Assembly: GCF_003751785.1 (NCBI RefSeq)
Contig: NZ_RKIE01000001.1
Span: 1,403,564-1,467,563, forward strand
Length of the DNA stretch: 64,000 nt
Direction of reading: 5' to 3'
Origin: Frigoribacterium sp. PhB160
GTDB taxonomy: Bacteria; Actinomycetota; Actinomycetes; Actinomycetales; Microbacteriaceae
The stretch's first letter is position 1; every line of letters starts with the position of its first letter. The position numbers and the translations under genes were made by a program. The notes under the pieces are model-generated. The model did not search any database. It saw nothing but the letters and a program-made list of their open reading frames with translations, and had not been told where the DNA came from. Positions 1 through 64,000 of this stretch are shown here, in pieces.

Positions 1-372
1 CTGAAGGGCGCCCAGCGCACCGAGTTCTCCTGGCAGGGAGAAGAGGGTGCGGGTGCCCGGATCGCCTCGGCCCTGCGTGGCTGGGAGCACCTGCGGTACG
101 AGGTGACCGAGGACCCTGGCGAGACCCATGACGGCGGTCGCTGGATGCACGCGCCCGACCTCGGCGTGTTCTTCGCGCAGACCGACACGGCCGGCAACAC
201 CGTCGTGCCGGAGGACCGCATCCGCTACGCCATGGAGATCGCGGGCTCGAACGCCCTCGAGCTGCACCGCGAGCTGCGGCTGGCGCTCGGGCAGGCCTGG
301 GACGACGAGCTCGAGCCCTTCCGCTACAGCGGCGAGGGCAATCCCGTCGTGTGGCTGCACAAGGTGGGCTGA
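1..372 (+). CDS. DUF3145 family protein (3' part only)
   Basis: The reading frame is open from the first base of the window and stops with TGA at 370-372, so the N-terminus lies outside. The visible 123 residues, which include WMHAPDLGVFFAQTDTAG and end in NPVVWLHKVG, match my recollection of the actinobacterial DUF3145 family. Function is unknown. This family is often found next to the fab cluster, which agrees with its position here, converging on fabF across a strong hairpin. No membrane segment or known catalytic motif is visible. An internal ATG at 103 is inside the conserved part and is not the start. Confidence 0.75.
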   Translation: MKGAQRTEFSWQGEEGAGARIASALRGWEHLRYEVTEDPGETHDGGRWMHAPDLGVFFAQTDTAGNTVVPEDRIRYAMEIAGSNALELHRELRLALGQAWDDELEPFRYSGEGNPVVWLHKVG

Positions 373-435
373 CCCGCCGGACGGCCGTGCGCCTCCGGGA
401 TGGTCCCTGGCGGCGCGACCGTGCCGCGGCACCCG

Positions 436-478
436 ACGACGAAGGCCGACACCCCCTGCGGGTGTCGGCCTTCGTCGT
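436..478. terminator. Bidirectional intrinsic terminator between DUF3145 gene and fabF
   Basis: A perfect 19-bp stem (436-454 with 460-478) encloses a 5-nt loop. It sits between the ends of two convergent genes, 64 bases after the DUF3145 stop and 11 bases from the fabF stop. It lacks a long U-tract, as is common in high-GC actinobacteria. Confidence 0.8.
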
Positions 479-488
479 GCCTCGAGCG

Positions 489-1727
489 TCAGACCGAGCG
501 GAACGCGACGACGGCGTTGTGCCCGCCGAAGCCGAACGAGTTGCTGATGGCGACGATCTCGCCGGACGGCAGCGCGCGCGGCTCGCCGACGACGACGTCG
601 AGGTCGATCTCGTCGTCCATCTGCGTGACGTTGATGGTCGGGGGCGCGAGGCGCTCCTGCAGGGCCTTGACCGTGAAGACGGCCTCGATGGCGCCGGCTC
701 CGCCGAGCAGGTGGCCGGTGGACGACTTCGTCGCCGAGACGATCAGCGTCGAGGTGTGGTCGCCGAACACGCGCTTCAGGGCTCGGTACTCGGCGATGTC
801 GCCGACGGGGGTGCTCGTCGCGTGCGCGTTGACGTGCACGACCTGGTCGCGGTCGACCCCGGCGTTCTCGAGGGTCGAGACGACCGCGCGAGCGGCGCCG
901 GACCCTTCGGGGTCGGGGGCCGTGATGTGGTACGAGTCGCTCGTCACGTCGCCGCCGAGCAGCTCGGCGTAGATCTTCGCACCGCGGGCGAGCGCGTGCT
1001 CCTCGGTCTCGAGGACGAGCGCCGCGCCTCCTTCTCCGAGCACGAAGCCGTCGCGCGTCACGTCGTAGGGGCGCGAGGCCGTCGCCGGGTCGTCGTTGCG
1101 CTTCGACAGGGCCTGCATGGCCGCGAACGAGGCGAGGGGCATCGGGTGGATGGCGGCCTCCGAGCCGCCCGCGACGATGATGTCGGCGAGGCCCTGCTGC
1201 AGGTGGTCGTAGGCGTTGGCGATCGACTCGGTGCTGGAGGCGCAGGCCGAGACGACCGTGCGGGCGCCGGCCCGTGCGCCGAGGCTCATCGACACGGCCG
1301 CGGCGGGCCCGTTCGCCATGAGCATCGGGACGGTCATGGGCAGGACGCGCCGGGCGCCCTTCTCCCGGAGGGTGTCCCAGCCGTCGAGGAGGGTCCAGAC
1401 GCCGCCGATCCCGGTGGCCCAGTCGACGCCGAAGCGCTCGGGGACGACCTCGGGGGAGCCCGCGTCGGCCCAGGCCTCGCGCGCGGCCGTGATGGCGAAC
1501 TGGCTGGAGGGGTCGAGGCGCTTGATCTCGCGACGCTCGAGGACGTCGGCGGACGGGACGCGGGCCTGCCCGGCGAAGGTCACGGGCAGCTCGTACTTGG
1601 CGACCCAGTCCTGCTCGAGGGTGGTGACGCCGGACTCGCCGGCGAGGAGGGCGGTCCAGCTCTCGGGGGCCGTGCCTCCGAGGGGGGTGGTGGCACCGAT
1701 TCCGGTGACGACGATCTTCTTGGTCAT
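489..1727 (-). CDS. fabF: 3-oxoacyl-[acyl-carrier-protein] synthase II
   Basis: This is the condensing enzyme that elongates acyl-ACP with malonyl-ACP in type II fatty acid synthesis in the cytoplasm. The 412-residue length is normal. The thiolase-fold triad is visible: nucleophile Cys162 in VSACASSTES, His302 in VNAHATSTPVGD and His339 in SSTGHLLGGAGA. The ATG start is preceded by AGGAGA at good spacing. It is the last gene of the minus-strand run aceE-fasR-fabD-fabH-acpP-fabF, 138 bases after acpP, and ends at the shared terminator hairpin. The KAS II assignment over KAS I follows from the operon and overall similarity. Confidence 0.95.
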   Translation of the reverse strand: MTKKIVVTGIGATTPLGGTAPESWTALLAGESGVTTLEQDWVAKYELPVTFAGQARVPSADVLERREIKRLDPSSQFAITAAREAWADAGSPEVVPERFGVDWATGIGGVWTLLDGWDTLREKGARRVLPMTVPMLMANGPAAAVSMSLGARAGARTVVSACASSTESIANAYDHLQQGLADIIVAGGSEAAIHPMPLASFAAMQALSKRNDDPATASRPYDVTRDGFVLGEGGAALVLETEEHALARGAKIYAELLGGDVTSDSYHITAPDPEGSGAARAVVSTLENAGVDRDQVVHVNAHATSTPVGDIAEYRALKRVFGDHTSTLIVSATKSSTGHLLGGAGAIEAVFTVKALQERLAPPTINVTQMDDEIDLDVVVGEPRALPSGEIVAISNSFGFGGHNAVVAFRSV

Positions 1728-1865
1728 GACGATTCTCCTGGAGTGGCGCTTGCCCGGAGCCCGACGACGGAGGTCGACGGCGCGTGCACGGCGACCTCGG
1801 TCGACGCGCGGTGGGCGACGTGGGCGCCCGGCCGGCCCTCGCGGGCGCGACCGGGCGGCGGACGT

Positions 1866-2114
1866 CTAGTCCTGTGCCTTGGTGATGAACGTGACGGCGT
1901 CACCGACGGTCTTGAGGTTCTTGACCTCTTCGTCGGGGATCTTCACGTCGAACTTCTCCTCGGCGTTGACCACGATGGTCATCATCGAGATGGAGTCGAT
2001 GTCCAGGTCGTCGGTGAACGACTTGTCCATCTCGACGGTGTCGGTCGCGATGCCCGTCTCGTCGTTGACGAGCTCGGCCAGGCCGGCGAGGACTTCTTCG
2101 GTGGACAGTGCCAT
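1866..2114 (-). CDS. acpP: Acyl carrier protein
   Basis: A small acidic protein of 82 residues that carries acyl chains on a 4'-phosphopantetheine arm. The attachment serine is Ser41 in the DLDIDSISMM motif (usually DSLD/DSLS; Ile at the +1 position is common in Actinobacteria). An AAGGAGA ribosome binding site lies eight bases upstream of the ATG. The 107-base gap to fabH contains TAGGCT at 2162-2157 on this strand, a plausible -10 box for an internal promoter that would give the extra acpP transcript usually needed. It lies between fabH and fabF. Confidence 0.95.
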   Translation of the reverse strand: MALSTEEVLAGLAELVNDETGIATDTVEMDKSFTDDLDIDSISMMTIVVNAEEKFDVKIPDEEVKNLKTVGDAVTFITKAQD

Positions 2115-2221
2115 GGTGTTGTTCTCCTTGAGGGGGTGTCGTGGTGACCGGGATAGAGCCTATACAGCGGAGTGGAGGCGGGAGGGCGCGGCGCGCGACG
2201 CGGGCCGGACCGGGAGGCGCG

Positions 2222-3232
2222 CTACGGGAGCACGACCACCTGGGCACCGAAGACGAGGCCGGCCCCGAAGCCGATCTGCAGCGACAGGCCGCCGCTCAGC
2301 TCGGGGTGCTCCTCGAGCAGGCGGTGCGTCGCGAGCGGGATGCTGGCCGCCGACGTGTTGCCGGTGGTCGCGATGTCGCGGCCGATGACGACGGTCTCGG
2401 GCAGGCCCAGCTGCTTCGCGAACTCGTCGATGATGCGCATGTTGGCCTGGTGCGGCACGAACGCCGCGAGCTGGTCGGCCGTGACGCCGGCGCGCTCGAG
2501 GGCCTGCTTGGCGACCTTGACCATCTCCCAGACGGCCCAGCGGAAGACCGTGGGGCCCTCCTGGCGGAGGGTCGGCCAGGCGATCTCGCCGGCGCCGGCG
2601 CGGTACTCCTGCATGGTGTTCGTCATGCGGATGGCGTCCCACTTCGAGCCGTCCGAGCCCCACACCGTGGGGGCGATGCCGGGGGTGTCGCTCGCGCCGA
2701 CCACGGCGGCGCCGGCGCCGTCGCCGAGGAGGAACGAGATGGTGCGGTCGGTCGGGTCGACGAAGTCGCTGAGCTTCTCCGCCCCGACGACGAGCACGTA
2801 CTCGGCGAGGCCCGACTTGACGAAGGAGTCGGCCTGGGCGATGCCGTAGGCGTAGCCGGCGCACGCGGCGGAGATGTCGTAGGCGGCGGCCGGGTTGGCG
2901 CCGATCTTCTCGGCGAGGAGGGAGGCGACCGAGGGGGTGGCGACGCCGCCGCTGATCGTCGAGACGAGCACGACGCCGACCTGGTCGGGCCGGATGCCGG
3001 CCTTCTCGATGGCCTCGCGCGCCGCGGTCTCGGCGAGGTCGACGACGTGGACGTCGCTCGACGCGCGGACGCGTGTCACGACGCCCGTGCGCTGCTGGAT
3101 CCACTCGTCGGACGAGTCGATCGGCTCGACGATGTCGGCGTTCGGCACGACGACGTCGCCGCGGGCGGCGCCGATGCCGAGGATGCGGGTGAACTCCGCG
3201 CCGGCGTTCTGGTTGAGCGTGGGGGTGGTCAT
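2222..3232 (-). CDS. fabH: 3-oxoacyl-[acyl-carrier-protein] synthase III
   Basis: The 336-residue initiating condensing enzyme joins an acyl-CoA primer to malonyl-ACP. The Cys-His-Asn triad is visible: Cys124 in DISAACAGYAYG, His261 in PHQANMRIID and Asn292 in TTGNTSAAS. The open frame runs further upstream, but that part is a shadow of fabD. The true start is the ATG at 3232, which overlaps the fabD stop in an ATGA arrangement and follows a GGAG site at the end of fabD. This implies translational coupling. FabH primer choice (branched versus straight) is a likely control point for membrane branched-chain fatty acids, but specificity cannot be read here. Confidence 0.95.
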   Translation of the reverse strand: MTTPTLNQNAGAEFTRILGIGAARGDVVVPNADIVEPIDSSDEWIQQRTGVVTRVRASSDVHVVDLAETAAREAIEKAGIRPDQVGVVLVSTISGGVATPSVASLLAEKIGANPAAAYDISAACAGYAYGIAQADSFVKSGLAEYVLVVGAEKLSDFVDPTDRTISFLLGDGAGAAVVGASDTPGIAPTVWGSDGSKWDAIRMTNTMQEYRAGAGEIAWPTLRQEGPTVFRWAVWEMVKVAKQALERAGVTADQLAAFVPHQANMRIIDEFAKQLGLPETVVIGRDIATTGNTSAASIPLATHRLLEEHPELSGGLSLQIGFGAGLVFGAQVVVLP

Positions 3233-4149
3233 GCTGCTCCCTCGATGAGGTCGACGGCGGCCTGGAGGTCGTCGGGTGTCTTGACGGCGACGGAGGGGAC
3301 GCCCCTCAGCGCGCGCTTGGCGAGTCCGGTGAGCGCGCCGGCGGGGGCGAGCTCGACGATGCCCGTCACGCCCGCGGCGGCGAACGACTCCATGGTCGCG
3401 TCCCAGCGCACGGGGGAGGAGACCTGGCCGACCAGCAGCTCGACGAAGCGGCTGCCGGAGCCGACCTCGGTGCCGTCGTGGTTCGTCCAGAGGCGCAGGG
3501 AGGGGTCGTGGGTGGTGACGCCCGCGGCGGCGGAGCGGAGGCGCTCGACGGCGGGGGCCATGAAGCGGGTGTGGAAAGCCCCGGCGACCTGCAGCGGGAC
3601 GACGCGGGCCTTGGCAGGCGGCTCGGCGGCCAGGGCTGCGAGGGAGGCGAGCTCGCCCGCGACGACGACCTGGCCGCCGCCGTTGTGGTTGGCGGCCGTC
3701 AGGCCGTGCCGCTCGAGGGCGGCGGCCAGCTCGTCGGCGTCGCCGCCGAGGACGGCGCTCATGCCGGTCTCGACGAGCGCGGCGGCGTCGGCCATGGCGC
3801 GGCCCCGCTCGGCCACGAGGCGGACGGCGTCCTCGTCGTCGAGCACGCCGGCGACGGCGGCCGCGGTGAACTCGCCCACCGAGTGGCCGGCGACGCCGGC
3901 GACGAGCGACCGGTCGACGCGGGAGAACAGGGCGCGGGCCGTGAGGAGGCCCGCCGCGACGATGAGCGGCTGGGCGACGGCCGTGTCGCGGATCGTGTCG
4001 GCGTCGGACGTGGTGCCGTGGGCGACGAGGTCGATGCCGGAGGCGGCCGACAGCGTCTCGAGGTAGGCCCGCTGCTCGGGGTCCGCCGTCCACGGTTCGA
4101 GGAACGCGGGGGACTGGGAACCCTGGCCGGGCGCTACGACGACGATCAC
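3229..4149 (-). CDS. fabD: Malonyl-CoA:ACP transacylase
   Basis: Moves malonyl from CoA to ACP for chain elongation. From the chosen GTG start at 4149 the protein has 306 residues and begins VIVVVAPGQGSQSP, the usual N-terminus of the family. The GQGSQ oxyanion motif, nucleophile Ser90 in GHSVGEF and catalytic His193 in GAFHTRFM are present. A longer open frame reaches ATG 4200 but would add 17 residues unlike the family, so the GTG is preferred. The purine-rich GGAG just before it is closer than usual. The stop overlaps fabH by four bases. It is separated from fasR by 194 bases that probably hold the fab promoter. Confidence 0.9.
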   Translation of the reverse strand: MIVVVAPGQGSQSPAFLEPWTADPEQRAYLETLSAASGIDLVAHGTTSDADTIRDTAVAQPLIVAAGLLTARALFSRVDRSLVAGVAGHSVGEFTAAAVAGVLDDEDAVRLVAERGRAMADAAALVETGMSAVLGGDADELAAALERHGLTAANHNGGGQVVVAGELASLAALAAEPPAKARVVPLQVAGAFHTRFMAPAVERLRSAAAGVTTHDPSLRLWTNHDGTEVGSGSRFVELLVGQVSSPVRWDATMESFAAAGVTGIVELAPAGALTGLAKRALRGVPSVAVKTPDDLQAAVDLIEGAA

Positions 4150-4343
4150 TGCTCCATCATGCCCACTCCGAGCGCCCCCGTGGTGGAGCAACTCGACCAA
4201 AGATCAGCCAGACGCTTGTGGCTTCGCACAGCGCGGACCCTCGGGAGGCTCGACCCGGGCGGCGGGACGCACTCGCCGCGCCCGCCCCTCGCGCCTCCCG
4301 CCGTCGAGCGGGCCTGACCGGACGCGGCCGGTCACCGTCGCCG

Positions 4344-5588
4344 TCACCGTCGACGCGGTGCGTGCCCGTCGGTGTCGGCGATCGAGCCGAGGATGAGCGC
4401 CGACTGGAGGATCAGCGCTTCCCTCGCCCCCGTGGCGTCCCACCCGATGACGTCCGAGACGCGCTTGAGGCGATACCGGACCGTGTTGGGGTGCACGAAG
4501 AGCTCGCGGGCGGTCGCCTCGAGCGAACGGCCGTTGTCGAGGTAGCACCACAGGGTGGTGAGCAGCTCGGTCGAGTGGTTCTTGAGCGGCTTGTACACGC
4601 GGTTGACGAGGGTCGACCGGGCGACCGGGTCGCCGGCCAACGCCCGCTCGGGCAGCAGGTCGTCGGCGAGCACGGGGCGCGGCGCGTTCCGCCACGAGCG
4701 GGCGACGGCGAAGCCGGCGAGGGCGCCCTTGGCGCTCTTCGACGCGTCGACGAGGCTCGCGACCTCGTGGCCGAGCACGAGGTGGCCGTCGCCGAACCCG
4801 GGCTCGAGGGCCTTGGCGATCTCGCCGAACGAGAGGCGCGGGCTGCCGCTGCCCCCGGTCCCCTCGGCGTCGTCCTCCGACTGCTGCTCGGCACGCCCGA
4901 TGACGAGCACGAGGCGGCTGCCCTGCACGCCGATCAGCACGTCGGCCTCGAGGTGCCGGGCCGTTCGGCGCAGCATGTCGACGTCGAGCATCCGCGGGGC
5001 GGTCCCGACGAGCACCGAGACCTCGCCGTGACCGTGCCAGCCGAGCGCGGCGATCCGGCTCGGCAGCTCGTCGTCGTACTCGCCGCTGAGGATGGAGTCG
5101 ACGACGAGCGCCTCGAGGCGGGCGTCCCACAGGCCCCGTGCCTCGGCGGCACGGGCGTACACGTCGGCCGACGCGAAGGCGATCTCCCGCGAGTACAGGA
5201 GGATCGCCTCGCGGAGCGAGTCGTCGCCGTCCTTCATCCGCTCCTCGACGACCTCCACCGTGACGCGGATGAGCTGCAGTGTCTGCTGCAGGCTCACCGA
5301 GCGGAGGAGCTCCCGCGGAGCAGCGCCGAAGACGTCGGCGGCGATCCACGGGGTCGACTGGGGGTTGTCGAACCAGCTGATGAACGACGTGATGCCGGCC
5401 TGTGCGACGAGCCCGACGGCCGAGCGCCGCCCCGGCGGCATGTCGCCGTACCAGGGCAGCGTCTCCTCCAGGCGCTTGATCGTCGCCGTCGAGAGCTCGC
5501 CGGAGACCGTCCGCAACCACGCGAGCGTGCGCTCCTTGGTGGCGGCGGACGGTCCCGACGGCGAGGCGGGGACCCGCTCTGCGCTCAC
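4344..5588 (-). CDS. fasR: PucR/CdaR-type regulator, probable fatty acid synthesis activator FasR
   Basis: A 414-residue cytoplasmic regulator. The C-terminal helix-turn-helix is clear (about residues 365-395: ELFVHPNTVRYRLKRVSD), typical of the PucR HTH_30 domain, preceded by a long GGDEF-like/ligand domain without recognisable catalytic residues. A regulator of this type upstream of fabD activates the fabD-fabH-acpP-fabF operon in Streptomyces coelicolor (established knowledge), so the same role is inferred from identical position. It starts at GTG 5588, eight bases after the aceE stop, with GGAGAG inside the end of aceE, so it is probably co-transcribed with aceE. Confidence 0.85.
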   Translation of the reverse strand: MSAERVPASPSGPSAATKERTLAWLRTVSGELSTATIKRLEETLPWYGDMPPGRRSAVGLVAQAGITSFISWFDNPQSTPWIAADVFGAAPRELLRSVSLQQTLQLIRVTVEVVEERMKDGDDSLREAILLYSREIAFASADVYARAAEARGLWDARLEALVVDSILSGEYDDELPSRIAALGWHGHGEVSVLVGTAPRMLDVDMLRRTARHLEADVLIGVQGSRLVLVIGRAEQQSEDDAEGTGGSGSPRLSFGEIAKALEPGFGDGHLVLGHEVASLVDASKSAKGALAGFAVARSWRNAPRPVLADDLLPERALAGDPVARSTLVNRVYKPLKNHSTELLTTLWCYLDNGRSLEATARELFVHPNTVRYRLKRVSDVIGWDATGAREALILQSALILGSIADTDGHAPRRR

Positions 5589-5596
5589 GGGGTGGG

Positions 5597-8341
5597 TCAG
5601 CTCTCCCCGCCGGCGGAGCCGCTGGTGCCGGCCGTGACGTCGAGCAGCTGGTAGCGGTCGATCGCCTGCTGCACGACGCTCGGGTCGACCTCGCCGCGGC
5701 GGGCGAGTGCCTGCAGCGTGCGGACCACCATCGAGGGACCGTCGATCTTGAAGAACCGGCGAGCGGCGGCGCGGGTGTCCGAGAAGCCGAAGCCGTCGGC
5801 CCCGAGCGTCAGGTAGTCGCCGGGCACGAACTCACGGATCTGGTCGGGCACCGCGGCCATGAAGTCGCTCGTCGCGATGAACGGGCCCTCCGAGCCGGAG
5901 AGCGCCTGCGTGACGTAGGGCGTCCGCTGGTCGGCGTTCGGGTTGAGGAAGTTGTGCTCCTCCGCCGCGAGGCCGTCGCGGCGCAGCTCGTTCCACGAGG
6001 TGACGCTCCAGACGTCGACAGCGACGTTCCAGTCGTCGGCGAGCAGCTGCTGGGCCTCGAGCGCCCACGGCACGCCGACGCCCGAGGCGAGCAGCTGGGC
6101 ACGGGGGCCCAGGTTCTCGGCCGACTTCAGCTTGTAGATGCCGCGGAGCAGACCCTCGACGTCGAGCCCCTCGGGCTCGGCCGGCTGGGCCATCGGCTCG
6201 TTGTAGACGGTGATGTAGTACATGACGTTCGGGTCGTCGTGCGACGGCGCGCCCTGCTCGTCGGTGCCGTACATGCGGTCCATGCCCGCCTTGACGATGT
6301 GCCCGAGCTCGTACCCGAACGCGGGGTCGTACGAGACGACCGCCGGGTTCGTCGACGCGAGCAGCAGCGAGTGGCCGTCGGCGTGCTGGAGCCCCTCGCC
6401 GGTCAGCGTGGTGCGGCCGGCCGTGGCGCCGATGATGAAGCCGCGGGCCATCTGGTCGCCCGCCGCCCACATGGCGTCGCCGGTGCGCTGGAACCCGAAC
6501 ATCGAGTAGAAGACGTAGACCGGGATGAGCGGCTCGCCCTGCGTCGAGTACGACGTGCCCACCGCGGTGAAGGCCGCGAAGGCCCCCGCCTCGTTGATGC
6601 CGACGTGCAGGAGCTGGCCCTGGGGGCTCTCCTTGTAGGCCAGCAGCAGCTCGCGGTCGACGGACGTGTAGTGCTGGCCGTTCGGGTTGTAGATCTTCGA
6701 CGTCGGGAAGTACGCGTCCATGCCGAAGGTCCGCGCCTCGTCCGGGATGATCGGCACGATGCGGTGTCCGAAGTCGGGCGAGCGGAGCAGGTCTTTGAGG
6801 AGGCGCGCGAAGGCCATCGTCGTGGCGACCTCCTGCTTGCCGGAGCCCTTCTTGACGACGTCGTACGACTTCTGCTCGGGGACCGCCACCTGCGTGTACT
6901 TGGTGCGCCGCTCCGGCACGTAGCCGCCGAGGGCTCGACGACGCTCGTGCAGGTACTGGATCGCCTCGTCGTCGTCGCCGGGGTGGTAGTACGGCGGCTG
7001 GTAGGGGTTCTCGTCGAGCTGCGCGTCGGAGATGGGGATGCGCATCTCGTCGCGGAACTGCTTGAGGTTGTCGAGCGTCAGCTTCTTCATCTGGTGGGTC
7101 GCGTTGCGCCCCTCGAACGACGGGCCGAGGCCGTAGCCCTTGACCGTCTTCGCCAGGATGACCGTCGGCTGGCCCTTGTGCTCGGTCGCCGCCTTGAACG
7201 CCGCGTAGACCTTGCGGTAGTCGTGGCCGCCTCGCTTGAGGTTCCAGACCTGGTCGTCGGTGAAGTCCTTGATGAGCTCCAGCGCCCGCGGGTCGCGGCC
7301 GAAGAAGTTCTCACGGACGTAGGCGCCGCTCTCGGCCTTGTACGTCTGGAAGTCGCCGTCGGGCGTCGTGTTCATGAGGTTGAGCAGCGCGCCCTCGGTG
7401 TCGCGGGCGAGGAGGTCGTCCCACTCGCGGCCCCAGACGACCTTGATGACGTTCCAGCCGGCACCGCGGAAGAAGCTCTCGAGCTCCTGGATGATCTTGC
7501 CGTTGCCGCGCACCGGTCCGTCGAGGCGCTGGAGGTTGCAGTTGATGACGAAGTTGAGGTTGTCGAGGCCCTCGTTGGCGGCCACCTGCAGCTGGCCGCG
7601 GCTCTCGACCTCGTCCATCTCGCCGTCGCCGAGGAAGGCCCAGACCTGCTGGTCGGAGGCGTCCTTCATGCCGCGGTTCGTGAGGTACTTGGCGACCTGC
7701 GCCTGGTAGATCGCGTTGATCGGACCGAGGCCCATCGAGACGGTCGGGAACTGCCAGAAGGCCGGCATCAGACGGGGGTGCGGGTACGAGCTGAGCCCGC
7801 CGGAGGCGTGCGACTTCTCCTGGCGGAAGCCGTCGAGCTGGTCGGTGCCGAGACGGCCCTCGAGGAAGGCGCGCGCGTACATGCCGGGGGAGGCGTGGCC
7901 CTGGAAGAAGACCTGGTCGCCACCGCCTGCGTGGTCTTGCCCGCGGAAGAAGTGGTTGTAGCCGACCTCGTACATGGCGGCCGACGACGCGTAGGTCGAG
8001 ATGTGGCCGCCGACGGAGATGCCGGGGCGCTGCGCGCGGTGCACGGTGATCGCGGCGTTCCAGCGGATCCAGCGGCGGTAGCGTCGCTCGAGCTCTTCGT
8101 CGCCGGGGAACTCGGGCTCGTCCTCGGGGGCGATGGTGTTGACGTAGTCCGTCTTCGGCACCATCGGCACGCCGAGGTGCAGCTCGCTCGACCGCGAGAG
8201 GAGGCTCTTCATGATCTCGCGCGCGCGCTCGTGGCCCTGCGCCGCGACGAGGGAGTCGAGCGACTCTCGCCACTCAGCGGTCTCTTCGGGATCCACGTCG
8301 GCCTTGTCGACCGTGTAAGGATCCTGATCGTTTACCGTCAC
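5597..8341 (-). CDS. aceE: Pyruvate dehydrogenase E1 component, homodimeric type
   Basis: The 914-residue thiamine diphosphate enzyme decarboxylates pyruvate and passes the acetyl group to the lipoyl domain of E2. The full-length single-chain E1 is typical of actinobacteria. The ThDP site GDGEMDE followed about 26 residues later by NCNLQRLDG is visible near residues 232-270, and the N-terminal [14 protein letters not shown] motif is conserved. The start is GTG 8341 ([13 protein letters not shown]), with AAGG and AGAGG just upstream. fasR follows directly, placing acetyl-CoA supply beside fatty acid synthesis. Its E2 and E3 partners are probably the genes at 36841 and 38440. Confidence 0.96.
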
Positions 8342-8582
8342 CCTTGACCTCTATCACTCGTGTGTGGTGGACAGCTGCCGCCTGTCGGGGGCAGGGAGAT
8401 GTCAGGGCGACGGTGACCGGGTATCGGCACTCGAGCGCGCCTGACCCGATGAGTCTAGTTGCCTCCCCCGACAGAGGCTCGGCACGCCCTGGGAGAACGA
8501 CCTCGCGGGCCCGGCCGTGCGGCGTAGTATCACTCCTCGTGTTGTCGCCGGCCGCCCGGGCCGACGCGGAAGGAACGACCCC

Positions 8583-9056
8583 ATGGCTCTGGAGAACGAC
8601 ATCCAGGCACCCGACTTCGACCTGCCCAACCAGTTCGGCGAGCGCGTCCGCCTCTCCGAGTTCCGAGGCGTCAAGCCGGTCGTGCTCGTCTTCTTCCCGC
8701 TGGCCTTCTCCAGCACCTGCACGAAAGAGCTGTGCACGCTCCGCGACAACCTCAGCATGTTCCAGGACCACCGGGTCGAGCTGATCGGCATCTCGGTCGA
8801 CTCGAAGGCGACCCTCCGGGCCTTCGCGGAGGGCGAGGGCTACGAGTTCACGATGCTCGCCGACTTCTGGCCCCACGGCGAGGTCTCGAAGGAGTACGGC
8901 GTCTTCCTCGAGCACAAGGGCTTCGCCACGCGTGCCACGTTCCTCATCGACGCCGCCGGCGTGATCCGCGAGCACTTCGTCACCGAGCCCGGCCAGGCCC
9001 GCTCGCTCGCCGACTACCGCGCGGCCCTCGACGCGCTCGTGCCCGTCCCCGCCTGA
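8583..9056 (+). CDS. Thiol peroxidase of the AhpE/BCP peroxiredoxin family
   Basis: A 157-residue peroxiredoxin that reduces hydrogen and organic peroxides. The active-site region reads FPLAFSSTCTKELC (about residues 39-52), giving the P-x3-T-x2-C pattern with the peroxidatic Cys. A second Cys five residues later matches the BCP (PrxQ) resolving position rather than the one-Cys AhpE pattern. The ATG at 8583 follows GGAAGGA with eight bases spacing; upstream in-frame codons belong to the leader. It diverges from aceE across a 241-base promoter region, and a TAGTAT -10-like box lies at 8525-8530. The electron donor cannot be told from context. Confidence 0.88.
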   Translation: MALENDIQAPDFDLPNQFGERVRLSEFRGVKPVVLVFFPLAFSSTCTKELCTLRDNLSMFQDHRVELIGISVDSKATLRAFAEGEGYEFTMLADFWPHGEVSKEYGVFLEHKGFATRATFLIDAAGVIREHFVTEPGQARSLADYRAALDALVPVPA

Positions 9057-9133
9057 CCCCTGACACGTGGAGGCGCGTGTCGGCCCCGCCGCCCGCTAGC
9101 CTGTCACCATCCCGCCCGGGCATCCCGGCGCGA

Positions 9134-9206
9134 GGGCCTTTAGCTCAGTTGGTAGAGCGCCACGTTTACACCGTGGATGTCATCGGTTCGAGCCCGGTAG
9201 GGCCCA
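9134..9206 (+). tRNA. tRNA-Val (anticodon UAC)
   Basis: The 73-base cloverleaf is complete. The acceptor stem is GGGCCTT with AGGGCCC, the D arm is GCTC-AGTTGGTA-GAGC, the anticodon arm is CCACG-TTTACAC-CGTGG with anticodon TAC, and the T arm is ATCGG-TTCGAGC-CCGGT. The discriminator base is A and the 3' CCA is not encoded. A TAGCCT box at 9097-9102 is a likely -10, giving a leader of about 25 bases. It stands alone between the peroxidase gene and the convergent regulator gene. Confidence 0.97.
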
Positions 9207-9246
9207 CTCCGCTCGGCGTCGGCCTGGTCGCGGTCCGGGGGTTCCC

Positions 9247-10134
9247 TCAGGCGTCCGTGACCACCTCGGCGGCGGTGCGGCGCGCCTCCTCGTCCTCCGA
9301 GAGCGCCCAGCTGGCCAGCAGCGCGAGGCGCTCGGCCGAGATCGACGCCGGCTCGACGCTGTAGACGAAGAGGGTGAGCCCGACGTCGGCGGTGAGCTCC
9401 ATGCCCTCGTAGGAGAGCTCGAGCTCGCCGACGACGGGGTGGTCGAGCTTCTTGGAGCCGGTGCGGTGGTAGCTGACGTCGTGCGCCGCCCAGCGGACCC
9501 GGAACTCGTCGCTGCGGGTCGCGAGCTCGCCGACGAGGTCCGTGAGCGCCTTGTCGTGCGGGTTCCGCCCCGCCTCGGCACGGAGGATCGAGACGGCGGC
9601 GTCGGCGGTGCCCTCCCAGTCGACGAAGAACTCGCGCGAGCGCGGGCTGAGGAACGTGAACCGGACCGTGTTCGCCGGTCGCGCCGGGTCGCGGAAGACC
9701 TCGGAGTAGAGGGCCCTGCCCAGCACGTTGGCGGCGAGGAAGTCCCCTCGACCGTTGCGCACCCACGCGGGCGCGTCGACCGAGTCGAGCACGCGCTGCA
9801 CGACGGGACGCACCCGCTGCGACGGCGTGCGACGACGCGTCACGGGCGACGCGTTCGCGGTCCGGGCGAGATCGAACAGATGCCCTCGTTCGGCCTCGTC
9901 GAGCTGGAGCGCCCGGGACAGGGCCTCGAGGACGCTCTCGGAGACGCCGGAGAGGTTGCCGCGCTCGAGCCGGACGTAGTAGTCGACGCTGACACCGGCG
10001 AGCATCGCGACCTCCTCGCGGCGGAGGCCGGTCACGCGGCGAGTGGTGCCGAAGGCGGGGAGCCCGGCCTGCTCGGGGGTGAGCCGGCCGCGCCGGCTGA
10101 CGAGGAAGTCGCGCACCTGGGTCTTGTCGTCCAT
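9247..10134 (-). CDS. XRE-type regulator with MmyB-like sensor domain
   Basis: A 295-residue DNA-binding protein. The N-terminal XRE helix-turn-helix (about residues 30-90, LRREEVAMLAGVSVDYYVRLERG) is followed by an MmyB-like PAS-type ligand-binding domain (about 105-275, containing DAPAWVRNGRGDFLAAN). In actinobacteria such regulators often sit next to an oxidoreductase gene they control, by a still poorly known ligand. The ATG at 10134 has TAGCCT seven bases upstream on this strand, so the transcript may be leaderless, although CGGGAGC also lies there. A 15-base motif upstream recurs before the aldo/keto reductase gene at 12009, suggesting that both are its targets. Confidence 0.88.
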   Translation of the reverse strand: MDDKTQVRDFLVSRRGRLTPEQAGLPAFGTTRRVTGLRREEVAMLAGVSVDYYVRLERGNLSGVSESVLEALSRALQLDEAERGHLFDLARTANASPVTRRRTPSQRVRPVVQRVLDSVDAPAWVRNGRGDFLAANVLGRALYSEVFRDPARPANTVRFTFLSPRSREFFVDWEGTADAAVSILRAEAGRNPHDKALTDLVGELATRSDEFRVRWAAHDVSYHRTGSKKLDHPVVGELELSYEGMELTADVGLTLFVYSVEPASISAERLALLASWALSEDEEARRTAAEVVTDA

Positions 10135-10178
10135 GCTCCCGAGGCTAGGCGGGAGCGGGCCCGGGAGGGAGGCCCCCG

Positions 10179-10205
10179 CAGTACCCGTCAGACAGGCACC
10201 GTCAG
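10179..10205. promoter_or_regulatory. Candidate operator upstream of the MmyB-type regulator gene
   Basis: Contains CAGTACCCGT (10179-10188) and GACAGGCACCGTCAG (10191-10205). The second element matches GACAGGGTCCGTCAG at 11934-11948 with 13 of 15 identities, and the first is identical to 11946-11955. It lies about 44-70 bases upstream of the inferred start of the regulator transcript, a position that would suit an activator. Protein binding is inferred only. Confidence 0.5.
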
Positions 10206-10283
10206 GGCCTGGCAGGCGGCCCGGGAACCGAGTTGTGTCGGGTGCGCGGGTCGCCCTGGCCCGCTCGTCCGTGGGGAAGAATC

Positions 10284-11870
10284 GTGCTCGGTCTCGAGAT
10301 CGTCGTCGTGCTCGGCGCCGCCGTGCTCATCTGCAGCGGCCTGGCGAGTCGCCTGCACGTCGCCCCGCCGATCCTGCTGCTGGCGAGCGGGATCCTGCTC
10401 GGCTTCGTGCCCGCACTGCGCGAGGTGCAGCTGCCGCCCGAGGTGGTGCTGTTCCTCTTCCTCCCGGCGCTGCTGTTCTGGGAGAGCCTCACGACGTCGC
10501 TGCGCGAGATCAGGGCGAACCTCCGGGGCATCGTGCTGACCAGCACGGTGCTCGTCGTGGCGACGGCGGCCGCCGTGGCGACCGTCGCGCACCTCCTCGG
10601 CATGCCCTGGGGGCCCGCCTGGGTGCTCGGCGCGGCCGTCGCCCCGACCGACGCGACCGCCGTCGGCGCCTTCACGAAGTCGCTGCCGCGGCGCACGGTG
10701 ACGACGCTGCGCGCCGAGAGCCTGGTGAACGACGGCACGGCGCTCGTCATCTACGGGCTGGCGGTGGCGGTCGTCGTGGGCGAGGACGAGGCGACGCCGC
10801 TGCGGATCAGCTGGCTCGTCGTGCTCGCCTACGGGGGAGGCGCGCTCATCGGGCTGGCACTGGCCTGGGCGGTGAAGCGCGTCCGGGCACGCCTGGACGA
10901 CCCGCTGCAGGAGACGGTGATCACGATCCTGACCCCGTTCGTCGCCTACCTCGTCGCCGAGTCGGTGGAGTCGTCCGGCGTCCTGGCGGTCGTCATGGCG
11001 GGCCTGGCGCTGAGCCAGGCGGCACCGCGGCGGGACCGCGCCGCGACACGGCGCCAGTCCGACGCGTTCTGGAGCCTGTCGACCTTCTTGCTCAACGCTT
11101 CCTTGTTCGTGCTCGTGGGGCTCGAGCTGCAGACGGCGGTCCGTGGGCTGGACGGGCGGCTGGTCGCCACCGGCATCCTGTCGGTGGTGGTCATCAGCGT
11201 CACGCTGATCGCGGTCAGGATCGCGTTCCTGTTCGTTGCGGCGTACACGATCCGGGCCGTCGACCGGCGGCCCGCGCAGCGCCTGAGGCGGGTGAGCGAC
11301 CGGGCACGGATCCTCAGCGGGCTGTCCGGGTTCCGCGGCGCGGTCTCGCTCGCGGCAGCGCTCGGCGTGCCCCTCGTGCTCACGACCGGGAACGACTTCC
11401 CCGACCGCGACATGATCGTCTTCGTCACCTCCGGCGTCATCGTCGTCACCCTGGTCGTGCAGGGGCTGCTGCTGCCCGCGGTCGTCCGCTGGGCGTCGCT
11501 GCCGGAGGACACCGGCGTCGACGAGGAGCGTCGCCTCGCCGAGACCACCGCAGCCGAGGAGGCGCTGGACGCCCTCGCCGAGGTCGCGCGCGACCTCGAG
11601 GTGGACCAGGAGGTCGAGGACCGCGCCCGCGAGGAGCAGGAGGCGCACCTGCGCGTCGTCGAGGCCGGCGACGTCTCCGCCGAGGACGACGACGACGTGC
11701 GCCGCGACCAGCAGTACCGCGAGCTGCGGCTCGAGCTGCTGCACCGCAAGCGCGGCACCGTCGTCCGCCTGCGCGACGAGGGGCGGATCGACGACACGGT
11801 GCTGCGCCAGGTGCAGGCGAGGCTCGACGCCGAGGAGGTGCGGCTCGCCCCGGGCGAGCTGTCCGACTAG
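10284..11870 (+). CDS. Na+/H+ antiporter, CPA1 family
   Basis: A 528-residue membrane protein with about 11-12 hydrophobic segments in residues 1-405 and a charged cytoplasmic tail (about 410-528) rich in Glu, Asp and Arg. The ion-binding signatures of CPA1 exchangers are seen: AVAPTDATAVGAF and ESLVNDGTALVIYG. It probably exports Na+ for H+ in pH and salt homeostasis. The frame is open from 10233, but GTG 10284 is chosen because GGGGAAG lies eight bases before it and because the first transmembrane segment (LEIVVVLGAAVLICSG) follows at once. The gene is nested between the two copies of the candidate MmyB operator but has no copy of its own orientation. Confidence 0.9.
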   Translation: MLGLEIVVVLGAAVLICSGLASRLHVAPPILLLASGILLGFVPALREVQLPPEVVLFLFLPALLFWESLTTSLREIRANLRGIVLTSTVLVVATAAAVATVAHLLGMPWGPAWVLGAAVAPTDATAVGAFTKSLPRRTVTTLRAESLVNDGTALVIYGLAVAVVVGEDEATPLRISWLVVLAYGGGALIGLALAWAVKRVRARLDDPLQETVITILTPFVAYLVAESVESSGVLAVVMAGLALSQAAPRRDRAATRRQSDAFWSLSTFLLNASLFVLVGLELQTAVRGLDGRLVATGILSVVVISVTLIAVRIAFLFVAAYTIRAVDRRPAQRLRRVSDRARILSGLSGFRGAVSLAAALGVPLVLTTGNDFPDRDMIVFVTSGVIVVTLVVQGLLLPAVVRWASLPEDTGVDEERRLAETTAAEEALDALAEVARDLEVDQEVEDRAREEQEAHLRVVEAGDVSAEDDDDVRRDQQYRELRLELLHRKRGTVVRLRDEGRIDDTVLRQVQARLDAEEVRLAPGELSD

Positions 11871-11930
11871 CGCAGCAGAGCCTCGTCGGCCCGAGCGTGG
11901 CCCTCGAGGTCGACGCGGGGCGCGTGCCGG

Positions 11931-11955
11931 TCTGACAGGGTCCGTCAGTACCCGT
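11931..11955. promoter_or_regulatory. Candidate MmyB-regulator operator upstream of the aldo/keto reductase
   Basis: Contains GACAGGGTCCGTCAG (11934-11948), itself an imperfect inverted repeat (CTGAC...GTCAG), merging into CAGTACCCGT (11946-11955). The same two elements precede the regulator gene near 10179-10205. A TAGCGT box at 11976-11981 is the likely -10, so the motif covers about -57 to -33. This supports activator-type control by the nearby regulator. Inferred from sequence only. Confidence 0.5.
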
Positions 11956-12008
11956 GAGGACAGGAGGCGCGGGCATAGCGTCGGGGGACCGACACGAAGG
12001 AGAACCAC

Positions 12009-13025
12009 ATGGAACACCGTCTGCTCGGCCGCACGGGAGTGCAGGTCAGCCCGCTCGCCCTCGGCACCATGATGTTCGGCCCCTGGGGCAACGACGACGA
12101 GGACGACTCGGTCCGCATCATCAACCGGGCGCTCGACGCCGGGATCAACGTCATCGACACGGCCGACGTCTACTCGTCGGGCCGCTCGGAGGAGATCGTC
12201 GGCAAGGCGATCCAGGGCCGACGCGACGACGTCGTGCTCGCGACGAAGTTCTTCATGCCCATGGGCGAGGGCGCCAACCGCTCCGGCGGGTCGCGCCGCT
12301 GGATCGTCCGCGAGGTCGAGGAGTCGCTCCGCCGACTCGGCACCGACCACATCGACCTGTACCAGGTGCACCGCCCCAGCCCCACGACCGACGTCGAGGA
12401 GACCCTCGGCGCCCTGACCGACCTGGTCCGTCAGGGCAAGGTCCTCTACGTCGGGTCGTCGTCGTACGCGGCCAGCGAGGTCGTGGAGGCGCAGGTCGTC
12501 TCCCGAGACCGCCACCTGGAGCGCTTCGTCACCGAGCAGCCGCCGTACTCGATGCTCGTCCGCGGCATCGAGTCCGACGTGCTCCCCACGACCCAGCGGT
12601 ACGGCATGGGCACGCTGACCTACAGTCCCCTTGCGGGCGGCTGGCTCTCGGGGAAGTGGCGCGACGGCAAGGTGCCGACCCCCGCCTCCTCGGCTCGGCC
12701 CGGCGCGCGCTTCGACATGACGACGGCGGCGAACGGTCAGAAGCTGGAGGCCCTCGCCGCCCTGACCGACCTCGCCGACGAGGCGGGGCTGACGATGATC
12801 GAGCTGGCGATCGGGTTCGTGATCCGCCACCCGGGCGTCACGTCGGCGATCATCGGGCCGCGCACGATGGAGCAGCTCGAGTCGCAGCTCCCCGCCGCCG
12901 ACGTCGTCCTGAGCGACGACGTGCTCGACCGCATCGACGAGATCGTCGCTCCGGGCGTCACGCTGAACCCCGACGACGACAGCTACGGCACGACCGAGCT
13001 CGCCGTCGCGGCACGGAGGCGCTGA
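12009..13025 (+). CDS. Aldo/keto reductase
   Basis: A 338-residue NAD(P)H-dependent oxidoreductase of the (beta/alpha)8 AKR superfamily. The catalytic tetrad is visible: Asp in NVIDTADVY, Tyr in the same motif, Lys in VLATKFF and His in LYQVHRP. The ATG follows GAAGGAGA at ideal spacing. The 137-base leader region carries a motif shared with the MmyB-type regulator gene, so induction by that regulator is likely. The substrate cannot be read; a general detoxifying carbonyl reductase role is the safest guess. Confidence 0.93.
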   Translation: MEHRLLGRTGVQVSPLALGTMMFGPWGNDDEDDSVRIINRALDAGINVIDTADVYSSGRSEEIVGKAIQGRRDDVVLATKFFMPMGEGANRSGGSRRWIVREVEESLRRLGTDHIDLYQVHRPSPTTDVEETLGALTDLVRQGKVLYVGSSSYAASEVVEAQVVSRDRHLERFVTEQPPYSMLVRGIESDVLPTTQRYGMGTLTYSPLAGGWLSGKWRDGKVPTPASSARPGARFDMTTAANGQKLEALAALTDLADEAGLTMIELAIGFVIRHPGVTSAIIGPRTMEQLESQLPAADVVLSDDVLDRIDEIVAPGVTLNPDDDSYGTTELAVAARRR

Positions 13026-13127
13026 GCCGCGGTCGCCGAGGCCACGTTCGGGACGGTGTCCCGGGCCGCCCCGGCGGCTTTCCCGTAGCGTCGACGACAT
13101 CGTCGTCACCGTCCCGAGGAGCTCGCC

Positions 13128-13613
13128 ATGTCGATCCGCCCCCTGTCGTCCCTGCCCGTCCGCGCGCTGCTCCTCGGCGCCCTCGGGGGTGCTCGCTCGA
13201 TGACGCCGCTGGCCGTGCTCGGGGCGCAGCACGACCGCCCCGAGCTGGCCGGCTCGTGGCGCGGGTGGCCGGTCTTCCGCGCCCCGCTGGGCAGGCGCCT
13301 CCTCGTCCTGGCGGCCGCCGGCGAGCTCGTCGGCGACAAGCTGCCGCAGACCCCGAGCCGGCTCGGCGCGTTCCCGCTCGCGGGACGCGTCGGCACCGGC
13401 GTCGTCGTCGGCCTCGCGCTGGCCTCGAGCGAGGGCGGCGACCGACGCGTGCTGCTGGCGGTGCTCGGCGGCGTGGGGGCGCTCCTCGGGAGCTGGGCGG
13501 GGGCCTCCGGACGGTCCGCCCTCGGCCGGGCCACCGGGCTGCCCGACCCGGTCGTGGCCCTCGCTGAGGACGCGATCGCGGTCGGCGGCAGCATCGCCCT
13601 GCTGCGTCGTTGA
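13128..13613 (+). CDS. DUF4126-type membrane protein
   Basis: A 161-residue protein beginning MSIRPLSSLPVRALLLGALGG and containing GARSMTPLAVL and AGELVGDKLPQTPSR, which match my recollection of DUF4126 proteins (GxRxxxPL and GDK.P.TP patterns). Three or four hydrophobic segments suggest an integral membrane protein. Function is unknown. GAGGAG precedes the ATG. It follows the aldo/keto reductase in the same direction with a 102-base gap, so co-transcription is possible but not shown. Confidence 0.75.
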   Translation: MSIRPLSSLPVRALLLGALGGARSMTPLAVLGAQHDRPELAGSWRGWPVFRAPLGRRLLVLAAAGELVGDKLPQTPSRLGAFPLAGRVGTGVVVGLALASSEGGDRRVLLAVLGGVGALLGSWAGASGRSALGRATGLPDPVVALAEDAIAVGGSIALLRR

Positions 13614-13647
13614 CGAGGCCGCCGCAGGCGCTCGGCTTCGACATCAC

Positions 13648-13675
13648 TTGGCGTGCAGCGCGACAGGCGTAGCCT
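13648..13675 (+). promoter_or_regulatory. Predicted promoter of the SDR gene
   Basis: TTGGCG (13648-13653) and TAGCCT (13670-13675) are separated by 16 bases and match the actinobacterial housekeeping sigma consensus. Transcription would start near 13682, leaving a leader of about 80 bases. Confidence 0.45.
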
Positions 13676-13760
13676 AGGTGTCGACGACGCCGCCGGGCGT
13701 CGCCAGGACTCGCCGCACCACCGAGCTCCGAGCCCTTCATCGTCGAAGTCTGGAGACCCC

Positions 13761-14576
13761 ATGACCACCGTCCCCCCCACGCCCGCCCCCGTCGCCGACC
13801 GGTTCGCCGGCAAGGTCGTCCTCATCACCGGCGGCGGCTCCGGCCTCGGCCGGGCGACCGCCGTCCGCCTCGCCGCCGAGGGCGCGGCGCTCGCCCTCGT
13901 CGACGTCAGCGAGAAGGGCCTCGCCGACAGCGTCGAGGCCGTGACCTCGTCGACGCCCGGCGCCGAGGTGCTCACCGTCGTCGCCGACGTCTCGAAGGAG
14001 GCCGACGTCGACGCGTACGTCGCCGCCACGACCGAGCGCTTCGGCCGCATCGACGGCTTCTTCAACAACGCCGGCATCGAGGGCCGACAGAACCTCACGG
14101 AGGACTTCACCGCCGACGAGTTCGACAAGGTCGTGTCGATCAACCTGCGCGGCGTCTTCCTCGGCCTCGAGAAGGTGCTCGCCGTCATGCGGTCGCAGGG
14201 CAGCGGCATGGTCGTCAACACGGCCAGCGTCGGCGGGATCCGCGGCGTCGGCAACCAGTCGGGCTACGCGGCGGCCAAGCACGGCGTCGTCGGCCTGACC
14301 CGCAACTCGGCCGTCGAGTACGGGCAGTTCGGCATCCGGATCAACGCCATCGCGCCCGGCGCCATCTGGACCCCCATGGTCGAGGCGTCGATGAAGCAGA
14401 TCAGCGCCGACGACCCGCGCGGCGCCGCCGAGCAGTTCATCCAGGGCAACCCGACGAAGCGGTACGGCGAGGCGCCCGAGATCGCGTCCGTCGTCGCGTT
14501 CCTCCTGTCGGACGACGCGGCATACGTCAACGCGGCGGTCGTGCCGATCGACGGCGGGCAGTCCGCGAAGTACTGA
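13761..14576 (+). CDS. Short-chain dehydrogenase/reductase (classical SDR)
   Basis: A 271-residue NAD(P)-dependent oxidoreductase. The Rossmann cofactor motif TGGGSGLG is near residue 21, the NNAG motif near residue 100, the catalytic Ser in TASVGG near 155 and YAAAK near 170. C-terminal VVPIDGG is typical. Asp at the end of the second strand (ALVDVS) suggests preference for NAD(H). The ATG at 13761 follows GGAG; the open frame upstream is not coding. It ends six bases before the convergent glycosyltransferase. Substrate unknown; resemblance to cyclopentanol or gluconate dehydrogenases is not decisive. Confidence 0.92.
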   Translation: MTTVPPTPAPVADRFAGKVVLITGGGSGLGRATAVRLAAEGAALALVDVSEKGLADSVEAVTSSTPGAEVLTVVADVSKEADVDAYVAATTERFGRIDGFFNNAGIEGRQNLTEDFTADEFDKVVSINLRGVFLGLEKVLAVMRSQGSGMVVNTASVGGIRGVGNQSGYAAAKHGVVGLTRNSAVEYGQFGIRINAIAPGAIWTPMVEASMKQISADDPRGAAEQFIQGNPTKRYGEAPEIASVVAFLLSDDAAYVNAAVVPIDGGQSAKY

Positions 14577-14582
14577 GCCCGC

Positions 14583-15470
14583 TCAGGGCCCGGAGACCCC
14601 TGCGGTCTCCGCGGCTGCGGCCCCGGTCGGGACGCCGGCCGCCGCACCGTCGGCGGCGACCCGTCGCCAGCCCCCGTCGTGCCGCTCGACCGCCCCGGCC
14701 CGCTCGAACGCCTCGAGCCAGCCCTCCATGGGCCAGGTGCCCCACCGCCCGGCGAAGACCGCCCCGTTGGTCAGCACGTCGTCGAGGTGCTGCCACGGCG
14801 GGGACGACGTCGGGTGCCACTGGTGGTACGCGTCGGCCCCGCCCACCCACACGAGCGGCACGTCGGCCCGCTCGGCGGCGAACGCGAAGTCGGTGTCCTC
14901 GCCGCCGTACCCCTCGTACAGCGGCGAGAATCCGCCGACGCGGTCCCAGGTCTCCGGCGTCACGGCGAACGAGAGCGACCAGAACAGCCGGTGGTCGCCC
15001 GGCGCCGCGACGACGGTCGTGCCGGGCTCGGGCGCGGGCCGTGCGGCGTGGGGCCTCGTCGACGCGGCGAGCGTCGCCCCGGTGGCCTCCCACCCCTCGG
15101 GCAGGTACGTCACCGGTCCGCAGAGGACCGCGCCGGGGTGGTGCTCCGCCGCCTCCTCGTAGCGCCGCACGAGGTCGTCGCCCGGCAGGCAGTCGGCGTC
15201 GAGGAACACGAGGAGGCGCGCCCCGAGCGAGCGCGCCGCCGCGGCCCCGCGGTTCCGCCCCTCCGCCAGCCGCAGGCCGCCCGGTCCCGGCGGCACGTGC
15301 ACGACGGTCGCGTCGCGGAGCGCGGGCAGGTCGGGGGCAGGAGCCTCGTCCAGCCAGACGACCACCCGGGGCACGGGAGGCTCGAGCCGGGCGACGCGCT
15401 CGAGCTGCGGCAGCAGGTGGGAGAGGCGCGCGGTCGAGCAGAGCGTCACCGCGACGGTCAGCGGCGCCAC
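14583..15470 (-). CDS. Family 2 glycosyltransferase
   Basis: A 295-residue cytoplasmic GT-A enzyme. It shows the GRNRGAAAARSLGARLLVFLDADCLPGD region with the DxD metal-binding motif near residue 93 and, further on, GYGGEDTDFAFA, typical of the galactosyltransferase-like C-terminal segment. The start is GTG 15470, inside the end of the upstream gene (13-base overlap), with AGGAGG seven bases before it. It is the last gene of a tightly coupled minus-strand run of four glycosyltransferases. A GGAGACC/GGTCTCC hairpin at 14592-14610 in its 3' end may act as terminator. Donor and acceptor are unknown. Confidence 0.85.
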   Translation of the reverse strand: MAPLTVAVTLCSTARLSHLLPQLERVARLEPPVPRVVVWLDEAPAPDLPALRDATVVHVPPGPGGLRLAEGRNRGAAAARSLGARLLVFLDADCLPGDDLVRRYEEAAEHHPGAVLCGPVTYLPEGWEATGATLAASTRPHAARPAPEPGTTVVAAPGDHRLFWSLSFAVTPETWDRVGGFSPLYEGYGGEDTDFAFAAERADVPLVWVGGADAYHQWHPTSSPPWQHLDDVLTNGAVFAGRWGTWPMEGWLEAFERAGAVERHDGGWRRVAADGAAAGVPTGAAAAETAGVSGP

Positions 15471-16516
15471 GAGGCGACCTCCTCGACGACGGCGGCGGCT
15501 CGGGCGGCGGCGCCGGCGACCTGCCAGCGGTCCCAGTCGGGACGCAGGGCGGCGGCCCGGCGGAGGACGTCCGGCCAGGCGTCAGGGGAGGGCCAGGCGT
15601 CGGCGACCACGGCGAGGCCCGCCTCCGCGAGCGCCCGGCCGGTGGCGCGCTGCTCGTCGAAGGGGCGGTCCTGGGGCACGACCACGGCGCGGGCGCCGAC
15701 GGCGGCGAGGTCGGCGACGCTGTTCTGGCCGGCGGCGGTCACGACGACGTCGGCGTCGACGAGCAGCGACCACGGGTCGTCGACCCAGTCGTGGCCGCCG
15801 GCGCCGACGAGGGTCCACCGGGCGTCGGGGGTGGCGGCGGAGGCGGCGGCGACGTCCTCGGCCGCGCTGCCCGCGCCTCCGGTGCCCCCGCTCGCGAGCA
15901 CGACGACGGAGAGCCCGCCCTGTGGCCCAGAGCGCGCGGCGTCCCGGACGGCCCGGCCGTCGAAGCGGGAGATGCCGCCGACGTGCCGCACGCGGTCGGC
16001 GACGCGGTCGAGCGCCGCAGACCGGTGGACGCCCGCGGGCCAGGGCGCGACGACGCGGGCTGCCGCGTCGAAGGCGAGGCGGTGCGGGCCGTCGACGCGC
16101 TCGCCCGGCTGCGTGAAGGTCACCGGCGGCACGCCGAGCAGCCGGACGAGGAGCGTCACCTCGGCCGAGACGTCGACGACGAACGCGGCGGGCCGGTGCT
16201 CGCCGATCCACGACGCGATGGTGGCGAGCCGGCTCGTGTGGCCGGGGTGGCCGAGGGGCGCCCAGTGCAGGAGGCCCCCGGCGGTGGGGTCGGCGTCGCC
16301 CGGCGAGGCCAGGCCGTCGGGGCCCGGGGTGGCGTCGTCGTCGCGCGGCAGCACGACCCACTCGGTGCGGGCCGGCAGGTCGGCCGGCCTCGGCATGCTG
16401 CTGAAGACGACGACGTCGCCGCCGAGGTGCGGCCGGACGGCGCGGAACCGCGTGACGTGGCCGGCACCGTGGTGGTGCACGTACCAGCCGACCGGCGGTC
16501 GACGACCCACCGTCAC
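15458..16516 (-). CDS. MurG-like (GT28/GT-B) glycosyltransferase
   Basis: A 352-residue GT-B enzyme. The N-terminus carries HHHGAGHVTR, resembling the GGTGGH loop of MurG-like enzymes. The C-terminal half has the nucleotide-sugar region VVTAAGQNSVADLAAVGARA followed by VPQDRPFDEQ. The GTG start at 16516 overlaps the stop of the upstream gene by four bases (GTGA), implying translational coupling. A much longer open frame upstream is a shadow of that gene. No membrane segment is visible. Its product probably belongs to a surface glycan or glycolipid, but this is inference from the neighbours. Confidence 0.8.
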   Translation of the reverse strand: MTVGRRPPVGWYVHHHGAGHVTRFRAVRPHLGGDVVVFSSMPRPADLPARTEWVVLPRDDDATPGPDGLASPGDADPTAGGLLHWAPLGHPGHTSRLATIASWIGEHRPAAFVVDVSAEVTLLVRLLGVPPVTFTQPGERVDGPHRLAFDAAARVVAPWPAGVHRSAALDRVADRVRHVGGISRFDGRAVRDAARSGPQGGLSVVVLASGGTGGAGSAAEDVAAASAATPDARWTLVGAGGHDWVDDPWSLLVDADVVVTAAGQNSVADLAAVGARAVVVPQDRPFDEQRATGRALAEAGLAVVADAWPSPDAWPDVLRRAAALRPDWDRWQVAGAAARAAAVVEEVASWRR

Positions 16517-17649
16517 GCCGGGACGCCGTCGCGGACCGGGGACGCCGGCAGCGCCGCGTAGAGCTGCTCGAGCACCGACGAGCGGTGGTCGAGCGACAGG
16601 CGCTCGACGGCGTCGCGACGGATGCGCGCCCGCAGGCCCGGCGTCTCGGCGGCCCGCACGGCGAGGGCCTCGGCCACCCGGCCGAGCGAGGCGGCGTCGC
16701 CCATCGGCACGAGGCCGGCGCCCACCGACGACCCGACGACCTCGGCGACGCCGCCGGTGTCGAAGGCGGCGACGGGCGTCCCGACCGACAGGGCCTCCGC
16801 GACGACGAGCCCGAAGGGCTCCTCCCAGACGGGCGTGACGAGGGCGCAGGCGCTCCGGCCGACGAGGGCCGCGAGCTCCTGCTGGGGCAGCTCGCCGACC
16901 CAGCGCACCTGCGAGTCGAGCAAGGGCTCGACTTCGCGACGGAACCAGCCGACGTCGCCGACGCGCCCGGCGAGCACGAGCTTGCGGCCCGTCCGCCGTG
17001 CGGCCTGGACGGCGAGGTGGGCGCCCTTCTCGGGCACGAGCCGCCCGGTCCAGACGAGGTCGTCCCCGCCCGGGCCGAGGGGCCACCGGTCGGTGTCGAC
17101 GCCGTTCGGCAGCACGAGCGACTCGATGCCGGCGGCGGACCACTCGCGCGCGGTGTGCTCGCTCACGGCCAGGAAGCGGCTGCGCGGCTCGGGGCCGCGG
17201 GCGTGGTGCTCGAGCAGGTCGGGCAGGGCGGGCGTGTGGAGGGTGGAGACCACCGGCACGCCGAGGTCGCCGGCGCGCGACAGCGGGAGGCCGTGCAGGC
17301 AGTGGTTCTCGACGACGTCGAGCTCGTCGGCGTGCTCGGCGATCCAGGTGAGGGCACGGTCGAGGGCCGGCAGGGCCCGGTCGAGGTAGCCCGCCGGGTA
17401 GGTCGTGTCGGTCGCCTCGGCCTCGTCGTCCCAGACGACGGGCGGCAGGGTGAACTCGGCCGGCCCGCCCTCGAGGAAGTCGGAGCCCGCGACGGCGCAG
17501 AGCAGCACGTGGTGGCCCCGGGCCCGCAGCGTGCGCACCTGGTTCCAGACCGACGACTCGAGCCCGCCCGCGTGGGGCTGGCTGATCGGGTAGCGGAGCG
17601 GCGCGATGACGGCCACGCGCAGGCGACGCGGCGGCGTGGTCGCCCTCAT
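16513..17649 (-). CDS. Family 4 glycosyltransferase
   Basis: A 378-residue GT-B retaining glycosyltransferase. The N-terminus shows the acceptor-side loop PISQPHAGGLESSVWNQV. The C-terminal half has LPNGVDTDRW, VWTGRLVPEKGAH and the donor-site EEPFGLVVAEALSVGTPV with the conserved Glu pair. ATG 17649 overlaps the stop of the upstream gene (ATGA), so translation is coupled. It sits in the centre of the glycan island. The sugar donor cannot be read from sequence. Confidence 0.9.
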   Translation of the reverse strand: MRATTPPRRLRVAVIAPLRYPISQPHAGGLESSVWNQVRTLRARGHHVLLCAVAGSDFLEGGPAEFTLPPVVWDDEAEATDTTYPAGYLDRALPALDRALTWIAEHADELDVVENHCLHGLPLSRAGDLGVPVVSTLHTPALPDLLEHHARGPEPRSRFLAVSEHTAREWSAAGIESLVLPNGVDTDRWPLGPGGDDLVWTGRLVPEKGAHLAVQAARRTGRKLVLAGRVGDVGWFRREVEPLLDSQVRWVGELPQQELAALVGRSACALVTPVWEEPFGLVVAEALSVGTPVAAFDTGGVAEVVGSSVGAGLVPMGDAASLGRVAEALAVRAAETPGLRARIRRDAVERLSLDHRSSVLEQLYAALPASPVRDGVPA

Positions 17650-18908
17650 CGGACGGCCCCGGCGAGCTGGGCGCCCGTCGACGAGCCGCCGGGCGGCGTG
17701 GTGGTCGACGGCGCGGCGGCCGCCGGGGAGGCGCGGTGCGCGACCCCCTGGAGGGCCCGGTCGTAGACGGTGCGGTGCACCCCGTCCACGGCGTCGCGCT
17801 CCTCGCGACGCCGGGCGCGGCGAGCGGCGACGACGTCGCCCCGGGCCGACGAGCCCGGACGGGCGGCGTCTGCTCCCGTCACCGAGCGGAGCGCCCCGGT
17901 CAGCGCGGCCGTGTCGGCGAGGTCGACCGAGGCGGTCGACCCGGGGTGCTGCTCGGCCGAGAAGCCGACGAGCGGGGCGACGACGGGGACGCCGAGGTCC
18001 CAGCAGAGCTCGGCCCAGCCGGAGTGCGTGCCGTGGCGGTAGGGGAGCACGACGGCGTCGAGGTCGGCCAGGGCGGCGGCCAGCTCGGCGTCGTCGAGGC
18101 GCGGGTGGACGACGAGCTCGGCGCCCGGGCACGCGGCGACGAGCGCGGCCACGCGGACACGCGCCTCCTCGTCGCGCACGGCCTCGTTGAGGTCGACGCG
18201 GACGGAGACCTCGACGCCCTCGGCGCGGAGCCGGTCGGCGGCGGCGAGCAGGGCCGCCACGGTGCCGGGGCCGTCGACGTTGGGGCGGAGGTCGCGGAGG
18301 CTCGTGCCGACGACGACCGCGCCCGACGGTCGACCGACGGGCGCCTCGGCGTCGAGGGGCAGCACGTTCGGGTGGGCGACGACCGTGGCCGCCCGGCCCC
18401 AGCGGCGCTCGATCTCGGCGGCGGCGCCCGCGGTGAGGGTGATCAGCTCGTCGGCCGCGGGGACGAGGAGGTCGAGCTGTGCCGCGTGGGGGGCCTGGTC
18501 GACGAGCTGCGGGTTCTCGAGGTCGTGGACCGTGTAGACGAGCGGACGACCCGTCTCGCGGAGGGCGTCGACGACGTCGCTCAGGTGGCCGAGGCCGAAC
18601 GACTCGGTGCCGAAGTGGAGGTGGAGGAGGTCGAACTCGTCGGCGTGGCGGCGGATCCAGCCGCCGTCGACGGCGACCGGGGGCCACCATCGGCCGTCGG
18701 TGGCGCCCGCGGGCACGGGGTCGGGCAGGCGCACGATCCCGGTCGTCGAGCCGGGCGCGGCCAGGGCGGCGACGTAGGGGTGGCCGGAGGGGACGCTGAC
18801 GACGCGGAGCTGTCGGGTCGCGGGACGGTTCTGGTCGATGGTCGTGCCTCCTCGGATCAGGGTGCGGTGCGGGGGGCCGGGTCCGGCCGGGAGGAGCGCC
18901 CCGGCCAC
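17646..18908 (-). CDS. Glycosyltransferase (GT4-like) with uncertain start
   Basis: A GT-B glycosyltransferase. LRVVSVPSGHPYV near the N-terminus, FDLLHLHFGTESFG, LVYTVHDLENPQ and the C-terminal VLPYRHGTHSGWAELCWDLG support the family. The coordinates use the nearest canonical start, GTG 18908 (420 aa). That start has no Shine-Dalgarno and adds a proline- and glycine-rich stretch unlike protein. A perfect GAGGAGG at 18853-18847 lies seven bases before an ATC codon at 18839, ten residues before LRVVSVP. Initiation at AUC (397 aa) is therefore likely. It is the first gene of the minus-strand run; TAGCTT at 18971-18966 is a plausible -10. Confidence 0.82.
   Translation of the reverse strand: MAGALLPAGPGPPHRTLIRGGTTIDQNRPATRQLRVVSVPSGHPYVAALAAPGSTTGIVRLPDPVPAGATDGRWWPPVAVDGGWIRRHADEFDLLHLHFGTESFGLGHLSDVVDALRETGRPLVYTVHDLENPQLVDQAPHAAQLDLLVPAADELITLTAGAAAEIERRWGRAATVVAHPNVLPLDAEAPVGRPSGAVVVGTSLRDLRPNVDGPGTVAALLAAADRLRAEGVEVSVRVDLNEAVRDEEARVRVAALVAACPGAELVVHPRLDDAELAAALADLDAVVLPYRHGTHSGWAELCWDLGVPVVAPLVGFSAEQHPGSTASVDLADTAALTGALRSVTGADAARPGSSARGDVVAARRARRREERDAVDGVHRTVYDRALQGVAHRASPAAAAPSTTTPPGGSSTGAQLAGAVR
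18837..18853 (-). promoter_or_regulatory. Ribosome binding site followed by a probable AUC start
   Basis: On the minus strand GAGGAGG (18853-18847) is followed by CACGACC and then ATC (18839-18837) in the glycosyltransferase frame. No ATG, GTG or TTG occurs in frame between GTG 18908 and the conserved N-terminal motif. Confidence 0.5.
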
Positions 18909-19087
18909 GGTCGGGGACCGGGCGGCGTACGAGAGGGGGCGGGCCCGCAGGTGGGGCCTGACCCGAAGCTAGTCCGTCCGAGGCCCTGCCGTGCTGGGGG
19001 GTCTGTACCCCTCTGCACCCGTCCGCATCCCGGCGCGGGATGATCGAGGCGCCGCGGTGGTCACGACCCGCCCGGCGGGAGGATCGG

Positions 19088-20020
19088 ATGAGCACCACGA
19101 GCGACGCCGTCGACGGACGCACGCGGCACTACGGCGAGTTCTACGGGCTGCGCGAGCCGGAGGGGGAGGGCGACGTCGCGCTCGTCGTCGGCAACTGCCA
19201 GGCCGAGTCGCTGCGCATCGCGCTCGAGGGCGGCGGGCTGCGCACCGTCCGCACGCCCGCGGTCCACGAGCTGGTCGCCGCCGACCTGCCGCACCTGGGG
19301 CGATGGCTCGCGCGGGCGCGCCTGCTCGTCTCGCAGCCGGTGCGCGACGACTACCACGGCCTGCCGCTCGGCACGGCGCAGCTGGCCGCCGGCCTCGGCG
19401 ACGGCGCGCGCGTCGAGCGCGTGCCGGTCATCCGCTTCGCGGGCCTCTACCCCACGCACGCGATCGTCCGTCCGCCCTCCGACGCCTCGCTCGTGCCGCC
19501 GCTCGTCGAGTACCACGACCTGCGCCTGCTGACGACGGCGGCGGACCGCCTGGCGGGCTCGACGCCCCGCCGCTGGACCCTCGGGCCGGACGCCGTGCGC
19601 GCCGTCGGCGAGCTCTCGCGGGGCGAGCTCCGCCGTCGCGAGGCGGCGCACGACGCCGTGGTCGTCAGCGACCTCTTCGACGACCCGCACTTCGGCCAGA
19701 TGCGCACCCTGAACCACCCGGGCAACCCGGTCTGGACCGAGCTCGCGGCCCGCGTCCGCCGCCGCCTCGGGCTCGACCCGCACGTCGTCGACCCGGGGCG
19801 CGAGCTCCTGTCGAGCGTGCACGCGCCCCGGGCCGCCGCCGTGATCGAGGCGTTCGGCCTCGACGGCGACCCCGTCGACGAGTGGGTGGTCGAGGGCCGC
19901 GTCGTCCCGGCCGCGGAGGTCGAGGAGGCGCACCTCGCCTGGTACGCGGAGCGCCCCGAGGTCGTCTCCGCCGGCACCGCCCGCCACGCCGACGCGCTCG
20001 CCCTGCTGGGGCTGTCGTGA
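19088..20020 (+). CDS. WcbI-like polysaccharide biosynthesis protein
   Basis: A 310-residue protein containing VALVVGNCQAESLRIAL near residue 30 and LVSQPVRDDY, both typical of the WcbI domain found in capsule clusters and proposed to act as an acetyltransferase. The ATG at 19088 follows GGGAGGA. It diverges from the minus-strand glycosyltransferases and is the first of three coupled plus-strand genes; its GTGA end overlaps the next start. The presumed role is modification of the glycan made by the neighbouring glycosyltransferases, which is inference from context. Confidence 0.82.
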   Translation: MSTTSDAVDGRTRHYGEFYGLREPEGEGDVALVVGNCQAESLRIALEGGGLRTVRTPAVHELVAADLPHLGRWLARARLLVSQPVRDDYHGLPLGTAQLAAGLGDGARVERVPVIRFAGLYPTHAIVRPPSDASLVPPLVEYHDLRLLTTAADRLAGSTPRRWTLGPDAVRAVGELSRGELRRREAAHDAVVVSDLFDDPHFGQMRTLNHPGNPVWTELAARVRRRLGLDPHVVDPGRELLSSVHAPRAAAVIEAFGLDGDPVDEWVVEGRVVPAAEVEEAHLAWYAERPEVVSAGTARHADALALLGLS

Positions 20021-21024
20021 CGCGCCCGCCCGCGCTCGTCGTCACCGACGACGCACAGCACGGGGTGACCGTCTACGCGCGCCAGCTGGCGGACGCCGTC
20101 GCCCGTCGGCACGGCGACGTCGAGGTCGTCGGGCCCGGCGCCCTGACCGGCGACGCGCCTCCGGCACGGGCCCACCTCCACTTCACCGACCGGCTCTGGG
20201 CCGGGTCGCCCGAGGACGCCGCTGCCCGGCTGGAGGAGCTCGCCCGCCGCGTCGAGCTCACCGTGACGCTGCACGACCTCCCGCAGCCCTCCGACGGCGT
20301 CGTCAACCTGCCCCGGCGGGCCGAGTGCTACCGGCGGGTGGCGGCCGCGTCGACCGGCGTCGTCGTCAACAGCCGGCACGAGGCCGCCCTGCTCACCGAG
20401 CACGTGCGCGTCGACCCCGCCCGCCCCGTCGGCGTCGTGCCCCTGCCCGTCGACCCCGTCGACCCCGACCCGACGCGGCCCGCCGACGACGGATCGGCCG
20501 CCGTGATCGGCTTCTTCTACCCGGGCAAGGGACACGCCGAGCTCGTGGACGCCGTCGCGGGGCTCCGGCCCCGGGGCGTCGACCTGGGCGTGGCGGTCCT
20601 GGGCCGGGCCTCCGCCGGGCACGAGGGCGAGCTCGCCGACCTCGTCGCCGAGGCGGCGCGGCGCGGCGTCGACCTCGAGGTGACCGGCTACCTCGACGAC
20701 GCCGCTCTCCTCGACCGCAGCCGCCGGGCCGCCGTGCCCGTGGCCGCCCACCGCCACGTGTCGGCGTCGGGCTCGATCGCGACCTGGGTCGCCGCGGGGA
20801 GGCGCCCCCTCGTCCCCGACACCCGGTACTCCCGAGAGATGGCCGAGCTCCGCCCCGGCACGCTCACGCTGTTCGCCGAGGGCGGGCTGGCCGACGCCGT
20901 CGCGCGGGCGCAGCGCGACCCCGGGTCGACGTGGTGGGCGGCCGGCACCGACGTCGGGCCCGGCCTCGTCGACACCGCCGCGGCCTACCTCGCCTGGTGG
21001 GCCGCCGTGGAGGCGTCGTCGTGA
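20017..21024 (+). CDS. Glycosyltransferase, GT-B type
   Basis: A 335-residue protein. VVTDDAQHGVTVYARQLADAV at the N-terminus resembles the acceptor loop of GT4 enzymes, VVVNSRHEAALL is typical of this fold, and GFFYPGKGHAELVDAV is the donor-domain entry. The usual E-x7-E motif is weak (SASGSIATWVAAGRRPLV), so the family number is uncertain. The GTG start at 20017 overlaps the WcbI stop, and the stop overlaps the next GTG; all three genes are translationally coupled. No signal peptide is visible. Confidence 0.75.
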   Translation: MTRPPALVVTDDAQHGVTVYARQLADAVARRHGDVEVVGPGALTGDAPPARAHLHFTDRLWAGSPEDAAARLEELARRVELTVTLHDLPQPSDGVVNLPRRAECYRRVAAASTGVVVNSRHEAALLTEHVRVDPARPVGVVPLPVDPVDPDPTRPADDGSAAVIGFFYPGKGHAELVDAVAGLRPRGVDLGVAVLGRASAGHEGELADLVAEAARRGVDLEVTGYLDDAALLDRSRRAAVPVAAHRHVSASGSIATWVAAGRRPLVPDTRYSREMAELRPGTLTLFAEGGLADAVARAQRDPGSTWWAAGTDVGPGLVDTAAAYLAWWAAVEASS

Positions 21025-22367
21025 GCGGCCCCGCCGAGGGCGCCTCGGCCCCGCCGTGGGGCGTGCCCGTGCGCGGCAACCGCTGGGACGAGCTGGGCGA
21101 CGGCCGCCCGGAGGCGCGACGTCGCGTCTCCGTCGTCGTCCCCTACTACCGGCAGCAGGCCGAGCTCGACCGCACCCTCGCCGCGCTCGCCCGCCAGACC
21201 TGGCCCGCCCACCTGCTCGAGGTCGTCGTGGTCGACGACGGCTCGCCCGAGCCGCCCCGGGTGCCGCCGGGGGTCGTCGTCGTGCGGCAGGAGGACCGCG
21301 GCTTCCGCCTGGCCGCCGCCCGGAACCTCGGCGCCCGGACCGCGACGGGCGACCTGCTCTGCTTCCTCGACGCCGACACGGCGCCCGAGCCCGGGTACGT
21401 CGAGGCCCTCGTGCGCCTGCCGTCCCTGTCGCCCGAGGTCGTCACGGTCGGTCGTCGCCGCCACGCCGACTTCGCCGGGGTCGACGCGACGGCCCCCGTC
21501 GAGGTCGTCGGCCCCGCGGCCGAGCTCGACGAGCCGGCCTGGCTCAGCCGGGCCTACCGCGACAGCGACGACCTGCTGCGGGCCGACGACCGGTCGTACC
21601 GGCACGTCATCGGGGCCGTCACGGCCTGCACCCGGTGGCTCCTCGACGAGGTGGGCGGCTGGGACGAGACGTTCCGCGCCTACGGGGGAGAGGACTGGGA
21701 GTGGGCGCACCGGGCGTGGGCGGCCGGAGCCGTCCTCGCCCACGTGCCCGACGCGGTCGCCTGGCACGACGGACCCGACTGGGCCGGCCGCGACGGCGAC
21801 GACGAGGCCCGTCAGCGACGGCAGAACGACGAGACGCTGACCCTCGCTCGCCTCGTGCCCGTCGAGGGCTCTCGACCGAGGGCGCTCCGCACGGGCGCCG
21901 TCGACGTCGTCGTCGAGCTGGGGGAGGAGCCGGCGGGGGCCGCGGCCGTCCTCGCCGTCGACGGAGTCCTCGAGGCCCTCCCCGGCGCCCTCGTGGTCGT
22001 CCGCGACGAGGTCGCCCGCCTGCTCGCGGGCGACGACCGCGTCGTGGCGGCGGCGCCGGACCCGGCCGGGCCGGCCGCGCGCGTCCGGGTCGTCCTGCCG
22101 CGGGCCGTCCGCGTGCGCGACGGCGCGGCGCTCGTCGACGCCGTGGCCCAGGTCGGCGTGGACGACCTCGGCACGGTGGTGCTCGTCGACGCCGGCGGCG
22201 CCGAGGTCGCCCGCGTGACGGCACGGCGCGCCGCGCTCCGGAGCCGGAGGTGGGGTCGGGACGACCTCTTCCGCACCGAGCGTCGTACCGCCCCGGGGCT
22301 CGAGGCCGTCGAGGGGGAGCCGTCCCTGGCCGCCTGGTTCGGCGGCTGGGACCGACCCTCACCCTGA
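21021..22367 (+). CDS. Family 2 glycosyltransferase with long C-terminal extension
   Basis: A 448-residue enzyme. The GT-A core begins at VSVVVPYYRQQAELDRTL (about residue 36), followed by VVVVDDGSPEPP, LLCFLDADTAPEPGY with the DxD, and GGWDETFRAYGGEDWEWAHR with the ED acceptor motif. The last roughly 170 residues (from RLVPVEGSRP) are not recognised and are rich in Val, Ala, Asp and Arg. GTG 21021 overlaps the stop of the upstream gene. It closes the plus-strand arm of the glycan island. Confidence 0.85.
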   Translation: MSGPAEGASAPPWGVPVRGNRWDELGDGRPEARRRVSVVVPYYRQQAELDRTLAALARQTWPAHLLEVVVVDDGSPEPPRVPPGVVVVRQEDRGFRLAAARNLGARTATGDLLCFLDADTAPEPGYVEALVRLPSLSPEVVTVGRRRHADFAGVDATAPVEVVGPAAELDEPAWLSRAYRDSDDLLRADDRSYRHVIGAVTACTRWLLDEVGGWDETFRAYGGEDWEWAHRAWAAGAVLAHVPDAVAWHDGPDWAGRDGDDEARQRRQNDETLTLARLVPVEGSRPRALRTGAVDVVVELGEEPAGAAAVLAVDGVLEALPGALVVVRDEVARLLAGDDRVVAAAPDPAGPAARVRVVLPRAVRVRDGAALVDAVAQVGVDDLGTVVLVDAGGAEVARVTARRAALRSRRWGRDDLFRTERRTAPGLEAVEGEPSLAAWFGGWDRPSP

Positions 22368-22447
22368 ACCTGAGCCTCACGCCGAATGTGCCGGTCGGAC
22401 CGGCGAGTCTCGACGGCGGACGCCCCCCGTCGACCTACCATCCAGGC

Positions 22448-23818
22448 ATGACCGACAGCGTGCGGGCGAGCGAGGGCACCACGATCGTGCTGCCCGACGG
22501 CGACGCCGACGCGCCGACGCGTCACCGGACGACCTTCGTCGAGCCGCACCCCATCCCGTCCGTGGAGGCCGCCCCCGCCCCGCCGACGGACGAGCAGGAG
22601 CACCGCCCCGTGACCACCACCCTCAGCCCCGAGGCCCCGACCGACCTCCTCGAGCCCCGCGCGCCGCGGCCCGTGTCGGTCCCCTCGCACCGCGCCGACG
22701 TCGACCTCGACGTCGTGCCCACCGACCCTGCCGAGCCGCGGCCCGCGAGCGTCGCCCGCCACTCCGTCGACACGTCGGCGATCACCCTGCCCGTCTTCGC
22801 CCAGCCGGTCGACCCGTCGCTGCCCCAGCCGCCCGAGCGGGTCACCCTCGACGACGACGTGCTCGTCCGCATGGTCGAGCGCCGCCTCGACGACACCGCC
22901 ACCGTCGACCTGATGGCCGTCGTCCAGGCCCAGCTCCAGGCCCGCCGCGCCGAGGCCGCGCAGTTCGCGACCTGGGCCGACGCCATCTCCCGCGTCGGCA
23001 CCGACGAGGCCGCCGAGGTGCTCGAGCGCACGCGACTGCGCTTCACCGGCGTCATCGACGTCGTCCTCCCGCCGCCGCTCGAGGCGGGGGAGGCGCCCGT
23101 CGCGTCCCTCGCGGAGCCCCAGCTCGCGCTCGGAGCCGGGCCCTCGGCCGGCCAGGGGACGGATCCCGGCTCGGAGTCCGCCTCCGCCGTGGTGACGACC
23201 GCCGACGTCCCGGTGCAGCGCGCCGCCGCCGACGACGCAGCTGACGACGTCGACGCGGACGCCGAGGCCGACCGCGACGAGCTGACGGCTCCGTCGCTCC
23301 TCCCGCAGGCGGCCCTCGGGAGCCCCCGCGACGTCGGGGCCTCCCCGACCGCCGTCGGCGTCCCGGCCCCCGAGGCCGCCGTCCGTCGGCCGGTCGTCCT
23401 CCTGGTCGGCGCCGCCGTGGCGTCGCTCGTCGTCCTCGTCGCCCTCGTGCTCGCGGCGGTCGTCCCCGGCTCCGGCGTCGCGGGCGTCCTCGCGACCGTG
23501 GCGGTCCCGCTCACGGCCGGCCTCGTCGGCACCGGCACCCTGCTGGCCGTCCGCGCCCGCGGGGCCGACGCCGAGCTGCTCGCCCGTCGCGGGCCCGTCG
23601 CCGTGGTCGCGGCGGTCGTGGTGGCCTCCGTCGTCGGCCTCAGCGTCCTGACCTCCTCGCTGGCCGCCCTCGCGTGGCAGGGCTGGCTCCTCCGTGCCGT
23701 GGGCGCCACGGGCGTCACCGAGCCCCTCTCCGCCCTCCTCGCCGTCGTCCTCACGGCTGTCGTCGCGGTCGTCGTGACCGTCGTCGTGACGAGCGTGCGG
23801 GCGACCTCCCGCGACTAA
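22448..23818 (+). CDS. Hypothetical membrane protein with long disordered N-terminus
   Basis: I do not recognise this 456-residue protein. Residues 1-310 are rich in Pro, Ala, Asp and Glu and have no clear fold except a possible helical stretch (VRMVERRLDDTATVDLMAVV). Residues from about 315 form four hydrophobic segments (for example VVLLVGAAVASLVVLVALVL and VAVVAAVVVASVVGLSVL). It contains no Cys-based motif and no enzyme signature. The ATG at 22448 has TACCAT six bases upstream and no ribosome binding site, so a leaderless transcript is likely. It follows the glycan genes in the same direction, but a link is not shown. Confidence 0.7.
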   Translation: MTDSVRASEGTTIVLPDGDADAPTRHRTTFVEPHPIPSVEAAPAPPTDEQEHRPVTTTLSPEAPTDLLEPRAPRPVSVPSHRADVDLDVVPTDPAEPRPASVARHSVDTSAITLPVFAQPVDPSLPQPPERVTLDDDVLVRMVERRLDDTATVDLMAVVQAQLQARRAEAAQFATWADAISRVGTDEAAEVLERTRLRFTGVIDVVLPPPLEAGEAPVASLAEPQLALGAGPSAGQGTDPGSESASAVVTTADVPVQRAAADDAADDVDADAEADRDELTAPSLLPQAALGSPRDVGASPTAVGVPAPEAAVRRPVVLLVGAAVASLVVLVALVLAAVVPGSGVAGVLATVAVPLTAGLVGTGTLLAVRARGADAELLARRGPVAVVAAVVVASVVGLSVLTSSLAALAWQGWLLRAVGATGVTEPLSALLAVVLTAVVAVVVTVVVTSVRATSRD

Positions 23819-23827
23819 GCTCGTCGG

Positions 23828-24643
23828 GTGTCCACACTCGCCGAAGTCTCCGCCGTCGTCGACCGCCTCTGGCCCGTCTCGGGCGCCGAGTCGTGGGACG
23901 CCCCCGGCCTCGTGGTCGGCGACCCCGACCAGGTCGTCCGCCACGTCCACCTCGCCGTCGACGCCGTCCTCGACACCGTCGACGAAGCGCTCGGCATGGA
24001 CGCCGACCTGCTCCTCGTGCACCACCCGCTCCTGCTCCGCGGCGTCACCCGCGTCTCGGAGGACACGACGAAGGGCGCGGTCGTCGCCCGTCTCGTGCGC
24101 GGCGGCTGCGCGCTCCTCGCGGCGCACACGAACGCCGACGTCGTCGAGACCGGCACCTCGCGGGTGCTCGCGCACCAGCTCGGCCTCGTCGACCAGCGCG
24201 CCCTCACCCAGGGCGCGGCGCCCGGCACCGGCCTCGGCGTCGTGGGCCGCCTCCCGCAGCCGACGAGCCTGGTCGCGCTCGCGCGCCAGCTCGGCGACCT
24301 CCTGCCGCCGACCGCGTCCGGCGTCCGCGTGGCGGGCGAGGCCGACCGGGTGGTCGAGACCGTCGCGCTCTGCGCCGGCGCAGGCGACTCGCTGCTGGGT
24401 CACCCCGACGTCCTGACGGCCGACGCCTACGTCACGAGCGACCTCCGCCACCACCCCGCCTCCGACGCGCGCGAGCTCATGCTCCTCGGCCGCGGCCCGG
24501 CCCTCCTCGACGTCTCCCACTGGGCCAGCGAGTGGCTCTGGCTCGACACCGCCGCCGCCCAGCTCCGTCGTGAGCTGCACGACGTCGAGGTCACGCTGAG
24601 CGACCTGCGCACCGACCCCTGGGACTTCGCGGTCGTGCAGTAG
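23828..24643 (+). CDS. Nif3-like dinuclear metal centre protein
   Basis: A 271-residue member of the NIF3/DUF34 family. Metal-binding motifs are visible: LLLVHHPLLLRG near residue 65, AHTNADV near residue 100 and a late SHWASEW (about 235), matching the HHP, H-x-N and late His pattern. It is often annotated as GTP cyclohydrolase I type 2-like, but the role is unsettled. The GTG at 23828 lies nine bases after the previous stop and six bases after TAAGCT, again a leaderless pattern. The CT398-like gene downstream is a common neighbour. Confidence 0.88.
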   Translation: MSTLAEVSAVVDRLWPVSGAESWDAPGLVVGDPDQVVRHVHLAVDAVLDTVDEALGMDADLLLVHHPLLLRGVTRVSEDTTKGAVVARLVRGGCALLAAHTNADVVETGTSRVLAHQLGLVDQRALTQGAAPGTGLGVVGRLPQPTSLVALARQLGDLLPPTASGVRVAGEADRVVETVALCAGAGDSLLGHPDVLTADAYVTSDLRHHPASDARELMLLGRGPALLDVSHWASEWLWLDTAAAQLRRELHDVEVTLSDLRTDPWDFAVVQ

Positions 24644-24728
24644 CCGACCCGCGCCTCCTCGCCCCGCCCCGATCCGCCCGGCACCACGCCCCCGGCACCG
24701 CACCACCACGACACGAAGAAGGCCCCGC

Positions 24729-25469
24729 ATGCCCCTGCAAGCCAGCCCCGCCGACCAGGCCCTGCTGCTCGACCTCCAGCAGCTCGACACGACGCTCCGG
24801 CAACTGGCCCACCGCGCCGCGAACCTGCCCGAGATCGCCGTCCTCGCCACCGTCGACGGCGACGCCTCGCGCCTCCGCAGCCGCATGGCGTCCGAGCAGG
24901 GCGCCCTCGAGGACGCCCAGGCCGAGCTGCGCCGCATCGAGTCCGACGTGCAGGTCGTCGACGCCCGCGTCGCCCGCGACCAGCAGCGACTGGCGGGCAC
25001 CTCGTCGGTCAAGGACGTGCAGGCGCTCGAGTCCGAGCTGGCCGCCCTCGCGAAGCGCGGCTCCGACCTCGAGGACATGCAGCTCGAGGTCATGGAGCGC
25101 GTCGAGGGCCTCGCCGCCGTCGCCGAGGTCACGCAGGGCGAGCTCGACCTCATCGAGCACCGACGCGCCGACGCCCGGGCGACCCGCGACGGCAAGCTCG
25201 GCGAGCTCGAGGTCGAGCGCCGCCAGGTCGAGGCCGACCGGGGCACCCTCGCCGCGAAGGTGCCCGCCGACCTGCTCGCCCTCTACGAGCGCCAGCGCGA
25301 GCGGTACGGCACGGGTGCCTCGCTCCTCCGGGCCGGCGTCTCCAGCGCGAGCGGCGTGACCCTGACGGGCAGCGACCTCGCCGCCGTCCGGTCGGCCTCC
25401 GCCTACGACGTCGTCCTCTGCCCCGACAGCAACGCGATCCTCGTCCGCACGAACGAGTCCGGCATCTGA
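24729..25469 (+). CDS. CT398-like coiled-coil protein with degraded zinc ribbon
   Basis: A 246-residue protein. Residues 10-180 form a long charged antiparallel coiled coil with the conserved SSVKDVQALESELAAL segment. The C-terminal zinc ribbon of the family normally has two CxxC pairs; here the first is replaced (RAGVSSASGVTLTGSD) and the second is CPDS, leaving only one cysteine. Metal binding is therefore unlikely. Function is unknown; relatives are linked to flagellar or secretion functions in chlamydia and to Nif3 neighbours in actinobacteria. The ATG lies nine bases after GAAGAAGG. Confidence 0.85.
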   Translation: MPLQASPADQALLLDLQQLDTTLRQLAHRAANLPEIAVLATVDGDASRLRSRMASEQGALEDAQAELRRIESDVQVVDARVARDQQRLAGTSSVKDVQALESELAALAKRGSDLEDMQLEVMERVEGLAAVAEVTQGELDLIEHRRADARATRDGKLGELEVERRQVEADRGTLAAKVPADLLALYERQRERYGTGASLLRAGVSSASGVTLTGSDLAAVRSASAYDVVLCPDSNAILVRTNESGI

Positions 25470-25508
25470 CGGTCGGCCCTCGGCGCGGCCCGCGGTCGCG
25501 ACGACCGC

Positions 25509-25514
25509 TACCAT
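25509..25514 (+). promoter_or_regulatory. -10 box of the RNase P RNA gene
   Basis: TACCAT lies about seven bases before the predicted 5' end of the RNase P RNA. No good -35 is visible. Confidence 0.45.
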
Positions 25515-25518
25515 GGTC

Positions 25519-25913
25519 GAGCGGACGGGTCGGCAAGACGGTCGCGTCGGTCGGGGGCTCGCTCCCGGCCGCCGAGGAACGTCCGGGCTCCACAGAGCAG
25601 GGCGGTGGGCAACACCCACCCGGGGCGACCCGCGAGACAGTGCAACAGAGAGCAGACCGCCACGGTCGTCGCCGCGAGGCGCGGCCGGGGTAAGGGTGAA
25701 ACGGCGGTGTAAGAGACCACCAGCGGTTCGGGTGACCGACCGGCTATGCAAACCTCGCCTGGAGCAAGGTCAGACAGAAGGCGTCGAGGCGGCTCGCTGA
25801 GCCTTCGGGTAGACCGCTAGAGGGCTGTGGCGACGCAGTCCCGAGATAGATGGCCGTCCATGGTGCTCCGGCACCGGGACAGAACCCGGCGTATCAGCCG
25901 GCCCGTCCGCCCC
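25519..25913 (+). ncRNA. rnpB: RNase P RNA, bacterial type A
   Basis: The catalytic RNA that matures tRNA 5' ends. Conserved blocks are present: GAGGAACGTCCGGGCTCCAC near 25571, ACAGAGAGCAGACCGCC near 25645, GGTAAGGGTGAAACGG near 25688, GTGTAAGAGACCACCAGC near 25709, AGACAGAAGGCGTCGAGGC near 25771 and AGATAGATGG near 25842. P1 pairs GCGGACGGGTCGGC (25521-25534) with GCCGGCCCGTCCGC (25897-25910). Ends are set by P1 and may be off by a few bases. The stretch 25470-26017 has no protein gene: it holds this RNA, its -10 box and the terminator that follows. Confidence 0.96.
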
Positions 25914-25918
25914 ACGCA

Positions 25919-25964
25919 CGAGACCCCGAGACCAGGAGGCGCGCCTCCTGGTCCCGGGGTCTCG
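25919..25964. terminator. Terminator shared by rnpB and ppgK
   Basis: A nearly perfect inverted repeat of about 20 bp (CGAGACCCCG-A-GACCAGGAGGC opposite its complement, with one bulge) lies directly after the RNase P RNA. It can serve both converging transcripts. Confidence 0.8.
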
Positions 25965-26017
25965 TCGCGTCCGCCCCGTGGCCGCGTCGCCGCGCGGGGC
26001 CCTGTCCGCCCGAGGGC

Positions 26018-26779
26018 TCAGGCCGTCGGGGCCGACCCGGCCGCCAGTGCCGCGGCGCCCATGATGCCCGCGTTGTTGCGCAGCTTCGCCGGGACGATCT
26101 CCGCGCGGAGGTCGAGCAGCGGCAGGAACTCGTCGTAGTGCTTCGACACGCCGCCGCCGACGATGATGAGGCGCGGGTAGAGCAGGGCCTCGAGGTGCGA
26201 GTAGTACTTCTGCAGGCGCTTGGCCCAGTGCTTCCAGCTGAGGTCGTCGCGCTCCTTGGCGGCGAACGAGGCCTTCGTCTCGTAGTCGCGGCCGCCGATC
26301 TCGAGGTGGCCGAGCTCGGCGTTGACGATGAGCACGCCGTCGTTGATGAGCGCGGTGCCGATGCCGGTGCCGAGGGTCGTCATGACGACCAGGCCGGGGA
26401 CGTCCTTGGCGGCGCCGAAGCGCGTCTCGGCGTAGCCCGCCGCGTCGGCGTCGTTGACGAAGTGGATGGAGCGCCCGAGCGTCTGCTCGAAGAGCGCCTC
26501 GGCCTCGAAGTCGATCCACTTCTTCGACACGTTGGCGGCCGAGAGGGTCTTGCCGTCCATGATCGCGGCCGGGAAGCAGACGCCGACCGGCAGCGCGTCG
26601 TCGTCGACGCCGAGCTCGTCGACGATCTGCTTCACGACGGCGACGATGGCGTCGGGCTCGCCCCCCTCGGGGGTGGCCTTCTTGATGCGGTCCGAGAGCA
26701 GCTCGCCCGACTCGAGGTCGACGATCGCCCCCTTGATGCCGGTGCCGCCGATGTCGATGCCGACTGCTCTCTGTGCCAC
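26018..26779 (-). CDS. ppgK: Polyphosphate glucokinase (ROK family)
   Basis: A 253-residue kinase that phosphorylates glucose with polyphosphate (or ATP) to glucose-6-phosphate. The ROK phosphate loop GIDIGGTGIKGAI is at residues 7-19, the catalytic Asp lies in FVNDADAAG near 110, and TLGTGIGTALI and ELGHLEIGG follow. The length and absence of a ROK zinc-binding Cys cluster fit PpgK of actinobacteria. The GTG start follows GAAGGA. It lies 70 bases downstream of map on the same strand. Confidence 0.93.
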   Translation of the reverse strand: MAQRAVGIDIGGTGIKGAIVDLESGELLSDRIKKATPEGGEPDAIVAVVKQIVDELGVDDDALPVGVCFPAAIMDGKTLSAANVSKKWIDFEAEALFEQTLGRSIHFVNDADAAGYAETRFGAAKDVPGLVVMTTLGTGIGTALINDGVLIVNAELGHLEIGGRDYETKASFAAKERDDLSWKHWAKRLQKYYSHLEALLYPRLIIVGGGVSKHYDEFLPLLDLRAEIVPAKLRNNAGIMGAAALAAGSAPTA

Positions 26780-26849
26780 GGTGAGTCCTTCGTTGGGGTC
26801 GTCGCTCCCGGTCGGTGGGCCGGGGCGCTGGTCGGTGGGGGGCGGGGCC

Positions 26850-27713
26850 CTAGCTGAGGGTGAGCACGTCGGCGCCGCGCTCGGTCACGACGAGGGTGTG
26901 CTCGAACTGGGCCGTGAGCGACTTGTCGCGCGTCGTGACCGTCCAGTCGTCGGCCCAGACGTCGGCCGCGGTGCCGCCGAGGGTGAGCATCGGCTCGATC
27001 GTGAAGACCATGCCCGGCACCATGACGTCGTCGTACCGGGGGGCGTCGTAGTGGGGGATGACCAGGCCGGAGTGGAACGAGCGGCCGACGCCGTGCCCGG
27101 TGTAGTCGCGGACCACGCCGTAGCCGAAGCGGGCCGCGTACGACTCGATCGCCCGGCCGATGACGTTCACCTCGCGGCCCGGGGCGACGGCCTTGATGCC
27201 CCGGCGGAGCGCCTCCCGGGTGCGGTCGACCAGGTCGACGGCCTGCTGCGACGCCTCGCCGACGAGGACCGTGCGGTTGAGGTCGCCGTGCACGCCGTTC
27301 GCGAACGCCGTCACGTCGATGTTGACGAGGTCGCCCTCGACGAGCACGGTGTCGTCGGGGATGCCGTGGCAGATGACCTCGTTGACGGAGGTGCACGACG
27401 ACTTGGGGAAGCCGCGGTAGCCGAGGGTGGACGGGTACGCGTCGTGCGAGACCACGAAGTCGTGCACGAGCGCGTCGAGCTCGTCGGTCGTGACGCCCGG
27501 TCGGACGGCCGCCTCGGCGGCGTCGATCGCCTGGGCCGCGATGCGGCCGCTCGCGCGGATCAGCTCGACCGTCTCGGCGTCGTAGACGTCGCCGCCGACG
27601 TGGGGCGCGGGGCCGGCCTTGCCCACGTACTCGGGTCGGGCGATCGACGCGGGGACCGGACGCTGCGGCGAGATCCGGCCCGGGGTCATGGATCCGTGGG
27701 AGTCCCGGGGCAT
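26850..27713 (-). CDS. map: Methionine aminopeptidase type I
   Basis: Removes the N-terminal methionine from nascent proteins. The 287-residue protein has the metal ligands of the pita-bread fold in NIDVTAFANGVHGDLNRT, GHGVGRSFHSG, FTIEPML and the final Glu in TAQFEHT. An N-terminal extension of about 45 residues before the catalytic domain is typical of one actinobacterial MetAP class. The ATG at 27713 is preceded at seven bases by TAAGCT (27726-27721) and has no ribosome binding site, so the mRNA is probably leaderless. An internal ATG (MTPGRISPQ) is a weaker alternative. Confidence 0.93.
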   Translation of the reverse strand: MPRDSHGSMTPGRISPQRPVPASIARPEYVGKAGPAPHVGGDVYDAETVELIRASGRIAAQAIDAAEAAVRPGVTTDELDALVHDFVVSHDAYPSTLGYRGFPKSSCTSVNEVICHGIPDDTVLVEGDLVNIDVTAFANGVHGDLNRTVLVGEASQQAVDLVDRTREALRRGIKAVAPGREVNVIGRAIESYAARFGYGVVRDYTGHGVGRSFHSGLVIPHYDAPRYDDVMVPGMVFTIEPMLTLGGTAADVWADDWTVTTRDKSLTAQFEHTLVVTERGADVLTLS

Positions 27714-27751
27714 GCCGACCAGCTTAGGGGAGGCAGCGGTAGCGTTCAGGC
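27714..27751. promoter_or_regulatory. Compact divergent promoter region with two leaderless-type -10 boxes
   Basis: TAAGCT (27726-27721, minus) is seven bases from the map ATG, and TAGCGT (27740-27745, plus) is six bases from the ATG of the 57-aa protein. The two -10 boxes are only 13 bases apart, so polymerase binding on one strand should exclude the other. Confidence 0.55.
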
Positions 27752-27925
27752 ATGGCACCCGAGTACTGGTACAACATCACCACCCACGAGGTCGAGGAGG
27801 GCAAGGTCTCCCCGGCGGTCGACCGGGCCGGCCCCTACGCGACGCGGCAGGAGGCCGAGAAGGCCATCCAGACGATCCAGGAGCGCAACGCGCGCCTGGA
27901 CGCCGAGGACGCCGCCGACGACTGA
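27752..27925 (+). CDS. Small protein of 57 residues, SPOR-like
   Basis: A short gene beginning MAPEYWYNITTHEVEEGK and containing GPYATRQEAEKAIQTIQERN before an acidic tail. The WYN...G.V......GPY.TR.EAE.A pattern resembles a minimal SPOR-type repeat and recalls small conserved actinobacterial proteins next to map. No signal peptide or membrane segment is seen. It is probably leaderless (TAGCGT six bases upstream). Its last codons are copied in a 14-base tandem repeat that continues past the stop. The next gene is glnA2, 165 bases away. Confidence 0.8.
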   Translation: MAPEYWYNITTHEVEEGKVSPAVDRAGPYATRQEAEKAIQTIQERNARLDAEDAADD

Positions 27926-27981
27926 GCGCCGACGACTGAGCGCTGACGACTGACCGCCGATGAGCGACCGCTGACGACTCA
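27912..27981. repeat. Five tandem copies of a 14-base unit
   Basis: Units of the form GCGCCGACGACTGA follow one another at 27912, 27926, 27940, 27954 and 27968 with one to four changes each. The first unit is the end of the 57-aa gene including its TGA stop; the next two units each carry another TGA. It looks like local slippage that duplicated the stop region. Confidence 0.8.
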
Positions 27982-28090
27982 CCGGCCGACGGCTGCGCCT
28001 CCGGCGCCCGGCGGGCCGCGCCGAGGCCGCCCGGTGCGTCGGGCCGGCGGTCTTCTCGACTAGCCTTGACCGAGAGCAGAAGGGCCGTTC

Positions 28091-29428
28091 ATGGACAAGC
28101 AGAGGGACTTCGTCCTCCGGACGATCGAAGAGCGCGGCATCAAGTTCATCCGCCTCTGGTTCACCGACGTCATCGGCACCCTGAAGTCGGTCGCCATCGC
28201 GCCGGCCGAGGTCGAGGGGGCGTTCGCGGAGGGCATCGGGTTCGACGGGTCGGCGATCGAGGGCCTCACGCGCTCGTTCGAGGCCGACGTGCTGGCCCAG
28301 CCCGACCCGACGACGTTCCAGATCCTGCCGTGGCGGGGCGAGATCGACCCGACCGCTCGCATGTTCTGCGACATCACGACGCCCGACGGCCAGCCTGCCG
28401 TGGCCGACCCCCGCAACGTGCTCAAGCGCACCCTGGCCCGCGCCGGCGACCGGGGCTTCACGTTCTACACGCACCCCGAGGTCGAGTTCTACCTCCTGAA
28501 GAGCGCCCAGCACGGGCCCGATGGCCCCGTGCCGGTCGACTCCGCCGGGTACTTCGACAACGTCCCGGGCGGCACGGCACACGACTTCCGCCGCCGGTCC
28601 GTCCGCATGCTCGAAGACCTCGGCATCTCGGTCGAGTTCAGCCACCACGAGGCGGGCCCCGGCCAGAACGAGATCGACCTCCGCTACGCCGACGCGCTGA
28701 CGACGGCCGACAACATCATGACCTTCCGCACGGTCATCAAAGAGGTGGCCATCGAGCAGGGCGTCTACGCGACGTTCATGCCGAAGCCCTTCAGCCAGCA
28801 CCCCGGGTCGGGCATGCACACCCACATGTCGCTCTTCGAGGGCGACGCCAACGCCTTCTACGAGGCCGGCGCCCAGTACCAGCTGTCGAAGATCGGCCGC
28901 CAGTTCATCGCGGGCCTGCTGCGCCACGCCCCCGAGATCACGGCCGTGACGAACCAGTTCGTGAACAGCTACAAGCGCCTCTGGGGCGGCGACGAGGCCC
29001 CGAGCTTCGCGACCTGGGGCCACAACAACCGGTCCGCTCTCGTGCGCGTCCCGCTGTACAAGCCCAACAAGGGCAACTCGAGCCGCGTCGAGTACCGGGC
29101 CATCGACTCGGCCGCGAACCCCTACCTCGCGTTCTCGCTGATGCTCGCCGCCGGTCTCAAGGGCATCGAGGAGGGCTACGAGCTCCCCGCCGAGGCGGAG
29201 GACAACGTCTGGGGGCTCAGCGACGCCGAGCGCCGGGCGCTCGGCTACCGACAGCTGCCCGCGAGCCTCGACCACGCCCTCTCGATCATGGAGGACAGCG
29301 AGCTCGTCGCCGAGACGCTCGGCGAGCAGGTCTTCAACTACGTCCTGCTCAACAAGCGTCAAGAGTGGCGTGCCTACCGGGCGCAGGTGACGCCGTTCGA
29401 GCTCCGCTCGAACCTCGAGATCCTCTAG
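28091..29428 (+). CDS. glnA2: Glutamine synthetase type I, GlnA2-like
   Basis: A 445-residue ammonia-assimilating or GlnA-like enzyme with the GSI fold. Metal and substrate motifs are visible: THPEVEFYLL (127-137), GPGQNEIDL near 189, GSGMHTHMSLF (239-249) and NRSALVRVP (313-321). At the position where adenylylated GSI-beta enzymes have the target Tyr, this protein has DNVWGLS (Trp374), so regulation by GlnE at that site is not possible. AGAAGGG precedes the ATG. glnE starts 11 bases after its stop, so the two are co-transcribed. Function as true glutamine synthetase versus gamma-glutamyl ligase remains open. Confidence 0.92.
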   Translation: MDKQRDFVLRTIEERGIKFIRLWFTDVIGTLKSVAIAPAEVEGAFAEGIGFDGSAIEGLTRSFEADVLAQPDPTTFQILPWRGEIDPTARMFCDITTPDGQPAVADPRNVLKRTLARAGDRGFTFYTHPEVEFYLLKSAQHGPDGPVPVDSAGYFDNVPGGTAHDFRRRSVRMLEDLGISVEFSHHEAGPGQNEIDLRYADALTTADNIMTFRTVIKEVAIEQGVYATFMPKPFSQHPGSGMHTHMSLFEGDANAFYEAGAQYQLSKIGRQFIAGLLRHAPEITAVTNQFVNSYKRLWGGDEAPSFATWGHNNRSALVRVPLYKPNKGNSSRVEYRAIDSAANPYLAFSLMLAAGLKGIEEGYELPAEAEDNVWGLSDAERRALGYRQLPASLDHALSIMEDSELVAETLGEQVFNYVLLNKRQEWRAYRAQVTPFELRSNLEIL

Positions 29429-29439
29429 CCCGCACCTCC

Positions 29440-32385
29440 ATGCCGCGCTCCGCCACCGCACTCTCCGACCTGGCGCGCCTCGGCTTCGCGGGGCTGGGCG
29501 AGGCACGCGACCGCCTCGGGCGCCTGTCGACGACCCTGCCGACGCTCGAGGGCCTCGTGCCGAGCTTCGCGCGGGCGGCCGACCCCGACCAGGCGCTCGC
29601 GTGGCTCGAGCGCCTCGTCGACCGCGACGCCGACGTCGTCGCCCGGCTCGTCGCCGCGGGCGCCGGCGAGAGGCTGGTCCGCGTGCTGGGCGCCTCCACG
29701 GGCCTGGGGGAGTTCCTCGAGAGGCGACCGGCCGAGTCGGCGACCCTCCTCGATCCCCTCGTCGCGCCTCCCGGGGCCGCCGAGTACCGCGACGACCTCG
29801 TCGCCTCCGTCGTCGGGCTCACGGGCGATGAGGCGCGCGTCGCCGTCCGGGTCGCCTACCGGCGGCACCTCCTGCGGCTCGCCTCGTGGGACCTCGAGCA
29901 CGACGACCCGGTCGCGGCGCTCCCCACGGTGGCGGCGGCACTGGCCGACCTCGCCGCCGCCGCGCTCGAGGCCGCCGTCGACGTGGCCCGCCGTGAGGTG
30001 CCGTTCCCGGCCGAGGACGTGGCCCGCACCCGCTTCGCCGTCATCGGCATGGGCAAGACCGGGGCCCGCGAGCTCAACTACCTCAGCGACGTCGACGTCG
30101 TCTACGTCGCCGAGGGCGGTGACGGCCTCGAGTCGCATCGGGCGGTCGAGATCGCGACGCGCCTCGCCGTCCACACGGTGCGCGTCGTGTCCGACCTCGC
30201 CCTCGAGCCCGAGCTGTGGGAGGTCGACGCCGCCCTCCGTCCCGAGGGAGCCGCGGGGGCGCTCGTCCGCACCCTCGACTCGCACGTGGCCTACTACGAG
30301 CGGTGGGCGAAGGGGTGGGAGTTCCAGGCGCTGCTCAAGGCCCGTCCGCTCGCGGGCGACGCCGAGCTCGGCGCCCGCTACGTCGAGCGCGTGGCGCCGT
30401 TCGTCTGGTCGGCCGCCTCGGGCGAGTCGTTCGTCGAGTCGGTCCAGCGCATGCGCGAGCGGGTCACCGACCTGATCCCCGCCGACGAGGTCGACCACCA
30501 GCTGAAGCTCGGACCGGGCGGCCTCCGCGACGTCGAGTTCACGATCCAGCTGCTCCAGCTGGTGCACGGACAGGCCGACGACGGCGTCCGGGCCCGGTCC
30601 ACGCTGGAGGCGCTGGCCGCCCTCGCCAGGCTCGGTTACGTCGGCCGGGCCGAGGCCGCCGAGTTCGACCGCGACTACCGCGTTCTGCGGCTGCTCGAGC
30701 ACCGCATCCAGCTCACGCGGCTGCGGCGCACGCACCTCATGCCGACGGACGAGAACGCCCTCCGCGTGCTCGCCCGCGGCACGGGACTCGCGAGCTCCGG
30801 ACCGGCCCTCGTGGAGGCGTGGCGCCAGGTCAAGCGTCGGGTCCGCACCCTGCACGAGCGGCTGTTCTACCGCCCGCTCCTGTCCGCGGTCGCGGCCCGG
30901 CCCGAGGAGGAGCTCGCGCTCAGCGGCGACCAGGCCGCGGCGCGGCTCGCGGCCATCGGGTTCGCCGATCCCCGCGGCGCGCTCGGCCACATCGCCGCGT
31001 TGACGGCCGGCGTGTCGCGCCGGGCCAGCATCCAGCGCCACCTCGTCCCGGCCATGCTGCAGTGGTTCGCCGACGGCACCGATCCCGACCTCGGTCTGCT
31101 GGCATTCCGGCGGCTGAGCGACGGACTGGGCGAGTCGTACTGGTTCCTCCGAATGCTGCGCGACTCCTCGGGCGCGGCCCACCGTCTGACGACCGTCCTC
31201 TCGTCGTCGCGGTTCGTGGCCGACCTGCTCGACCGCACGCCGGAGGCGGCTGTCTGGCTCGAGAACGACGACGACCTCCGCCCGCGGTCGCTCGGGGCGC
31301 TGCTCGACGAGACGCGGGCGACGCTCGCCCGGCACGACGCCCCCGACGCCGCGGCCGCCGTCCTGCGCGCGGCCCGTCGTCGCGAGGTGCTCCGGCTCGC
31401 CATCGGCGGCATCCTCGGCCTGACGAGCATCGACGAGCTCGCCCAGGGGCTCTCCGACGTCACGACCGCCGCCGTCACGGGCGCGCTGCAGCTCGCTCGC
31501 CGCGACGCCGGCGAGCTGGAGTTCGCCGTCGTCGCGATGGGCCGCTACGGCGGCGGCGAGCTCGGCTTCGGCTCCGACGCCGACGTGCTCTACGTGTACC
31601 GGGCGACGGAGGGCGACGAGACGGCCCACCGACGCGCCGTCACCGTCGTGGGAGAGCTGTCTCGGCTGACGAGCGACGCGCTCGTGCCGCTCGACCTCGA
31701 CGCCGGCCTGCGTCCCGAGGGGGCGAACGGGCCGGTGGTGCGGTCGCTGACCTCGTACCGGGCCTACTACGACCGATGGTCGTTGACCTGGGAGGCCCAG
31801 TCGCTGCTGAGGGCCCGGGCGGTGGCGGGCGACGAGGCGCTGCAGCGCGACTTCACGGCGCTGGCGGACACGGTCCGGTACCCCGAGAGCCTCTCCGAGC
31901 AGGAGGTGCGCGAGGTGAAGCGCATCAAGGCCCGCGTCGAGTCCGAGCGCCTGCCGAAGGGGGCCGAGCCGTCGCGCCACCTCAAGCTGGGGCGCGGCTC
32001 CCTCAGCGACGTCGAGTGGTTCGTGCAGCTGCTCCAGCTCCAGCACGCGCACGCCGTGCCCGACCTGCGCACGACGTCCACGCTCGACGCCCTCGCGGCG
32101 GCCGTCGCGCACGGCCTCGTCGTGCCCGACGAGGGCGAGAAGCTGCACGACGCCTGGCGCATGGCCTCCCGGGCGCGGTCGGCCGGCGTCCTCTGGACCG
32201 CCCGCACCTCCGACGTCCTCCCCACCGACCGTCGCCAGCTCGAGGGCATGGCACGGCTCATGGAGTACCCGCCCGGGTCGGCGAGCCGGCTCGAGGAGGA
32301 CTACCTCGCGGTCACGCGGCGGTGCCGCGCGGTGTTCGACCGGCGCTTCTACGGCATCGACGACGTGCCGTCCCCGACGACCTGA
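29440..32385 (+). CDS. glnE: Bifunctional glutamine synthetase adenylyltransferase/deadenylase
   Basis: A 981-residue enzyme that adds or removes AMP on glutamine synthetase in response to nitrogen status. Two nucleotidyltransferase domains are seen: the N-terminal GMGKTGARELNYLSDVDVVY (about 203-222, Asp217 and Asp219) and the C-terminal GRYGGGELGFGSDADVLYVY (about 700-719). A helical linker with LKLGPGGLRDVEFTIQLLQL and a matching LKLGRGSLSDVEW repeat lies after each. The ATG at 29440 is chosen because the much longer open frame upstream overlaps glnA2. It lies between glnA2 and its probable substrate gene glnA1. Confidence 0.95.
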   Translation: MPRSATALSDLARLGFAGLGEARDRLGRLSTTLPTLEGLVPSFARAADPDQALAWLERLVDRDADVVARLVAAGAGERLVRVLGASTGLGEFLERRPAESATLLDPLVAPPGAAEYRDDLVASVVGLTGDEARVAVRVAYRRHLLRLASWDLEHDDPVAALPTVAAALADLAAAALEAAVDVARREVPFPAEDVARTRFAVIGMGKTGARELNYLSDVDVVYVAEGGDGLESHRAVEIATRLAVHTVRVVSDLALEPELWEVDAALRPEGAAGALVRTLDSHVAYYERWAKGWEFQALLKARPLAGDAELGARYVERVAPFVWSAASGESFVESVQRMRERVTDLIPADEVDHQLKLGPGGLRDVEFTIQLLQLVHGQADDGVRARSTLEALAALARLGYVGRAEAAEFDRDYRVLRLLEHRIQLTRLRRTHLMPTDENALRVLARGTGLASSGPALVEAWRQVKRRVRTLHERLFYRPLLSAVAARPEEELALSGDQAAARLAAIGFADPRGALGHIAALTAGVSRRASIQRHLVPAMLQWFADGTDPDLGLLAFRRLSDGLGESYWFLRMLRDSSGAAHRLTTVLSSSRFVADLLDRTPEAAVWLENDDDLRPRSLGALLDETRATLARHDAPDAAAAVLRAARRREVLRLAIGGILGLTSIDELAQGLSDVTTAAVTGALQLARRDAGELEFAVVAMGRYGGGELGFGSDADVLYVYRATEGDETAHRRAVTVVGELSRLTSDALVPLDLDAGLRPEGANGPVVRSLTSYRAYYDRWSLTWEAQSLLRARAVAGDEALQRDFTALADTVRYPESLSEQEVREVKRIKARVESERLPKGAEPSRHLKLGRGSLSDVEWFVQLLQLQHAHAVPDLRTTSTLDALAAAVAHGLVVPDEGEKLHDAWRMASRARSAGVLWTARTSDVLPTDRRQLEGMARLMEYPPGSASRLEEDYLAVTRRCRAVFDRRFYGIDDVPSPTT

Positions 32386-32406
32386 CGCGCGCCTCCCGAC
32401 ATGACG

Positions 32407-32440
32407 TCAGGCCCGCCCCTCCGAGGAGGGACGGGCCTGA
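32407..32440. terminator. Bidirectional terminator between glnE and glnA1
   Basis: TCAGGCCCG (32407-32415) pairs with CGGGCCTGA (32432-32440), continued by CCCTCC with GGAGGG after one mismatch, in the gap between two convergent stops. Confidence 0.75.
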
Positions 32441-32460
32441 GCGCCGTGTCGCCGACGAGG

Positions 32461-33885
32461 TCAGACGCCGAAGTACATCTCGAACTCGAACGGGTGGGGA
32501 CGCTGCGCCATGGGCAGGATCTCCTTGTCGCGCTTGTAGGCGATCCAGGTCTCGATGAGGTCCTCGGTGAAGACGTTGCCCTTCGTGAGGAACTCGTGGT
32601 CGGCCTCGAGGGCGGCCAGGGCCGCCTCGAGCGACGCGGGGACCTGGGGGATGTTCTTGGCTTCCTCGGGGGGCAGCTCGTAGAGGTCCTTGTCGACCGG
32701 CTCGTGCGGCTCGATGCGGTTCTGGATGCCGTCGAGGCCCGCCATCAGCTGCGCCGCGAAGGCGAGGTACGGGTTCGATGCGGCGTCGGGGACGCGGAAC
32801 TCGATGCGCTTGGCCCTCGGGTTCGTGCCGGTGATCGGGATGCGGATGGCCGCCGAGCGGTTGCCGGCCGAGTAGACCAGGTTGACGGGGGCCTCGAAGC
32901 CGGGGATCAGGCGGTGGTACGAGTTGATCGACGGGTTCGTGAAGGCGAGCACGGCCGGGGCGTGCTTCAGCAGCCCCCCGATGTACCAGCGCGCGAGGTC
33001 GGAGAGGCCGCCGTAGCCGTTCTCGTCGTAGAAGAGCGGCTTGCCGTCGCTCCACAGCGACTGGTGGGTGTGCATGCCCGAGCCGTTGTCGCCGAAGAGC
33101 GGCTTGGGCATGAAGGTCGCGACCTTGCCCCACTGCTCGGCGGTGTTCTTGACGATGTACTTGAACTTCAGGATGTCGTCCGCGGCGTGGACCATCGTGT
33201 CGAACTTGTAGTTGATCTCCTGCTGGCCGCCGGTGCCCACCTCGTGGTGCGCACGCTCGAGCTCGAGGCCCGAGTCGATCAGCTTCAGGCTGATGTCGTC
33301 GCGGAGGTCGGCCGTCTTGTCGACGGGGCTGACGGGGAAGTAGCCGCCCTTGTACGCCGTCTTGTTGGCGAGGTTGCCGCCCTCCTCGGCGCGGCCGGTG
33401 TTCCACGCGCCCTCCTCGGAGTCGACGCTGTAGAAGCTCGCGTTCTGCTTCACCTCGTAGCGGACGTCGTCGAAGATGTAGAACTCGGCCTCGGGGGCGA
33501 AGAACGCGGTGTCGGCGATGCCGGTCGACGCGAGGTACTTCTCGGCCTTCTTGGCCACCTGGCGCGGGTCACGGCTGTAGAGCTCGCCGTTGCGCGGGTT
33601 GAAGATGTCGAAGACGAGGATGAGCGTGCGCTCGGCGCGGAACGGGTCGACGTAGCCGGTGGTGACGTCGGGGATCAGCTGCATGTCCGACTCGTGGATC
33701 GAGGCGAAGCCGCGGATGGAGGACCCGTCGAAGAGCTGCCCGACGGAGAAGAACTCCTCGTCGACCGTGGAGGCGGGGATGTTGAAGTGCTGCTGGACGC
33801 CGGGGAGGTCGGTGAACCGGATGTCGAGGAACTTGACGTCGGTGTCCTTGATGAACTTCAGCACCTCGGAAGAATCAGTGAACAT
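32461..33885 (-). CDS. glnA: Glutamine synthetase type I (GlnA1)
   Basis: The main ammonia-assimilating enzyme: 474 residues, dodecameric GSI-beta type. Active-site regions include [11 protein letters not shown] (129-139), [11 protein letters not shown] (268-278) and NRSAAIRIP (342-350). The adenylylation target Tyr402 lies in [10 protein letters not shown], so GlnE next door can modify it. The ATG follows GGAGAGA. Upstream, TAGCGT (33950-33945) is the probable -10, and a four-half-site GlnR box at 33961-33998 overlaps and extends above the -35 position. Confidence 0.97.
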
Positions 33886-33944
33886 CTAGATGTCTCTCCA
33901 ATGGGGCTCGGAACGGATCGGATGCGGGGGAGCAGCCGTCCTCG

Positions 33945-33950
33945 ACGCTA
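33945..33950 (-). promoter_or_regulatory. -10 box of glnA1
   Basis: TAGCGT on the minus strand places the transcript start near 33938, giving a leader of about 53 bases. The GlnR box then centres near -42. Confidence 0.5.
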
Positions 33951-33960
33951 GGGGGAAGGA

Positions 33961-33998
33961 GTTTCGCAGCGGTGTCCCTGATGTTTCCGGCATGTTAC
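33961..33998 (-). promoter_or_regulatory. GlnR box upstream of glnA1
   Basis: On the minus strand the half-sites read GTAAC-N6-GAAAC-N6-GACAC-N6-GAAAC, at 33998-33994, 33987-33983, 33976-33972 and 33965-33961. This matches the GTnAC-N6-GAAAC array bound by the actinobacterial nitrogen regulator GlnR, with one deviation in the third half-site. Its position fits activation of glnA1 under nitrogen limitation. The same bases overlap the -35 region of the divergent RDD gene. Confidence 0.8.
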
Positions 33999-34027
33999 GG
34001 CTCGGCTCGGTCGGTAGGCTCGACCCC

Positions 34028-34471
34028 ATGCCCGACCAGCGCCGTACCCCTCCCGCCGACGACGGACAGGGAGGCGCGGGCGACGGCAGGCAGGACTGGC
34101 CCGGTCAGCGCCTCGGCCTGCCCCAGGCCGGTCCCCGGTCCGTCGCCCGCCTCGGGCGCCGCGTCGGCGCCCTCCTCATCGACTGGGCGGTCGCCTACGC
34201 GGTCGGCTACGCCTTCTTCGACGGGTCGGGCCTCGCGATGACGGTCACGTTCGTCCTCGTGCAGATCGGCTTCCTCGTGACGACCGGGGGCTCGCTCGGC
34301 CACCTGGCCCTCGGCATGCGCGTCGTCCCGATGCGCGGTGGCCAGCTGGGCGCCTGGCGCCCGGCCGTCCGCACCCTCCTCGTCGCGCTCGTCATCCCTG
34401 CCGTCGTCTGGGACCTCGACCAGCGGGGCCTCCACGACCGGGTCGCCGGGACGGTCCTCGTCCGCGTCTGA
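34028..34471 (+). CDS. RDD-domain membrane protein
   Basis: A 147-residue protein with an N-terminal disordered part and an RDD domain (from about residue 38: RSVARLGRRVGALLIDWAVA). Two or three membrane segments follow, with GGSLGHLALGMRVVPM typical of the family and an N-terminal Arg and two Asp as in the name-giving residues (ARLGRRVGALLIDW, WDLDQRGLHDRVAGT). Function unknown, probably membrane-associated transport. The ATG at 34028 is chosen; TAGGCT is seven bases upstream and no ribosome binding site is seen, so it is probably leaderless. Confidence 0.88.
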   Translation: MPDQRRTPPADDGQGGAGDGRQDWPGQRLGLPQAGPRSVARLGRRVGALLIDWAVAYAVGYAFFDGSGLAMTVTFVLVQIGFLVTTGGSLGHLALGMRVVPMRGGQLGAWRPAVRTLLVALVIPAVVWDLDQRGLHDRVAGTVLVRV

Positions 34472-34492
34472 CCGCCGGGGCGGGACGGACGA

Positions 34493-34528
34493 CGACGGCG
34501 CCGCCTCCGGTCGGAGACGACGCCGTCG
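34493..34528. terminator. Terminator between RDD and DUF4191 genes
   Basis: CGACGGCG (34493-34500) pairs with CGCCGTCG (34521-34528) around an inner CTCCG/CGGAG stem, in a convergent gap. Confidence 0.6.
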
Positions 34529-34544
34529 GCACGCGGGGCGAGGG

Positions 34545-35261
34545 TCAGCGCGGTCGGCCGGCCCGCACCTTGAACGGGTCGACGCCCTTGGGGATCGGCA
34601 GGCCGTTCTTGCCGAGCGACTGCAGCCGGTTGCTCACGGCGAGCACCTCGTTGCGGTTGATCGTCGACTTGATCTTGTTCATGCGGCCCGCGAGCTTGTG
34701 CAGGGGCACGGCGTCGGGGTCGGGGCCGACGTGGAGGACGGTGATGGCGACGTTGGGCAGGATGCGGGCGACCTTGCGGCGCTCCTCGTCGACGAGTTTC
34801 TTGGTCTGCGCGGCCGAGCCCTCGGCGACGAGCACGACGCCGCCCTTGCCGACGGCGCGGTACACCGCGGCCTGGGTACGCCCCTGGACGGCGACCGGCA
34901 TCTCGGCGGCGCGCCACGAGCGACGGAGGCCGCTCTTCATGACGGCGCCCACCGCGCCGGGCTGACCCGCGATCTGGCTGTAGGCGGCGCGCTCGGCGCG
35001 GCGTCCGAGCACGATGAGCAGCAGCAGGAAGCCCAGCATGACGCCGACCACGATGTAGAGCACCAGCGCGAGGACGTTGCCGCCGGTGAGCAGCAGCGCC
35101 GCGGCCACGCCGAGGACGACCGGCACGAAAAACGCCACGAGCATGAGCGGCAGCGCCCGCGAGTCGTTGCGGCGGGTCATCTGGAAGACCTGCCACATCT
35201 GCTTGAACCGACCCGGTTCCTTGGGCGGCTTGGGGGTCGGGTTCTCGGTGCGTCGTGCCAT
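34545..35261 (-). CDS. DUF4191 membrane protein
   Basis: A 238-residue protein, MARRTENPTPKPPKEPGRFK at the N-terminus, then KQMWQVFQMTRRNDSRALPL and two adjacent membrane segments (about 41-60 and 66-86: LPLMLVAFFVPVVLGVAAAL and LVLYIVVGVMLGFLLLLIVL). A basic cytoplasmic domain with GLPIPKGVDPFKVR at the end matches DUF4191, common in actinobacteria near lipoyl-enzyme genes. Function unknown. The longer open frame upstream is not coding. TATCCT seven bases before the ATG suggests a leaderless mRNA. Confidence 0.88.
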   Translation of the reverse strand: MARRTENPTPKPPKEPGRFKQMWQVFQMTRRNDSRALPLMLVAFFVPVVLGVAAALLLTGGNVLALVLYIVVGVMLGFLLLLIVLGRRAERAAYSQIAGQPGAVGAVMKSGLRRSWRAAEMPVAVQGRTQAAVYRAVGKGGVVLVAEGSAAQTKKLVDEERRKVARILPNVAITVLHVGPDPDAVPLHKLAGRMNKIKSTINRNEVLAVSNRLQSLGKNGLPIPKGVDPFKVRAGRPR

Positions 35262-35384
35262 GCGACCTAGGATACGGGGTCGCGGCGACCCCCGGGTCCT
35301 CCCCGGATCCGCCGTGGGCGGACGCCTCCCCAGCGACGGTCGAGGAGGCTCGGTGCCGTCCCCGGCACCCGCCACGCTGACCCG

Positions 35385-36827
35385 ATGGAGACCTCCCGCC
35401 TCGGCCCCTACGAGATCACGTCGACCCGGGTCGTCGGCGACCTCGTCCGATCGCGGGCGACGGCCCCGGACGGGCAGGTCGTCGAGCTCGTCTATGCCTT
35501 CCCCGGAGCCGACCCGCGGGCCGTGGCGGCCGAGGAGGCGGCCGGGTGGGCGACGGCGGCGGTCGAGCACCGTCACGTCTCGCCGGTGGTCGACCTGTTC
35601 CACACGGCCGAGGGCCGCCTGGTCGTCGTCCAGCCGCCGGCGGAGGTGGGACTCGACGCGTGGCTCGCCGACCGAGGCGCGCTCGAGGCGGGGGAGGCCG
35701 TCACGATCCTCCTCCCGATCCTCGACGCCGTCGCGGCGGCGACGCGGGCGGGGGTCGTCCTCGACCGCCTCGACCCGGCGGACGTCGTGATCGACGCCGA
35801 GGGAGCGCCGGTCCTCGCCCGCGTCCGCCCACGGGCCGACGCCCTGCCGACGACGTCCGAGCACGTCGTGGCCGAGCGGCCGGGGCAGGAGGCCTCGGCG
35901 TCCGTCGCCCGGGTCTTCGCGGACGACGTGGCGTCGAGGCTGGAGCCGTCGTCGCCCCCGCTCGCACCGGCACTGGACCTGCTGCCGTCGACGGCCGGGA
36001 TCGACGACCTCGTCGAGGTCGTGCACGACCTCGCGCCGGCACGACCGCTGCCGACGACGACCGGGCTCCGAGCCAGGCCGGTCGGGCCTGTCCGAGCGGA
36101 CGGGGCCGAGTCCGTCGATCGGCCTGCGTGGCTGGCCCTCCTGCCCGAGAGCGCCGTCCTCGACGGTCTGCTCGGCTGGTGGTCGGACCGCTCCCGCACG
36201 TCGACGAGGGCACGGCTCGCGACGGTCCGTCCGCGCTACCGCGTCCTCGCCGCGATCGTGCTGGCCTCCGTCGGCGTCGCCGTCGTGGCTCTCCCGGGAG
36301 GGGCCCCGAGCGGAGGCGCCGCCGATCCCGGCACGGCGGCCGACCCACCGACCGCCGGGGAACCCGCGCCTGCCCCTGCTGCCCAGGTCCCGTCACCGGA
36401 GCCCGGGTCGAGGGCCGACGAGGTGGCGGTGGACGAGCTCGGCGCTCCCGGGGGCGGGGCCGACGCCGCAGCGGCAGAGGGGGCCCGTCGCGAGCCCGTC
36501 GAGGGCGTGCTGCGGGGCGACGACGTGCTCGCCGCCGCGCGGGTGCTCGTGGAGGCGCGCAACGCCTGCCTGAGAGAGCCCACGCCTGGCTGTCTCGCGG
36601 CGACGACGCAGCCGGGGTCGCCGCTGGCCGGCAGGGACGCCCAGCTGCTGGCCGACCCGTCGGTCGTGACGGGCGAGCCCACGCCGCTCGACGTCGTCGC
36701 CGAGCTGCAACGGCTGGGCGACACCGTGCTGCTCGACGCCACCGGCCCCGACGACCGACCGGCCTCGGTCCTGATGGTCAGGACCGAGGCCGGTTGGAGG
36801 GTGCGCGACGTCGTGGCCCGTCGGTGA
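35385..36827 (+). CDS. Membrane-anchored pseudokinase-like protein
   Basis: A 480-residue protein. Residues 5-150 resemble a Ser/Thr kinase fold (LGPYEITSTRVVGDLVRSRA, then a C-lobe-like LDRLDPADVVIDAEGAPVL), but the glycine loop, the VAIK lysine, the HRD aspartate (LDRLDPAD in place of HRDLKPxN) and DFG are all replaced. One membrane segment (about 287-305, YRVLAAIVLASVGVAVVAL) leads to a Pro/Ala linker and an extracytoplasmic domain with two cysteines (ACLREPTPGCLAA). It probably senses or scaffolds rather than phosphorylates. No ribosome binding site is evident. It lies between two minus-strand genes. Confidence 0.72.
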   Translation: METSRLGPYEITSTRVVGDLVRSRATAPDGQVVELVYAFPGADPRAVAAEEAAGWATAAVEHRHVSPVVDLFHTAEGRLVVVQPPAEVGLDAWLADRGALEAGEAVTILLPILDAVAAATRAGVVLDRLDPADVVIDAEGAPVLARVRPRADALPTTSEHVVAERPGQEASASVARVFADDVASRLEPSSPPLAPALDLLPSTAGIDDLVEVVHDLAPARPLPTTTGLRARPVGPVRADGAESVDRPAWLALLPESAVLDGLLGWWSDRSRTSTRARLATVRPRYRVLAAIVLASVGVAVVALPGGAPSGGAADPGTAADPPTAGEPAPAPAAQVPSPEPGSRADEVAVDELGAPGGGADAAAAEGARREPVEGVLRGDDVLAAARVLVEARNACLREPTPGCLAATTQPGSPLAGRDAQLLADPSVVTGEPTPLDVVAELQRLGDTVLLDATGPDDRPASVLMVRTEAGWRVRDVVARR

Positions 36828-36840
36828 CGGGCCACGACGG

Positions 36841-38376
36841 CTAGATGCCGAGCTTGGCCGAGAAGTCGCCGCCCTCGAGGCGGGTCTTGACCGCCACGAG
36901 GAACCGAGCGGCGTCGGCACCGTCGACGATGCGGTGGTCGTACGACAGCGCCAGGTACACCATCGAGCGGACGGCGATGGCCTCGCCGCCGTCGACCGAG
37001 ACGACCACGGGGCGCTTGACCACGACACCGGTGCCGAGGATGGCCACCTGGGGGAGGAACACGACCGGGGTGTCGAAGAGCGCGCCGCGCGATCCGGTGT
37101 TCGTCACCGTGAAGGTGCCGCCCGCGAGCTCGTCCGGCTTCAGCTTGTTGTCCCGCGTCCGCTGGGCGAGGTCGGCGATCTGCCCGGCGATGCCCGCCAG
37201 GTCGAGCGACGCCGCGTCCTTGATGACCGGGGTCAGGAGGCCCCGCTCGGTGTCCACGGCCATGCTGATGTTCTCGTGGTCGGGGTAGACGATCGAGTCG
37301 CCGTCGACGGTCGCGTTCAGCTTGGGGTGCGCCTGCAGCGCCTCCGCGGCCGCCAGCGTGAAGAACGGCAGGAACGACAGCTTGTTGCCGGTCTTCTCGA
37401 GGAAGGCGGCCTTGTGCGCGTCGCGGAAGGTCGCGACCGCGGTCACGTCCACCTCGACGACGCTCGTGAGCTGCGCCATGGCCTGCATCGACTGCACGGC
37501 ACGCTCGGCGACGACCTTGCGGAGGCGCGTCATGGGCACGGTCGTGCCGCGGAGCGGCGAGATCTCGACCGGTGCCGGCGCGGACTGCTCGGGGGACTGC
37601 TGAGCCGAGGAGGCCGCCTCGGCGGCCGCCAGGACGTCCTCCTTGCGGATCCGACCGCCGACGCCGCTGCCCGAGAGGGTGCTGATGTCGACGCCCTTCT
37701 CGTTGGCGAGCTTCCGCACGAGCGGGGTGACGTAGCCGGCCGTGGCCGAGGCATCAGCGGCCGCGGGAGCCGCGGCGGCGGGTGCAGGAGCGGCCGCAGC
37801 CGGCGCTGCTGCCGGAGCCGGCGCTGCTGCCGGAGCCGGTGCTGCGGCGGAAGCCGGAGCGGCCGCCGCCGCCGGGGGAGCGGCGGCAGGAGCCGGTGCC
37901 GCGGCCGGGACGGCCGAGGGAGCCGGGGCGACGGGCTGCGCCGCCGGGTCGGACTCCGCGGCCGGGGCCGGGTCGACGTCCTGGGCGGGCGCGGGCGCGC
38001 TCGACCCGGACTCCTCGCCGGGGGCCGGGGCGGCGGACGACGCGACGACGGCGTCCTCGGCCTCCTCCTGGGGCGCGGCTTCGGGCTCGGCGGCCGGCGT
38101 CTCCTCGGCGGGTGCCGAGTCGTCGCCGTCGGAGGCGCTGCCGTCGCCGATGCGGACGAGGGCCGTGCCGACCTCGACGGTCTCGTCCTCCTGGACGAGG
38201 ATCTCCTCGACGACGCCGGCGACCGGCGACGGGATCTCGGTGTCGACCTTGTCGGTCGAGACCTCGAGCAGCGGCTCGTCGACCTCGACGCGATCACCGA
38301 CGTTCTTGAGCCAGCGGGTGACCGTGCCCTCGGTGACACTCTCTCCGAGTGCCGGGAGGTTGACGGATTCGCTCAT
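36841..38376 (-). CDS. sucB: Dihydrolipoamide acyltransferase (E2)
   Basis: The 511-residue E2 core of a 2-oxoacid dehydrogenase complex. One lipoyl domain (about 1-77) carries the lipoyl lysine in EVSTDKVDTEIPS. A very long Ala/Pro/Glu linker (about 80-215) follows, then a peripheral subunit-binding domain (YVTPLVRKLANEKGVDISTL) and the catalytic domain ending in YDHRIVDGADAARFL with the His-x3-Asp motif. The linker contains tandem AP repeats (37790-37900). Whether it serves pyruvate, 2-oxoglutarate or both is not decidable here; shared E2 is known in some actinobacteria. lpd lies 63 bases upstream. Confidence 0.92.
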   Translation of the reverse strand: MSESVNLPALGESVTEGTVTRWLKNVGDRVEVDEPLLEVSTDKVDTEIPSPVAGVVEEILVQEDETVEVGTALVRIGDGSASDGDDSAPAEETPAAEPEAAPQEEAEDAVVASSAAPAPGEESGSSAPAPAQDVDPAPAAESDPAAQPVAPAPSAVPAAAPAPAAAPPAAAAAPASAAAPAPAAAPAPAAAPAAAAPAPAAAAPAAADASATAGYVTPLVRKLANEKGVDISTLSGSGVGGRIRKEDVLAAAEAASSAQQSPEQSAPAPVEISPLRGTTVPMTRLRKVVAERAVQSMQAMAQLTSVVEVDVTAVATFRDAHKAAFLEKTGNKLSFLPFFTLAAAEALQAHPKLNATVDGDSIVYPDHENISMAVDTERGLLTPVIKDAASLDLAGIAGQIADLAQRTRDNKLKPDELAGGTFTVTNTGSRGALFDTPVVFLPQVAILGTGVVVKRPVVVSVDGGEAIAVRSMVYLALSYDHRIVDGADAARFLVAVKTRLEGGDFSAKLGI

Positions 38377-38439
38377 GCGTGGGACTCCTTTGACGACATC
38401 ATCTGTCTGTGTGTGCTGTGCGTACGGGGACTGGTGGGG

Positions 38440-39813
38440 CTACATCGCGTGGAGCGGCTTGCCGGCCAGGGCCAGCATCGCCTCGCCGAGCGCTTCGTTC
38501 TGCGTGGGGTGCGCGTGCACCAGGGGAGCGACGTCCTCCGGGTAGGCCTCCCAGTTGACGGCGAGCTGCGCCTCGCCGATGAGCTCGCCGACGCGGGCGC
38601 CGATCATGTGCACGCCGACGACGGGGCCGTCGACGATGCGGACGACCTTGACCGAGCCGCTCGTGCCGATGATGTGGCTCTTCCCGTTGCCGGCGAGGTT
38701 GTAGTCGTAGCTCGTGACCGCGTCGGCCCCGTGCTTCTCGACGGCCTTGGCTTCAGTGAGGCCGACGGACGCCACCTCGGGGTCGGAGTAGGTCACCTTG
38801 GGGATGTTGACGTCCTCGATGACCTGCGGCGCGAGGCCCGCGATCTCCTCGGCCACGAAGATGCCGTGCTGGAAGCTGCGGTGCGCGAGCTGCAGGCCGG
38901 GGACGATGTCGCCGAGCGCGTAGACGCCGGGCACGTTCGTCGCGAGGCGCTCGTTCGTGATGACGAAGCCGCGGTCCATCGTGATGCCGACCTCCTCGTA
39001 GCCGAGGCCCGAGGTCGCCGGCCCCCGGCCGACGGCCACGAGCAGCAGGTCGGCCTCGAAGGTCTTGCCGTCCTCCAGGGTGACGACGACGCCGTTCTCG
39101 TCCTGCGTGACGCCCTGGAAGCGCACGCCGAGGTTGAATCCGATGCCTCGCTTGCGGAAGGCGCGCTCGAACTGCTTCGAGATCGACTCCTCCTCGTTCG
39201 GGACCAGGTGGGGCAGCGCCTCGATGATGTCGACCTCGGCGCCGAAGGACTTCCAGACGCTCGCGAACTCCACGCCGATGACGCCGCCGCCGAGGATGGC
39301 GACCCGTCCCGGCACATGGTCGAGGGCGAGGGCCTGCTCGCTCGTGATGACCTTCCCGCCGAGCTCGAGGCCCGGCAGGCTCCGCGAGTAGGAACCCGTG
39401 GCGAGCACGACGTTCTTGGCCCGGAGGGTGGTGTCGCCCACCTGGACCGTGCTCGGCGACGTGAGACGGCCCTCGCCCTCGACTGTCGTGATCTTCCGCG
39501 CCTTGAGCAGTCCCTGCAGTCCCTTGTACTTGCTCGAGACCACGCCCTCGCGGTAGCTGGTGACGGCGCCGATGTCGATGCCGTGGAAGTCGGCGTGGAC
39601 GCCGTACTTCGCCGACTCGCGGGACACGTCGGCGACCTCGGCCGAGTGCAGGAGGGCCTTCGTCGGGATGCACCCGCGGTGGAGGCACGTGCCGCCGACC
39701 TTGTCCTTCTCGACGAGCGCGACGCTCAGCCCCAGCTCGCTGGCCCGCAGCGCCGCGGCGTATCCGCCGCTGCCGCCACCGAGCACGACCAGGTCAAAAT
39801 TCTGTTCCGACAC
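38440..39813 (-). CDS. lpd: Dihydrolipoyl dehydrogenase (E3)
   Basis: A 457-residue FAD disulfide oxidoreductase that reoxidises the lipoyl group of E2 and passes electrons to NAD+. FAD loop GGGSGG is at residues 11-16, the redox pair is in GGTCLHRGCIPTK (about 39-51) and the C-terminal His-Glu pair is in HAHPTQNEALGEA. The GTG start at 39813 is chosen because GAGGGAG lies nine bases before it and the family begins there; the open frame continues upstream. TAGGGT at 39978-39973 may be its -10, immediately after the pepA stop. Confidence 0.95.
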   Translation of the reverse strand: MSEQNFDLVVLGGGSGGYAAALRASELGLSVALVEKDKVGGTCLHRGCIPTKALLHSAEVADVSRESAKYGVHADFHGIDIGAVTSYREGVVSSKYKGLQGLLKARKITTVEGEGRLTSPSTVQVGDTTLRAKNVVLATGSYSRSLPGLELGGKVITSEQALALDHVPGRVAILGGGVIGVEFASVWKSFGAEVDIIEALPHLVPNEEESISKQFERAFRKRGIGFNLGVRFQGVTQDENGVVVTLEDGKTFEADLLLVAVGRGPATSGLGYEEVGITMDRGFVITNERLATNVPGVYALGDIVPGLQLAHRSFQHGIFVAEEIAGLAPQVIEDVNIPKVTYSDPEVASVGLTEAKAVEKHGADAVTSYDYNLAGNGKSHIIGTSGSVKVVRIVDGPVVGVHMIGARVGELIGEAQLAVNWEAYPEDVAPLVHAHPTQNEALGEAMLALAGKPLHAM

Positions 39814-39866
39814 CCAGCAACTCCCTCGTGCGTTCGGAGGTTCCCCCGGGGCGGCGGAGGCGGCGC

Positions 39867-39886
39867 GTCGACGTGGTGACGTCGAC
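39867..39886. promoter_or_regulatory. Inverted repeat in the lpd leader
   Basis: GTCGACGT-GGTG-ACGTCGAC, an 8-bp perfect stem with a 4-base loop, lies about 55-75 bases upstream of the lpd start codon and downstream of the presumed -10. It may be an operator or leader hairpin. No regulator can be named. Confidence 0.35.
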
Positions 39887-39978
39887 GTCGCGCCCGGCTC
39901 GCGCATCCGACCTGCGGTGCGGCGATCCGCTGCCCGAGGGACCGTTCTCGGCGGGTTTCTCCCGCCGCCACGACCCTA

Positions 39979-41457
39979 CTACGAGGCCGAAAATTCAGAC
40001 GCCAGCCCGAGCAGGGTCCTCACAGCCACGCCGGTCGAGCCCTTGCCGGTGAAGCCGTAGCCGCCGCCCTTGTTGTTCGACGGCCCGGCGATGTCGAGGT
40101 GCACCCACGGGATCGGCTCGCCGCCCTCGGCGCGGCGACCGACGAACTCGTTCAGGAACACGCCGGCGAGCAGCATGCCCGCTGCGGTGTTGCCGGGCGT
40201 CGCGTTGACGAGGTCGGCGACCTCGGACGCGAGGCGCGGGCGGAGCTCGGCGGGCAGCGGCATGCGCCAGAACGTCTCGCCCGCCTCGCCCGCGAGCTCG
40301 ACGACCCGGGAGGCGAGGTCGTCGTTTCCCATGACGCCGACGTACCGCATGCCGAGCGCCACGACCTGGGCACCGGTGAGGGTGGCGACGTCGACGACCG
40401 CGTCGGGCTGCTCCTCGCTCGCCGCGACGAGCCCGTCGGCCATGACCAGCCGGCCCTCGGCGTCGGTGTTCGTCACCTCCACCGTCGTGCCGCCCTTGAT
40501 CGTGAGGACGTCGTCGGGGCGGATGGCCGTGCCGCTCGGCATGTTCTCGGCGACGCAGAGCCAGGCCGTCAGCCGCACCGGCAGCTCGAGGCGTGCCGCG
40601 GCGACCGTGACGGCGAGGACCGTCGCGGCGCCCGTCATGTCGTCCTTCATGCCGAGCATGCTGGCCGCGGGCTTCAGCGAGAGCCCGCCGGTGTCGTAGG
40701 TGATGCCCTTGCCGACGAGGGCCAGGTGCTTGCCGGCGCCCTCCGGCGCGTACTCGACCTTGACGAGGCGGGGCCCGCGGCTCGATCCCTGCCCGACGCC
40801 GAGGATGCCGCCGAAGCCGCCGGCGCGGAGCCCGTCCTCGTCGAGCACGGTGACGCTGAGGGGCAGCCCCTCGGCGCGGCGGACGGCCTCGTCGGCGAGC
40901 GCCTGGGGGAACATCTGCTGGGGAGGCGTGTTCGAGAGGTCGCGGACCGCGTGGACCGCCTCGGCGACCACTCCGGCGCGGGCGACCAGCGCCTCCTCGA
41001 CGTCGAGGTCGGCCGCGAGGACGATGTCGCGGGCGTGGCGTCGCGACTCCGCCGCCGAGACGGCGCGGAACGCGTCGAACTCGTAGGAGGCGAGGGCGGC
41101 GCCCTCGAGGACGGCCAGCGCCTGCTGCGGGGTCGCCACGGGCAGCGCGAGCACGACCCGGTCGACGCCGGTCAGCTGACGGACGGCTGCGCCCGCGCCG
41201 TAGCGGAGCGACTCCTCGTCGACGCGGTCGCCGAGGCCCGCGAGCGCCACGACGCCGGCCGCGACGCCGACGGCCGGCACGCGGACGAGCTCGTCGCGGG
41301 CACCCGTCACGCCGAGCAGGCCGAGATCGGCCGGCAGGCCGTCGACGGGCACGGTGAGCGTCGGGCCCTCCGGGGTCTTCAGCACCCCGACGACGAGGAC
41401 GTCGGCGGCGAGGTCGGTCGGGGCGGTGCGGACGGCGGAGAGGGAGAGCTCGGTCAT
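39979..41457 (-). CDS. pepA: Leucyl aminopeptidase (M17)
   Basis: A 492-residue cytosolic metallo-aminopeptidase that frees N-terminal residues. Metal ligands are in VGKGITYDTGGLSLKP (Lys and Asp), MKDDMTGAATVL and the family signature NTDAEGRLVMADGL. The N-terminal half is the typical variable macro-like domain. ATG 41457 is chosen; TACGAT lies six bases upstream with CGAGGG between, so it may be leaderless or use a weak site. It is followed by lpd and sucB in the usual actinobacterial order. Confidence 0.93.
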   Translation of the reverse strand: MTELSLSAVRTAPTDLAADVLVVGVLKTPEGPTLTVPVDGLPADLGLLGVTGARDELVRVPAVGVAAGVVALAGLGDRVDEESLRYGAGAAVRQLTGVDRVVLALPVATPQQALAVLEGAALASYEFDAFRAVSAAESRRHARDIVLAADLDVEEALVARAGVVAEAVHAVRDLSNTPPQQMFPQALADEAVRRAEGLPLSVTVLDEDGLRAGGFGGILGVGQGSSRGPRLVKVEYAPEGAGKHLALVGKGITYDTGGLSLKPAASMLGMKDDMTGAATVLAVTVAAARLELPVRLTAWLCVAENMPSGTAIRPDDVLTIKGGTTVEVTNTDAEGRLVMADGLVAASEEQPDAVVDVATLTGAQVVALGMRYVGVMGNDDLASRVVELAGEAGETFWRMPLPAELRPRLASEVADLVNATPGNTAAGMLLAGVFLNEFVGRRAEGGEPIPWVHLDIAGPSNNKGGGYGFTGKGSTGVAVRTLLGLASEFSAS

Positions 41458-41542
41458 CCCTCGATCGTAGCGAGCCGGGTGTTCGCTCTCGGCACGTCGC
41501 CGCCGACCTCGGGCGCCGCCTCCGGTGCCTAGGCTTGACCGC

Positions 41543-42457
41543 ATGCACGACCCTGCCGGACTCTACGACCTCGCCCCCGACTCCGACGCCGTGCCCGAGG
41601 GGCTGCCGCTCGTGGCGGGCCTGACCGGCTTCGCCGACGCCGGCTCCGCCGTGAGCCAGCTCGCCGAGTTCCTCCTCACGACGCTCGAGAGCACCCTCGT
41701 CGCCACCTTCGACGCCGACGAGCTGCTCGACTACCGGGCCAGGCGGCCGGTCTTCACCTTCGACCAGGACCACATCTCGCAGGTCGAGGCCTCCACGCTC
41801 TCGCTCCACCTCGTCCGCGACGACGTCGGCCAGTCGTTCCTCCTCCTCTCCGGATTCGAGCCCGACTTCCAGTGGCAGCGGTTCACGACGGCCGTCGTGC
41901 AGCTGGTCGAGCGGTACCGCGTGTCGACGACCACGTGGGTGCACTCCATCCCGATGCCCGTGCCGCACACGCGCCCGATCGGCGTGACGGTCAGCGGCAA
42001 CCGGGCCGACCTCATCGAGACGATGTCGGTGTGGCGTCCGGTGACGCAGGCCCCGGCCAACGCGCTGCACCTCGTCGAGAAGCGCCTCGGCGACAGCGGG
42101 CACCCGACCGCGGGCTTCGTCCTGCTCGTGCCGCACTACCTCGCCGACACCGAGTTCCCCGACGCCGCCGTGACCGCCCTGTCGAGCATCAGCGCGGCCA
42201 CCGGCCTCATCTTCCCCACCGACCGGCTCCGTGCCGAGGGCCGGGACTTCGTGGCGAAGGTCGACGAGCAGGTGCACGGCAACCACGAGCTGTCGCGCCT
42301 GGTGTCGACCCTGGAGGAGCGGCACGACACCTACATGGAGGGGAACCCCCTCCCGTCGCCCCTCACCGACCAGGACGGCCAGGTGCCCTCGGCCGACGCC
42401 CTCGCGGCCGAGCTCGAGCGCTTCCTCGCCACCCGGCGGGCCGACGACGAGTCCTGA
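41543..42457 (+). CDS. PAC2 family protein
   Basis: A 304-residue protein with the PAC2 fold: GLPLVAGLTGFADAGSAVSQ near residue 20, FLLLSGFEPDFQWQRF near 100 and a C-terminal helical EERHDTYMEGNPLPSP. Archaeal and eukaryotic relatives are proteasome assembly chaperones; in actinobacteria the role is unproven, and no proteasome gene is present in this window. TAGGCT lies seven bases before the ATG, with no ribosome binding site, suggesting a leaderless mRNA. It diverges from pepA. Confidence 0.88.
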   Translation: MHDPAGLYDLAPDSDAVPEGLPLVAGLTGFADAGSAVSQLAEFLLTTLESTLVATFDADELLDYRARRPVFTFDQDHISQVEASTLSLHLVRDDVGQSFLLLSGFEPDFQWQRFTTAVVQLVERYRVSTTTWVHSIPMPVPHTRPIGVTVSGNRADLIETMSVWRPVTQAPANALHLVEKRLGDSGHPTAGFVLLVPHYLADTEFPDAAVTALSSISAATGLIFPTDRLRAEGRDFVAKVDEQVHGNHELSRLVSTLEERHDTYMEGNPLPSPLTDQDGQVPSADALAAELERFLATRRADDES

Positions 42458-42521
42458 CGCCCGTCGCGGCGGCCGGGCGCCCGTGCCCGGGGGCGGCGTG
42501 CTGCTCCGGTAGGTTCGTCGG

Positions 42522-43859
42522 GTGAACTCCCGTCGCGCCTGGCTCGTCTGGGGCGTCGCCGTCTGCGCGTACGTCGTCGCCGTCCTGCAGCGCTCGTCGC
42601 TCGGGGTCTCCGGCGTCGAGGCCCAGCAGCTCTTCGGCATCTCTGCGGCGACGCTGTCGACCCTGGCCGTGGTGCAGCTCGCCGTCTACGCCGGCCTGCA
42701 GATCCCGGTCGGCGTGCTCCTCGACCGCGTCGGCCCCAAGGCCCTCATCATGACGGGCGGGTGCCTCCTCGCGGTCGGGCAGGCCGTCGTCGCCTTCGCG
42801 CCGCCGACCATCGGGGTGGCCGTCGTGGGGCGGGTGCTGGTGGGCGCCGGCGACGCCATGACCTTCATCTCGGTGCTGCGCCTCCTGCCCTCCTGGTTCC
42901 GGGGGCCCGTGCTGCCCCAGGTGTCGCAGTGGACCGGCAACCTCGGCCAGATCGGCCAGGTGCTGTCGGCCGTGCCCCTCTCGCTCGTCCTGCACAGCGC
43001 GGGCTGGACGCCCGCCTTCCTCGGTGCGGCCTCCCTCTCGGTCCTGGCGGTCGTCGCCGTCCTGCTCCTGGTGCGCGAGTCGCCGCTCGGCCGCGTCGAG
43101 CGCGACGCCCCGGCCACGTGGGGCGAGGCCGCGAGGCAGCTCGGCGAGAGCGTCCGGCGGCCGGGCACTCGGCTCGGCTTCTGGTCGCACTTCGTCACGC
43201 AGTCGTCGGGCACGGTCTTCAGCCTCCTCTGGGGCGTGCCGTTCCTCGTCGGGGGCTTCGGCTTCTCCCCGGCCCAGGCGGCCGGCACCCTCACGGTCCT
43301 CGTCGTGTCGGGGGTCGTGGTCGGCCCCGTCCTCGGCGTGCTCATGGCGCGCTGGCCGCTGCGACGGTCGAACCTCGTGCTCGCCATCGTCACGGCGATG
43401 GGCGCGACGTGGGCGGTCGTCCTCGGCTGGCCGGGGACGCCTCCCCACTGGCTCGCCTACGTCCTCGTCGTCGTGATCGGCATCGGCGGGCCCGGCTCGG
43501 TCATCGGGTTCGACTTCGCCCGCACGTTCAACCCCGTGCGGAGCCTGGGCGTGGCCACCGGGGTCGTCAACGTCGGCGGCTTCCTGGCGAGCTTCGTCAT
43601 GATGTTCCTGATCGGCGTGGTGCTCGATCAGGTCGACGCGGCCCGGGTCGCCTCCGGCGCCGCGAGCGACCTGTTCTCGTTCGACTCCTTCCGCCTGGCC
43701 TTCCTGGTGCAGTACGTCGTGGTCGGCGGGGGCGTCGTGGGCCTGCTCGTCGACCGGCGCCGCACGCGTCGCCGCCTGCACCTCGAGGAGGGCATCCAGG
43801 TGGCGCCCCTCTGGGTCGCCCTCGACCGAAGGCTCCGGAGGCGCCCGCCGACCTCCTAG
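42522..43859 (+). CDS. MFS transporter
   Basis: A 445-residue membrane protein with about twelve hydrophobic segments. The loop 2-3 motif PVGVLLDRVGPKALIM (MFS motif A) is near residue 67, and a similar GVLMARWPLRRS loop appears in the second half. The family resembles nitrate/sugar-type MFS carriers, but the substrate cannot be named. The GTG at 42522 lies six bases after TAGGTT, a leaderless pattern. It is upstream of sigA. Confidence 0.88.
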   Translation: MNSRRAWLVWGVAVCAYVVAVLQRSSLGVSGVEAQQLFGISAATLSTLAVVQLAVYAGLQIPVGVLLDRVGPKALIMTGGCLLAVGQAVVAFAPPTIGVAVVGRVLVGAGDAMTFISVLRLLPSWFRGPVLPQVSQWTGNLGQIGQVLSAVPLSLVLHSAGWTPAFLGAASLSVLAVVAVLLLVRESPLGRVERDAPATWGEAARQLGESVRRPGTRLGFWSHFVTQSSGTVFSLLWGVPFLVGGFGFSPAQAAGTLTVLVVSGVVVGPVLGVLMARWPLRRSNLVLAIVTAMGATWAVVLGWPGTPPHWLAYVLVVVIGIGGPGSVIGFDFARTFNPVRSLGVATGVVNVGGFLASFVMMFLIGVVLDQVDAARVASGAASDLFSFDSFRLAFLVQYVVVGGGVVGLLVDRRRTRRRLHLEEGIQVAPLWVALDRRLRRRPPTS

Positions 43860-44133
43860 GGCCCGTCACGCCCTCGACGCGGCGGCCCCCGGGCCCGTGG
43901 CGGGTGTCGTCCGCCCCCTCGAGAGCGTGCAATACTGGGACAAGGACCCGTTCACGTCCTCCCCGCGGCACACGGTCCCCGACCGAGCCCCGCGACGGAG
44001 ACTTGACATGGGTCCTAGTACTGCCCGAAAGGCCGGTGCGACCCGAGATCGGCACCTCCCTGCCGGTCCCGGCCCGGGGGAGCCGCGCGACAGCGACCCG
44101 CTCCGGCACGACTGAGAAGTGAAAGGTGTCCGC

Positions 44134-45399
44134 ATGGCTACTCGCAGCAAGGCGACCCCGGTCCCCGACGAGACCGTGACCGACGACGCGGCGCTCGCGA
44201 CCGAGTCCGCGACGACCGAGACCCCCGAGAAGGCGCCGGCGAAGGCCCCGGCCAAGCGCGCGGCGGCCAAGGCCCCGGCCAAGAAGGCGGCGCCCAAGAA
44301 GGTCCCCGCCGCCAAGGCCACGAAGGCGGTCGAGGAGGAGCCCGAGGCCGAGGCTCCGGAGGGCGACGTCGACGGCGACGGCGACTCCGAGACCCCCGCC
44401 GCGACGCCCGAGGCGCTGCCCACGGGCGCCCTGGTCATCTCGCAGGACGACGACGACGAGATGCCCGTCTACTCGACGACCATCACCGGAGCCACGGCCG
44501 ATCCCGTCAAGGACTACCTCAAGCAGATCGGCAAGGTCGCCCTGCTCAACGCCGCGGAGGAGGTCGAGCTCGCCATGCGCATCGAGGCGGGCCTCTTCGC
44601 CGAGGACAAGCTCTCGAACAGCACGGGCCTGAGCAAGGAGCTCGAGCGTGAGCTGCGCTGGGTCGCCCGCGACGGCCAGCGCGCCAAGAGCCACCTGCTC
44701 GGGGCCAACCTCCGGCTCGTGGTCAGCCTCGCGAAGCGCTACACGGGTCGCGGCATGCAGTTCCTCGACCTGATCCAGGAGGGCAACCTGGGCCTCATCC
44801 GTGCGGTCGAGAAGTTCGACTACACCAAGGGCTTCAAGTTCTCCACCTACGCCACGTGGTGGATCCGTCAGGCCATCACCCGTGCCATGGCCGACCAGGC
44901 CCGCACGATCCGCATCCCGGTGCACATGGTCGAGGTCATCAACAAGCTGGCCCGCGTCCAGCGCCAGATGCTGCAAGACCTGGGCCGCGAGCCGACGCCC
45001 GAGGAGCTGTCGCGCGAGCTCGACATGACGCCCGAGAAGGTCGTCGAGGTGCAGAAGTACGGCCGCGAGCCCATCTCGCTCCACACGCCCCTCGGCGAGG
45101 ACGGCGACAGCGAGTTCGGCGACCTCATCGAGGACACCGAGGCGGTCGTCCCGGCCGACGCCGTCGGCTTCACGATGCTGCAGAAGCAGCTGGAGTCGCT
45201 CCTCGACAGCCTCTCCGAGCGCGAGGCGGGCGTCATCCGCATGCGCTTCGGCCTCGGCGACGGCATGCCGAAGACGCTCGACCAGATCGGCGACACGTTC
45301 GGGGTCACCCGTGAGCGCATCCGCCAGATCGAGTCCAAGACGATGGCCAAGCTCCGCCACCCGTCCCGGTCGCAGTCGCTCCGCGACTACCTCGAGTAG
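44134..45399 (+). CDS. sigA: Principal RNA polymerase sigma factor (RpoD/SigA)
   Basis: The 421-residue housekeeping sigma factor. Residues 1-125 are a Lys/Ala/Pro-rich and acidic extension typical of actinobacteria. Region 1.2 begins near [13 protein letters not shown], region 2 carries [30 protein letters not shown] and [13 protein letters not shown], and region 4.2 has [23 protein letters not shown] 44134 is chosen over the in-frame GTG 44119 because GAAAGG (44121-44126) is spaced seven bases from it. The 274-base upstream region has TTGACA at 44003 but no matching -10 at the usual distance. Confidence 0.97.
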
Positions 45400-45403
45400 G
45401 CCC

Positions 45404-46663
45404 GTGAAGTACCTGGTGCCCGTCCTGGCGGGCCGACTCGTCCGTGCCGTGGCGCGCCTCCGTGGGGGCGGGTCGGCCTACCCGGGCCGCACCGTCCTCG
45501 CGCTCGCGCCCGACTTCCTGACCCACGTCGCCTCGCAGTTCGAGCAGGGCGTCGTGTTCGTCCTGGGCTCCAACGGCAAATCCACGACGACGATGATGCT
45601 CACCGAGACGCTGCGGGCCCACGGCCTGCGCGTCTTCACGAACCCGACGGGCGCCAACCTCCCGCAGGGGATCGCCTCGGCGTTCCTCCGCGAGGTGACG
45701 CCGCTCGGGCGCGTCAAGCACGACATCGGCGTCATCGAGGTCGACGAGGCGTTCGCGGTCGAGCTGACCCGGTCGCTCCACCCGTCGACGGTCCTGATGC
45801 TGAACGTCCAGGTCGATCAGCTCTACCGGTTCTTCGAGACCGAGCGCGTCGGCGCGATGATGACGGACACGGCGGCCCTCGCGACCGCCGCCGTCGTCAC
45901 GAACCGCGACGACCAGCACCTGGCACCGTACGAAGCGCGTCCCGGGCAGACGGTCACGCGGTTCGGCGCAGCCCCCGACGTCGTGGCCGCGGCGCCGAAC
46001 GGCCTGCAGAACGCGAACGACTTCACCCGGCAGGCGGACGCGACGCGCCAGGCCGACGCCGAGGTCGTCTCGCTGAGCGGCGACCGCGCGACGATCCGCG
46101 TCGGCGACGGCACGGTCGAGGTGCGCCTGCCCGCCCGGGGCCTGCACTACGCCGTCGACGCCGCCGCCGCGCTCCAGACCGCCTCGGTGGTCCTCGGGCG
46201 CCCGGTCGACCCCACGTCGGTCGCGCGCGCCTTCGACACGATGAAGCCGGCGTACGGCCGCGGCGAGCGGATGTCGCTCGGAGCCGACGAGGCCGAGTTC
46301 ATCATGTTCAAGAACGCGGCGAGCCTGCAGCTCAACCTCGACGCCCTGCCGCAGGGCGTCGAGCAGGTCATGCTGGCGATCGACGAGGGCACCCCCGACA
46401 TCTCGTGGATCTACGACATCGACTTCTCGCACCTCGACCACGTCGACGTGCTCGCGGGGGCCAAGGCCTGGCAGCTCGCCCTCCGCCTCGAGCACGAGGG
46501 CATCCCCGTGCACGTCATCGAGGAGGACATCGCGAAGGCGATCAGGCTCATGCGTGCCCTCCCGTCGCCGACCGACCACACCAAGCACTTCGTCACGAAC
46601 TACGAGCAGATGATGCTCGCGCGCCGCATCCTCGGCCACCCCGACCTGGAGAAGACCGCGTGA
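45404..46663 (+). CDS. murT: MurT-like Mur ligase lacking the zinc cysteines
   Basis: A 419-residue Mur-ligase-family protein. In other bacteria MurT with GatD amidates the alpha-carboxyl of D-Glu in lipid II. The ATP loop GSNGKSTTT is at 55-63, TNPTGANLPQGI follows near 85, and DISWIYDIDF near 330 matches the DxSWIWD motif. MurT normally carries a four-Cys zinc ribbon in its middle domain; this protein has no cysteine at all. The GTG at 45404 is four bases after the sigA stop. The stop overlaps gatD by four bases. Ligase chemistry is probably kept, but the amine donor may differ. Confidence 0.88.
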   Translation: MKYLVPVLAGRLVRAVARLRGGGSAYPGRTVLALAPDFLTHVASQFEQGVVFVLGSNGKSTTTMMLTETLRAHGLRVFTNPTGANLPQGIASAFLREVTPLGRVKHDIGVIEVDEAFAVELTRSLHPSTVLMLNVQVDQLYRFFETERVGAMMTDTAALATAAVVTNRDDQHLAPYEARPGQTVTRFGAAPDVVAAAPNGLQNANDFTRQADATRQADAEVVSLSGDRATIRVGDGTVEVRLPARGLHYAVDAAAALQTASVVLGRPVDPTSVARAFDTMKPAYGRGERMSLGADEAEFIMFKNAASLQLNLDALPQGVEQVMLAIDEGTPDISWIYDIDFSHLDHVDVLAGAKAWQLALRLEHEGIPVHVIEEDIAKAIRLMRALPSPTDHTKHFVTNYEQMMLARRILGHPDLEKTA

Positions 46664-47415
46664 GCGCCGACACCCTCCGACTCGTCCACCTCTACCCGGA
46701 GGAGCTCGGCGTCAGCGGCGACCGCGGAAACGTGACGACCCTGGTCGAGCGGGCGCGCCGCGCGGGCCTCGAGACCGAGGTCGTCGAGTACCGGGTCGGC
46801 GACGACGTGCCCACCGTGGCCGACGTCGTGCTGCTCGGCCACGGTCCCCTCTCGGGCGTCCGTGCCGTCAGCACCGACGCCCGGCGCCTCCTGCCGGCCC
46901 TCGAGGGCTTCGCCGCCTCCGGCGTGCCGGTCGTCGGAGTCGGGGGCGGCATGGAGCTGCTCACCCGCGGCGTGGTGACCCCCGAGGGCGAGACCGTCGA
47001 CGGCATCGGGTTCTTCGACGCGCTCGTGCGTCGCGGCGCCCCCCGCCGCACGAACTACTTCCAGGTCACGACCCGCTACGGCGGCGACGAGCTGACGCTC
47101 CTCGGCTTCGAGGACCACGCCGCGCACCTCGAGCTCGGACAGGGCGTCGAGGCGTTCGCCCGGGTCGTGCACGGCGGGGGCAACGGTACCGACGGCGCCG
47201 AGGGCGTCGTGCGGGGCGCCTCCTTCGGCACCCAGCTCAAGGGCCCGCTGCTGCCGCTCAACCCGGCCCTCAGCGACCGCGTGCTGCGCGCCGCGCTCAC
47301 GCGCCGCAGCATCTCGTACCACCCGGGGGAGGCGCACGCCAAGCTCGACGAGTACGCCGCCGCCTCGCGCCGCGTCATCCGCGAGAACCTCGAGCGCTCG
47401 TTCAAGGCCATGTGA
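46660..47415 (+). CDS. gatD: GatD-like amidotransferase homologue without catalytic Cys and His
   Basis: A 251-residue class I amidotransferase fold that aligns by eye with GatD (HLYPEELGVSGDRGNV at the start, GFEDH in the middle, KGPLLPLNP near 195). In active GatD the nucleophile sits in an ICGGYQ-type elbow; here it reads VGGGME, placing Gly95 at that position. The catalytic His of the YLHGPLLP-type motif is Lys194 in QLKGPLLP. No cysteine occurs anywhere. Glutaminase activity is therefore not expected. The GTGA overlap with murT and close fold suggest it still forms the MurT complex. Confidence 0.85.
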   Translation: MSADTLRLVHLYPEELGVSGDRGNVTTLVERARRAGLETEVVEYRVGDDVPTVADVVLLGHGPLSGVRAVSTDARRLLPALEGFAASGVPVVGVGGGMELLTRGVVTPEGETVDGIGFFDALVRRGAPRRTNYFQVTTRYGGDELTLLGFEDHAAHLELGQGVEAFARVVHGGGNGTDGAEGVVRGASFGTQLKGPLLPLNPALSDRVLRAALTRRSISYHPGEAHAKLDEYAAASRRVIRENLERSFKAM

Positions 47416-47431
47416 CGAGACGTCGCCCATG

Positions 47432-47469
47432 ACGAAGGGCCCGCATCCGGTCGGATGCGGGCCCTTCGT
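47432..47469. terminator. Bidirectional terminator after gatD
   Basis: A perfect 18-bp stem (47432-47449 with 47452-47469) lies between convergent gatD and the zinc-ribbon gene. Confidence 0.85.
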
Positions 47470-47496
47470 GGTCACGGGCTGCTGTCGCCCGCACGG

Positions 47497-47724
47497 TCAG
47501 TCCTGGTGCAGGCGCGAGCTCTCGTCGAGCCACTCGACGGCGGCGGGCTGGAGCTTGTCCTTGACGGCGGCACCGTGGTGCGCGCAGAACAGGAGCTCGC
47601 CGCTCGTCATGGTGACGCGGACGTAGGCCTGGGCCCCGCAGCTGTCGCAACGGTCGGCGGCGCTGAGCTGGTAGCGGGAGCCGAGCTCGTCGACGGCGGT
47701 GTGGTCGGTGGCCATCTGAGTCAT
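47497..47724 (-). CDS. Small zinc-ribbon protein (DUF7455-like)
   Basis: A 75-residue protein. CDSCGAQAYVRV (about 26-37) and LFCAHHG (about 45-51) give a C-x2-C...C-x2-H set that can bind one zinc. Such small proteins are frequent near sigA and topoisomerase genes in actinobacteria; the function is unknown. The ATG at 47724 has GGAGGAG seven bases upstream; a longer in-frame extension is rejected for that reason. It diverges from the parE-like gene. Confidence 0.85.
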   Translation of the reverse strand: MTQMATDHTAVDELGSRYQLSAADRCDSCGAQAYVRVTMTSGELLFCAHHGAAVKDKLQPAAVEWLDESSRLHQD

Positions 47725-47884
47725 GTGATGCTCCTCCAAGCGGTGGTGCAGTGGGTGGGTGACACTCATCAAAACACGTCGACCTCGGTATCCGTTCCGA
47801 TCAGGGCCGCATCCGGGCCGATTTCGCTGATCGCGTACGGGACGGCGCCCGGGGCGCGTCGTCGTCGCCGTCGGCGGCCGCTCG

Positions 47885-47890
47885 TAGAAT
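47885..47890 (+). promoter_or_regulatory. -10 box of the parE-like gene
   Basis: TAGAAT suggests a transcript start near 47897. No ATG, GTG or TTG in the parE frame occurs between this start and the conserved N-terminus, which supports initiation at ATC 47950. Confidence 0.5.
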
Positions 47891-47938
47891 CGACGGGCAC
47901 CGCCTCCCGTCCCCGGTCGGAGGCGACACCACCGCGTC

Positions 47939-47952
47939 AGGAGCACACCATC
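47939..47952 (+). promoter_or_regulatory. Ribosome binding site followed by an AUC start codon (parE-like)
   Basis: AGGAG (47939-47943), a 6-base spacer and ATC (47950-47952), in frame with the ParE-like protein. Confidence 0.65.
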
Positions 47953-50046
47953 GCCACGTCCGACTACTCGGCCCGCCACCTGTCCGTGCTCGAGGGGCTC
48001 GAGGCCGTCCGCAAGCGCCCGGGCATGTACATCGGGTCGACCGACTCGCGCGGCCTCATGCACTGCCTGTGGGAGATCATCGACAACTCGGTCGACGAGG
48101 CCCTGGGCGGCCACGGCGACGCCATCGACGTCGTGCTGCACGCCGACGACAGCGTCGAGGTCCGCGACACGGCCCGCGGCATCCCCGTCGACATCGAGCC
48201 CAAGACCGGCCTGACCGGCGTCGAGGTCGTCTTCACGAAGCTTCACGCCGGCGGCAAGTTCGGCGGCGGCTCGTACGCCTCGTCGGGCGGCCTCCACGGC
48301 GTCGGCGCCTCCGTCGTCAACGCCCTCTCCGAACGGCTCGACGTCGAGGTCGACCGGAACGGCAAGACCTACGCCATGTCCTTCCGTCGCGGCGAGCCCG
48401 GCACGTTCGCCGACGAGGGCGAGCCGACGCCCGACGCCCCGTTCACGCCGTTCGTCTCGGGCAGCGTGCTGCGCGAGGTCGGCAAGGTCAAGAAGGCGGT
48501 CACGGGCACCCGCATCCGGTACTGGGCCGATCGCCAGATCTTCACGCGCGGTGCGAGCTTCCAGCCCGACGAGCTCTTCGGCCGCGCGCGCCAGACGGCG
48601 TTCCTCATCCCGGGCCTGTCGCTGCGCATCCGCGACGAGCGTCCGGGCTCGCTCACGGACGGCGGCTTCCCGCTCGAGAGCACGTTCCGCTTCGAGGGCG
48701 GCATCAGCGAGTTCGTCGAGTTCCTCGCGCCCGACACCGCGTTGACCGAGACCTGGCGCATGACCGGCACGGGCACCTACACCGAGACCGTCCCCGTGCT
48801 GACGTCCACCGGGGCCATGGTGGCCACCGAGCTCGACCGCGAGTGCGAGGTGGACATCGCCCTGCGGTGGGGGAGCGGCTACGAGACGGTCTTCCGCAGC
48901 TACGTCAACATCATCGCGACCCCGAAGGGCGGCTCCCACCAGGCGGGGTTCGAGGCCGGGCTCCTCAAGTTCCTCCGACAGCAGGTCGAGCAGAACGCCC
49001 GGCGGCTCAAGGTCGGCACCGACAAGATCGAGAAGGACGACGTCCTGGCCGGCCTGACGGCGGTGCTGACCGTGCGCCTCCCCGAGCCGCAGTTCGAGGG
49101 CCAGACGAAGGAGATCCTCGGCACGCCGGCCGTCCGCGCGATCGTCGCCAACGTCGTGGCCGCTCGGTTCGCCGAGCTCTTCGCTTCCCCGAAGCGGGAC
49201 GACAAGGCCCAGACCGCCGTCGTGCTCGACAAGGTGGTGGCCGAGATGAAGTCGCGGATCGCGGCGCGGGCCCACAAGGAGACGCAGCGGCGCAAGAACG
49301 CCCTCGAGAACTCGTCGCTGCCCGCGAAGCTCGTCGACTGCCGGTCGAACGACGTCGCGAACAGCGAGCTCTTCATCGTCGAGGGGGACTCGGCGCTCGG
49401 CACGGCCAAGCTGGCGCGCAACAGCGAGTTCCAGGCCTTGCTGCCGATCCGCGGCAAGATCCTCAACGTCCAGAAGGCCTCGGTCAGCGACATGCTCTCG
49501 AACGTCGAGTGCGCGTCGATCATCCAGGTGCTCGGGGCCGGCTCCGGTCGCTCCTTCGACCTCGACACGGCCCGCTACGGCAAGGTCATCATCATGAGCG
49601 ACGCCGACGTCGACGGCGCCCACATCCGCACCCTCCTGCTGACGCTCTTCTTCCGCTACATGCGCCCGATGATCGAGGAGGGGCGCGTCTTCGCCGCCGT
49701 CCCGCCGCTGCATCGCGTGGTCGTGGTGCACGCCGGCAGCAAGCCGAACGAGACCATCTACACGTACTCCGAGGACGAGCTGAAGAAGGTGCTCGCGGGT
49801 CTCAAGCGCAGCGGCAAGAAGTACCAGGACCCGATCCAGCGCTACAAGGGCCTCGGCGAGATGGACGCCGAACAGCTCGCGACGACGACGATGGACCGCC
49901 ACGGGCGGATGCTCCGCCGTGTGAAGGTCGACGACGCCGAGGCGGCGGCCCGGGTGTTCGAGCTGCTCATGGGCAACGACGTGGCTCCACGCAAGGAGTT
50001 CATCATCGACGGCGCCGGCCTCAGCCGGGACCGCATCGACGTCTGA
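47950..50046 (+). CDS. parE: Type IIA topoisomerase subunit B, ParE-like, with probable AUC start
   Basis: A 698-residue ATPase subunit that, with the ParC-like partner, passes DNA strands. GHKL ATPase motifs are visible: EIIDNSVDEA (43-52), DTARGIPVD, and GGLHGVGASVVN; the toprim domain has EGDSALG and DADVDGAHIRTLLLT. The N-terminus reads (I)ATSDYSARHLSVLEGLEAV, as far as I recall the usual family start. The start is ATC 47950, preceded by AGGAG six bases upstream. No canonical start lies between the -10 at 47885 and this point; the next one is inside the conserved region. It converges on the parC-like gene. Confidence 0.9.
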   Translation: MATSDYSARHLSVLEGLEAVRKRPGMYIGSTDSRGLMHCLWEIIDNSVDEALGGHGDAIDVVLHADDSVEVRDTARGIPVDIEPKTGLTGVEVVFTKLHAGGKFGGGSYASSGGLHGVGASVVNALSERLDVEVDRNGKTYAMSFRRGEPGTFADEGEPTPDAPFTPFVSGSVLREVGKVKKAVTGTRIRYWADRQIFTRGASFQPDELFGRARQTAFLIPGLSLRIRDERPGSLTDGGFPLESTFRFEGGISEFVEFLAPDTALTETWRMTGTGTYTETVPVLTSTGAMVATELDRECEVDIALRWGSGYETVFRSYVNIIATPKGGSHQAGFEAGLLKFLRQQVEQNARRLKVGTDKIEKDDVLAGLTAVLTVRLPEPQFEGQTKEILGTPAVRAIVANVVAARFAELFASPKRDDKAQTAVVLDKVVAEMKSRIAARAHKETQRRKNALENSSLPAKLVDCRSNDVANSELFIVEGDSALGTAKLARNSEFQALLPIRGKILNVQKASVSDMLSNVECASIIQVLGAGSGRSFDLDTARYGKVIIMSDADVDGAHIRTLLLTLFFRYMRPMIEEGRVFAAVPPLHRVVVVHAGSKPNETIYTYSEDELKKVLAGLKRSGKKYQDPIQRYKGLGEMDAEQLATTTMDRHGRMLRRVKVDDAEAAARVFELLMGNDVAPRKEFIIDGAGLSRDRIDV

Positions 50047-50119
50047 CGGAGGGGCCCCCCGAGGGCGCGCGACGTCCGGGGGGGTCGCGCGACGTCCGCC
50101 CTCCGGTCGCCGAACGGAC

Positions 50120-50156
50120 CGAGGGCCGGTGCACCCCGAAGGTGCAACGGCCCTCG
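50120..50156. terminator. Terminator between the parE-like and parC-like genes
   Basis: CGAGGGCCG (50120-50128) pairs with CGGCCCTCG (50148-50156), and TGCACC pairs with GGTGCA after one mismatch, around a CCGAA loop. It lies between two convergent stops. Confidence 0.8.
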
Positions 50157-50172
50157 CGGCTGCGCGGTCGTC

Positions 50173-52680
50173 CTAGGCGGGCTCGGTGCCCGCGGACGCC
50201 CCCGTGGCCGAGTCGGTGACGTTCGCGAGCGACGCACCGATCGTGCCGACGGCCGCGTCGAGCGGGGAGCCGGAGGCGTCGCGCCGGGCCAGGGCCTCGG
50301 GGAGGTGCCGCACCGCGCCGTCCGTGCCGACCGCTCGGGCCGGCCCCGTGCCGACCCAGGCCAGGGACAGGGCGTCCTCGCCCTTGAGCAGCGCGTGGGC
50401 GCGGACGCCGCCGGTCGCACGGCCCTTCGCGGGGAACTCGTCGAACGCGCTCACCTTGGCGCGGCCCGCGTCCGTCCCCTCGAGGGTGGAGGCGCTCGAC
50501 GAGACGGTCGCGACGACGGCCTCGGCCCCGGCGGGCACCGACCCGAAGAAGATGACGCGGGCCGAGTCGGCCACGGTGATGCCGGCCACGCCGCCGCCCG
50601 CCGGGCCCTGCGGCCGCACCGTCGACGCCGGGAAGCGGAGCAGCTGCGTCGACGACGTGACGAAGACCAGTTCGTCGTCGTCGGACCCCTGGGACACGCC
50701 GACGACGGAGTCGCCCCCCTTGAGGGTGATGACCGGGAAGTCGGGCTTCGACGGGTACTGCCCCGGGGCGACGCGCTTGACGACGCCGCGCGCCGTTCCG
50801 AGGGCGATCGGGCGGTCGGCGTCGAGCGACACGAGGGCGAGCACCTTCTCCTTCCGGTCGGTGAGCCCGACGTAGTCGGCGACGGGCACGCCCGCGCCGA
50901 GCTGAACGGACGTCGGGGGCACCGACGGCAGGTCGACCGGGGTGAAGCGGATGAGGCGACCGGTCGTCGTCACGGCCCCCACCTCGGTGCGGGTGGTCGT
51001 GTCGATCGACGACAGGATCGCGTCGTGCTTCGTCCGGCGCGGCGGCGGCGCGGGGACGTCGCTGCCCGGGTCGGCGTGGTCGACCCGCAGGAGGCGCCCC
51101 GTCGTCGACAGGAACACCCGCGTCGGGGTGTCCGCGATCTCGAGCACGGGGGCGTTCCGCCCGCGTCCGGTCGTCGCGACGCTCGGTCGGGCCTCGGTGA
51201 GGAGGGTCCGTCGGGGCGTGCCGAACTGCTCGGCGATGTCGGCGAGCTCGCTCGAGACGAGGGCGCGGAGGCGCGCGGGGTCGGCGAGCAGGGCGCGCAG
51301 CTCCTCGATGGCCGCGGTGAGCTCGTCGCGCTCGGTCTCCAGCTCGATGCGGCTGAACTTCGTGAGGCGGCCCAGGCGGAGGTCGAGGATGTACTCGGCC
51401 TGGATCTCGCTGAGGTCGAAGACCTCGCGGAGCCGGGCGCGGGCGGCGGCCGTGTCGTCGCTCGACCGGATCACCTGGATGACCTCGTCGATGTCGAGGA
51501 TGGCGATCAGCAGCCCCTCGACCAGGTGGAGGCGGTCCTCCTTCTTGCCGAGTCGGTAGCGACTCCGGCGGGTCACCACCTCCAGCCGGTGGCCGACGTA
51601 GACCTCGAGCATCTCCTTCAGGCCCAGCGTGCGCGGCTGCCCCTCGACGAGGGCGACGTTGTTGATGCTGAACCCGTCCTCGAGCGGGGTGTAGCGGTAG
51701 AGCTGCTCGAGCACCGCCTCCGGGCTGAAGCCGGTCTTGACGCCGATGACGAGGCGCAGGCCGTGGGTGCGGTCGGTCAGGTCGGTGACGTCCGTGATGC
51801 CGGTCAGCTTCTTGGCCTGCACCCCGTCCTTGATCTTCTCGATGACCTTCTCCGGGCCGACGAGATAGGGCAGCTCGGTCACGACGAGCCCTGCCTTGCG
51901 GGCGGTGATGCTCTCGACCTGGACCCGCGCCCGGGTCTTGAACGAGCCGCGTCCGGTGGCGTAGGCGTCCCGGACGCCCGCGAGGCCCGAGATCGTGCCG
52001 CCGGTCGGCAGGTCGGGACCGGGCACGTAGGCCATGAGGTCGTCGAGCGTGGCGCCGGGGTGGTCGATGAGGTGACGGGCGGCGCCCACGACCTCGACGA
52101 GGTTGTGCGGTGCCATGTTCGTCGCCATGCCGACCGCGATGCCGCTGGCGCCGTTGACGAGGAGGTTCGGGAAGGCGGCCGGCAGCACCTCCGGCTGCAT
52201 CAGCTGGTTGTCGTAGTTGGGGACGAAGTCGACCACGTCCTCGTCGAGGCTGCGCGTCATCGCGAGGGAGGCCTCCGCGAGCCGGGCCTCGGTGTAGCGG
52301 GGCGCGGCCGGGCCGTCGTCGAGCGAGCCGAAGTTGCCGTGCCCGTCGATGAGCGGCACCCGCATCGTGAACGACTGGGCCTGGCGCACCATCGCGTCGT
52401 AGATGGCGGTGTCGCCGTGGGGGTGGAGCTTGCCCATGACCTCGCCCACCACGCGGGCGCTCTTCACGTGGCCCCGGTCGGGACGCAGGCCCATCTCGGA
52501 CATCTGGTACAGGATGCGGCGCTGGACGGGCTTGAGGCCGTCGCGCGCGTCGGGCAGGGCCCGGGAGTAGATGACCGAGTACGCGTACTCGAGGAACGAG
52601 CCCTGCATCTCGAGCGAGACGTCGATGTCCTCGATCCGCTCGCCGTCGTCGGCCGTGCTCTGGGTGTCGGTCGTCGTCAT
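50173..52680 (-). CDS. parC: Type IIA topoisomerase subunit A, ParC-like
   Basis: An 835-residue DNA-cleaving subunit. The quinolone-region-like [20 protein letters not shown] and [17 protein letters not shown] are near residues 50-105, and catalytic Tyr is in [11 protein letters not shown] near 130. The C-terminal part (from about 500) is a beta-pinwheel of six repeats. No strict QRRGGKG GyrA box is present; [10 protein letters not shown] is a distant remnant, so decatenation rather than supercoiling is likely. Many Microbacteriaceae carry a second pair beside gyrase, so the label ParC is favoured over GyrA. ATG at 52680; GAGAAG lies very close upstream. Confidence 0.9.
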
Positions 52681-52773
52681 CTACTTCTCGGGGCAGGAGG
52701 TGCGGGGCACCTGGGCGGGAGGGGCGGGTCGGACCTCGGGGCGGCGCGGTGGGCCTGTGCCAGACTGGGGCCG

Positions 52774-53910
52774 ATGACCACCATGGTACCGGCGCGTCCG
52801 ACCGGGGCCGCGAGCCTGGCCGACGTGATGTCCTCGTGCCTCGCCTCCCTCTCGGGGTCGTCGGGCACCATCCCCCTCCCGCCTGCCCGGTCGGCCGTCG
52901 TCGCCCTCGTCGACGGGCTCGGCTCGTCGTCGCTCGGCGCCCGGCGAGGCCACGCCCGCACCCTGTCCGCCGTGCGCGGCAGCATCTGGTCGGGCTGGCC
53001 CACCACGACGGCGGCGGCCCTCGCCACCCTCACCACCGGCGCCCTCCCCGGCGAGCACGGCCTCGTCGGCTGGTCCGTGCTCGACCGCGAGCGCGACCGG
53101 GTGGTCAAGCAGCTCTCGGGCTGGGACTCGGGGATGCGCCCCGACACCTGGCAGCGGAGCGCGACGGCCTTCGAGCGCGCGGGGGAGGCGGCGGTCCGGT
53201 CCTACGCGGTCGGTCCCGCCCGCTATGCCTCGTCCGGCCTCACGGAGGCGATCCTCTCGGGCGCGACCTACGTCGTCGCCGAGTCCGTGGCCGAGCGCTT
53301 CGAGACGGCACGGGCCCTCGTGGCCGCGCCGGGCGCCTCCCTCGTGTACCTCTACGTGCCCGAGCTCGACATGATCGCCCACCGGGCCGGGTGGGAGTCC
53401 GACGAGTGGACCGCCGGGCTGGAGGAGGTCGACGCGGCCGTCCGCGGCCTCGCGGCGGGGCTGCCCGCCGACGCGGGCCTGCTCGTCACGGCCGACCACG
53501 GCGTGATCGACGTGCCCGAGCACCAGCGGATCGTCTTCGGCGATCGCGACGCGCTCGTCGAGGGCGTGCGACACGTCGCCGGCGAGCCGAGGTGCCTCCA
53601 GCTGCACTTCGAGCCCGAGGCACCCGACGACCTCCGCAGGGCGACGGTCGAGGCATGGCGCGCCTCGGAGGGCGCGCGGGCCTGGGTGCTCACGCGCGAC
53701 GAGGCCGTGGCGGCCGGCTGGTTCGGCGAGGTGCACCCCGAGGTGCTGCCGCGCATCGGCGACCTGATCGTCGCCGCCCGCAAGGCCGTCGTCTGGTACG
53801 ACGGCCGCTCGACGGGCGGCCGCGCCGGATCGATGGTCGGCCAGCACGGCTCGTGGTCGCCCGAGGAGACGCAGGTCCCGCTCCGACGCTTCGGGGCCTT
53901 CGCCCGCTGA
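52774..53910 (+). CDS. Alkaline-phosphatase-superfamily protein (nucleotide pyrophosphatase/phosphodiesterase type)
   Basis: A 378-residue metallophosphatase-fold protein. Metal ligands match the superfamily: VALVDGLGSSSLG near residue 42 (Asp), nucleophile Thr in WPTTTAAALATL near 76, ELDMIAHRAG near 200 (Asp, His), TADHGVID near 243 (Asp, His) and GQHGSW near 355 (His). No signal peptide is visible, so it is probably cytoplasmic. The ATG at 52774 lacks a ribosome binding site; CAGACT lies seven bases upstream. It diverges from the parC-like gene. Substrate unknown. Confidence 0.85.
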   Translation: MTTMVPARPTGAASLADVMSSCLASLSGSSGTIPLPPARSAVVALVDGLGSSSLGARRGHARTLSAVRGSIWSGWPTTTAAALATLTTGALPGEHGLVGWSVLDRERDRVVKQLSGWDSGMRPDTWQRSATAFERAGEAAVRSYAVGPARYASSGLTEAILSGATYVVAESVAERFETARALVAAPGASLVYLYVPELDMIAHRAGWESDEWTAGLEEVDAAVRGLAAGLPADAGLLVTADHGVIDVPEHQRIVFGDRDALVEGVRHVAGEPRCLQLHFEPEAPDDLRRATVEAWRASEGARAWVLTRDEAVAAGWFGEVHPEVLPRIGDLIVAARKAVVWYDGRSTGGRAGSMVGQHGSWSPEETQVPLRRFGAFAR

Positions 53911-53931
53911 GGCCGCCGGGCGTCCGGTGCG

Positions 53932-55107
53932 TCAGGCGGGGTCGTCGTCCGACCGGGCCCCGAAGACGATCTCGTCCCAGCTCGGCATGGCCGTCCGCCC
54001 GCGGTTCTTCTTCGGCGTCGCGGTCGTCGGCGCCGGCATGACGCCGCGTGCGGGCCGTCCGCGTCCGCCGCGTGCCGCGTCGAGGGAACGGGGCGCCTCG
54101 TCGCGCGGGGCGGAGGGAAGCGGGTCGTCGTCCTGCACCGGGACGGCGGGCGTGCCCGTCGGGGTGCCCTCGGGCAGGTCGAAGTCGTCGAGGGGGACGT
54201 CGATGATGCGCACCGGTGCGACCGTCGGGGTGCCGTGGTCGTCGTCGGAGAAGCGCGCCGACTCCCGTTCGCCCCGGCGGCGACGGAGCGCCTCGAGGAG
54301 GTCGGCCGTCTGCGCCTGTGACGACGAGGCGGACTCGGGCGCCCGGTTGGTGGCGGCGAGGGAGGCGGCGGAGCGCGAGTCGGACCGCGCCTCCGTCCGC
54401 TGGCGCTCGACCGCCGGCTCGACGAGCGTGTCGTCGACCGGGTCTCCGAGCAGCGCGAACGCGCCGCTGTCGAAGCGGCTCGGCTCGTCGCGCTCGGCTC
54501 CGCGGTCGTGGTCCACGGCGCGGAGGCGCGGCACGAGGGGGCCGACGTCCTCCGAGTGCTGCGAGAGCACGTGGGCATCGCCCCCGCGGGGCGCGAGGAC
54601 GTGCTTCTTGGGGTCGAACAGCCACTCGGCCTCGCGCTCGACCTCGCCGACGACGTAGGAGACGCGGACGGTCCACCCGTGCTCGAGGTGCTTGTAGCTC
54701 GACCACTCGCGGCTGGTCGCCTCGGCGGTGTCGAGGCGGGCCTCGATGACCGCCCCGAACGTCGAGGCCCCGGGTGCCGGGGGACCGTCGGTCGCGACCG
54801 AGACCGTGACGGCGAAGGCCGACTCGAGGACGAACGCACGCTCGGCGAGGACGGGGCCCTCGAACCGTCGCACGAAGTCGAGGTCGGCGCCGGTCGCCTC
54901 GGCGACCTGGGCCGACGAGCGCCCGGCGCGGATCTGTGCCTGGATCTCGCGCGGGGGAGCCTTGCGCTCGGCGGGACCCGTGCCGGGCGACGCCGACCGG
55001 ATCTGGGAGTGCAGCGCGTGCGTCACCGGGAGGCGGTACTCGCCCCCGGCGTCGGTCGCGAGGAGGAGCGCTCCGCTCTGGACTCCGACGACCCTCAGAT
55101 CCTGCAT
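53932..55107 (-). CDS. sepH: SepH-like cell division regulator (DUF3071)
   Basis: A 391-residue protein. The N-terminal DUF3071 domain with a helix-turn-helix-like part (IQAQIRAGRSSAQVAEATGA) is followed by EGPVLAERAF and YKHLEHGWTVRVSYVVGEVE. A long disordered Ser/Arg/Asp linker leads to a conserved C-terminal MPSWDEIVFGARSD motif. SepH promotes FtsZ assembly in Streptomyces and mycobacteria (established). The ATG at 55107 is chosen because the family starts MQDLRVVG and GGAAAGG precedes it; the open frame runs further upstream. It diverges from DUF4193. Confidence 0.9.
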   Translation of the reverse strand: MQDLRVVGVQSGALLLATDAGGEYRLPVTHALHSQIRSASPGTGPAERKAPPREIQAQIRAGRSSAQVAEATGADLDFVRRFEGPVLAERAFVLESAFAVTVSVATDGPPAPGASTFGAVIEARLDTAEATSREWSSYKHLEHGWTVRVSYVVGEVEREAEWLFDPKKHVLAPRGGDAHVLSQHSEDVGPLVPRLRAVDHDRGAERDEPSRFDSGAFALLGDPVDDTLVEPAVERQRTEARSDSRSAASLAATNRAPESASSSQAQTADLLEALRRRRGERESARFSDDDHGTPTVAPVRIIDVPLDDFDLPEGTPTGTPAVPVQDDDPLPSAPRDEAPRSLDAARGGRGRPARGVMPAPTTATPKKNRGRTAMPSWDEIVFGARSDDDPA

Positions 55108-55306
55108 GTGCCACGCCTTTCCACCGTCGTGATCAAGTGGCAAGAATCGCACGTCAGGGGGCCTGCGCATGGGAATAGGACGGGCGTGCCGCAAGTTGCA
55201 CAGGGGCGTCCGGGAGCCCTCTCGGACTGGTTTGCTATTCGACAACGAGTGATGCAAACTGTGCGCGCCCGATCGGGCACGACGAACGAAACAGAACTGG
55301 ATGGGC

Positions 55307-55597
55307 ATGGCCACCGACTACGACGCACCTCGCAAGAACGACGACGACTCGGAGTCGATCGAGGGCCTCAAGGAGAGGGTCCCCGACAAGACGACCGGCG
55401 TCATCGACGACGACGCCGACAACCCGGGCTCGTTCGAGCTCGCCGGACAGGACCTCTCCGACCTCGACCTCGACGTCGTGGTCCTCCCCCCTCAGGTCGA
55501 CGAGTTCACCTGCGTCGAGTGCTTCCTGGTGAAGCACCGCTCGCAGCTCGACCACGAGACCAAGCTCGGCGCTATCTGCCGGGAGTGCGCAGCCTGA
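55307..55597 (+). CDS. DUF4193 zinc-ribbon protein
   Basis: A 96-residue acidic protein starting MATDYDAPRKNDDDSES. CVECFLVKHRSQL and ICRECA near the end give two CxxC pairs for one zinc. As far as I recall it is a widespread actinobacterial protein linked to RNA polymerase or transcription in some annotations; function unknown. ATG 55307 matches the family start; ATG 55301 is two codons earlier. The last 26 bases overlap the convergent DUF3093 gene. Confidence 0.88.
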   Translation: MATDYDAPRKNDDDSESIEGLKERVPDKTTGVIDDDADNPGSFELAGQDLSDLDLDVVVLPPQVDEFTCVECFLVKHRSQLDHETKLGAICRECAA

Positions 55598-56027
55598 GCT
55601 GCTCCAGCCGACGCACGACCTCGTCGGGTCGTCGCGTCGACACCAACCAGTAAGGAGCGGGGTCGGACTCGTCCGTGAGGGCGATCTTGACCACCGGCTT
55701 CACCCAGCCCCGGAAGAGGGTCCAGGCTCGCGCGTCGAGCCGGGGCCCTCTTTCTGCCGTCGCGGCGGAGCCTCGGTGCGCGGACACCTCGCCGATCTCG
55801 TCCGGGTGCAGGTGCGCCCGACCGGCGTGGAAGCCGTCCTCCTCGACCCGCACGACCGGCGAGCTCACGACCAGCAGCACGACGGCCGCGACGTAGAAGG
55901 CCGCGGCCACGACGACGCCCGCGGTCTCGTCGATGGGGAGGAAGACGAGCAGGGAGGCGGGGATCAGGAGGGCGCACGCGACGAAGACGGTGACCGGCGG
56001 CAGGAGTCGCTCGCGGTAGGGGTTCAT
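55572..56027 (-). CDS. DUF3093 membrane protein
   Basis: A 151-residue protein: YRERLLPPVTVFVACALLIP at the start, two membrane segments (about 10-30 and 37-57), then SSPVVRVEEDGFHAGRAHLH and YWLVSTRRPDEVV at the end, as far as I recall typical of DUF3093, which often lies beside dut. Function unknown. It starts at ATG 56027, 38 bases from dut on the other strand, and its 3' end overlaps the DUF4193 gene by 26 bases. Confidence 0.9.
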   Translation of the reverse strand: MNPYRERLLPPVTVFVACALLIPASLLVFLPIDETAGVVVAAAFYVAAVVLLVVSSPVVRVEEDGFHAGRAHLHPDEIGEVSAHRGSAATAERGPRLDARAWTLFRGWVKPVVKIALTDESDPAPYWLVSTRRPDEVVRRLEQLRLRTPGR

Positions 56028-56065
56028 GGGTCCATTCGACCAGACTTCTGCACTACCCTCGACAC

Positions 56066-56557
56066 GTGATCCAGACCCTCGACGTGCCGTTCGCGCCCGT
56101 CCGGCCCGTGGCGGGCGGCGACGCCGGCCGTCCGGCGGCCGTGCCGACCTACTCCCACCCCGGCGACGCGGGGGCCGACCTGGTCTCGACCGAGGCGGTC
56201 CTGCTCCGTGCCGGGCACCGCGCCCTCGTCGGGACGGGCGTGTCGATCGCGCTCCCCGAGGGGCACGCCGCCTTCGTCGTCCCGCGCAGCGGGCTCGCCG
56301 CCAAGCACGGCATCACGGTCGTGAACAGCCCCGGCACCGTCGACGCGGGCTACCGGGGCGAGATCAAGGTCACCCTGTTGAACACCGACCTCGAGGCCGA
56401 CCACCAGGTCGAGGTCGGCGACGCGATCGCCCAGCTCGTCATCGTCCCCGTCGTCCAGGCCGTCTTCGTGCCCGTCGAGACGCTCCCCGAGAGCGTCCGC
56501 GGCACCGGCGGCTTCGGCTCGACGGGCTACTCACGCACCACCGGAGGCACCGAATGA
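56066..56557 (+). CDS. dut: dUTP diphosphatase
   Basis: A 163-residue trimeric dUTPase that hydrolyses dUTP to dUMP and keeps uracil out of DNA. All five motifs appear: HPGDAGADL, VPRSGLAAKHG, VNSPGTVDAGYRGEIKV, DAIAQLVI and RGTGGFGSTG. The start GTG 56066 lies six bases after TACCCT with no ribosome binding site, so the mRNA is probably leaderless. The stop overlaps the DUF3710 start (ATGA). Confidence 0.95.
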   Translation: MIQTLDVPFAPVRPVAGGDAGRPAAVPTYSHPGDAGADLVSTEAVLLRAGHRALVGTGVSIALPEGHAAFVVPRSGLAAKHGITVVNSPGTVDAGYRGEIKVTLLNTDLEADHQVEVGDAIAQLVIVPVVQAVFVPVETLPESVRGTGGFGSTGYSRTTGGTE

Positions 56558-57276
56558 TCCTGAGGAAGTCCAAGCGCGAGGCCCGCGCCCAGGAGGTCGT
56601 CGAGGTCGAGACCGAGACCGCCGACCTCGACGACGTCACCGTCGACATCGAGTCCCTGCCCGACGCCGAGGTCGAGGTCTTCGACGACTCGAAGTCGGCC
56701 CCCGCCGAGCGCGCCGACACCGGTCCCCTCGACGAGACCGAGGCCAGTCCCGTCCGGCCCTACGTCGACCTCGGCGGGGTCAAGATCCTCCCGCGCGACG
56801 GCCTCCACCTCCGCCTCGAGGTGGAGGAGGGCAGCAAGCGCGTGGTCGCCGTCGGCCTCGACTTCGCCAAGTCGACCCTGCAGGTGCAGCCGTTCGCGGC
56901 CCCGCGCAGCACGGGGCTCTGGAACGAGATCCGCGAGCAGATCACCGAGCAGATCCAGAAGCAGGGCGGCACGACCTCCGAGGTCGACGGCCCCTTCGGC
57001 CCCGAGGTCCGGGCCGAGATCCCCGTGATGGGCGGCGACGCCCAGAGCTCGCGACTGGCCCGGTTCATCGGCGTCGACGGTCCGCGCTGGTTCCTGCGCG
57101 GCGTCATCGCCGGCGAGGCCACGGTCGACCCCGACGCGGCCGAGAAGATCGAGGAGCTCTTCCGCAGCGTGGTCGTCGTCCGCGGCACGACGCCGATGGC
57201 TCCGCGCGACCTCATCCCGCTCACCATGCCGAAGGCCAGCCCCACCGACGCCGGTCCGGCGCCGACGGCGGTCTGA
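56554..57276 (+). CDS. DUF3710 protein
   Basis: A 240-residue cytoplasmic protein. The first 60 residues are acidic and disordered (ETETADLDDVTVDIES); the rest contains GGVKILPRDGLHLRLEVEE, LQVQPFAAPRSTGLWNEIRE and GPRWFLRGVIAGEATVDP, typical of DUF3710. Function unknown. The ATG overlaps the dut stop, so the pair is translationally coupled, an arrangement common in actinobacteria. Confidence 0.9.
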   Translation: MILRKSKREARAQEVVEVETETADLDDVTVDIESLPDAEVEVFDDSKSAPAERADTGPLDETEASPVRPYVDLGGVKILPRDGLHLRLEVEEGSKRVVAVGLDFAKSTLQVQPFAAPRSTGLWNEIREQITEQIQKQGGTTSEVDGPFGPEVRAEIPVMGGDAQSSRLARFIGVDGPRWFLRGVIAGEATVDPDAAEKIEELFRSVVVVRGTTPMAPRDLIPLTMPKASPTDAGPAPTAV

Positions 57277-57301
57277 CCGTGGGGCGTCGGCGGTCCGGAC
57301 G

Positions 57302-58084
57302 ATGACCGGCACCGACCCGCTCCGGGGCCAGCCGCACGACGAGGGCCACGTCCCGGCCGACGGGGACGTCGACGCCCGCGCCTCCCTCGCGGCCCAGCTC
57401 CGAACGGCCGCCCAGCGCGCCGGCATCGGACAGGTCGCACCGGGCCAGGTCCCCACCGCCTCCGCCCTCCTGTCGGCCATCGGCGGGGTGCGCGGCCTGG
57501 CCGAGTCGATCCTCCCGGGTCTCGGGTTCGTCGTCGTCTACACGATCACCCGCCAGCTCGTCCCCTCCGTGCTCATCCCCGTCGCGGTCGCGCTCGCCTT
57601 CGTGGCCGTCCGCGCGGTGCAGCGCGGCCCGGTCGCCCAGGCGCTGGCGGGGGTGCTCGGCATCGCGGTCTCCGCGGCGATCGCCCTCCTCAGCGGGCGG
57701 GCGGAGGGCAACTTCGTGCCGGGCCTCTTCGTCAACGCCGTGTCGCTCGTCGCCCTCCTCGTGAGCATCGCCGTGCGCTGGCCGCTCATCGGCGTCGTGG
57801 TCGGGCTGCTGACCAACGAGGGAGGCGCGTGGCGCCTCGACCGCGCCAAGCGCCGAGTGCTCGTGCTCGCGACCTGGCTCTGGGTCGGGCTGTTCGCGGC
57901 CCGGCTGGCGGTGCAGCTCCCGCTCTTCCTGTCGGGGGAGATCACGGCCCTGGCCACCCTCAAGCTCATCATGGGGGTGCCGCTCTACGCCGGCCTGCTC
58001 TGGGTGACCTGGCTGCTGGTGCGCACGGTGTACCAGGCACGGGCCGCCTCGGACGACGAGCTCGCCGGCGGCGACCGAGCCTGA
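57302..58084 (+). CDS. DUF3159 membrane protein
   Basis: A 260-residue membrane protein: after a disordered 50-residue head, GGVRGLAESILPGLGFVVVY and about six hydrophobic segments follow, with NAVSLVALLVSIAVRWPLIG and RLAVQLPLFL typical of DUF3159. Function unknown. It lies 25 bases after the DUF3710 gene and is probably part of the dut transcript. Confidence 0.9.
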   Translation: MTGTDPLRGQPHDEGHVPADGDVDARASLAAQLRTAAQRAGIGQVAPGQVPTASALLSAIGGVRGLAESILPGLGFVVVYTITRQLVPSVLIPVAVALAFVAVRAVQRGPVAQALAGVLGIAVSAAIALLSGRAEGNFVPGLFVNAVSLVALLVSIAVRWPLIGVVVGLLTNEGGAWRLDRAKRRVLVLATWLWVGLFAARLAVQLPLFLSGEITALATLKLIMGVPLYAGLLWVTWLLVRTVYQARAASDDELAGGDRA

Positions 58085-58116
58085 GCGCGCAGCGCCGGCC
58101 ACCGTGCTTCCGGGTG

Positions 58117-58122
58117 TAGGAT
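58117..58122 (+). promoter_or_regulatory. -10 box of the aconitase gene
   Basis: TAGGAT places transcription start near 58129, inside the palindrome at 58124-58141. Confidence 0.4.
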
Positions 58123-58123
58123 T

Positions 58124-58141
58124 TGTCTCGACATCAAGATA
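58124..58141. promoter_or_regulatory. 18-bp imperfect palindrome at the aconitase promoter
   Basis: TGTCTCGACATCAAGATA matches its own reverse complement at 12 of 18 positions. Its place over the transcript start suits a repressor. Size and sequence recall the palindromes of MarR-family regulators; TamR is reported to act at aconitase genes in Streptomyces, but the link here is a guess. Confidence 0.45.
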
Positions 58142-58249
58142 GATGGACTGCCCGACCGTGTCGCGAAGCGACGACTTAGGCTGTCCTCGCTGGTACGGCG
58201 TCCGGCCGTACGGCGAGGATGAGGGCAGAGTCAGCAAGGGAGACGGCAC

Positions 58250-61066
<2,817 letters not shown>

Positions 61067-61095
61067 CGCCCGCCCGGTCGACACGCACCACCACG

Positions 61096-61151
61096 ACGCC
61101 GGGAGGCCGGCCCGTCGAGCATCGACTCGACGGGCCTCGGCCTCCCGGCGT
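61096..61151 (+). terminator. Terminator after acn
   Basis: ACGCCGGGAGGCCG (61096-61109) pairs with CGGCCTCCCGGCGT (61138-61151) around an inner stem (CCGTCGAG with CTCGACGG), followed by TTCTCT. Confidence 0.85.
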
Positions 61152-61168
61152 TCTCTGAGCCCGACGCC

Positions 61169-61174
61169 TAAACT
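61169..61174 (+). promoter_or_regulatory. -10 box of dxs
   Basis: TAAACT, giving a leader of about 33 bases that carries AAAGGAAG. Confidence 0.4.
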
Positions 61175-61213
61175 GAGGCAGGCTGCCTCCGGGTAGGCGG
61201 AAAGGAAGCCGGC

Positions 61214-63154
61214 ATGAGCATTCTCGAGACGATCACGGGTCCGCGTGACCTCGACGCCCTCACCGACGAGCAGATGGTCGACCTCGCGGGGGAGATCAGG
61301 CGGTTCCTCGTCGCGGAGGTGTCGAAGACGGGCGGCCACCTCGGCCCGAACCTCGGCGTCGTCGAGATGACCCTCGCCATGCACCGCGTCTTCCGGTCGC
61401 CGCACGACGCCTTCGTGTTCGACACGGGCCACCAGTCGTACGTCCACAAGATCGTGACCGGCCGCAAGGACTTCAGCATGCTCCGCCTCCGGGGCGGGCT
61501 GGCGGGCTACCCGCAGCGATCCGAGTCGGAGCACGACATCGTCGAGAGCTCGCACGCGTCGAGCAGCCTGTCGTGGGCCGACGGCATCTCCCGGGCCTTC
61601 CAGCTCACCGGCCAGTCCGACCGTCACGTCGTCGCGGTCGTCGGCGACGGCGCGCTCACCGGCGGCATGACGTGGGAGGCGCTGAACAACATCAGCGACG
61701 AGAACGACCGCCGCCTGATCATCATCGTCAACGACAACGGCCGCTCGTACGCCCCGACCATCGGCGGCATGGCGCGCTTCCTCAACACGGTGCGCACGCA
61801 GAGCACCTATCGCGACATGCACCGCGGCAGCCAGGCGGTCTTCGACCGGCTCGGACACCCGGGCCGAGCCTTCTACCGGGGCGTCCGCGGCGGGCTGCAC
61901 GGCTTCCTCAGCCGCTTCACGAACAACGAGGCGCTCTACTCGAACCTCGACATCAAGTACGTCGGCCCCGTCGACGGCCACGACCAGTCGGCGATGGAGG
62001 AGGCGCTGCGCCAGGCGAAGAACTACGGCACGCCGGTCATCGTCCACGCCATCACCGAGAAGGGCCGAGGCTACGACCCGGCCCGCGCCGACGTGGCGGA
62101 CCAGTTCCACGCCGTCGGGCAGATCGACCCCGAGACGGGCGAGCCCCTCGAGACGTCGAACGCGCCGTCGTGGACCAGCGTCTTCGCCGACGAGATCGTC
62201 TCGATCGCCGAGCGCGACGAGACCGTCGTCGGCATCACCGCGGCGATGCTCCGCCCGGTGGGGCTGCACAAGATGGCCGAGCGGTTCCCGAGGCGCGTGC
62301 TCGACGTCGGCATCGCGGAGCAGCACGCGGTCACCTCGGCCGCGGGCCTGGCGTTCGGCGGGCTCCACCCCGTCGTCGCCCTCTACGCGACCTTCATCAA
62401 CCGCGCCTTCGACCAGGTGCTCATGGACGTCGGCCTGCACCGGGCCGGGGTCACGTTCGTGCTCGACCGCGCCGGCGTGACCGGCCCGGACGGCCCCAGC
62501 CACCACGGCATGTGGGACCTGGCGCTGCTGCAGATCGTGCCGCACATCCGCCTGGCCGCGCCCCGCGACGCCACCCGGCTGCGCGAGGAGCTCCGCGAGG
62601 CCGTCGCCGTCACCGACGCCCCGACCGTGGTGCGTTTCTCCAAGGGCAGCGTCGGCGCCGAGCACGAGGCCGAGACGCGCCTCGACGACGGCGTCGACGT
62701 CCTGCTCAGCGACGAGCGTCGCGACGTCCTCCTCGTGTGCGTGGGCCCGATGGCGACCGTCGGCCTCGACGTCGCGGAGCGCCTGGCGGCCCAGGGCATC
62801 GGGGCGACGGTGGTCGACCCGCGCTGGGTGGTGCCGGTGGCGCGCTCGGTCATCGACCTCGCCGCCGAGCACCGCCTCGTCGTCACCATCGAGGACGGCG
62901 TCCGCGTGGGCGGCATCGGCACGCGCATCCGGCAGGACCTCCGCCAGGCCGGCGTCGACACGGCGGTGACGGAGCTGGGCCTGCCCGACGAGTTCCTCGA
63001 GCACGGCTCACGGGCCGAGATCCTCGAGGAGGCAGGACTCACCCCCCAGCACATCGCCCGCGACGTCGTCGCGCAGGTCCTCGGAAGCAAGATCCCCGTG
63101 GCGCGCCCCGTGGGCGACCACCAGTCACGACGCGTCGACGCCCAGCAGGACTGA
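61214..63154 (+). CDS. dxs: 1-deoxy-D-xylulose-5-phosphate synthase
   Basis: A 646-residue ThDP enzyme that condenses pyruvate and glyceraldehyde-3-phosphate, the entry step of the MEP isoprenoid pathway. KTGGHLGPNLGVVEMT (about 37-52), GDGALTGGMTWEALNNI with NDNGRSYAP, and DRAGVTGPDGPSHHG are the cofactor and active-site regions. The ATG at 61214 has AAAGGAAG six bases upstream. It stands alone between two terminators. Confidence 0.97.
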   Translation: MSILETITGPRDLDALTDEQMVDLAGEIRRFLVAEVSKTGGHLGPNLGVVEMTLAMHRVFRSPHDAFVFDTGHQSYVHKIVTGRKDFSMLRLRGGLAGYPQRSESEHDIVESSHASSSLSWADGISRAFQLTGQSDRHVVAVVGDGALTGGMTWEALNNISDENDRRLIIIVNDNGRSYAPTIGGMARFLNTVRTQSTYRDMHRGSQAVFDRLGHPGRAFYRGVRGGLHGFLSRFTNNEALYSNLDIKYVGPVDGHDQSAMEEALRQAKNYGTPVIVHAITEKGRGYDPARADVADQFHAVGQIDPETGEPLETSNAPSWTSVFADEIVSIAERDETVVGITAAMLRPVGLHKMAERFPRRVLDVGIAEQHAVTSAAGLAFGGLHPVVALYATFINRAFDQVLMDVGLHRAGVTFVLDRAGVTGPDGPSHHGMWDLALLQIVPHIRLAAPRDATRLREELREAVAVTDAPTVVRFSKGSVGAEHEAETRLDDGVDVLLSDERRDVLLVCVGPMATVGLDVAERLAAQGIGATVVDPRWVVPVARSVIDLAAEHRLVVTIEDGVRVGGIGTRIRQDLRQAGVDTAVTELGLPDEFLEHGSRAEILEEAGLTPQHIARDVVAQVLGSKIPVARPVGDHQSRRVDAQQD

Positions 63155-63187
63155 CGTGCCCGGCCGGCCTGTGCGGACACCGGCGAG

Positions 63188-63227
63188 ACGACGGAGCCCC
63201 TCGGCGAGTGCCGAGGGGCTCCGTCGT
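63188..63227. terminator. Bidirectional terminator between dxs and the hydroxyacyl-CoA dehydrogenase gene
   Basis: An 18-bp perfect stem (63188-63205 with 63210-63227) encloses a GAGT loop, between convergent genes. Confidence 0.85.
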
Positions 63228-63267
63228 GCCTCGCCGAGGAGGAGAGGCGCGGGTGGCGCGCCGGGTT

Positions 63268-64000
63268 CTAGGACCCCGGCCCGGCGACGACGGGGTCGTG
63301 GAAGGTCCGACCGCGCACCCTCTCGCTGGCGCCCACGCGGTCGAGGTACGGCGTGACCCCGCCCATCTGGAACGGGTAGCCCGCGCCGAGGATGAGGCAG
63401 AGGTCGATGTCCTCCGCCGCCGTGACGACGTGGTCGTCGAGCATGCGCCCGACCTCGTCGGCGAGGCCGTCCTCGATCCTCACCCGCAGCTCGTCCTCGG
63501 TCAGCGCGGTGCCGGGACCGGCCGCGAGGGCGACGGCCTTCTTGTCGAACCCGGTGCGTCGGCCCTTCTTGTCGCGGTCGAAGACGCGCCCGTGCTCGGC
63601 GAGCCGGTGCAGCCCGTCGCTCGCGTAGAACCGGTCGGGGAAGGCCGCGTGGTGCGTGTCGAGCACGTGCGCACCCACGGTCAGTCCGACCAGCTCGAGC
63701 AGCTCGAACGGCGTCATCGGCAGCCCGAACGGCGCCGTGGCGCGGTCGACGACCTCGAAGGGCGTGCCGGTCTCGACGGCGTGCATGGCCTCGCCGAGCA
63801 GCTTGGCGAGGACGCGGTTCACCACGAACCCGGGGGTGTCGGCCGTGATGACGGCGTTCTTCTTGAGGGCGGCGGCGGTCACCATCGCCGTGCTCAGCGT
63901 CTCGTCGTCGGTGCGGGCCGTCCGGACGACCTCGATGAGCGGCATGACCGCCACGGGGTTGAAGAAGTGGAAGCCGACGAGCCGCTCCGGGTGCGCGAGC
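63268..64000 (-). CDS. FadB-like 3-hydroxyacyl-CoA dehydrogenase (5' end outside the window)
   Basis: Only the C-terminal 243 residues are present; the frame is open to the window edge. GFHFFNPVAVMPLIEVVRT is the NAD-domain end of 3-hydroxyacyl-CoA dehydrogenases (catalytic His in FHFFNP and Glu in the following EVV), and TPGFVVNRVLAKLLGEAMH begins the dimerisation domain. A second, half-size repeat (EDIDLCLILGAGYPFQMGG) is as in multifunctional FadB/FadJ. So this is probably the C-terminal end of the trifunctional fatty acid oxidation alpha subunit. The enoyl-CoA hydratase half lies outside. It may pair with a thiolase gene further on. Confidence 0.9.
   Translation of the reverse strand, partial: LAHPERLVGFHFFNPVAVMPLIEVVRTARTDDETLSTAMVTAAALKKNAVITADTPGFVVNRVLAKLLGEAMHAVETGTPFEVVDRATAPFGLPMTPFELLELVGLTVGAHVLDTHHAAFPDRFYASDGLHRLAEHGRVFDRDKKGRRTGFDKKAVALAAGPGTALTEDELRVRIEDGLADEVGRMLDDHVVTAAEDIDLCLILGAGYPFQMGGVTPYLDRVGASERVRGRTFHDPVVAGPGS

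Follow-up and report, generated by a model that had tools for sequence, protein, structure and literature searches.

What might a MurT/GatD pair do in a bacterium whose wall calls for the very carboxyl that such pairs amidate, once its glutaminase half appears to have lost its catalytic residues? MurT/GatD amidates the alpha-carboxyl of D-Glu, and group-B peptidoglycan, a wall type that cross-links via D-Glu instead of residue 3 and marks a whole actinobacterial family, uses this same carboxyl for its cross-bridge. The question is raised by a locus of Frigoribacterium sp. PhB160 (Microbacteriaceae), contained in the 64,000-nucleotide stretch of contig NZ_RKIE01000001.1 that we analyzed and that is called here the window. 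A first-pass annotation had read the locus as a dead glutaminase beside a living MurT, possibly repurposed for group-B peptidoglycan.

Organization of the murT–gatD Locus

The genes and codons discussed below are listed in Table 1. Both murT and gatD start with GTG, and the coordinates bear out the four-base overlap that had been described for them. The borders of the interval in which they lie, hereafter the slot, are a gene that we take to be sigA and, on the right, presumed DUF7455-like and parE/gyrB-like genes.

Table 1. Features of the murT–gatD locus, with positions counted from the first base of the window
Feature	Position	Strand	Remarks
sigA (presumed), primary sigma factor, left slot border	44119..45399	+	4-base gap to murT
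murT-like Mur ligase, 419 aa, no Cys	45404..46663	+	P-loop, carboxylate/Mg2+ residues kept
MurT Lys59 codon, P-loop lysine (GSNGKS), kept	45578..45580	+	
MurT Asp332 codon, corresponds to S. aureus D349, retained by W/S types	46397..46399	+	
gatD-like protein, glutaminase site predicted dead, 251 aa, no Cys	46660..47415	+	
GatD Gly95 codon, nucleophile (Cys) position	46942..46944	+	
GatD Lys194 codon, catalytic His position	47239..47241	+	
DUF7455-like small gene (presumed), right slot border	47497..47724	-	start estimated
parE/gyrB-like topoisomerase subunit (presumed), right slot border	47950..50046	+	start approximate

The window MurT carries the Pfam domains MurT_C and Mur_ligase_M, and GatD carries GATase_3; both proteins miss the corresponding NCBIfam equivalog cut-offs by far (102.1 vs 800 bits for MurT, 69.4 vs 400 for GatD). 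AlphaFold models of the single subunits were of high confidence, with mean pLDDT values of 90.4 (MurT) and 93.8 (GatD). When these models were compared with the PDB by Foldseek, the best matches of GatD were nine GatD chains (TM by query 0.79–0.87) and those of MurT were MurT chains (0.49–0.67), followed by MurF, MurC, MurD, MurE and the pseudomurein ligases.

In a scan of named genomes with a single-protein query, the nearest named loci all belonged to Frigoribacterium (11/11, identity up to 92%). A second, canonical pair elsewhere in the genome was the finding that the first-pass annotation had named as fatal to its reading. The genome (G000, 99.97% complete) gave a single MurT_C match and a single match, at E<=1e-10, to the profile of the window's own MurT lineage, and no second MurT was found by either search.

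Residues Lost from GatD

Alignment with the S. aureus GatD structure (5n9m/6gs2) places Gly at residue 95, where the S. aureus protein has the Cys of ICGGYQ, and Lys at residue 194, where it has the His of YLHGPILP, exactly as had been noticed from the sequence. MurT/GatD isoglutaminyl synthases are expected to have the nucleophile Cys (S. aureus C94) and the catalytic His (H189), in place of which the window GatD has Gly95 and Lys194. Equally correct was the observation that neither protein contains cysteine: a residue check gave a count of zero in both, which implies that the four-Cys ribbon of MurT is absent as well.

The nucleophile Cys is missing in all 11 named Frigoribacterium loci and in 41 of the 41 slot GatDs that could be aligned, the gatD of a 42nd slot pair (L080) being too divergent for alignment. 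Cys-less pairs fall into three kinds, labelled here W (the window's), S and D, which we compared with active pairs in an alignment of 67 rows. Fourteen columns that are invariant (>=90%) among 23 active GatDs are lost in at least 90% of 35 W- and S-type GatDs; these include Y19, G59, G61 and Q63 of the GGGQD loop, C95, Y98 and Y192. The D-type GatDs (9 rows) have also lost 12 of the 14. The catalytic His is retained in many W- and S-type GatDs other than that of the window.

In S. aureus, the GatD substitutions C94G and C94S abolish amidation, according to the portions of PMC6113224 and PMC6085368 available to us. By these known rules, the window GatD is predicted to be a dead glutaminase. The pair as a whole is nonetheless maintained, since both genes are under purifying selection: over the 66 sequence pairs formed by 12 Frigoribacterium sequences, the median dN/dS was 0.131 for murT (range 0.026–0.185) and 0.191 for gatD (range 0.055–0.314). 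Such low values, together with a Cys-less state shared by 11/11 Frigoribacterium loci and 41/42 slot pairs, argue against both chance and decay.

Residues Kept and Changed in MurT

On the MurT side, at least 90% of the W- and S-type rows keep K59, N80, N85, E112, D114, E115, N134, D138, Q139, R142, R286, N304 and D332, the last being matched to D349 of S. aureus by position count in the alignment. P-loop K59 is present in the 67-row alignment, in keeping with the intact ATP loop claimed earlier, and so is the triad Asp, D332; isoglutaminyl synthases have both. The residues for ATP and for the acceptor carboxylate that are expected of a Mur-type amino-acid ligase (K59, N85, E112, D114, E115, N134 and R286) are likewise in place, and the S. 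pneumoniae residues that match K59, N85 and the pair D114/E115 are needed for activity, as far as the consulted part of PMC6085368 reports. Set against active pairs, as the first-pass annotation had proposed, the W- and S-type pairs have thus lost the glutaminase columns of GatD and kept the ATP and carboxylate residues of MurT.

Two changes in the W- and S-type MurTs are of a different nature. The position of S. pneumoniae R135, an arginine that shuts a gate in one model of PMC6085368 (seen in part), is occupied by V, I or T. Next to the triad Asp, the DNADD motif is also altered; the S. aureus authors discuss this motif with regard to the stem-peptide lysine in the section that we consulted (PMC6113224).

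Origins and Distribution of Cys-less Pairs

In a maximum-likelihood tree of MurT, the W and S types, together with the pair of locus L152, formed one clade (99/98) beside active pairs, and the D type lay in a separate clade (100/99). All dead pairs were united in one clade in 0 of 200 bootstrap trees computed with six long-branch rows left out, although the AU test does not reject such a clade (p 0.078). Two separate losses of the nucleophile Cys are therefore the favoured interpretation of these sequences. D-type pairs lack the His at its site. They retain the four ribbon Cys, and for this reason loss of the ribbon was rejected as a mark of repurposing.

The family was surveyed in 249 sampled Microbacteriaceae genomes. 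PF08353 recorded MurT in 171 of them, and the profile of the window's lineage (A1) matched 213 at E<=1e-10; eleven of these matches, weaker than 1e-20, were taken as other Mur ligases, which leaves 202 genomes with some MurT, active ones included. Among 218 genomes sampled from the order, lineage-grade matches (E<1e-130) occurred in 9 of the 16 listed Microbacteriaceae and in none of the 202 genomes of other families, where the best E was 8.8e-122. Pairs fetched from 23 genomes of other families kept both Cys and His in every case (23/23). Two genomes were peculiar: G220 (5% contamination) holds two different dead pairs, and G053 has a divergent MurT with a Cys-less GatD outside the slot. In plasmid searches, an active pair turned up on one Leifsonia plasmid, and no CofE-like record was returned.

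A Conserved Slot between sigA and parE

The flanks of 44 Cys-less pairs were examined, and 42 of these pairs occupy one and the same place on the chromosome, the slot immediately downstream of sigA and ahead of parE. The 42 loci comprise 38 of the 40 fetched around MurT matches, three further loci (L125, L152 and L178) and the window; in the two exceptions (L044 and L070), murT is not directly after sigA. Conversely, active pairs with Cys and His were always outside the slot, both in Microbacteriaceae (12/12, with flanks of 3.2–8.3 kb, one locus reaching only 3.2 kb) and in other families (7/7), and no slot gene was seen beside these 19 pairs within the fetched flanks.

Downstream of sigA in 13 loci from other families, we found no match to murT, gatD, the CofE-like gene described below, racemase or ATP-grasp; parE was in view in nine of the 13, and the close order sigA–DUF7455–parE was present in five. 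Thus, within the sampled order, the slot is filled in Microbacteriaceae only.

Five genomes (G054, G124, G209, G163 and G066) contain an active pair together with a dead pair in the slot, a coexistence which implies that the two do different jobs. Four of the five are drafts, 90–97% complete, in which mixing is possible; the fifth, G163, is listed as 100% complete with 1% contamination.

Replacement of the Pair by a CofE-like Protein

We located sigA in 32 Microbacteriaceae genomes, mostly without MurT, and fetched the slots of 20. Fourteen of these encode a CofE-like protein of 230–238 aa, accompanied in 12 cases by an ATPgrasp_ST-like protein; five are empty, in three genomes that have canonical pairs only (G003, G014 and G024) and two that have neither ligase. 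The remaining one (L152, from a 0.9 Mb genome) holds murT–gatD and racemases. Of five further CofE-like loci, four likewise follow sigA immediately, and sigA was not seen in the fifth (L177), so that 18 of 19 strong CofE-like loci in total have this position. No murT was in view beside any of the 19. The one slot protein that was scanned belongs to PF01996 (F420_ligase) and scored 30.7 bits against the F420_cofE equivalog, below the cut-off of 180.65 bits; its identity as CofE is accordingly not established.

At the genome level, MurT and the strong CofE-like gene exclude each other. A strong CofE-like gene (E<1e-100) was present in 37 of the 249 Microbacteriaceae genomes, none of which had MurT (E<1e-20), while 202 had MurT without a strong CofE-like gene and 10 had neither (Fisher p 2.6e-35, kinship being ignored). 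The order sample adds four genomes (G340, G421, G445 and G456) in which the CofE-like gene is present and MurT is absent. Eleven genera (g7, g9, g13, g53, g57, g58, g74, g76, g79, g84 and g85) include both states, which points to repeated exchange.

A looser cut-off brought in three more CofE-like genomes (1e-37 to 1e-47), making 40, and all three have MurT: G147 combines a strong MurT with a weak CofE-like match, and in G053 and G123 both matches are weak. In G053, the one fetched, the divergent CofE-like gene adjoins the divergent MurT and Cys-less GatD mentioned above. Outside Microbacteriaceae, CofE-like matches (E 1e-47 to 1e-61) were seen in frames of 809–1016 aa in 17 genomes; in the one such frame examined, the remainder matches asparagine synthase.

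The ten genomes with neither ligase, along with the empty slots of G003, G014 and G024, indicate that these slot genes are not the sole route to the wall of the family.

Slot Neighbors and a Divided Racemase

Other genes share the slot at frequencies that differ between its two fillings. Racemase genes accompany 10 of the 42 murT slots versus 11 of the 18 CofE slots, and ATP-grasp genes 4 of 42 versus 16 of 18. No racemase is in view in the other 32 murT slots, apart from a racemase half at the edge of two loci (L090 and L091). Searches of the window's own slot for racemase and ATP-grasp found none, and no ATPgrasp_ST match was found in the whole genome, which does contain, outside the slot, two tandem racemases with both the lysine and the tyrosine. 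Among CofE slots, L143 includes a MurJ gene above its cut-off, and L151 an EctB-type diaminobutyrate aminotransferase over its NCBIfam cut-off. The slot of L176 contains CofE, two racemase matches, a transaminase akin to that of L151, two ATP-grasp genes and a further racemase match.

The active site of alanine racemase is made of a lysine from one subunit and a tyrosine from the other. The slot racemases match Ala_racemase_N/C, and all 17 complete pairs, a count that leaves out those of L175 and L176, are complementary halves: one protein retains the PLP lysine but not the catalytic tyrosine, whose segment is deleted in the alignment in 16 of 17, and the other retains the GVSY tyrosine but shows no lysine at the corresponding site. 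In two other loci the set was incomplete, the lysine half of L143 being cut by the locus end and only a lysine half being seen in L082. Because the site is shared between subunits, a heterodimer of such halves would hold exactly one. We found no paper on a heterodimeric alanine racemase in a literature search of partial coverage.

Proposed Function of the Pair

B1-type bridges carry glycine before the diamino acid, and the B2-beta bridge consists of one residue. In the part of PMC7033078 that we consulted, a table lists Frigoribacterium with D-Lys and B2-beta peptidoglycan and assigns B types to 9 of the 10 tabulated taxa, one being unknown. For Rhodoluna, of the same family, the accessible part of PMC4156110 describes wall diaminobutyrate and the peptides D-Ala-D-Dab and Gly-D-Glu. 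Our searches returned no paper on the enzyme that attaches the group-B bridge, which is weak evidence as subscription journals are mostly uncovered, and, with partial coverage, none that deals with the genes of this slot or connects CofE or ATP-grasp with peptidoglycan. The portions seen of a Bulleidia paper that mentions MurT (PMC12786226) and of a peptidoglycan review (PMC4015370) contain nothing on group-B bridge addition.

We propose, with a probability of roughly 60%, that the pair is a group-B amino-acid ligase, which in Frigoribacterium would most likely attach D-Lys to the alpha-carboxyl of D-Glu, GatD serving as a scaffold. MurT would bind ATP and a peptidoglycan precursor bearing the stem-peptide D-Glu, and would phosphorylate the alpha-carboxyl to an acyl phosphate. 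The attacking amine would then be an amino acid, D-Lys in Frigoribacterium, in place of glutamine-derived ammonia; it would sit at the site that Mur ligases use for their incoming residue and form the amide. GatD would not hydrolyze glutamine and may have been kept because MurT needs it structurally. We infer the activity, the acceptor, the amine and the role of GatD from the sequence, the slot, the replacement and the neighboring genes; membership of the family suggests the link to wall type.

The strongest single reason to prefer an amino acid to ammonia is that what takes the place of the slot pair is a CofE-like ligase rather than another glutaminase. MurT might instead amidate the alpha-carboxyl using free ammonia, or that of another glutaminase, GatD being a relic scaffold. 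Free ammonia is commonly used by glutamine amidotransferases, and the ATP and carboxylate machinery retained in MurT, like the triad Asp of the W and S types, would agree with such a reaction. Besides the replacement, however, the coexistence of active and dead pairs in five genomes and the racemase and diaminobutyrate-aminotransferase neighbors speak against it, and an amidated carboxyl would compete with the group-B bridge. Amidation by ammonia hence appears less likely than amino-acid ligation, and unlikely in itself. The presence of both a ligase and an ATP-grasp protein in several slots would suit two successive additions: the pair would first attach glycine or some other small amino acid, as B1-type bridges might suggest, and the diamino acid would come from a second enzyme. 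We find this rather improbable: the genome gave no ATPgrasp_ST match, the listed Frigoribacterium bridge is a single D-Lys, and ten murT slots have racemases beside them, which speaks for a D-amino acid.

Another possibility is that the target of the slot genes is not peptidoglycan at all (but, for example, a polyglutamate, a cofactor or a secondary polymer) and that their association with a group-B family is coincidental. CofE does act in the synthesis of cofactor F420, a CofE-like/MurT/GatD set lies outside the slot in G053, and 10 of the 249 genomes manage with neither ligase. Nevertheless, one slot contains the gene for the lipid II flippase MurJ, MurT keeps its fold and residues, and one or the other ligase is found in most Microbacteriaceae, with lineage-grade MurT in none of the other-family genomes, so we rate a target of this kind as quite improbable. 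As to a non-catalytic or decaying remnant, the missing glutaminase residues are what one would expect, but purifying selection and a P-loop and slot conserved through Microbacteriaceae make this reading hardly credible.

For the amino-acid ligase that we prefer, the slot may have a wider meaning. MurT/GatD would be one version of a cassette whose other version is the CofE-like ligase, usually with an ATP-grasp protein. We give even odds to the proposal that the sigA–parE slot is the missing group-B cross-bridge cassette, in which either MurT with its dead partner or a CofE-like ligase joins a (D-)diamino acid to the alpha-carboxyl of D-Glu at the expense of ATP, the two being repeatedly swapped, often beside a split racemase functional only as a heterodimer. 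The central idea of the first-pass annotation, a dead glutaminase with a living MurT and a group-B link, has been strengthened by the conservation of the slot, the replacement and the racemase and aminotransferase neighbors; its framing as one odd pair has not stood, as the arrangement is Microbacteriaceae-wide, albeit not a universal cassette. If correct, the proposal supplies a concrete, small set of genes for attachment of the group-B bridge, and an amidotransferase that was apparently turned into a peptide ligase through loss of its ammonia source. The slot has also revealed a divided racemase. Should the genes found in the slot turn out to vary with the bridge residue, a genome sequence could be used to predict wall type.

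Comparison with Known Systems

The window pair shares folds, gene order and gene overlap with characterized MurT/GatD (S. aureus 6gs2/6h5e/7q8e, S. pneumoniae 6fqb, S. pyogenes 9sq9/9sqj), as well as the MurT ATP and carboxylate residues and the triad Asp of isoglutaminyl synthases. It differs from them in that GatD is without the catalytic Cys, the catalytic His and the GGGQD loop, and MurT is without the Cys ribbon and has a changed DNADD motif and gate Arg. The pair is therefore a MurT/GatD relative by fold and residues that falls short in the defining glutaminase.

In the reading that we favour, the chemistry would be that of MurC–F and of pMurC/pMurE, with an amino acid attacking an acyl phosphate on a stem carboxyl, but the window pair has a MurT-type N-terminus and a GatD-like partner gene. 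As for CofE (F420-0:gamma-glutamyl ligase, PF01996), a PF01996 protein fills the same slot in relatives, even though it and MurT belong to different protein families. Finally, the slot racemases resemble Alr in matching Ala_racemase_N/C, and differ from it in being encoded by two genes that have lost, in complementary fashion, either the PLP lysine or the catalytic tyrosine.

Racemase-like genes and ligases of the slot

In each examined slot between sigA and the DUF7455-like gene and parE that held a complete pair of alanine-racemase-like genes (loci L047, L055, L060, L071-L073, L079, L125, L133, L134, L140, L142, L144, L145, L148, L150 and L152), the two partners showed complementary losses, one lacking the PLP lysine and the other the catalytic tyrosine (17/17 pairs). 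Some slots of the CofE type carried further genes. A diaminobutyrate-transaminase-like gene was also present in L176 and L151 (genomes G225 and G020, respectively), the former containing, in order, CofE, two racemase matches, the transaminase, two ATP-grasp genes and one more racemase match.

In a profile survey, neither a MurT nor a CofE-like gene was found in ten Microbacteriaceae genomes (G019, G051 and eight others); in G019 and G051, the two of these whose loci were fetched, sigA, the DUF7455-like gene and parE were closed up.

Further CofE-like matches and murT-gatD pairs

Matches to the CofE-like profile also occurred outside Microbacteriaceae. One corresponded to the C-terminal end of the long protein of L179 (see the table), and matches within similarly long frames were found in 17 genomes from three families other than Microbacteriaceae. 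In genome G053 (L070/L181), the CofE-like and MurT genes are both divergent; the former adjoins the latter and a GatD gene whose product lacks Cys, and the set lies away from the sigA slot.

Features located in two of the fetched loci
Locus	Genome	Positions	Feature	Setting
L143	G084	3109-4695	MurJ-family lipid II flippase gene	within CofE-type slot
L179	G259	2938-5586	882 aa protein, asparagine-synthase domains	family other than Microbacteriaceae

A murT-gatD pair with the GatD Cys and His intact lies on the Leifsonia shinshuensis plasmid NZ_CP043642.1 (L158), where it is adjoined by a vanY-like gene. Active pairs of this kind may be transferred between Microbacteriaceae strains.

A filled slot in a small genome

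The very small genome G015 (0.9 Mb) has murT, a Cys-less gatD and a racemase pair in its slot (L152). The GC content of this locus is 46.6%, a value that, together with the genome size, we take to be reminiscent of Tropheryma.
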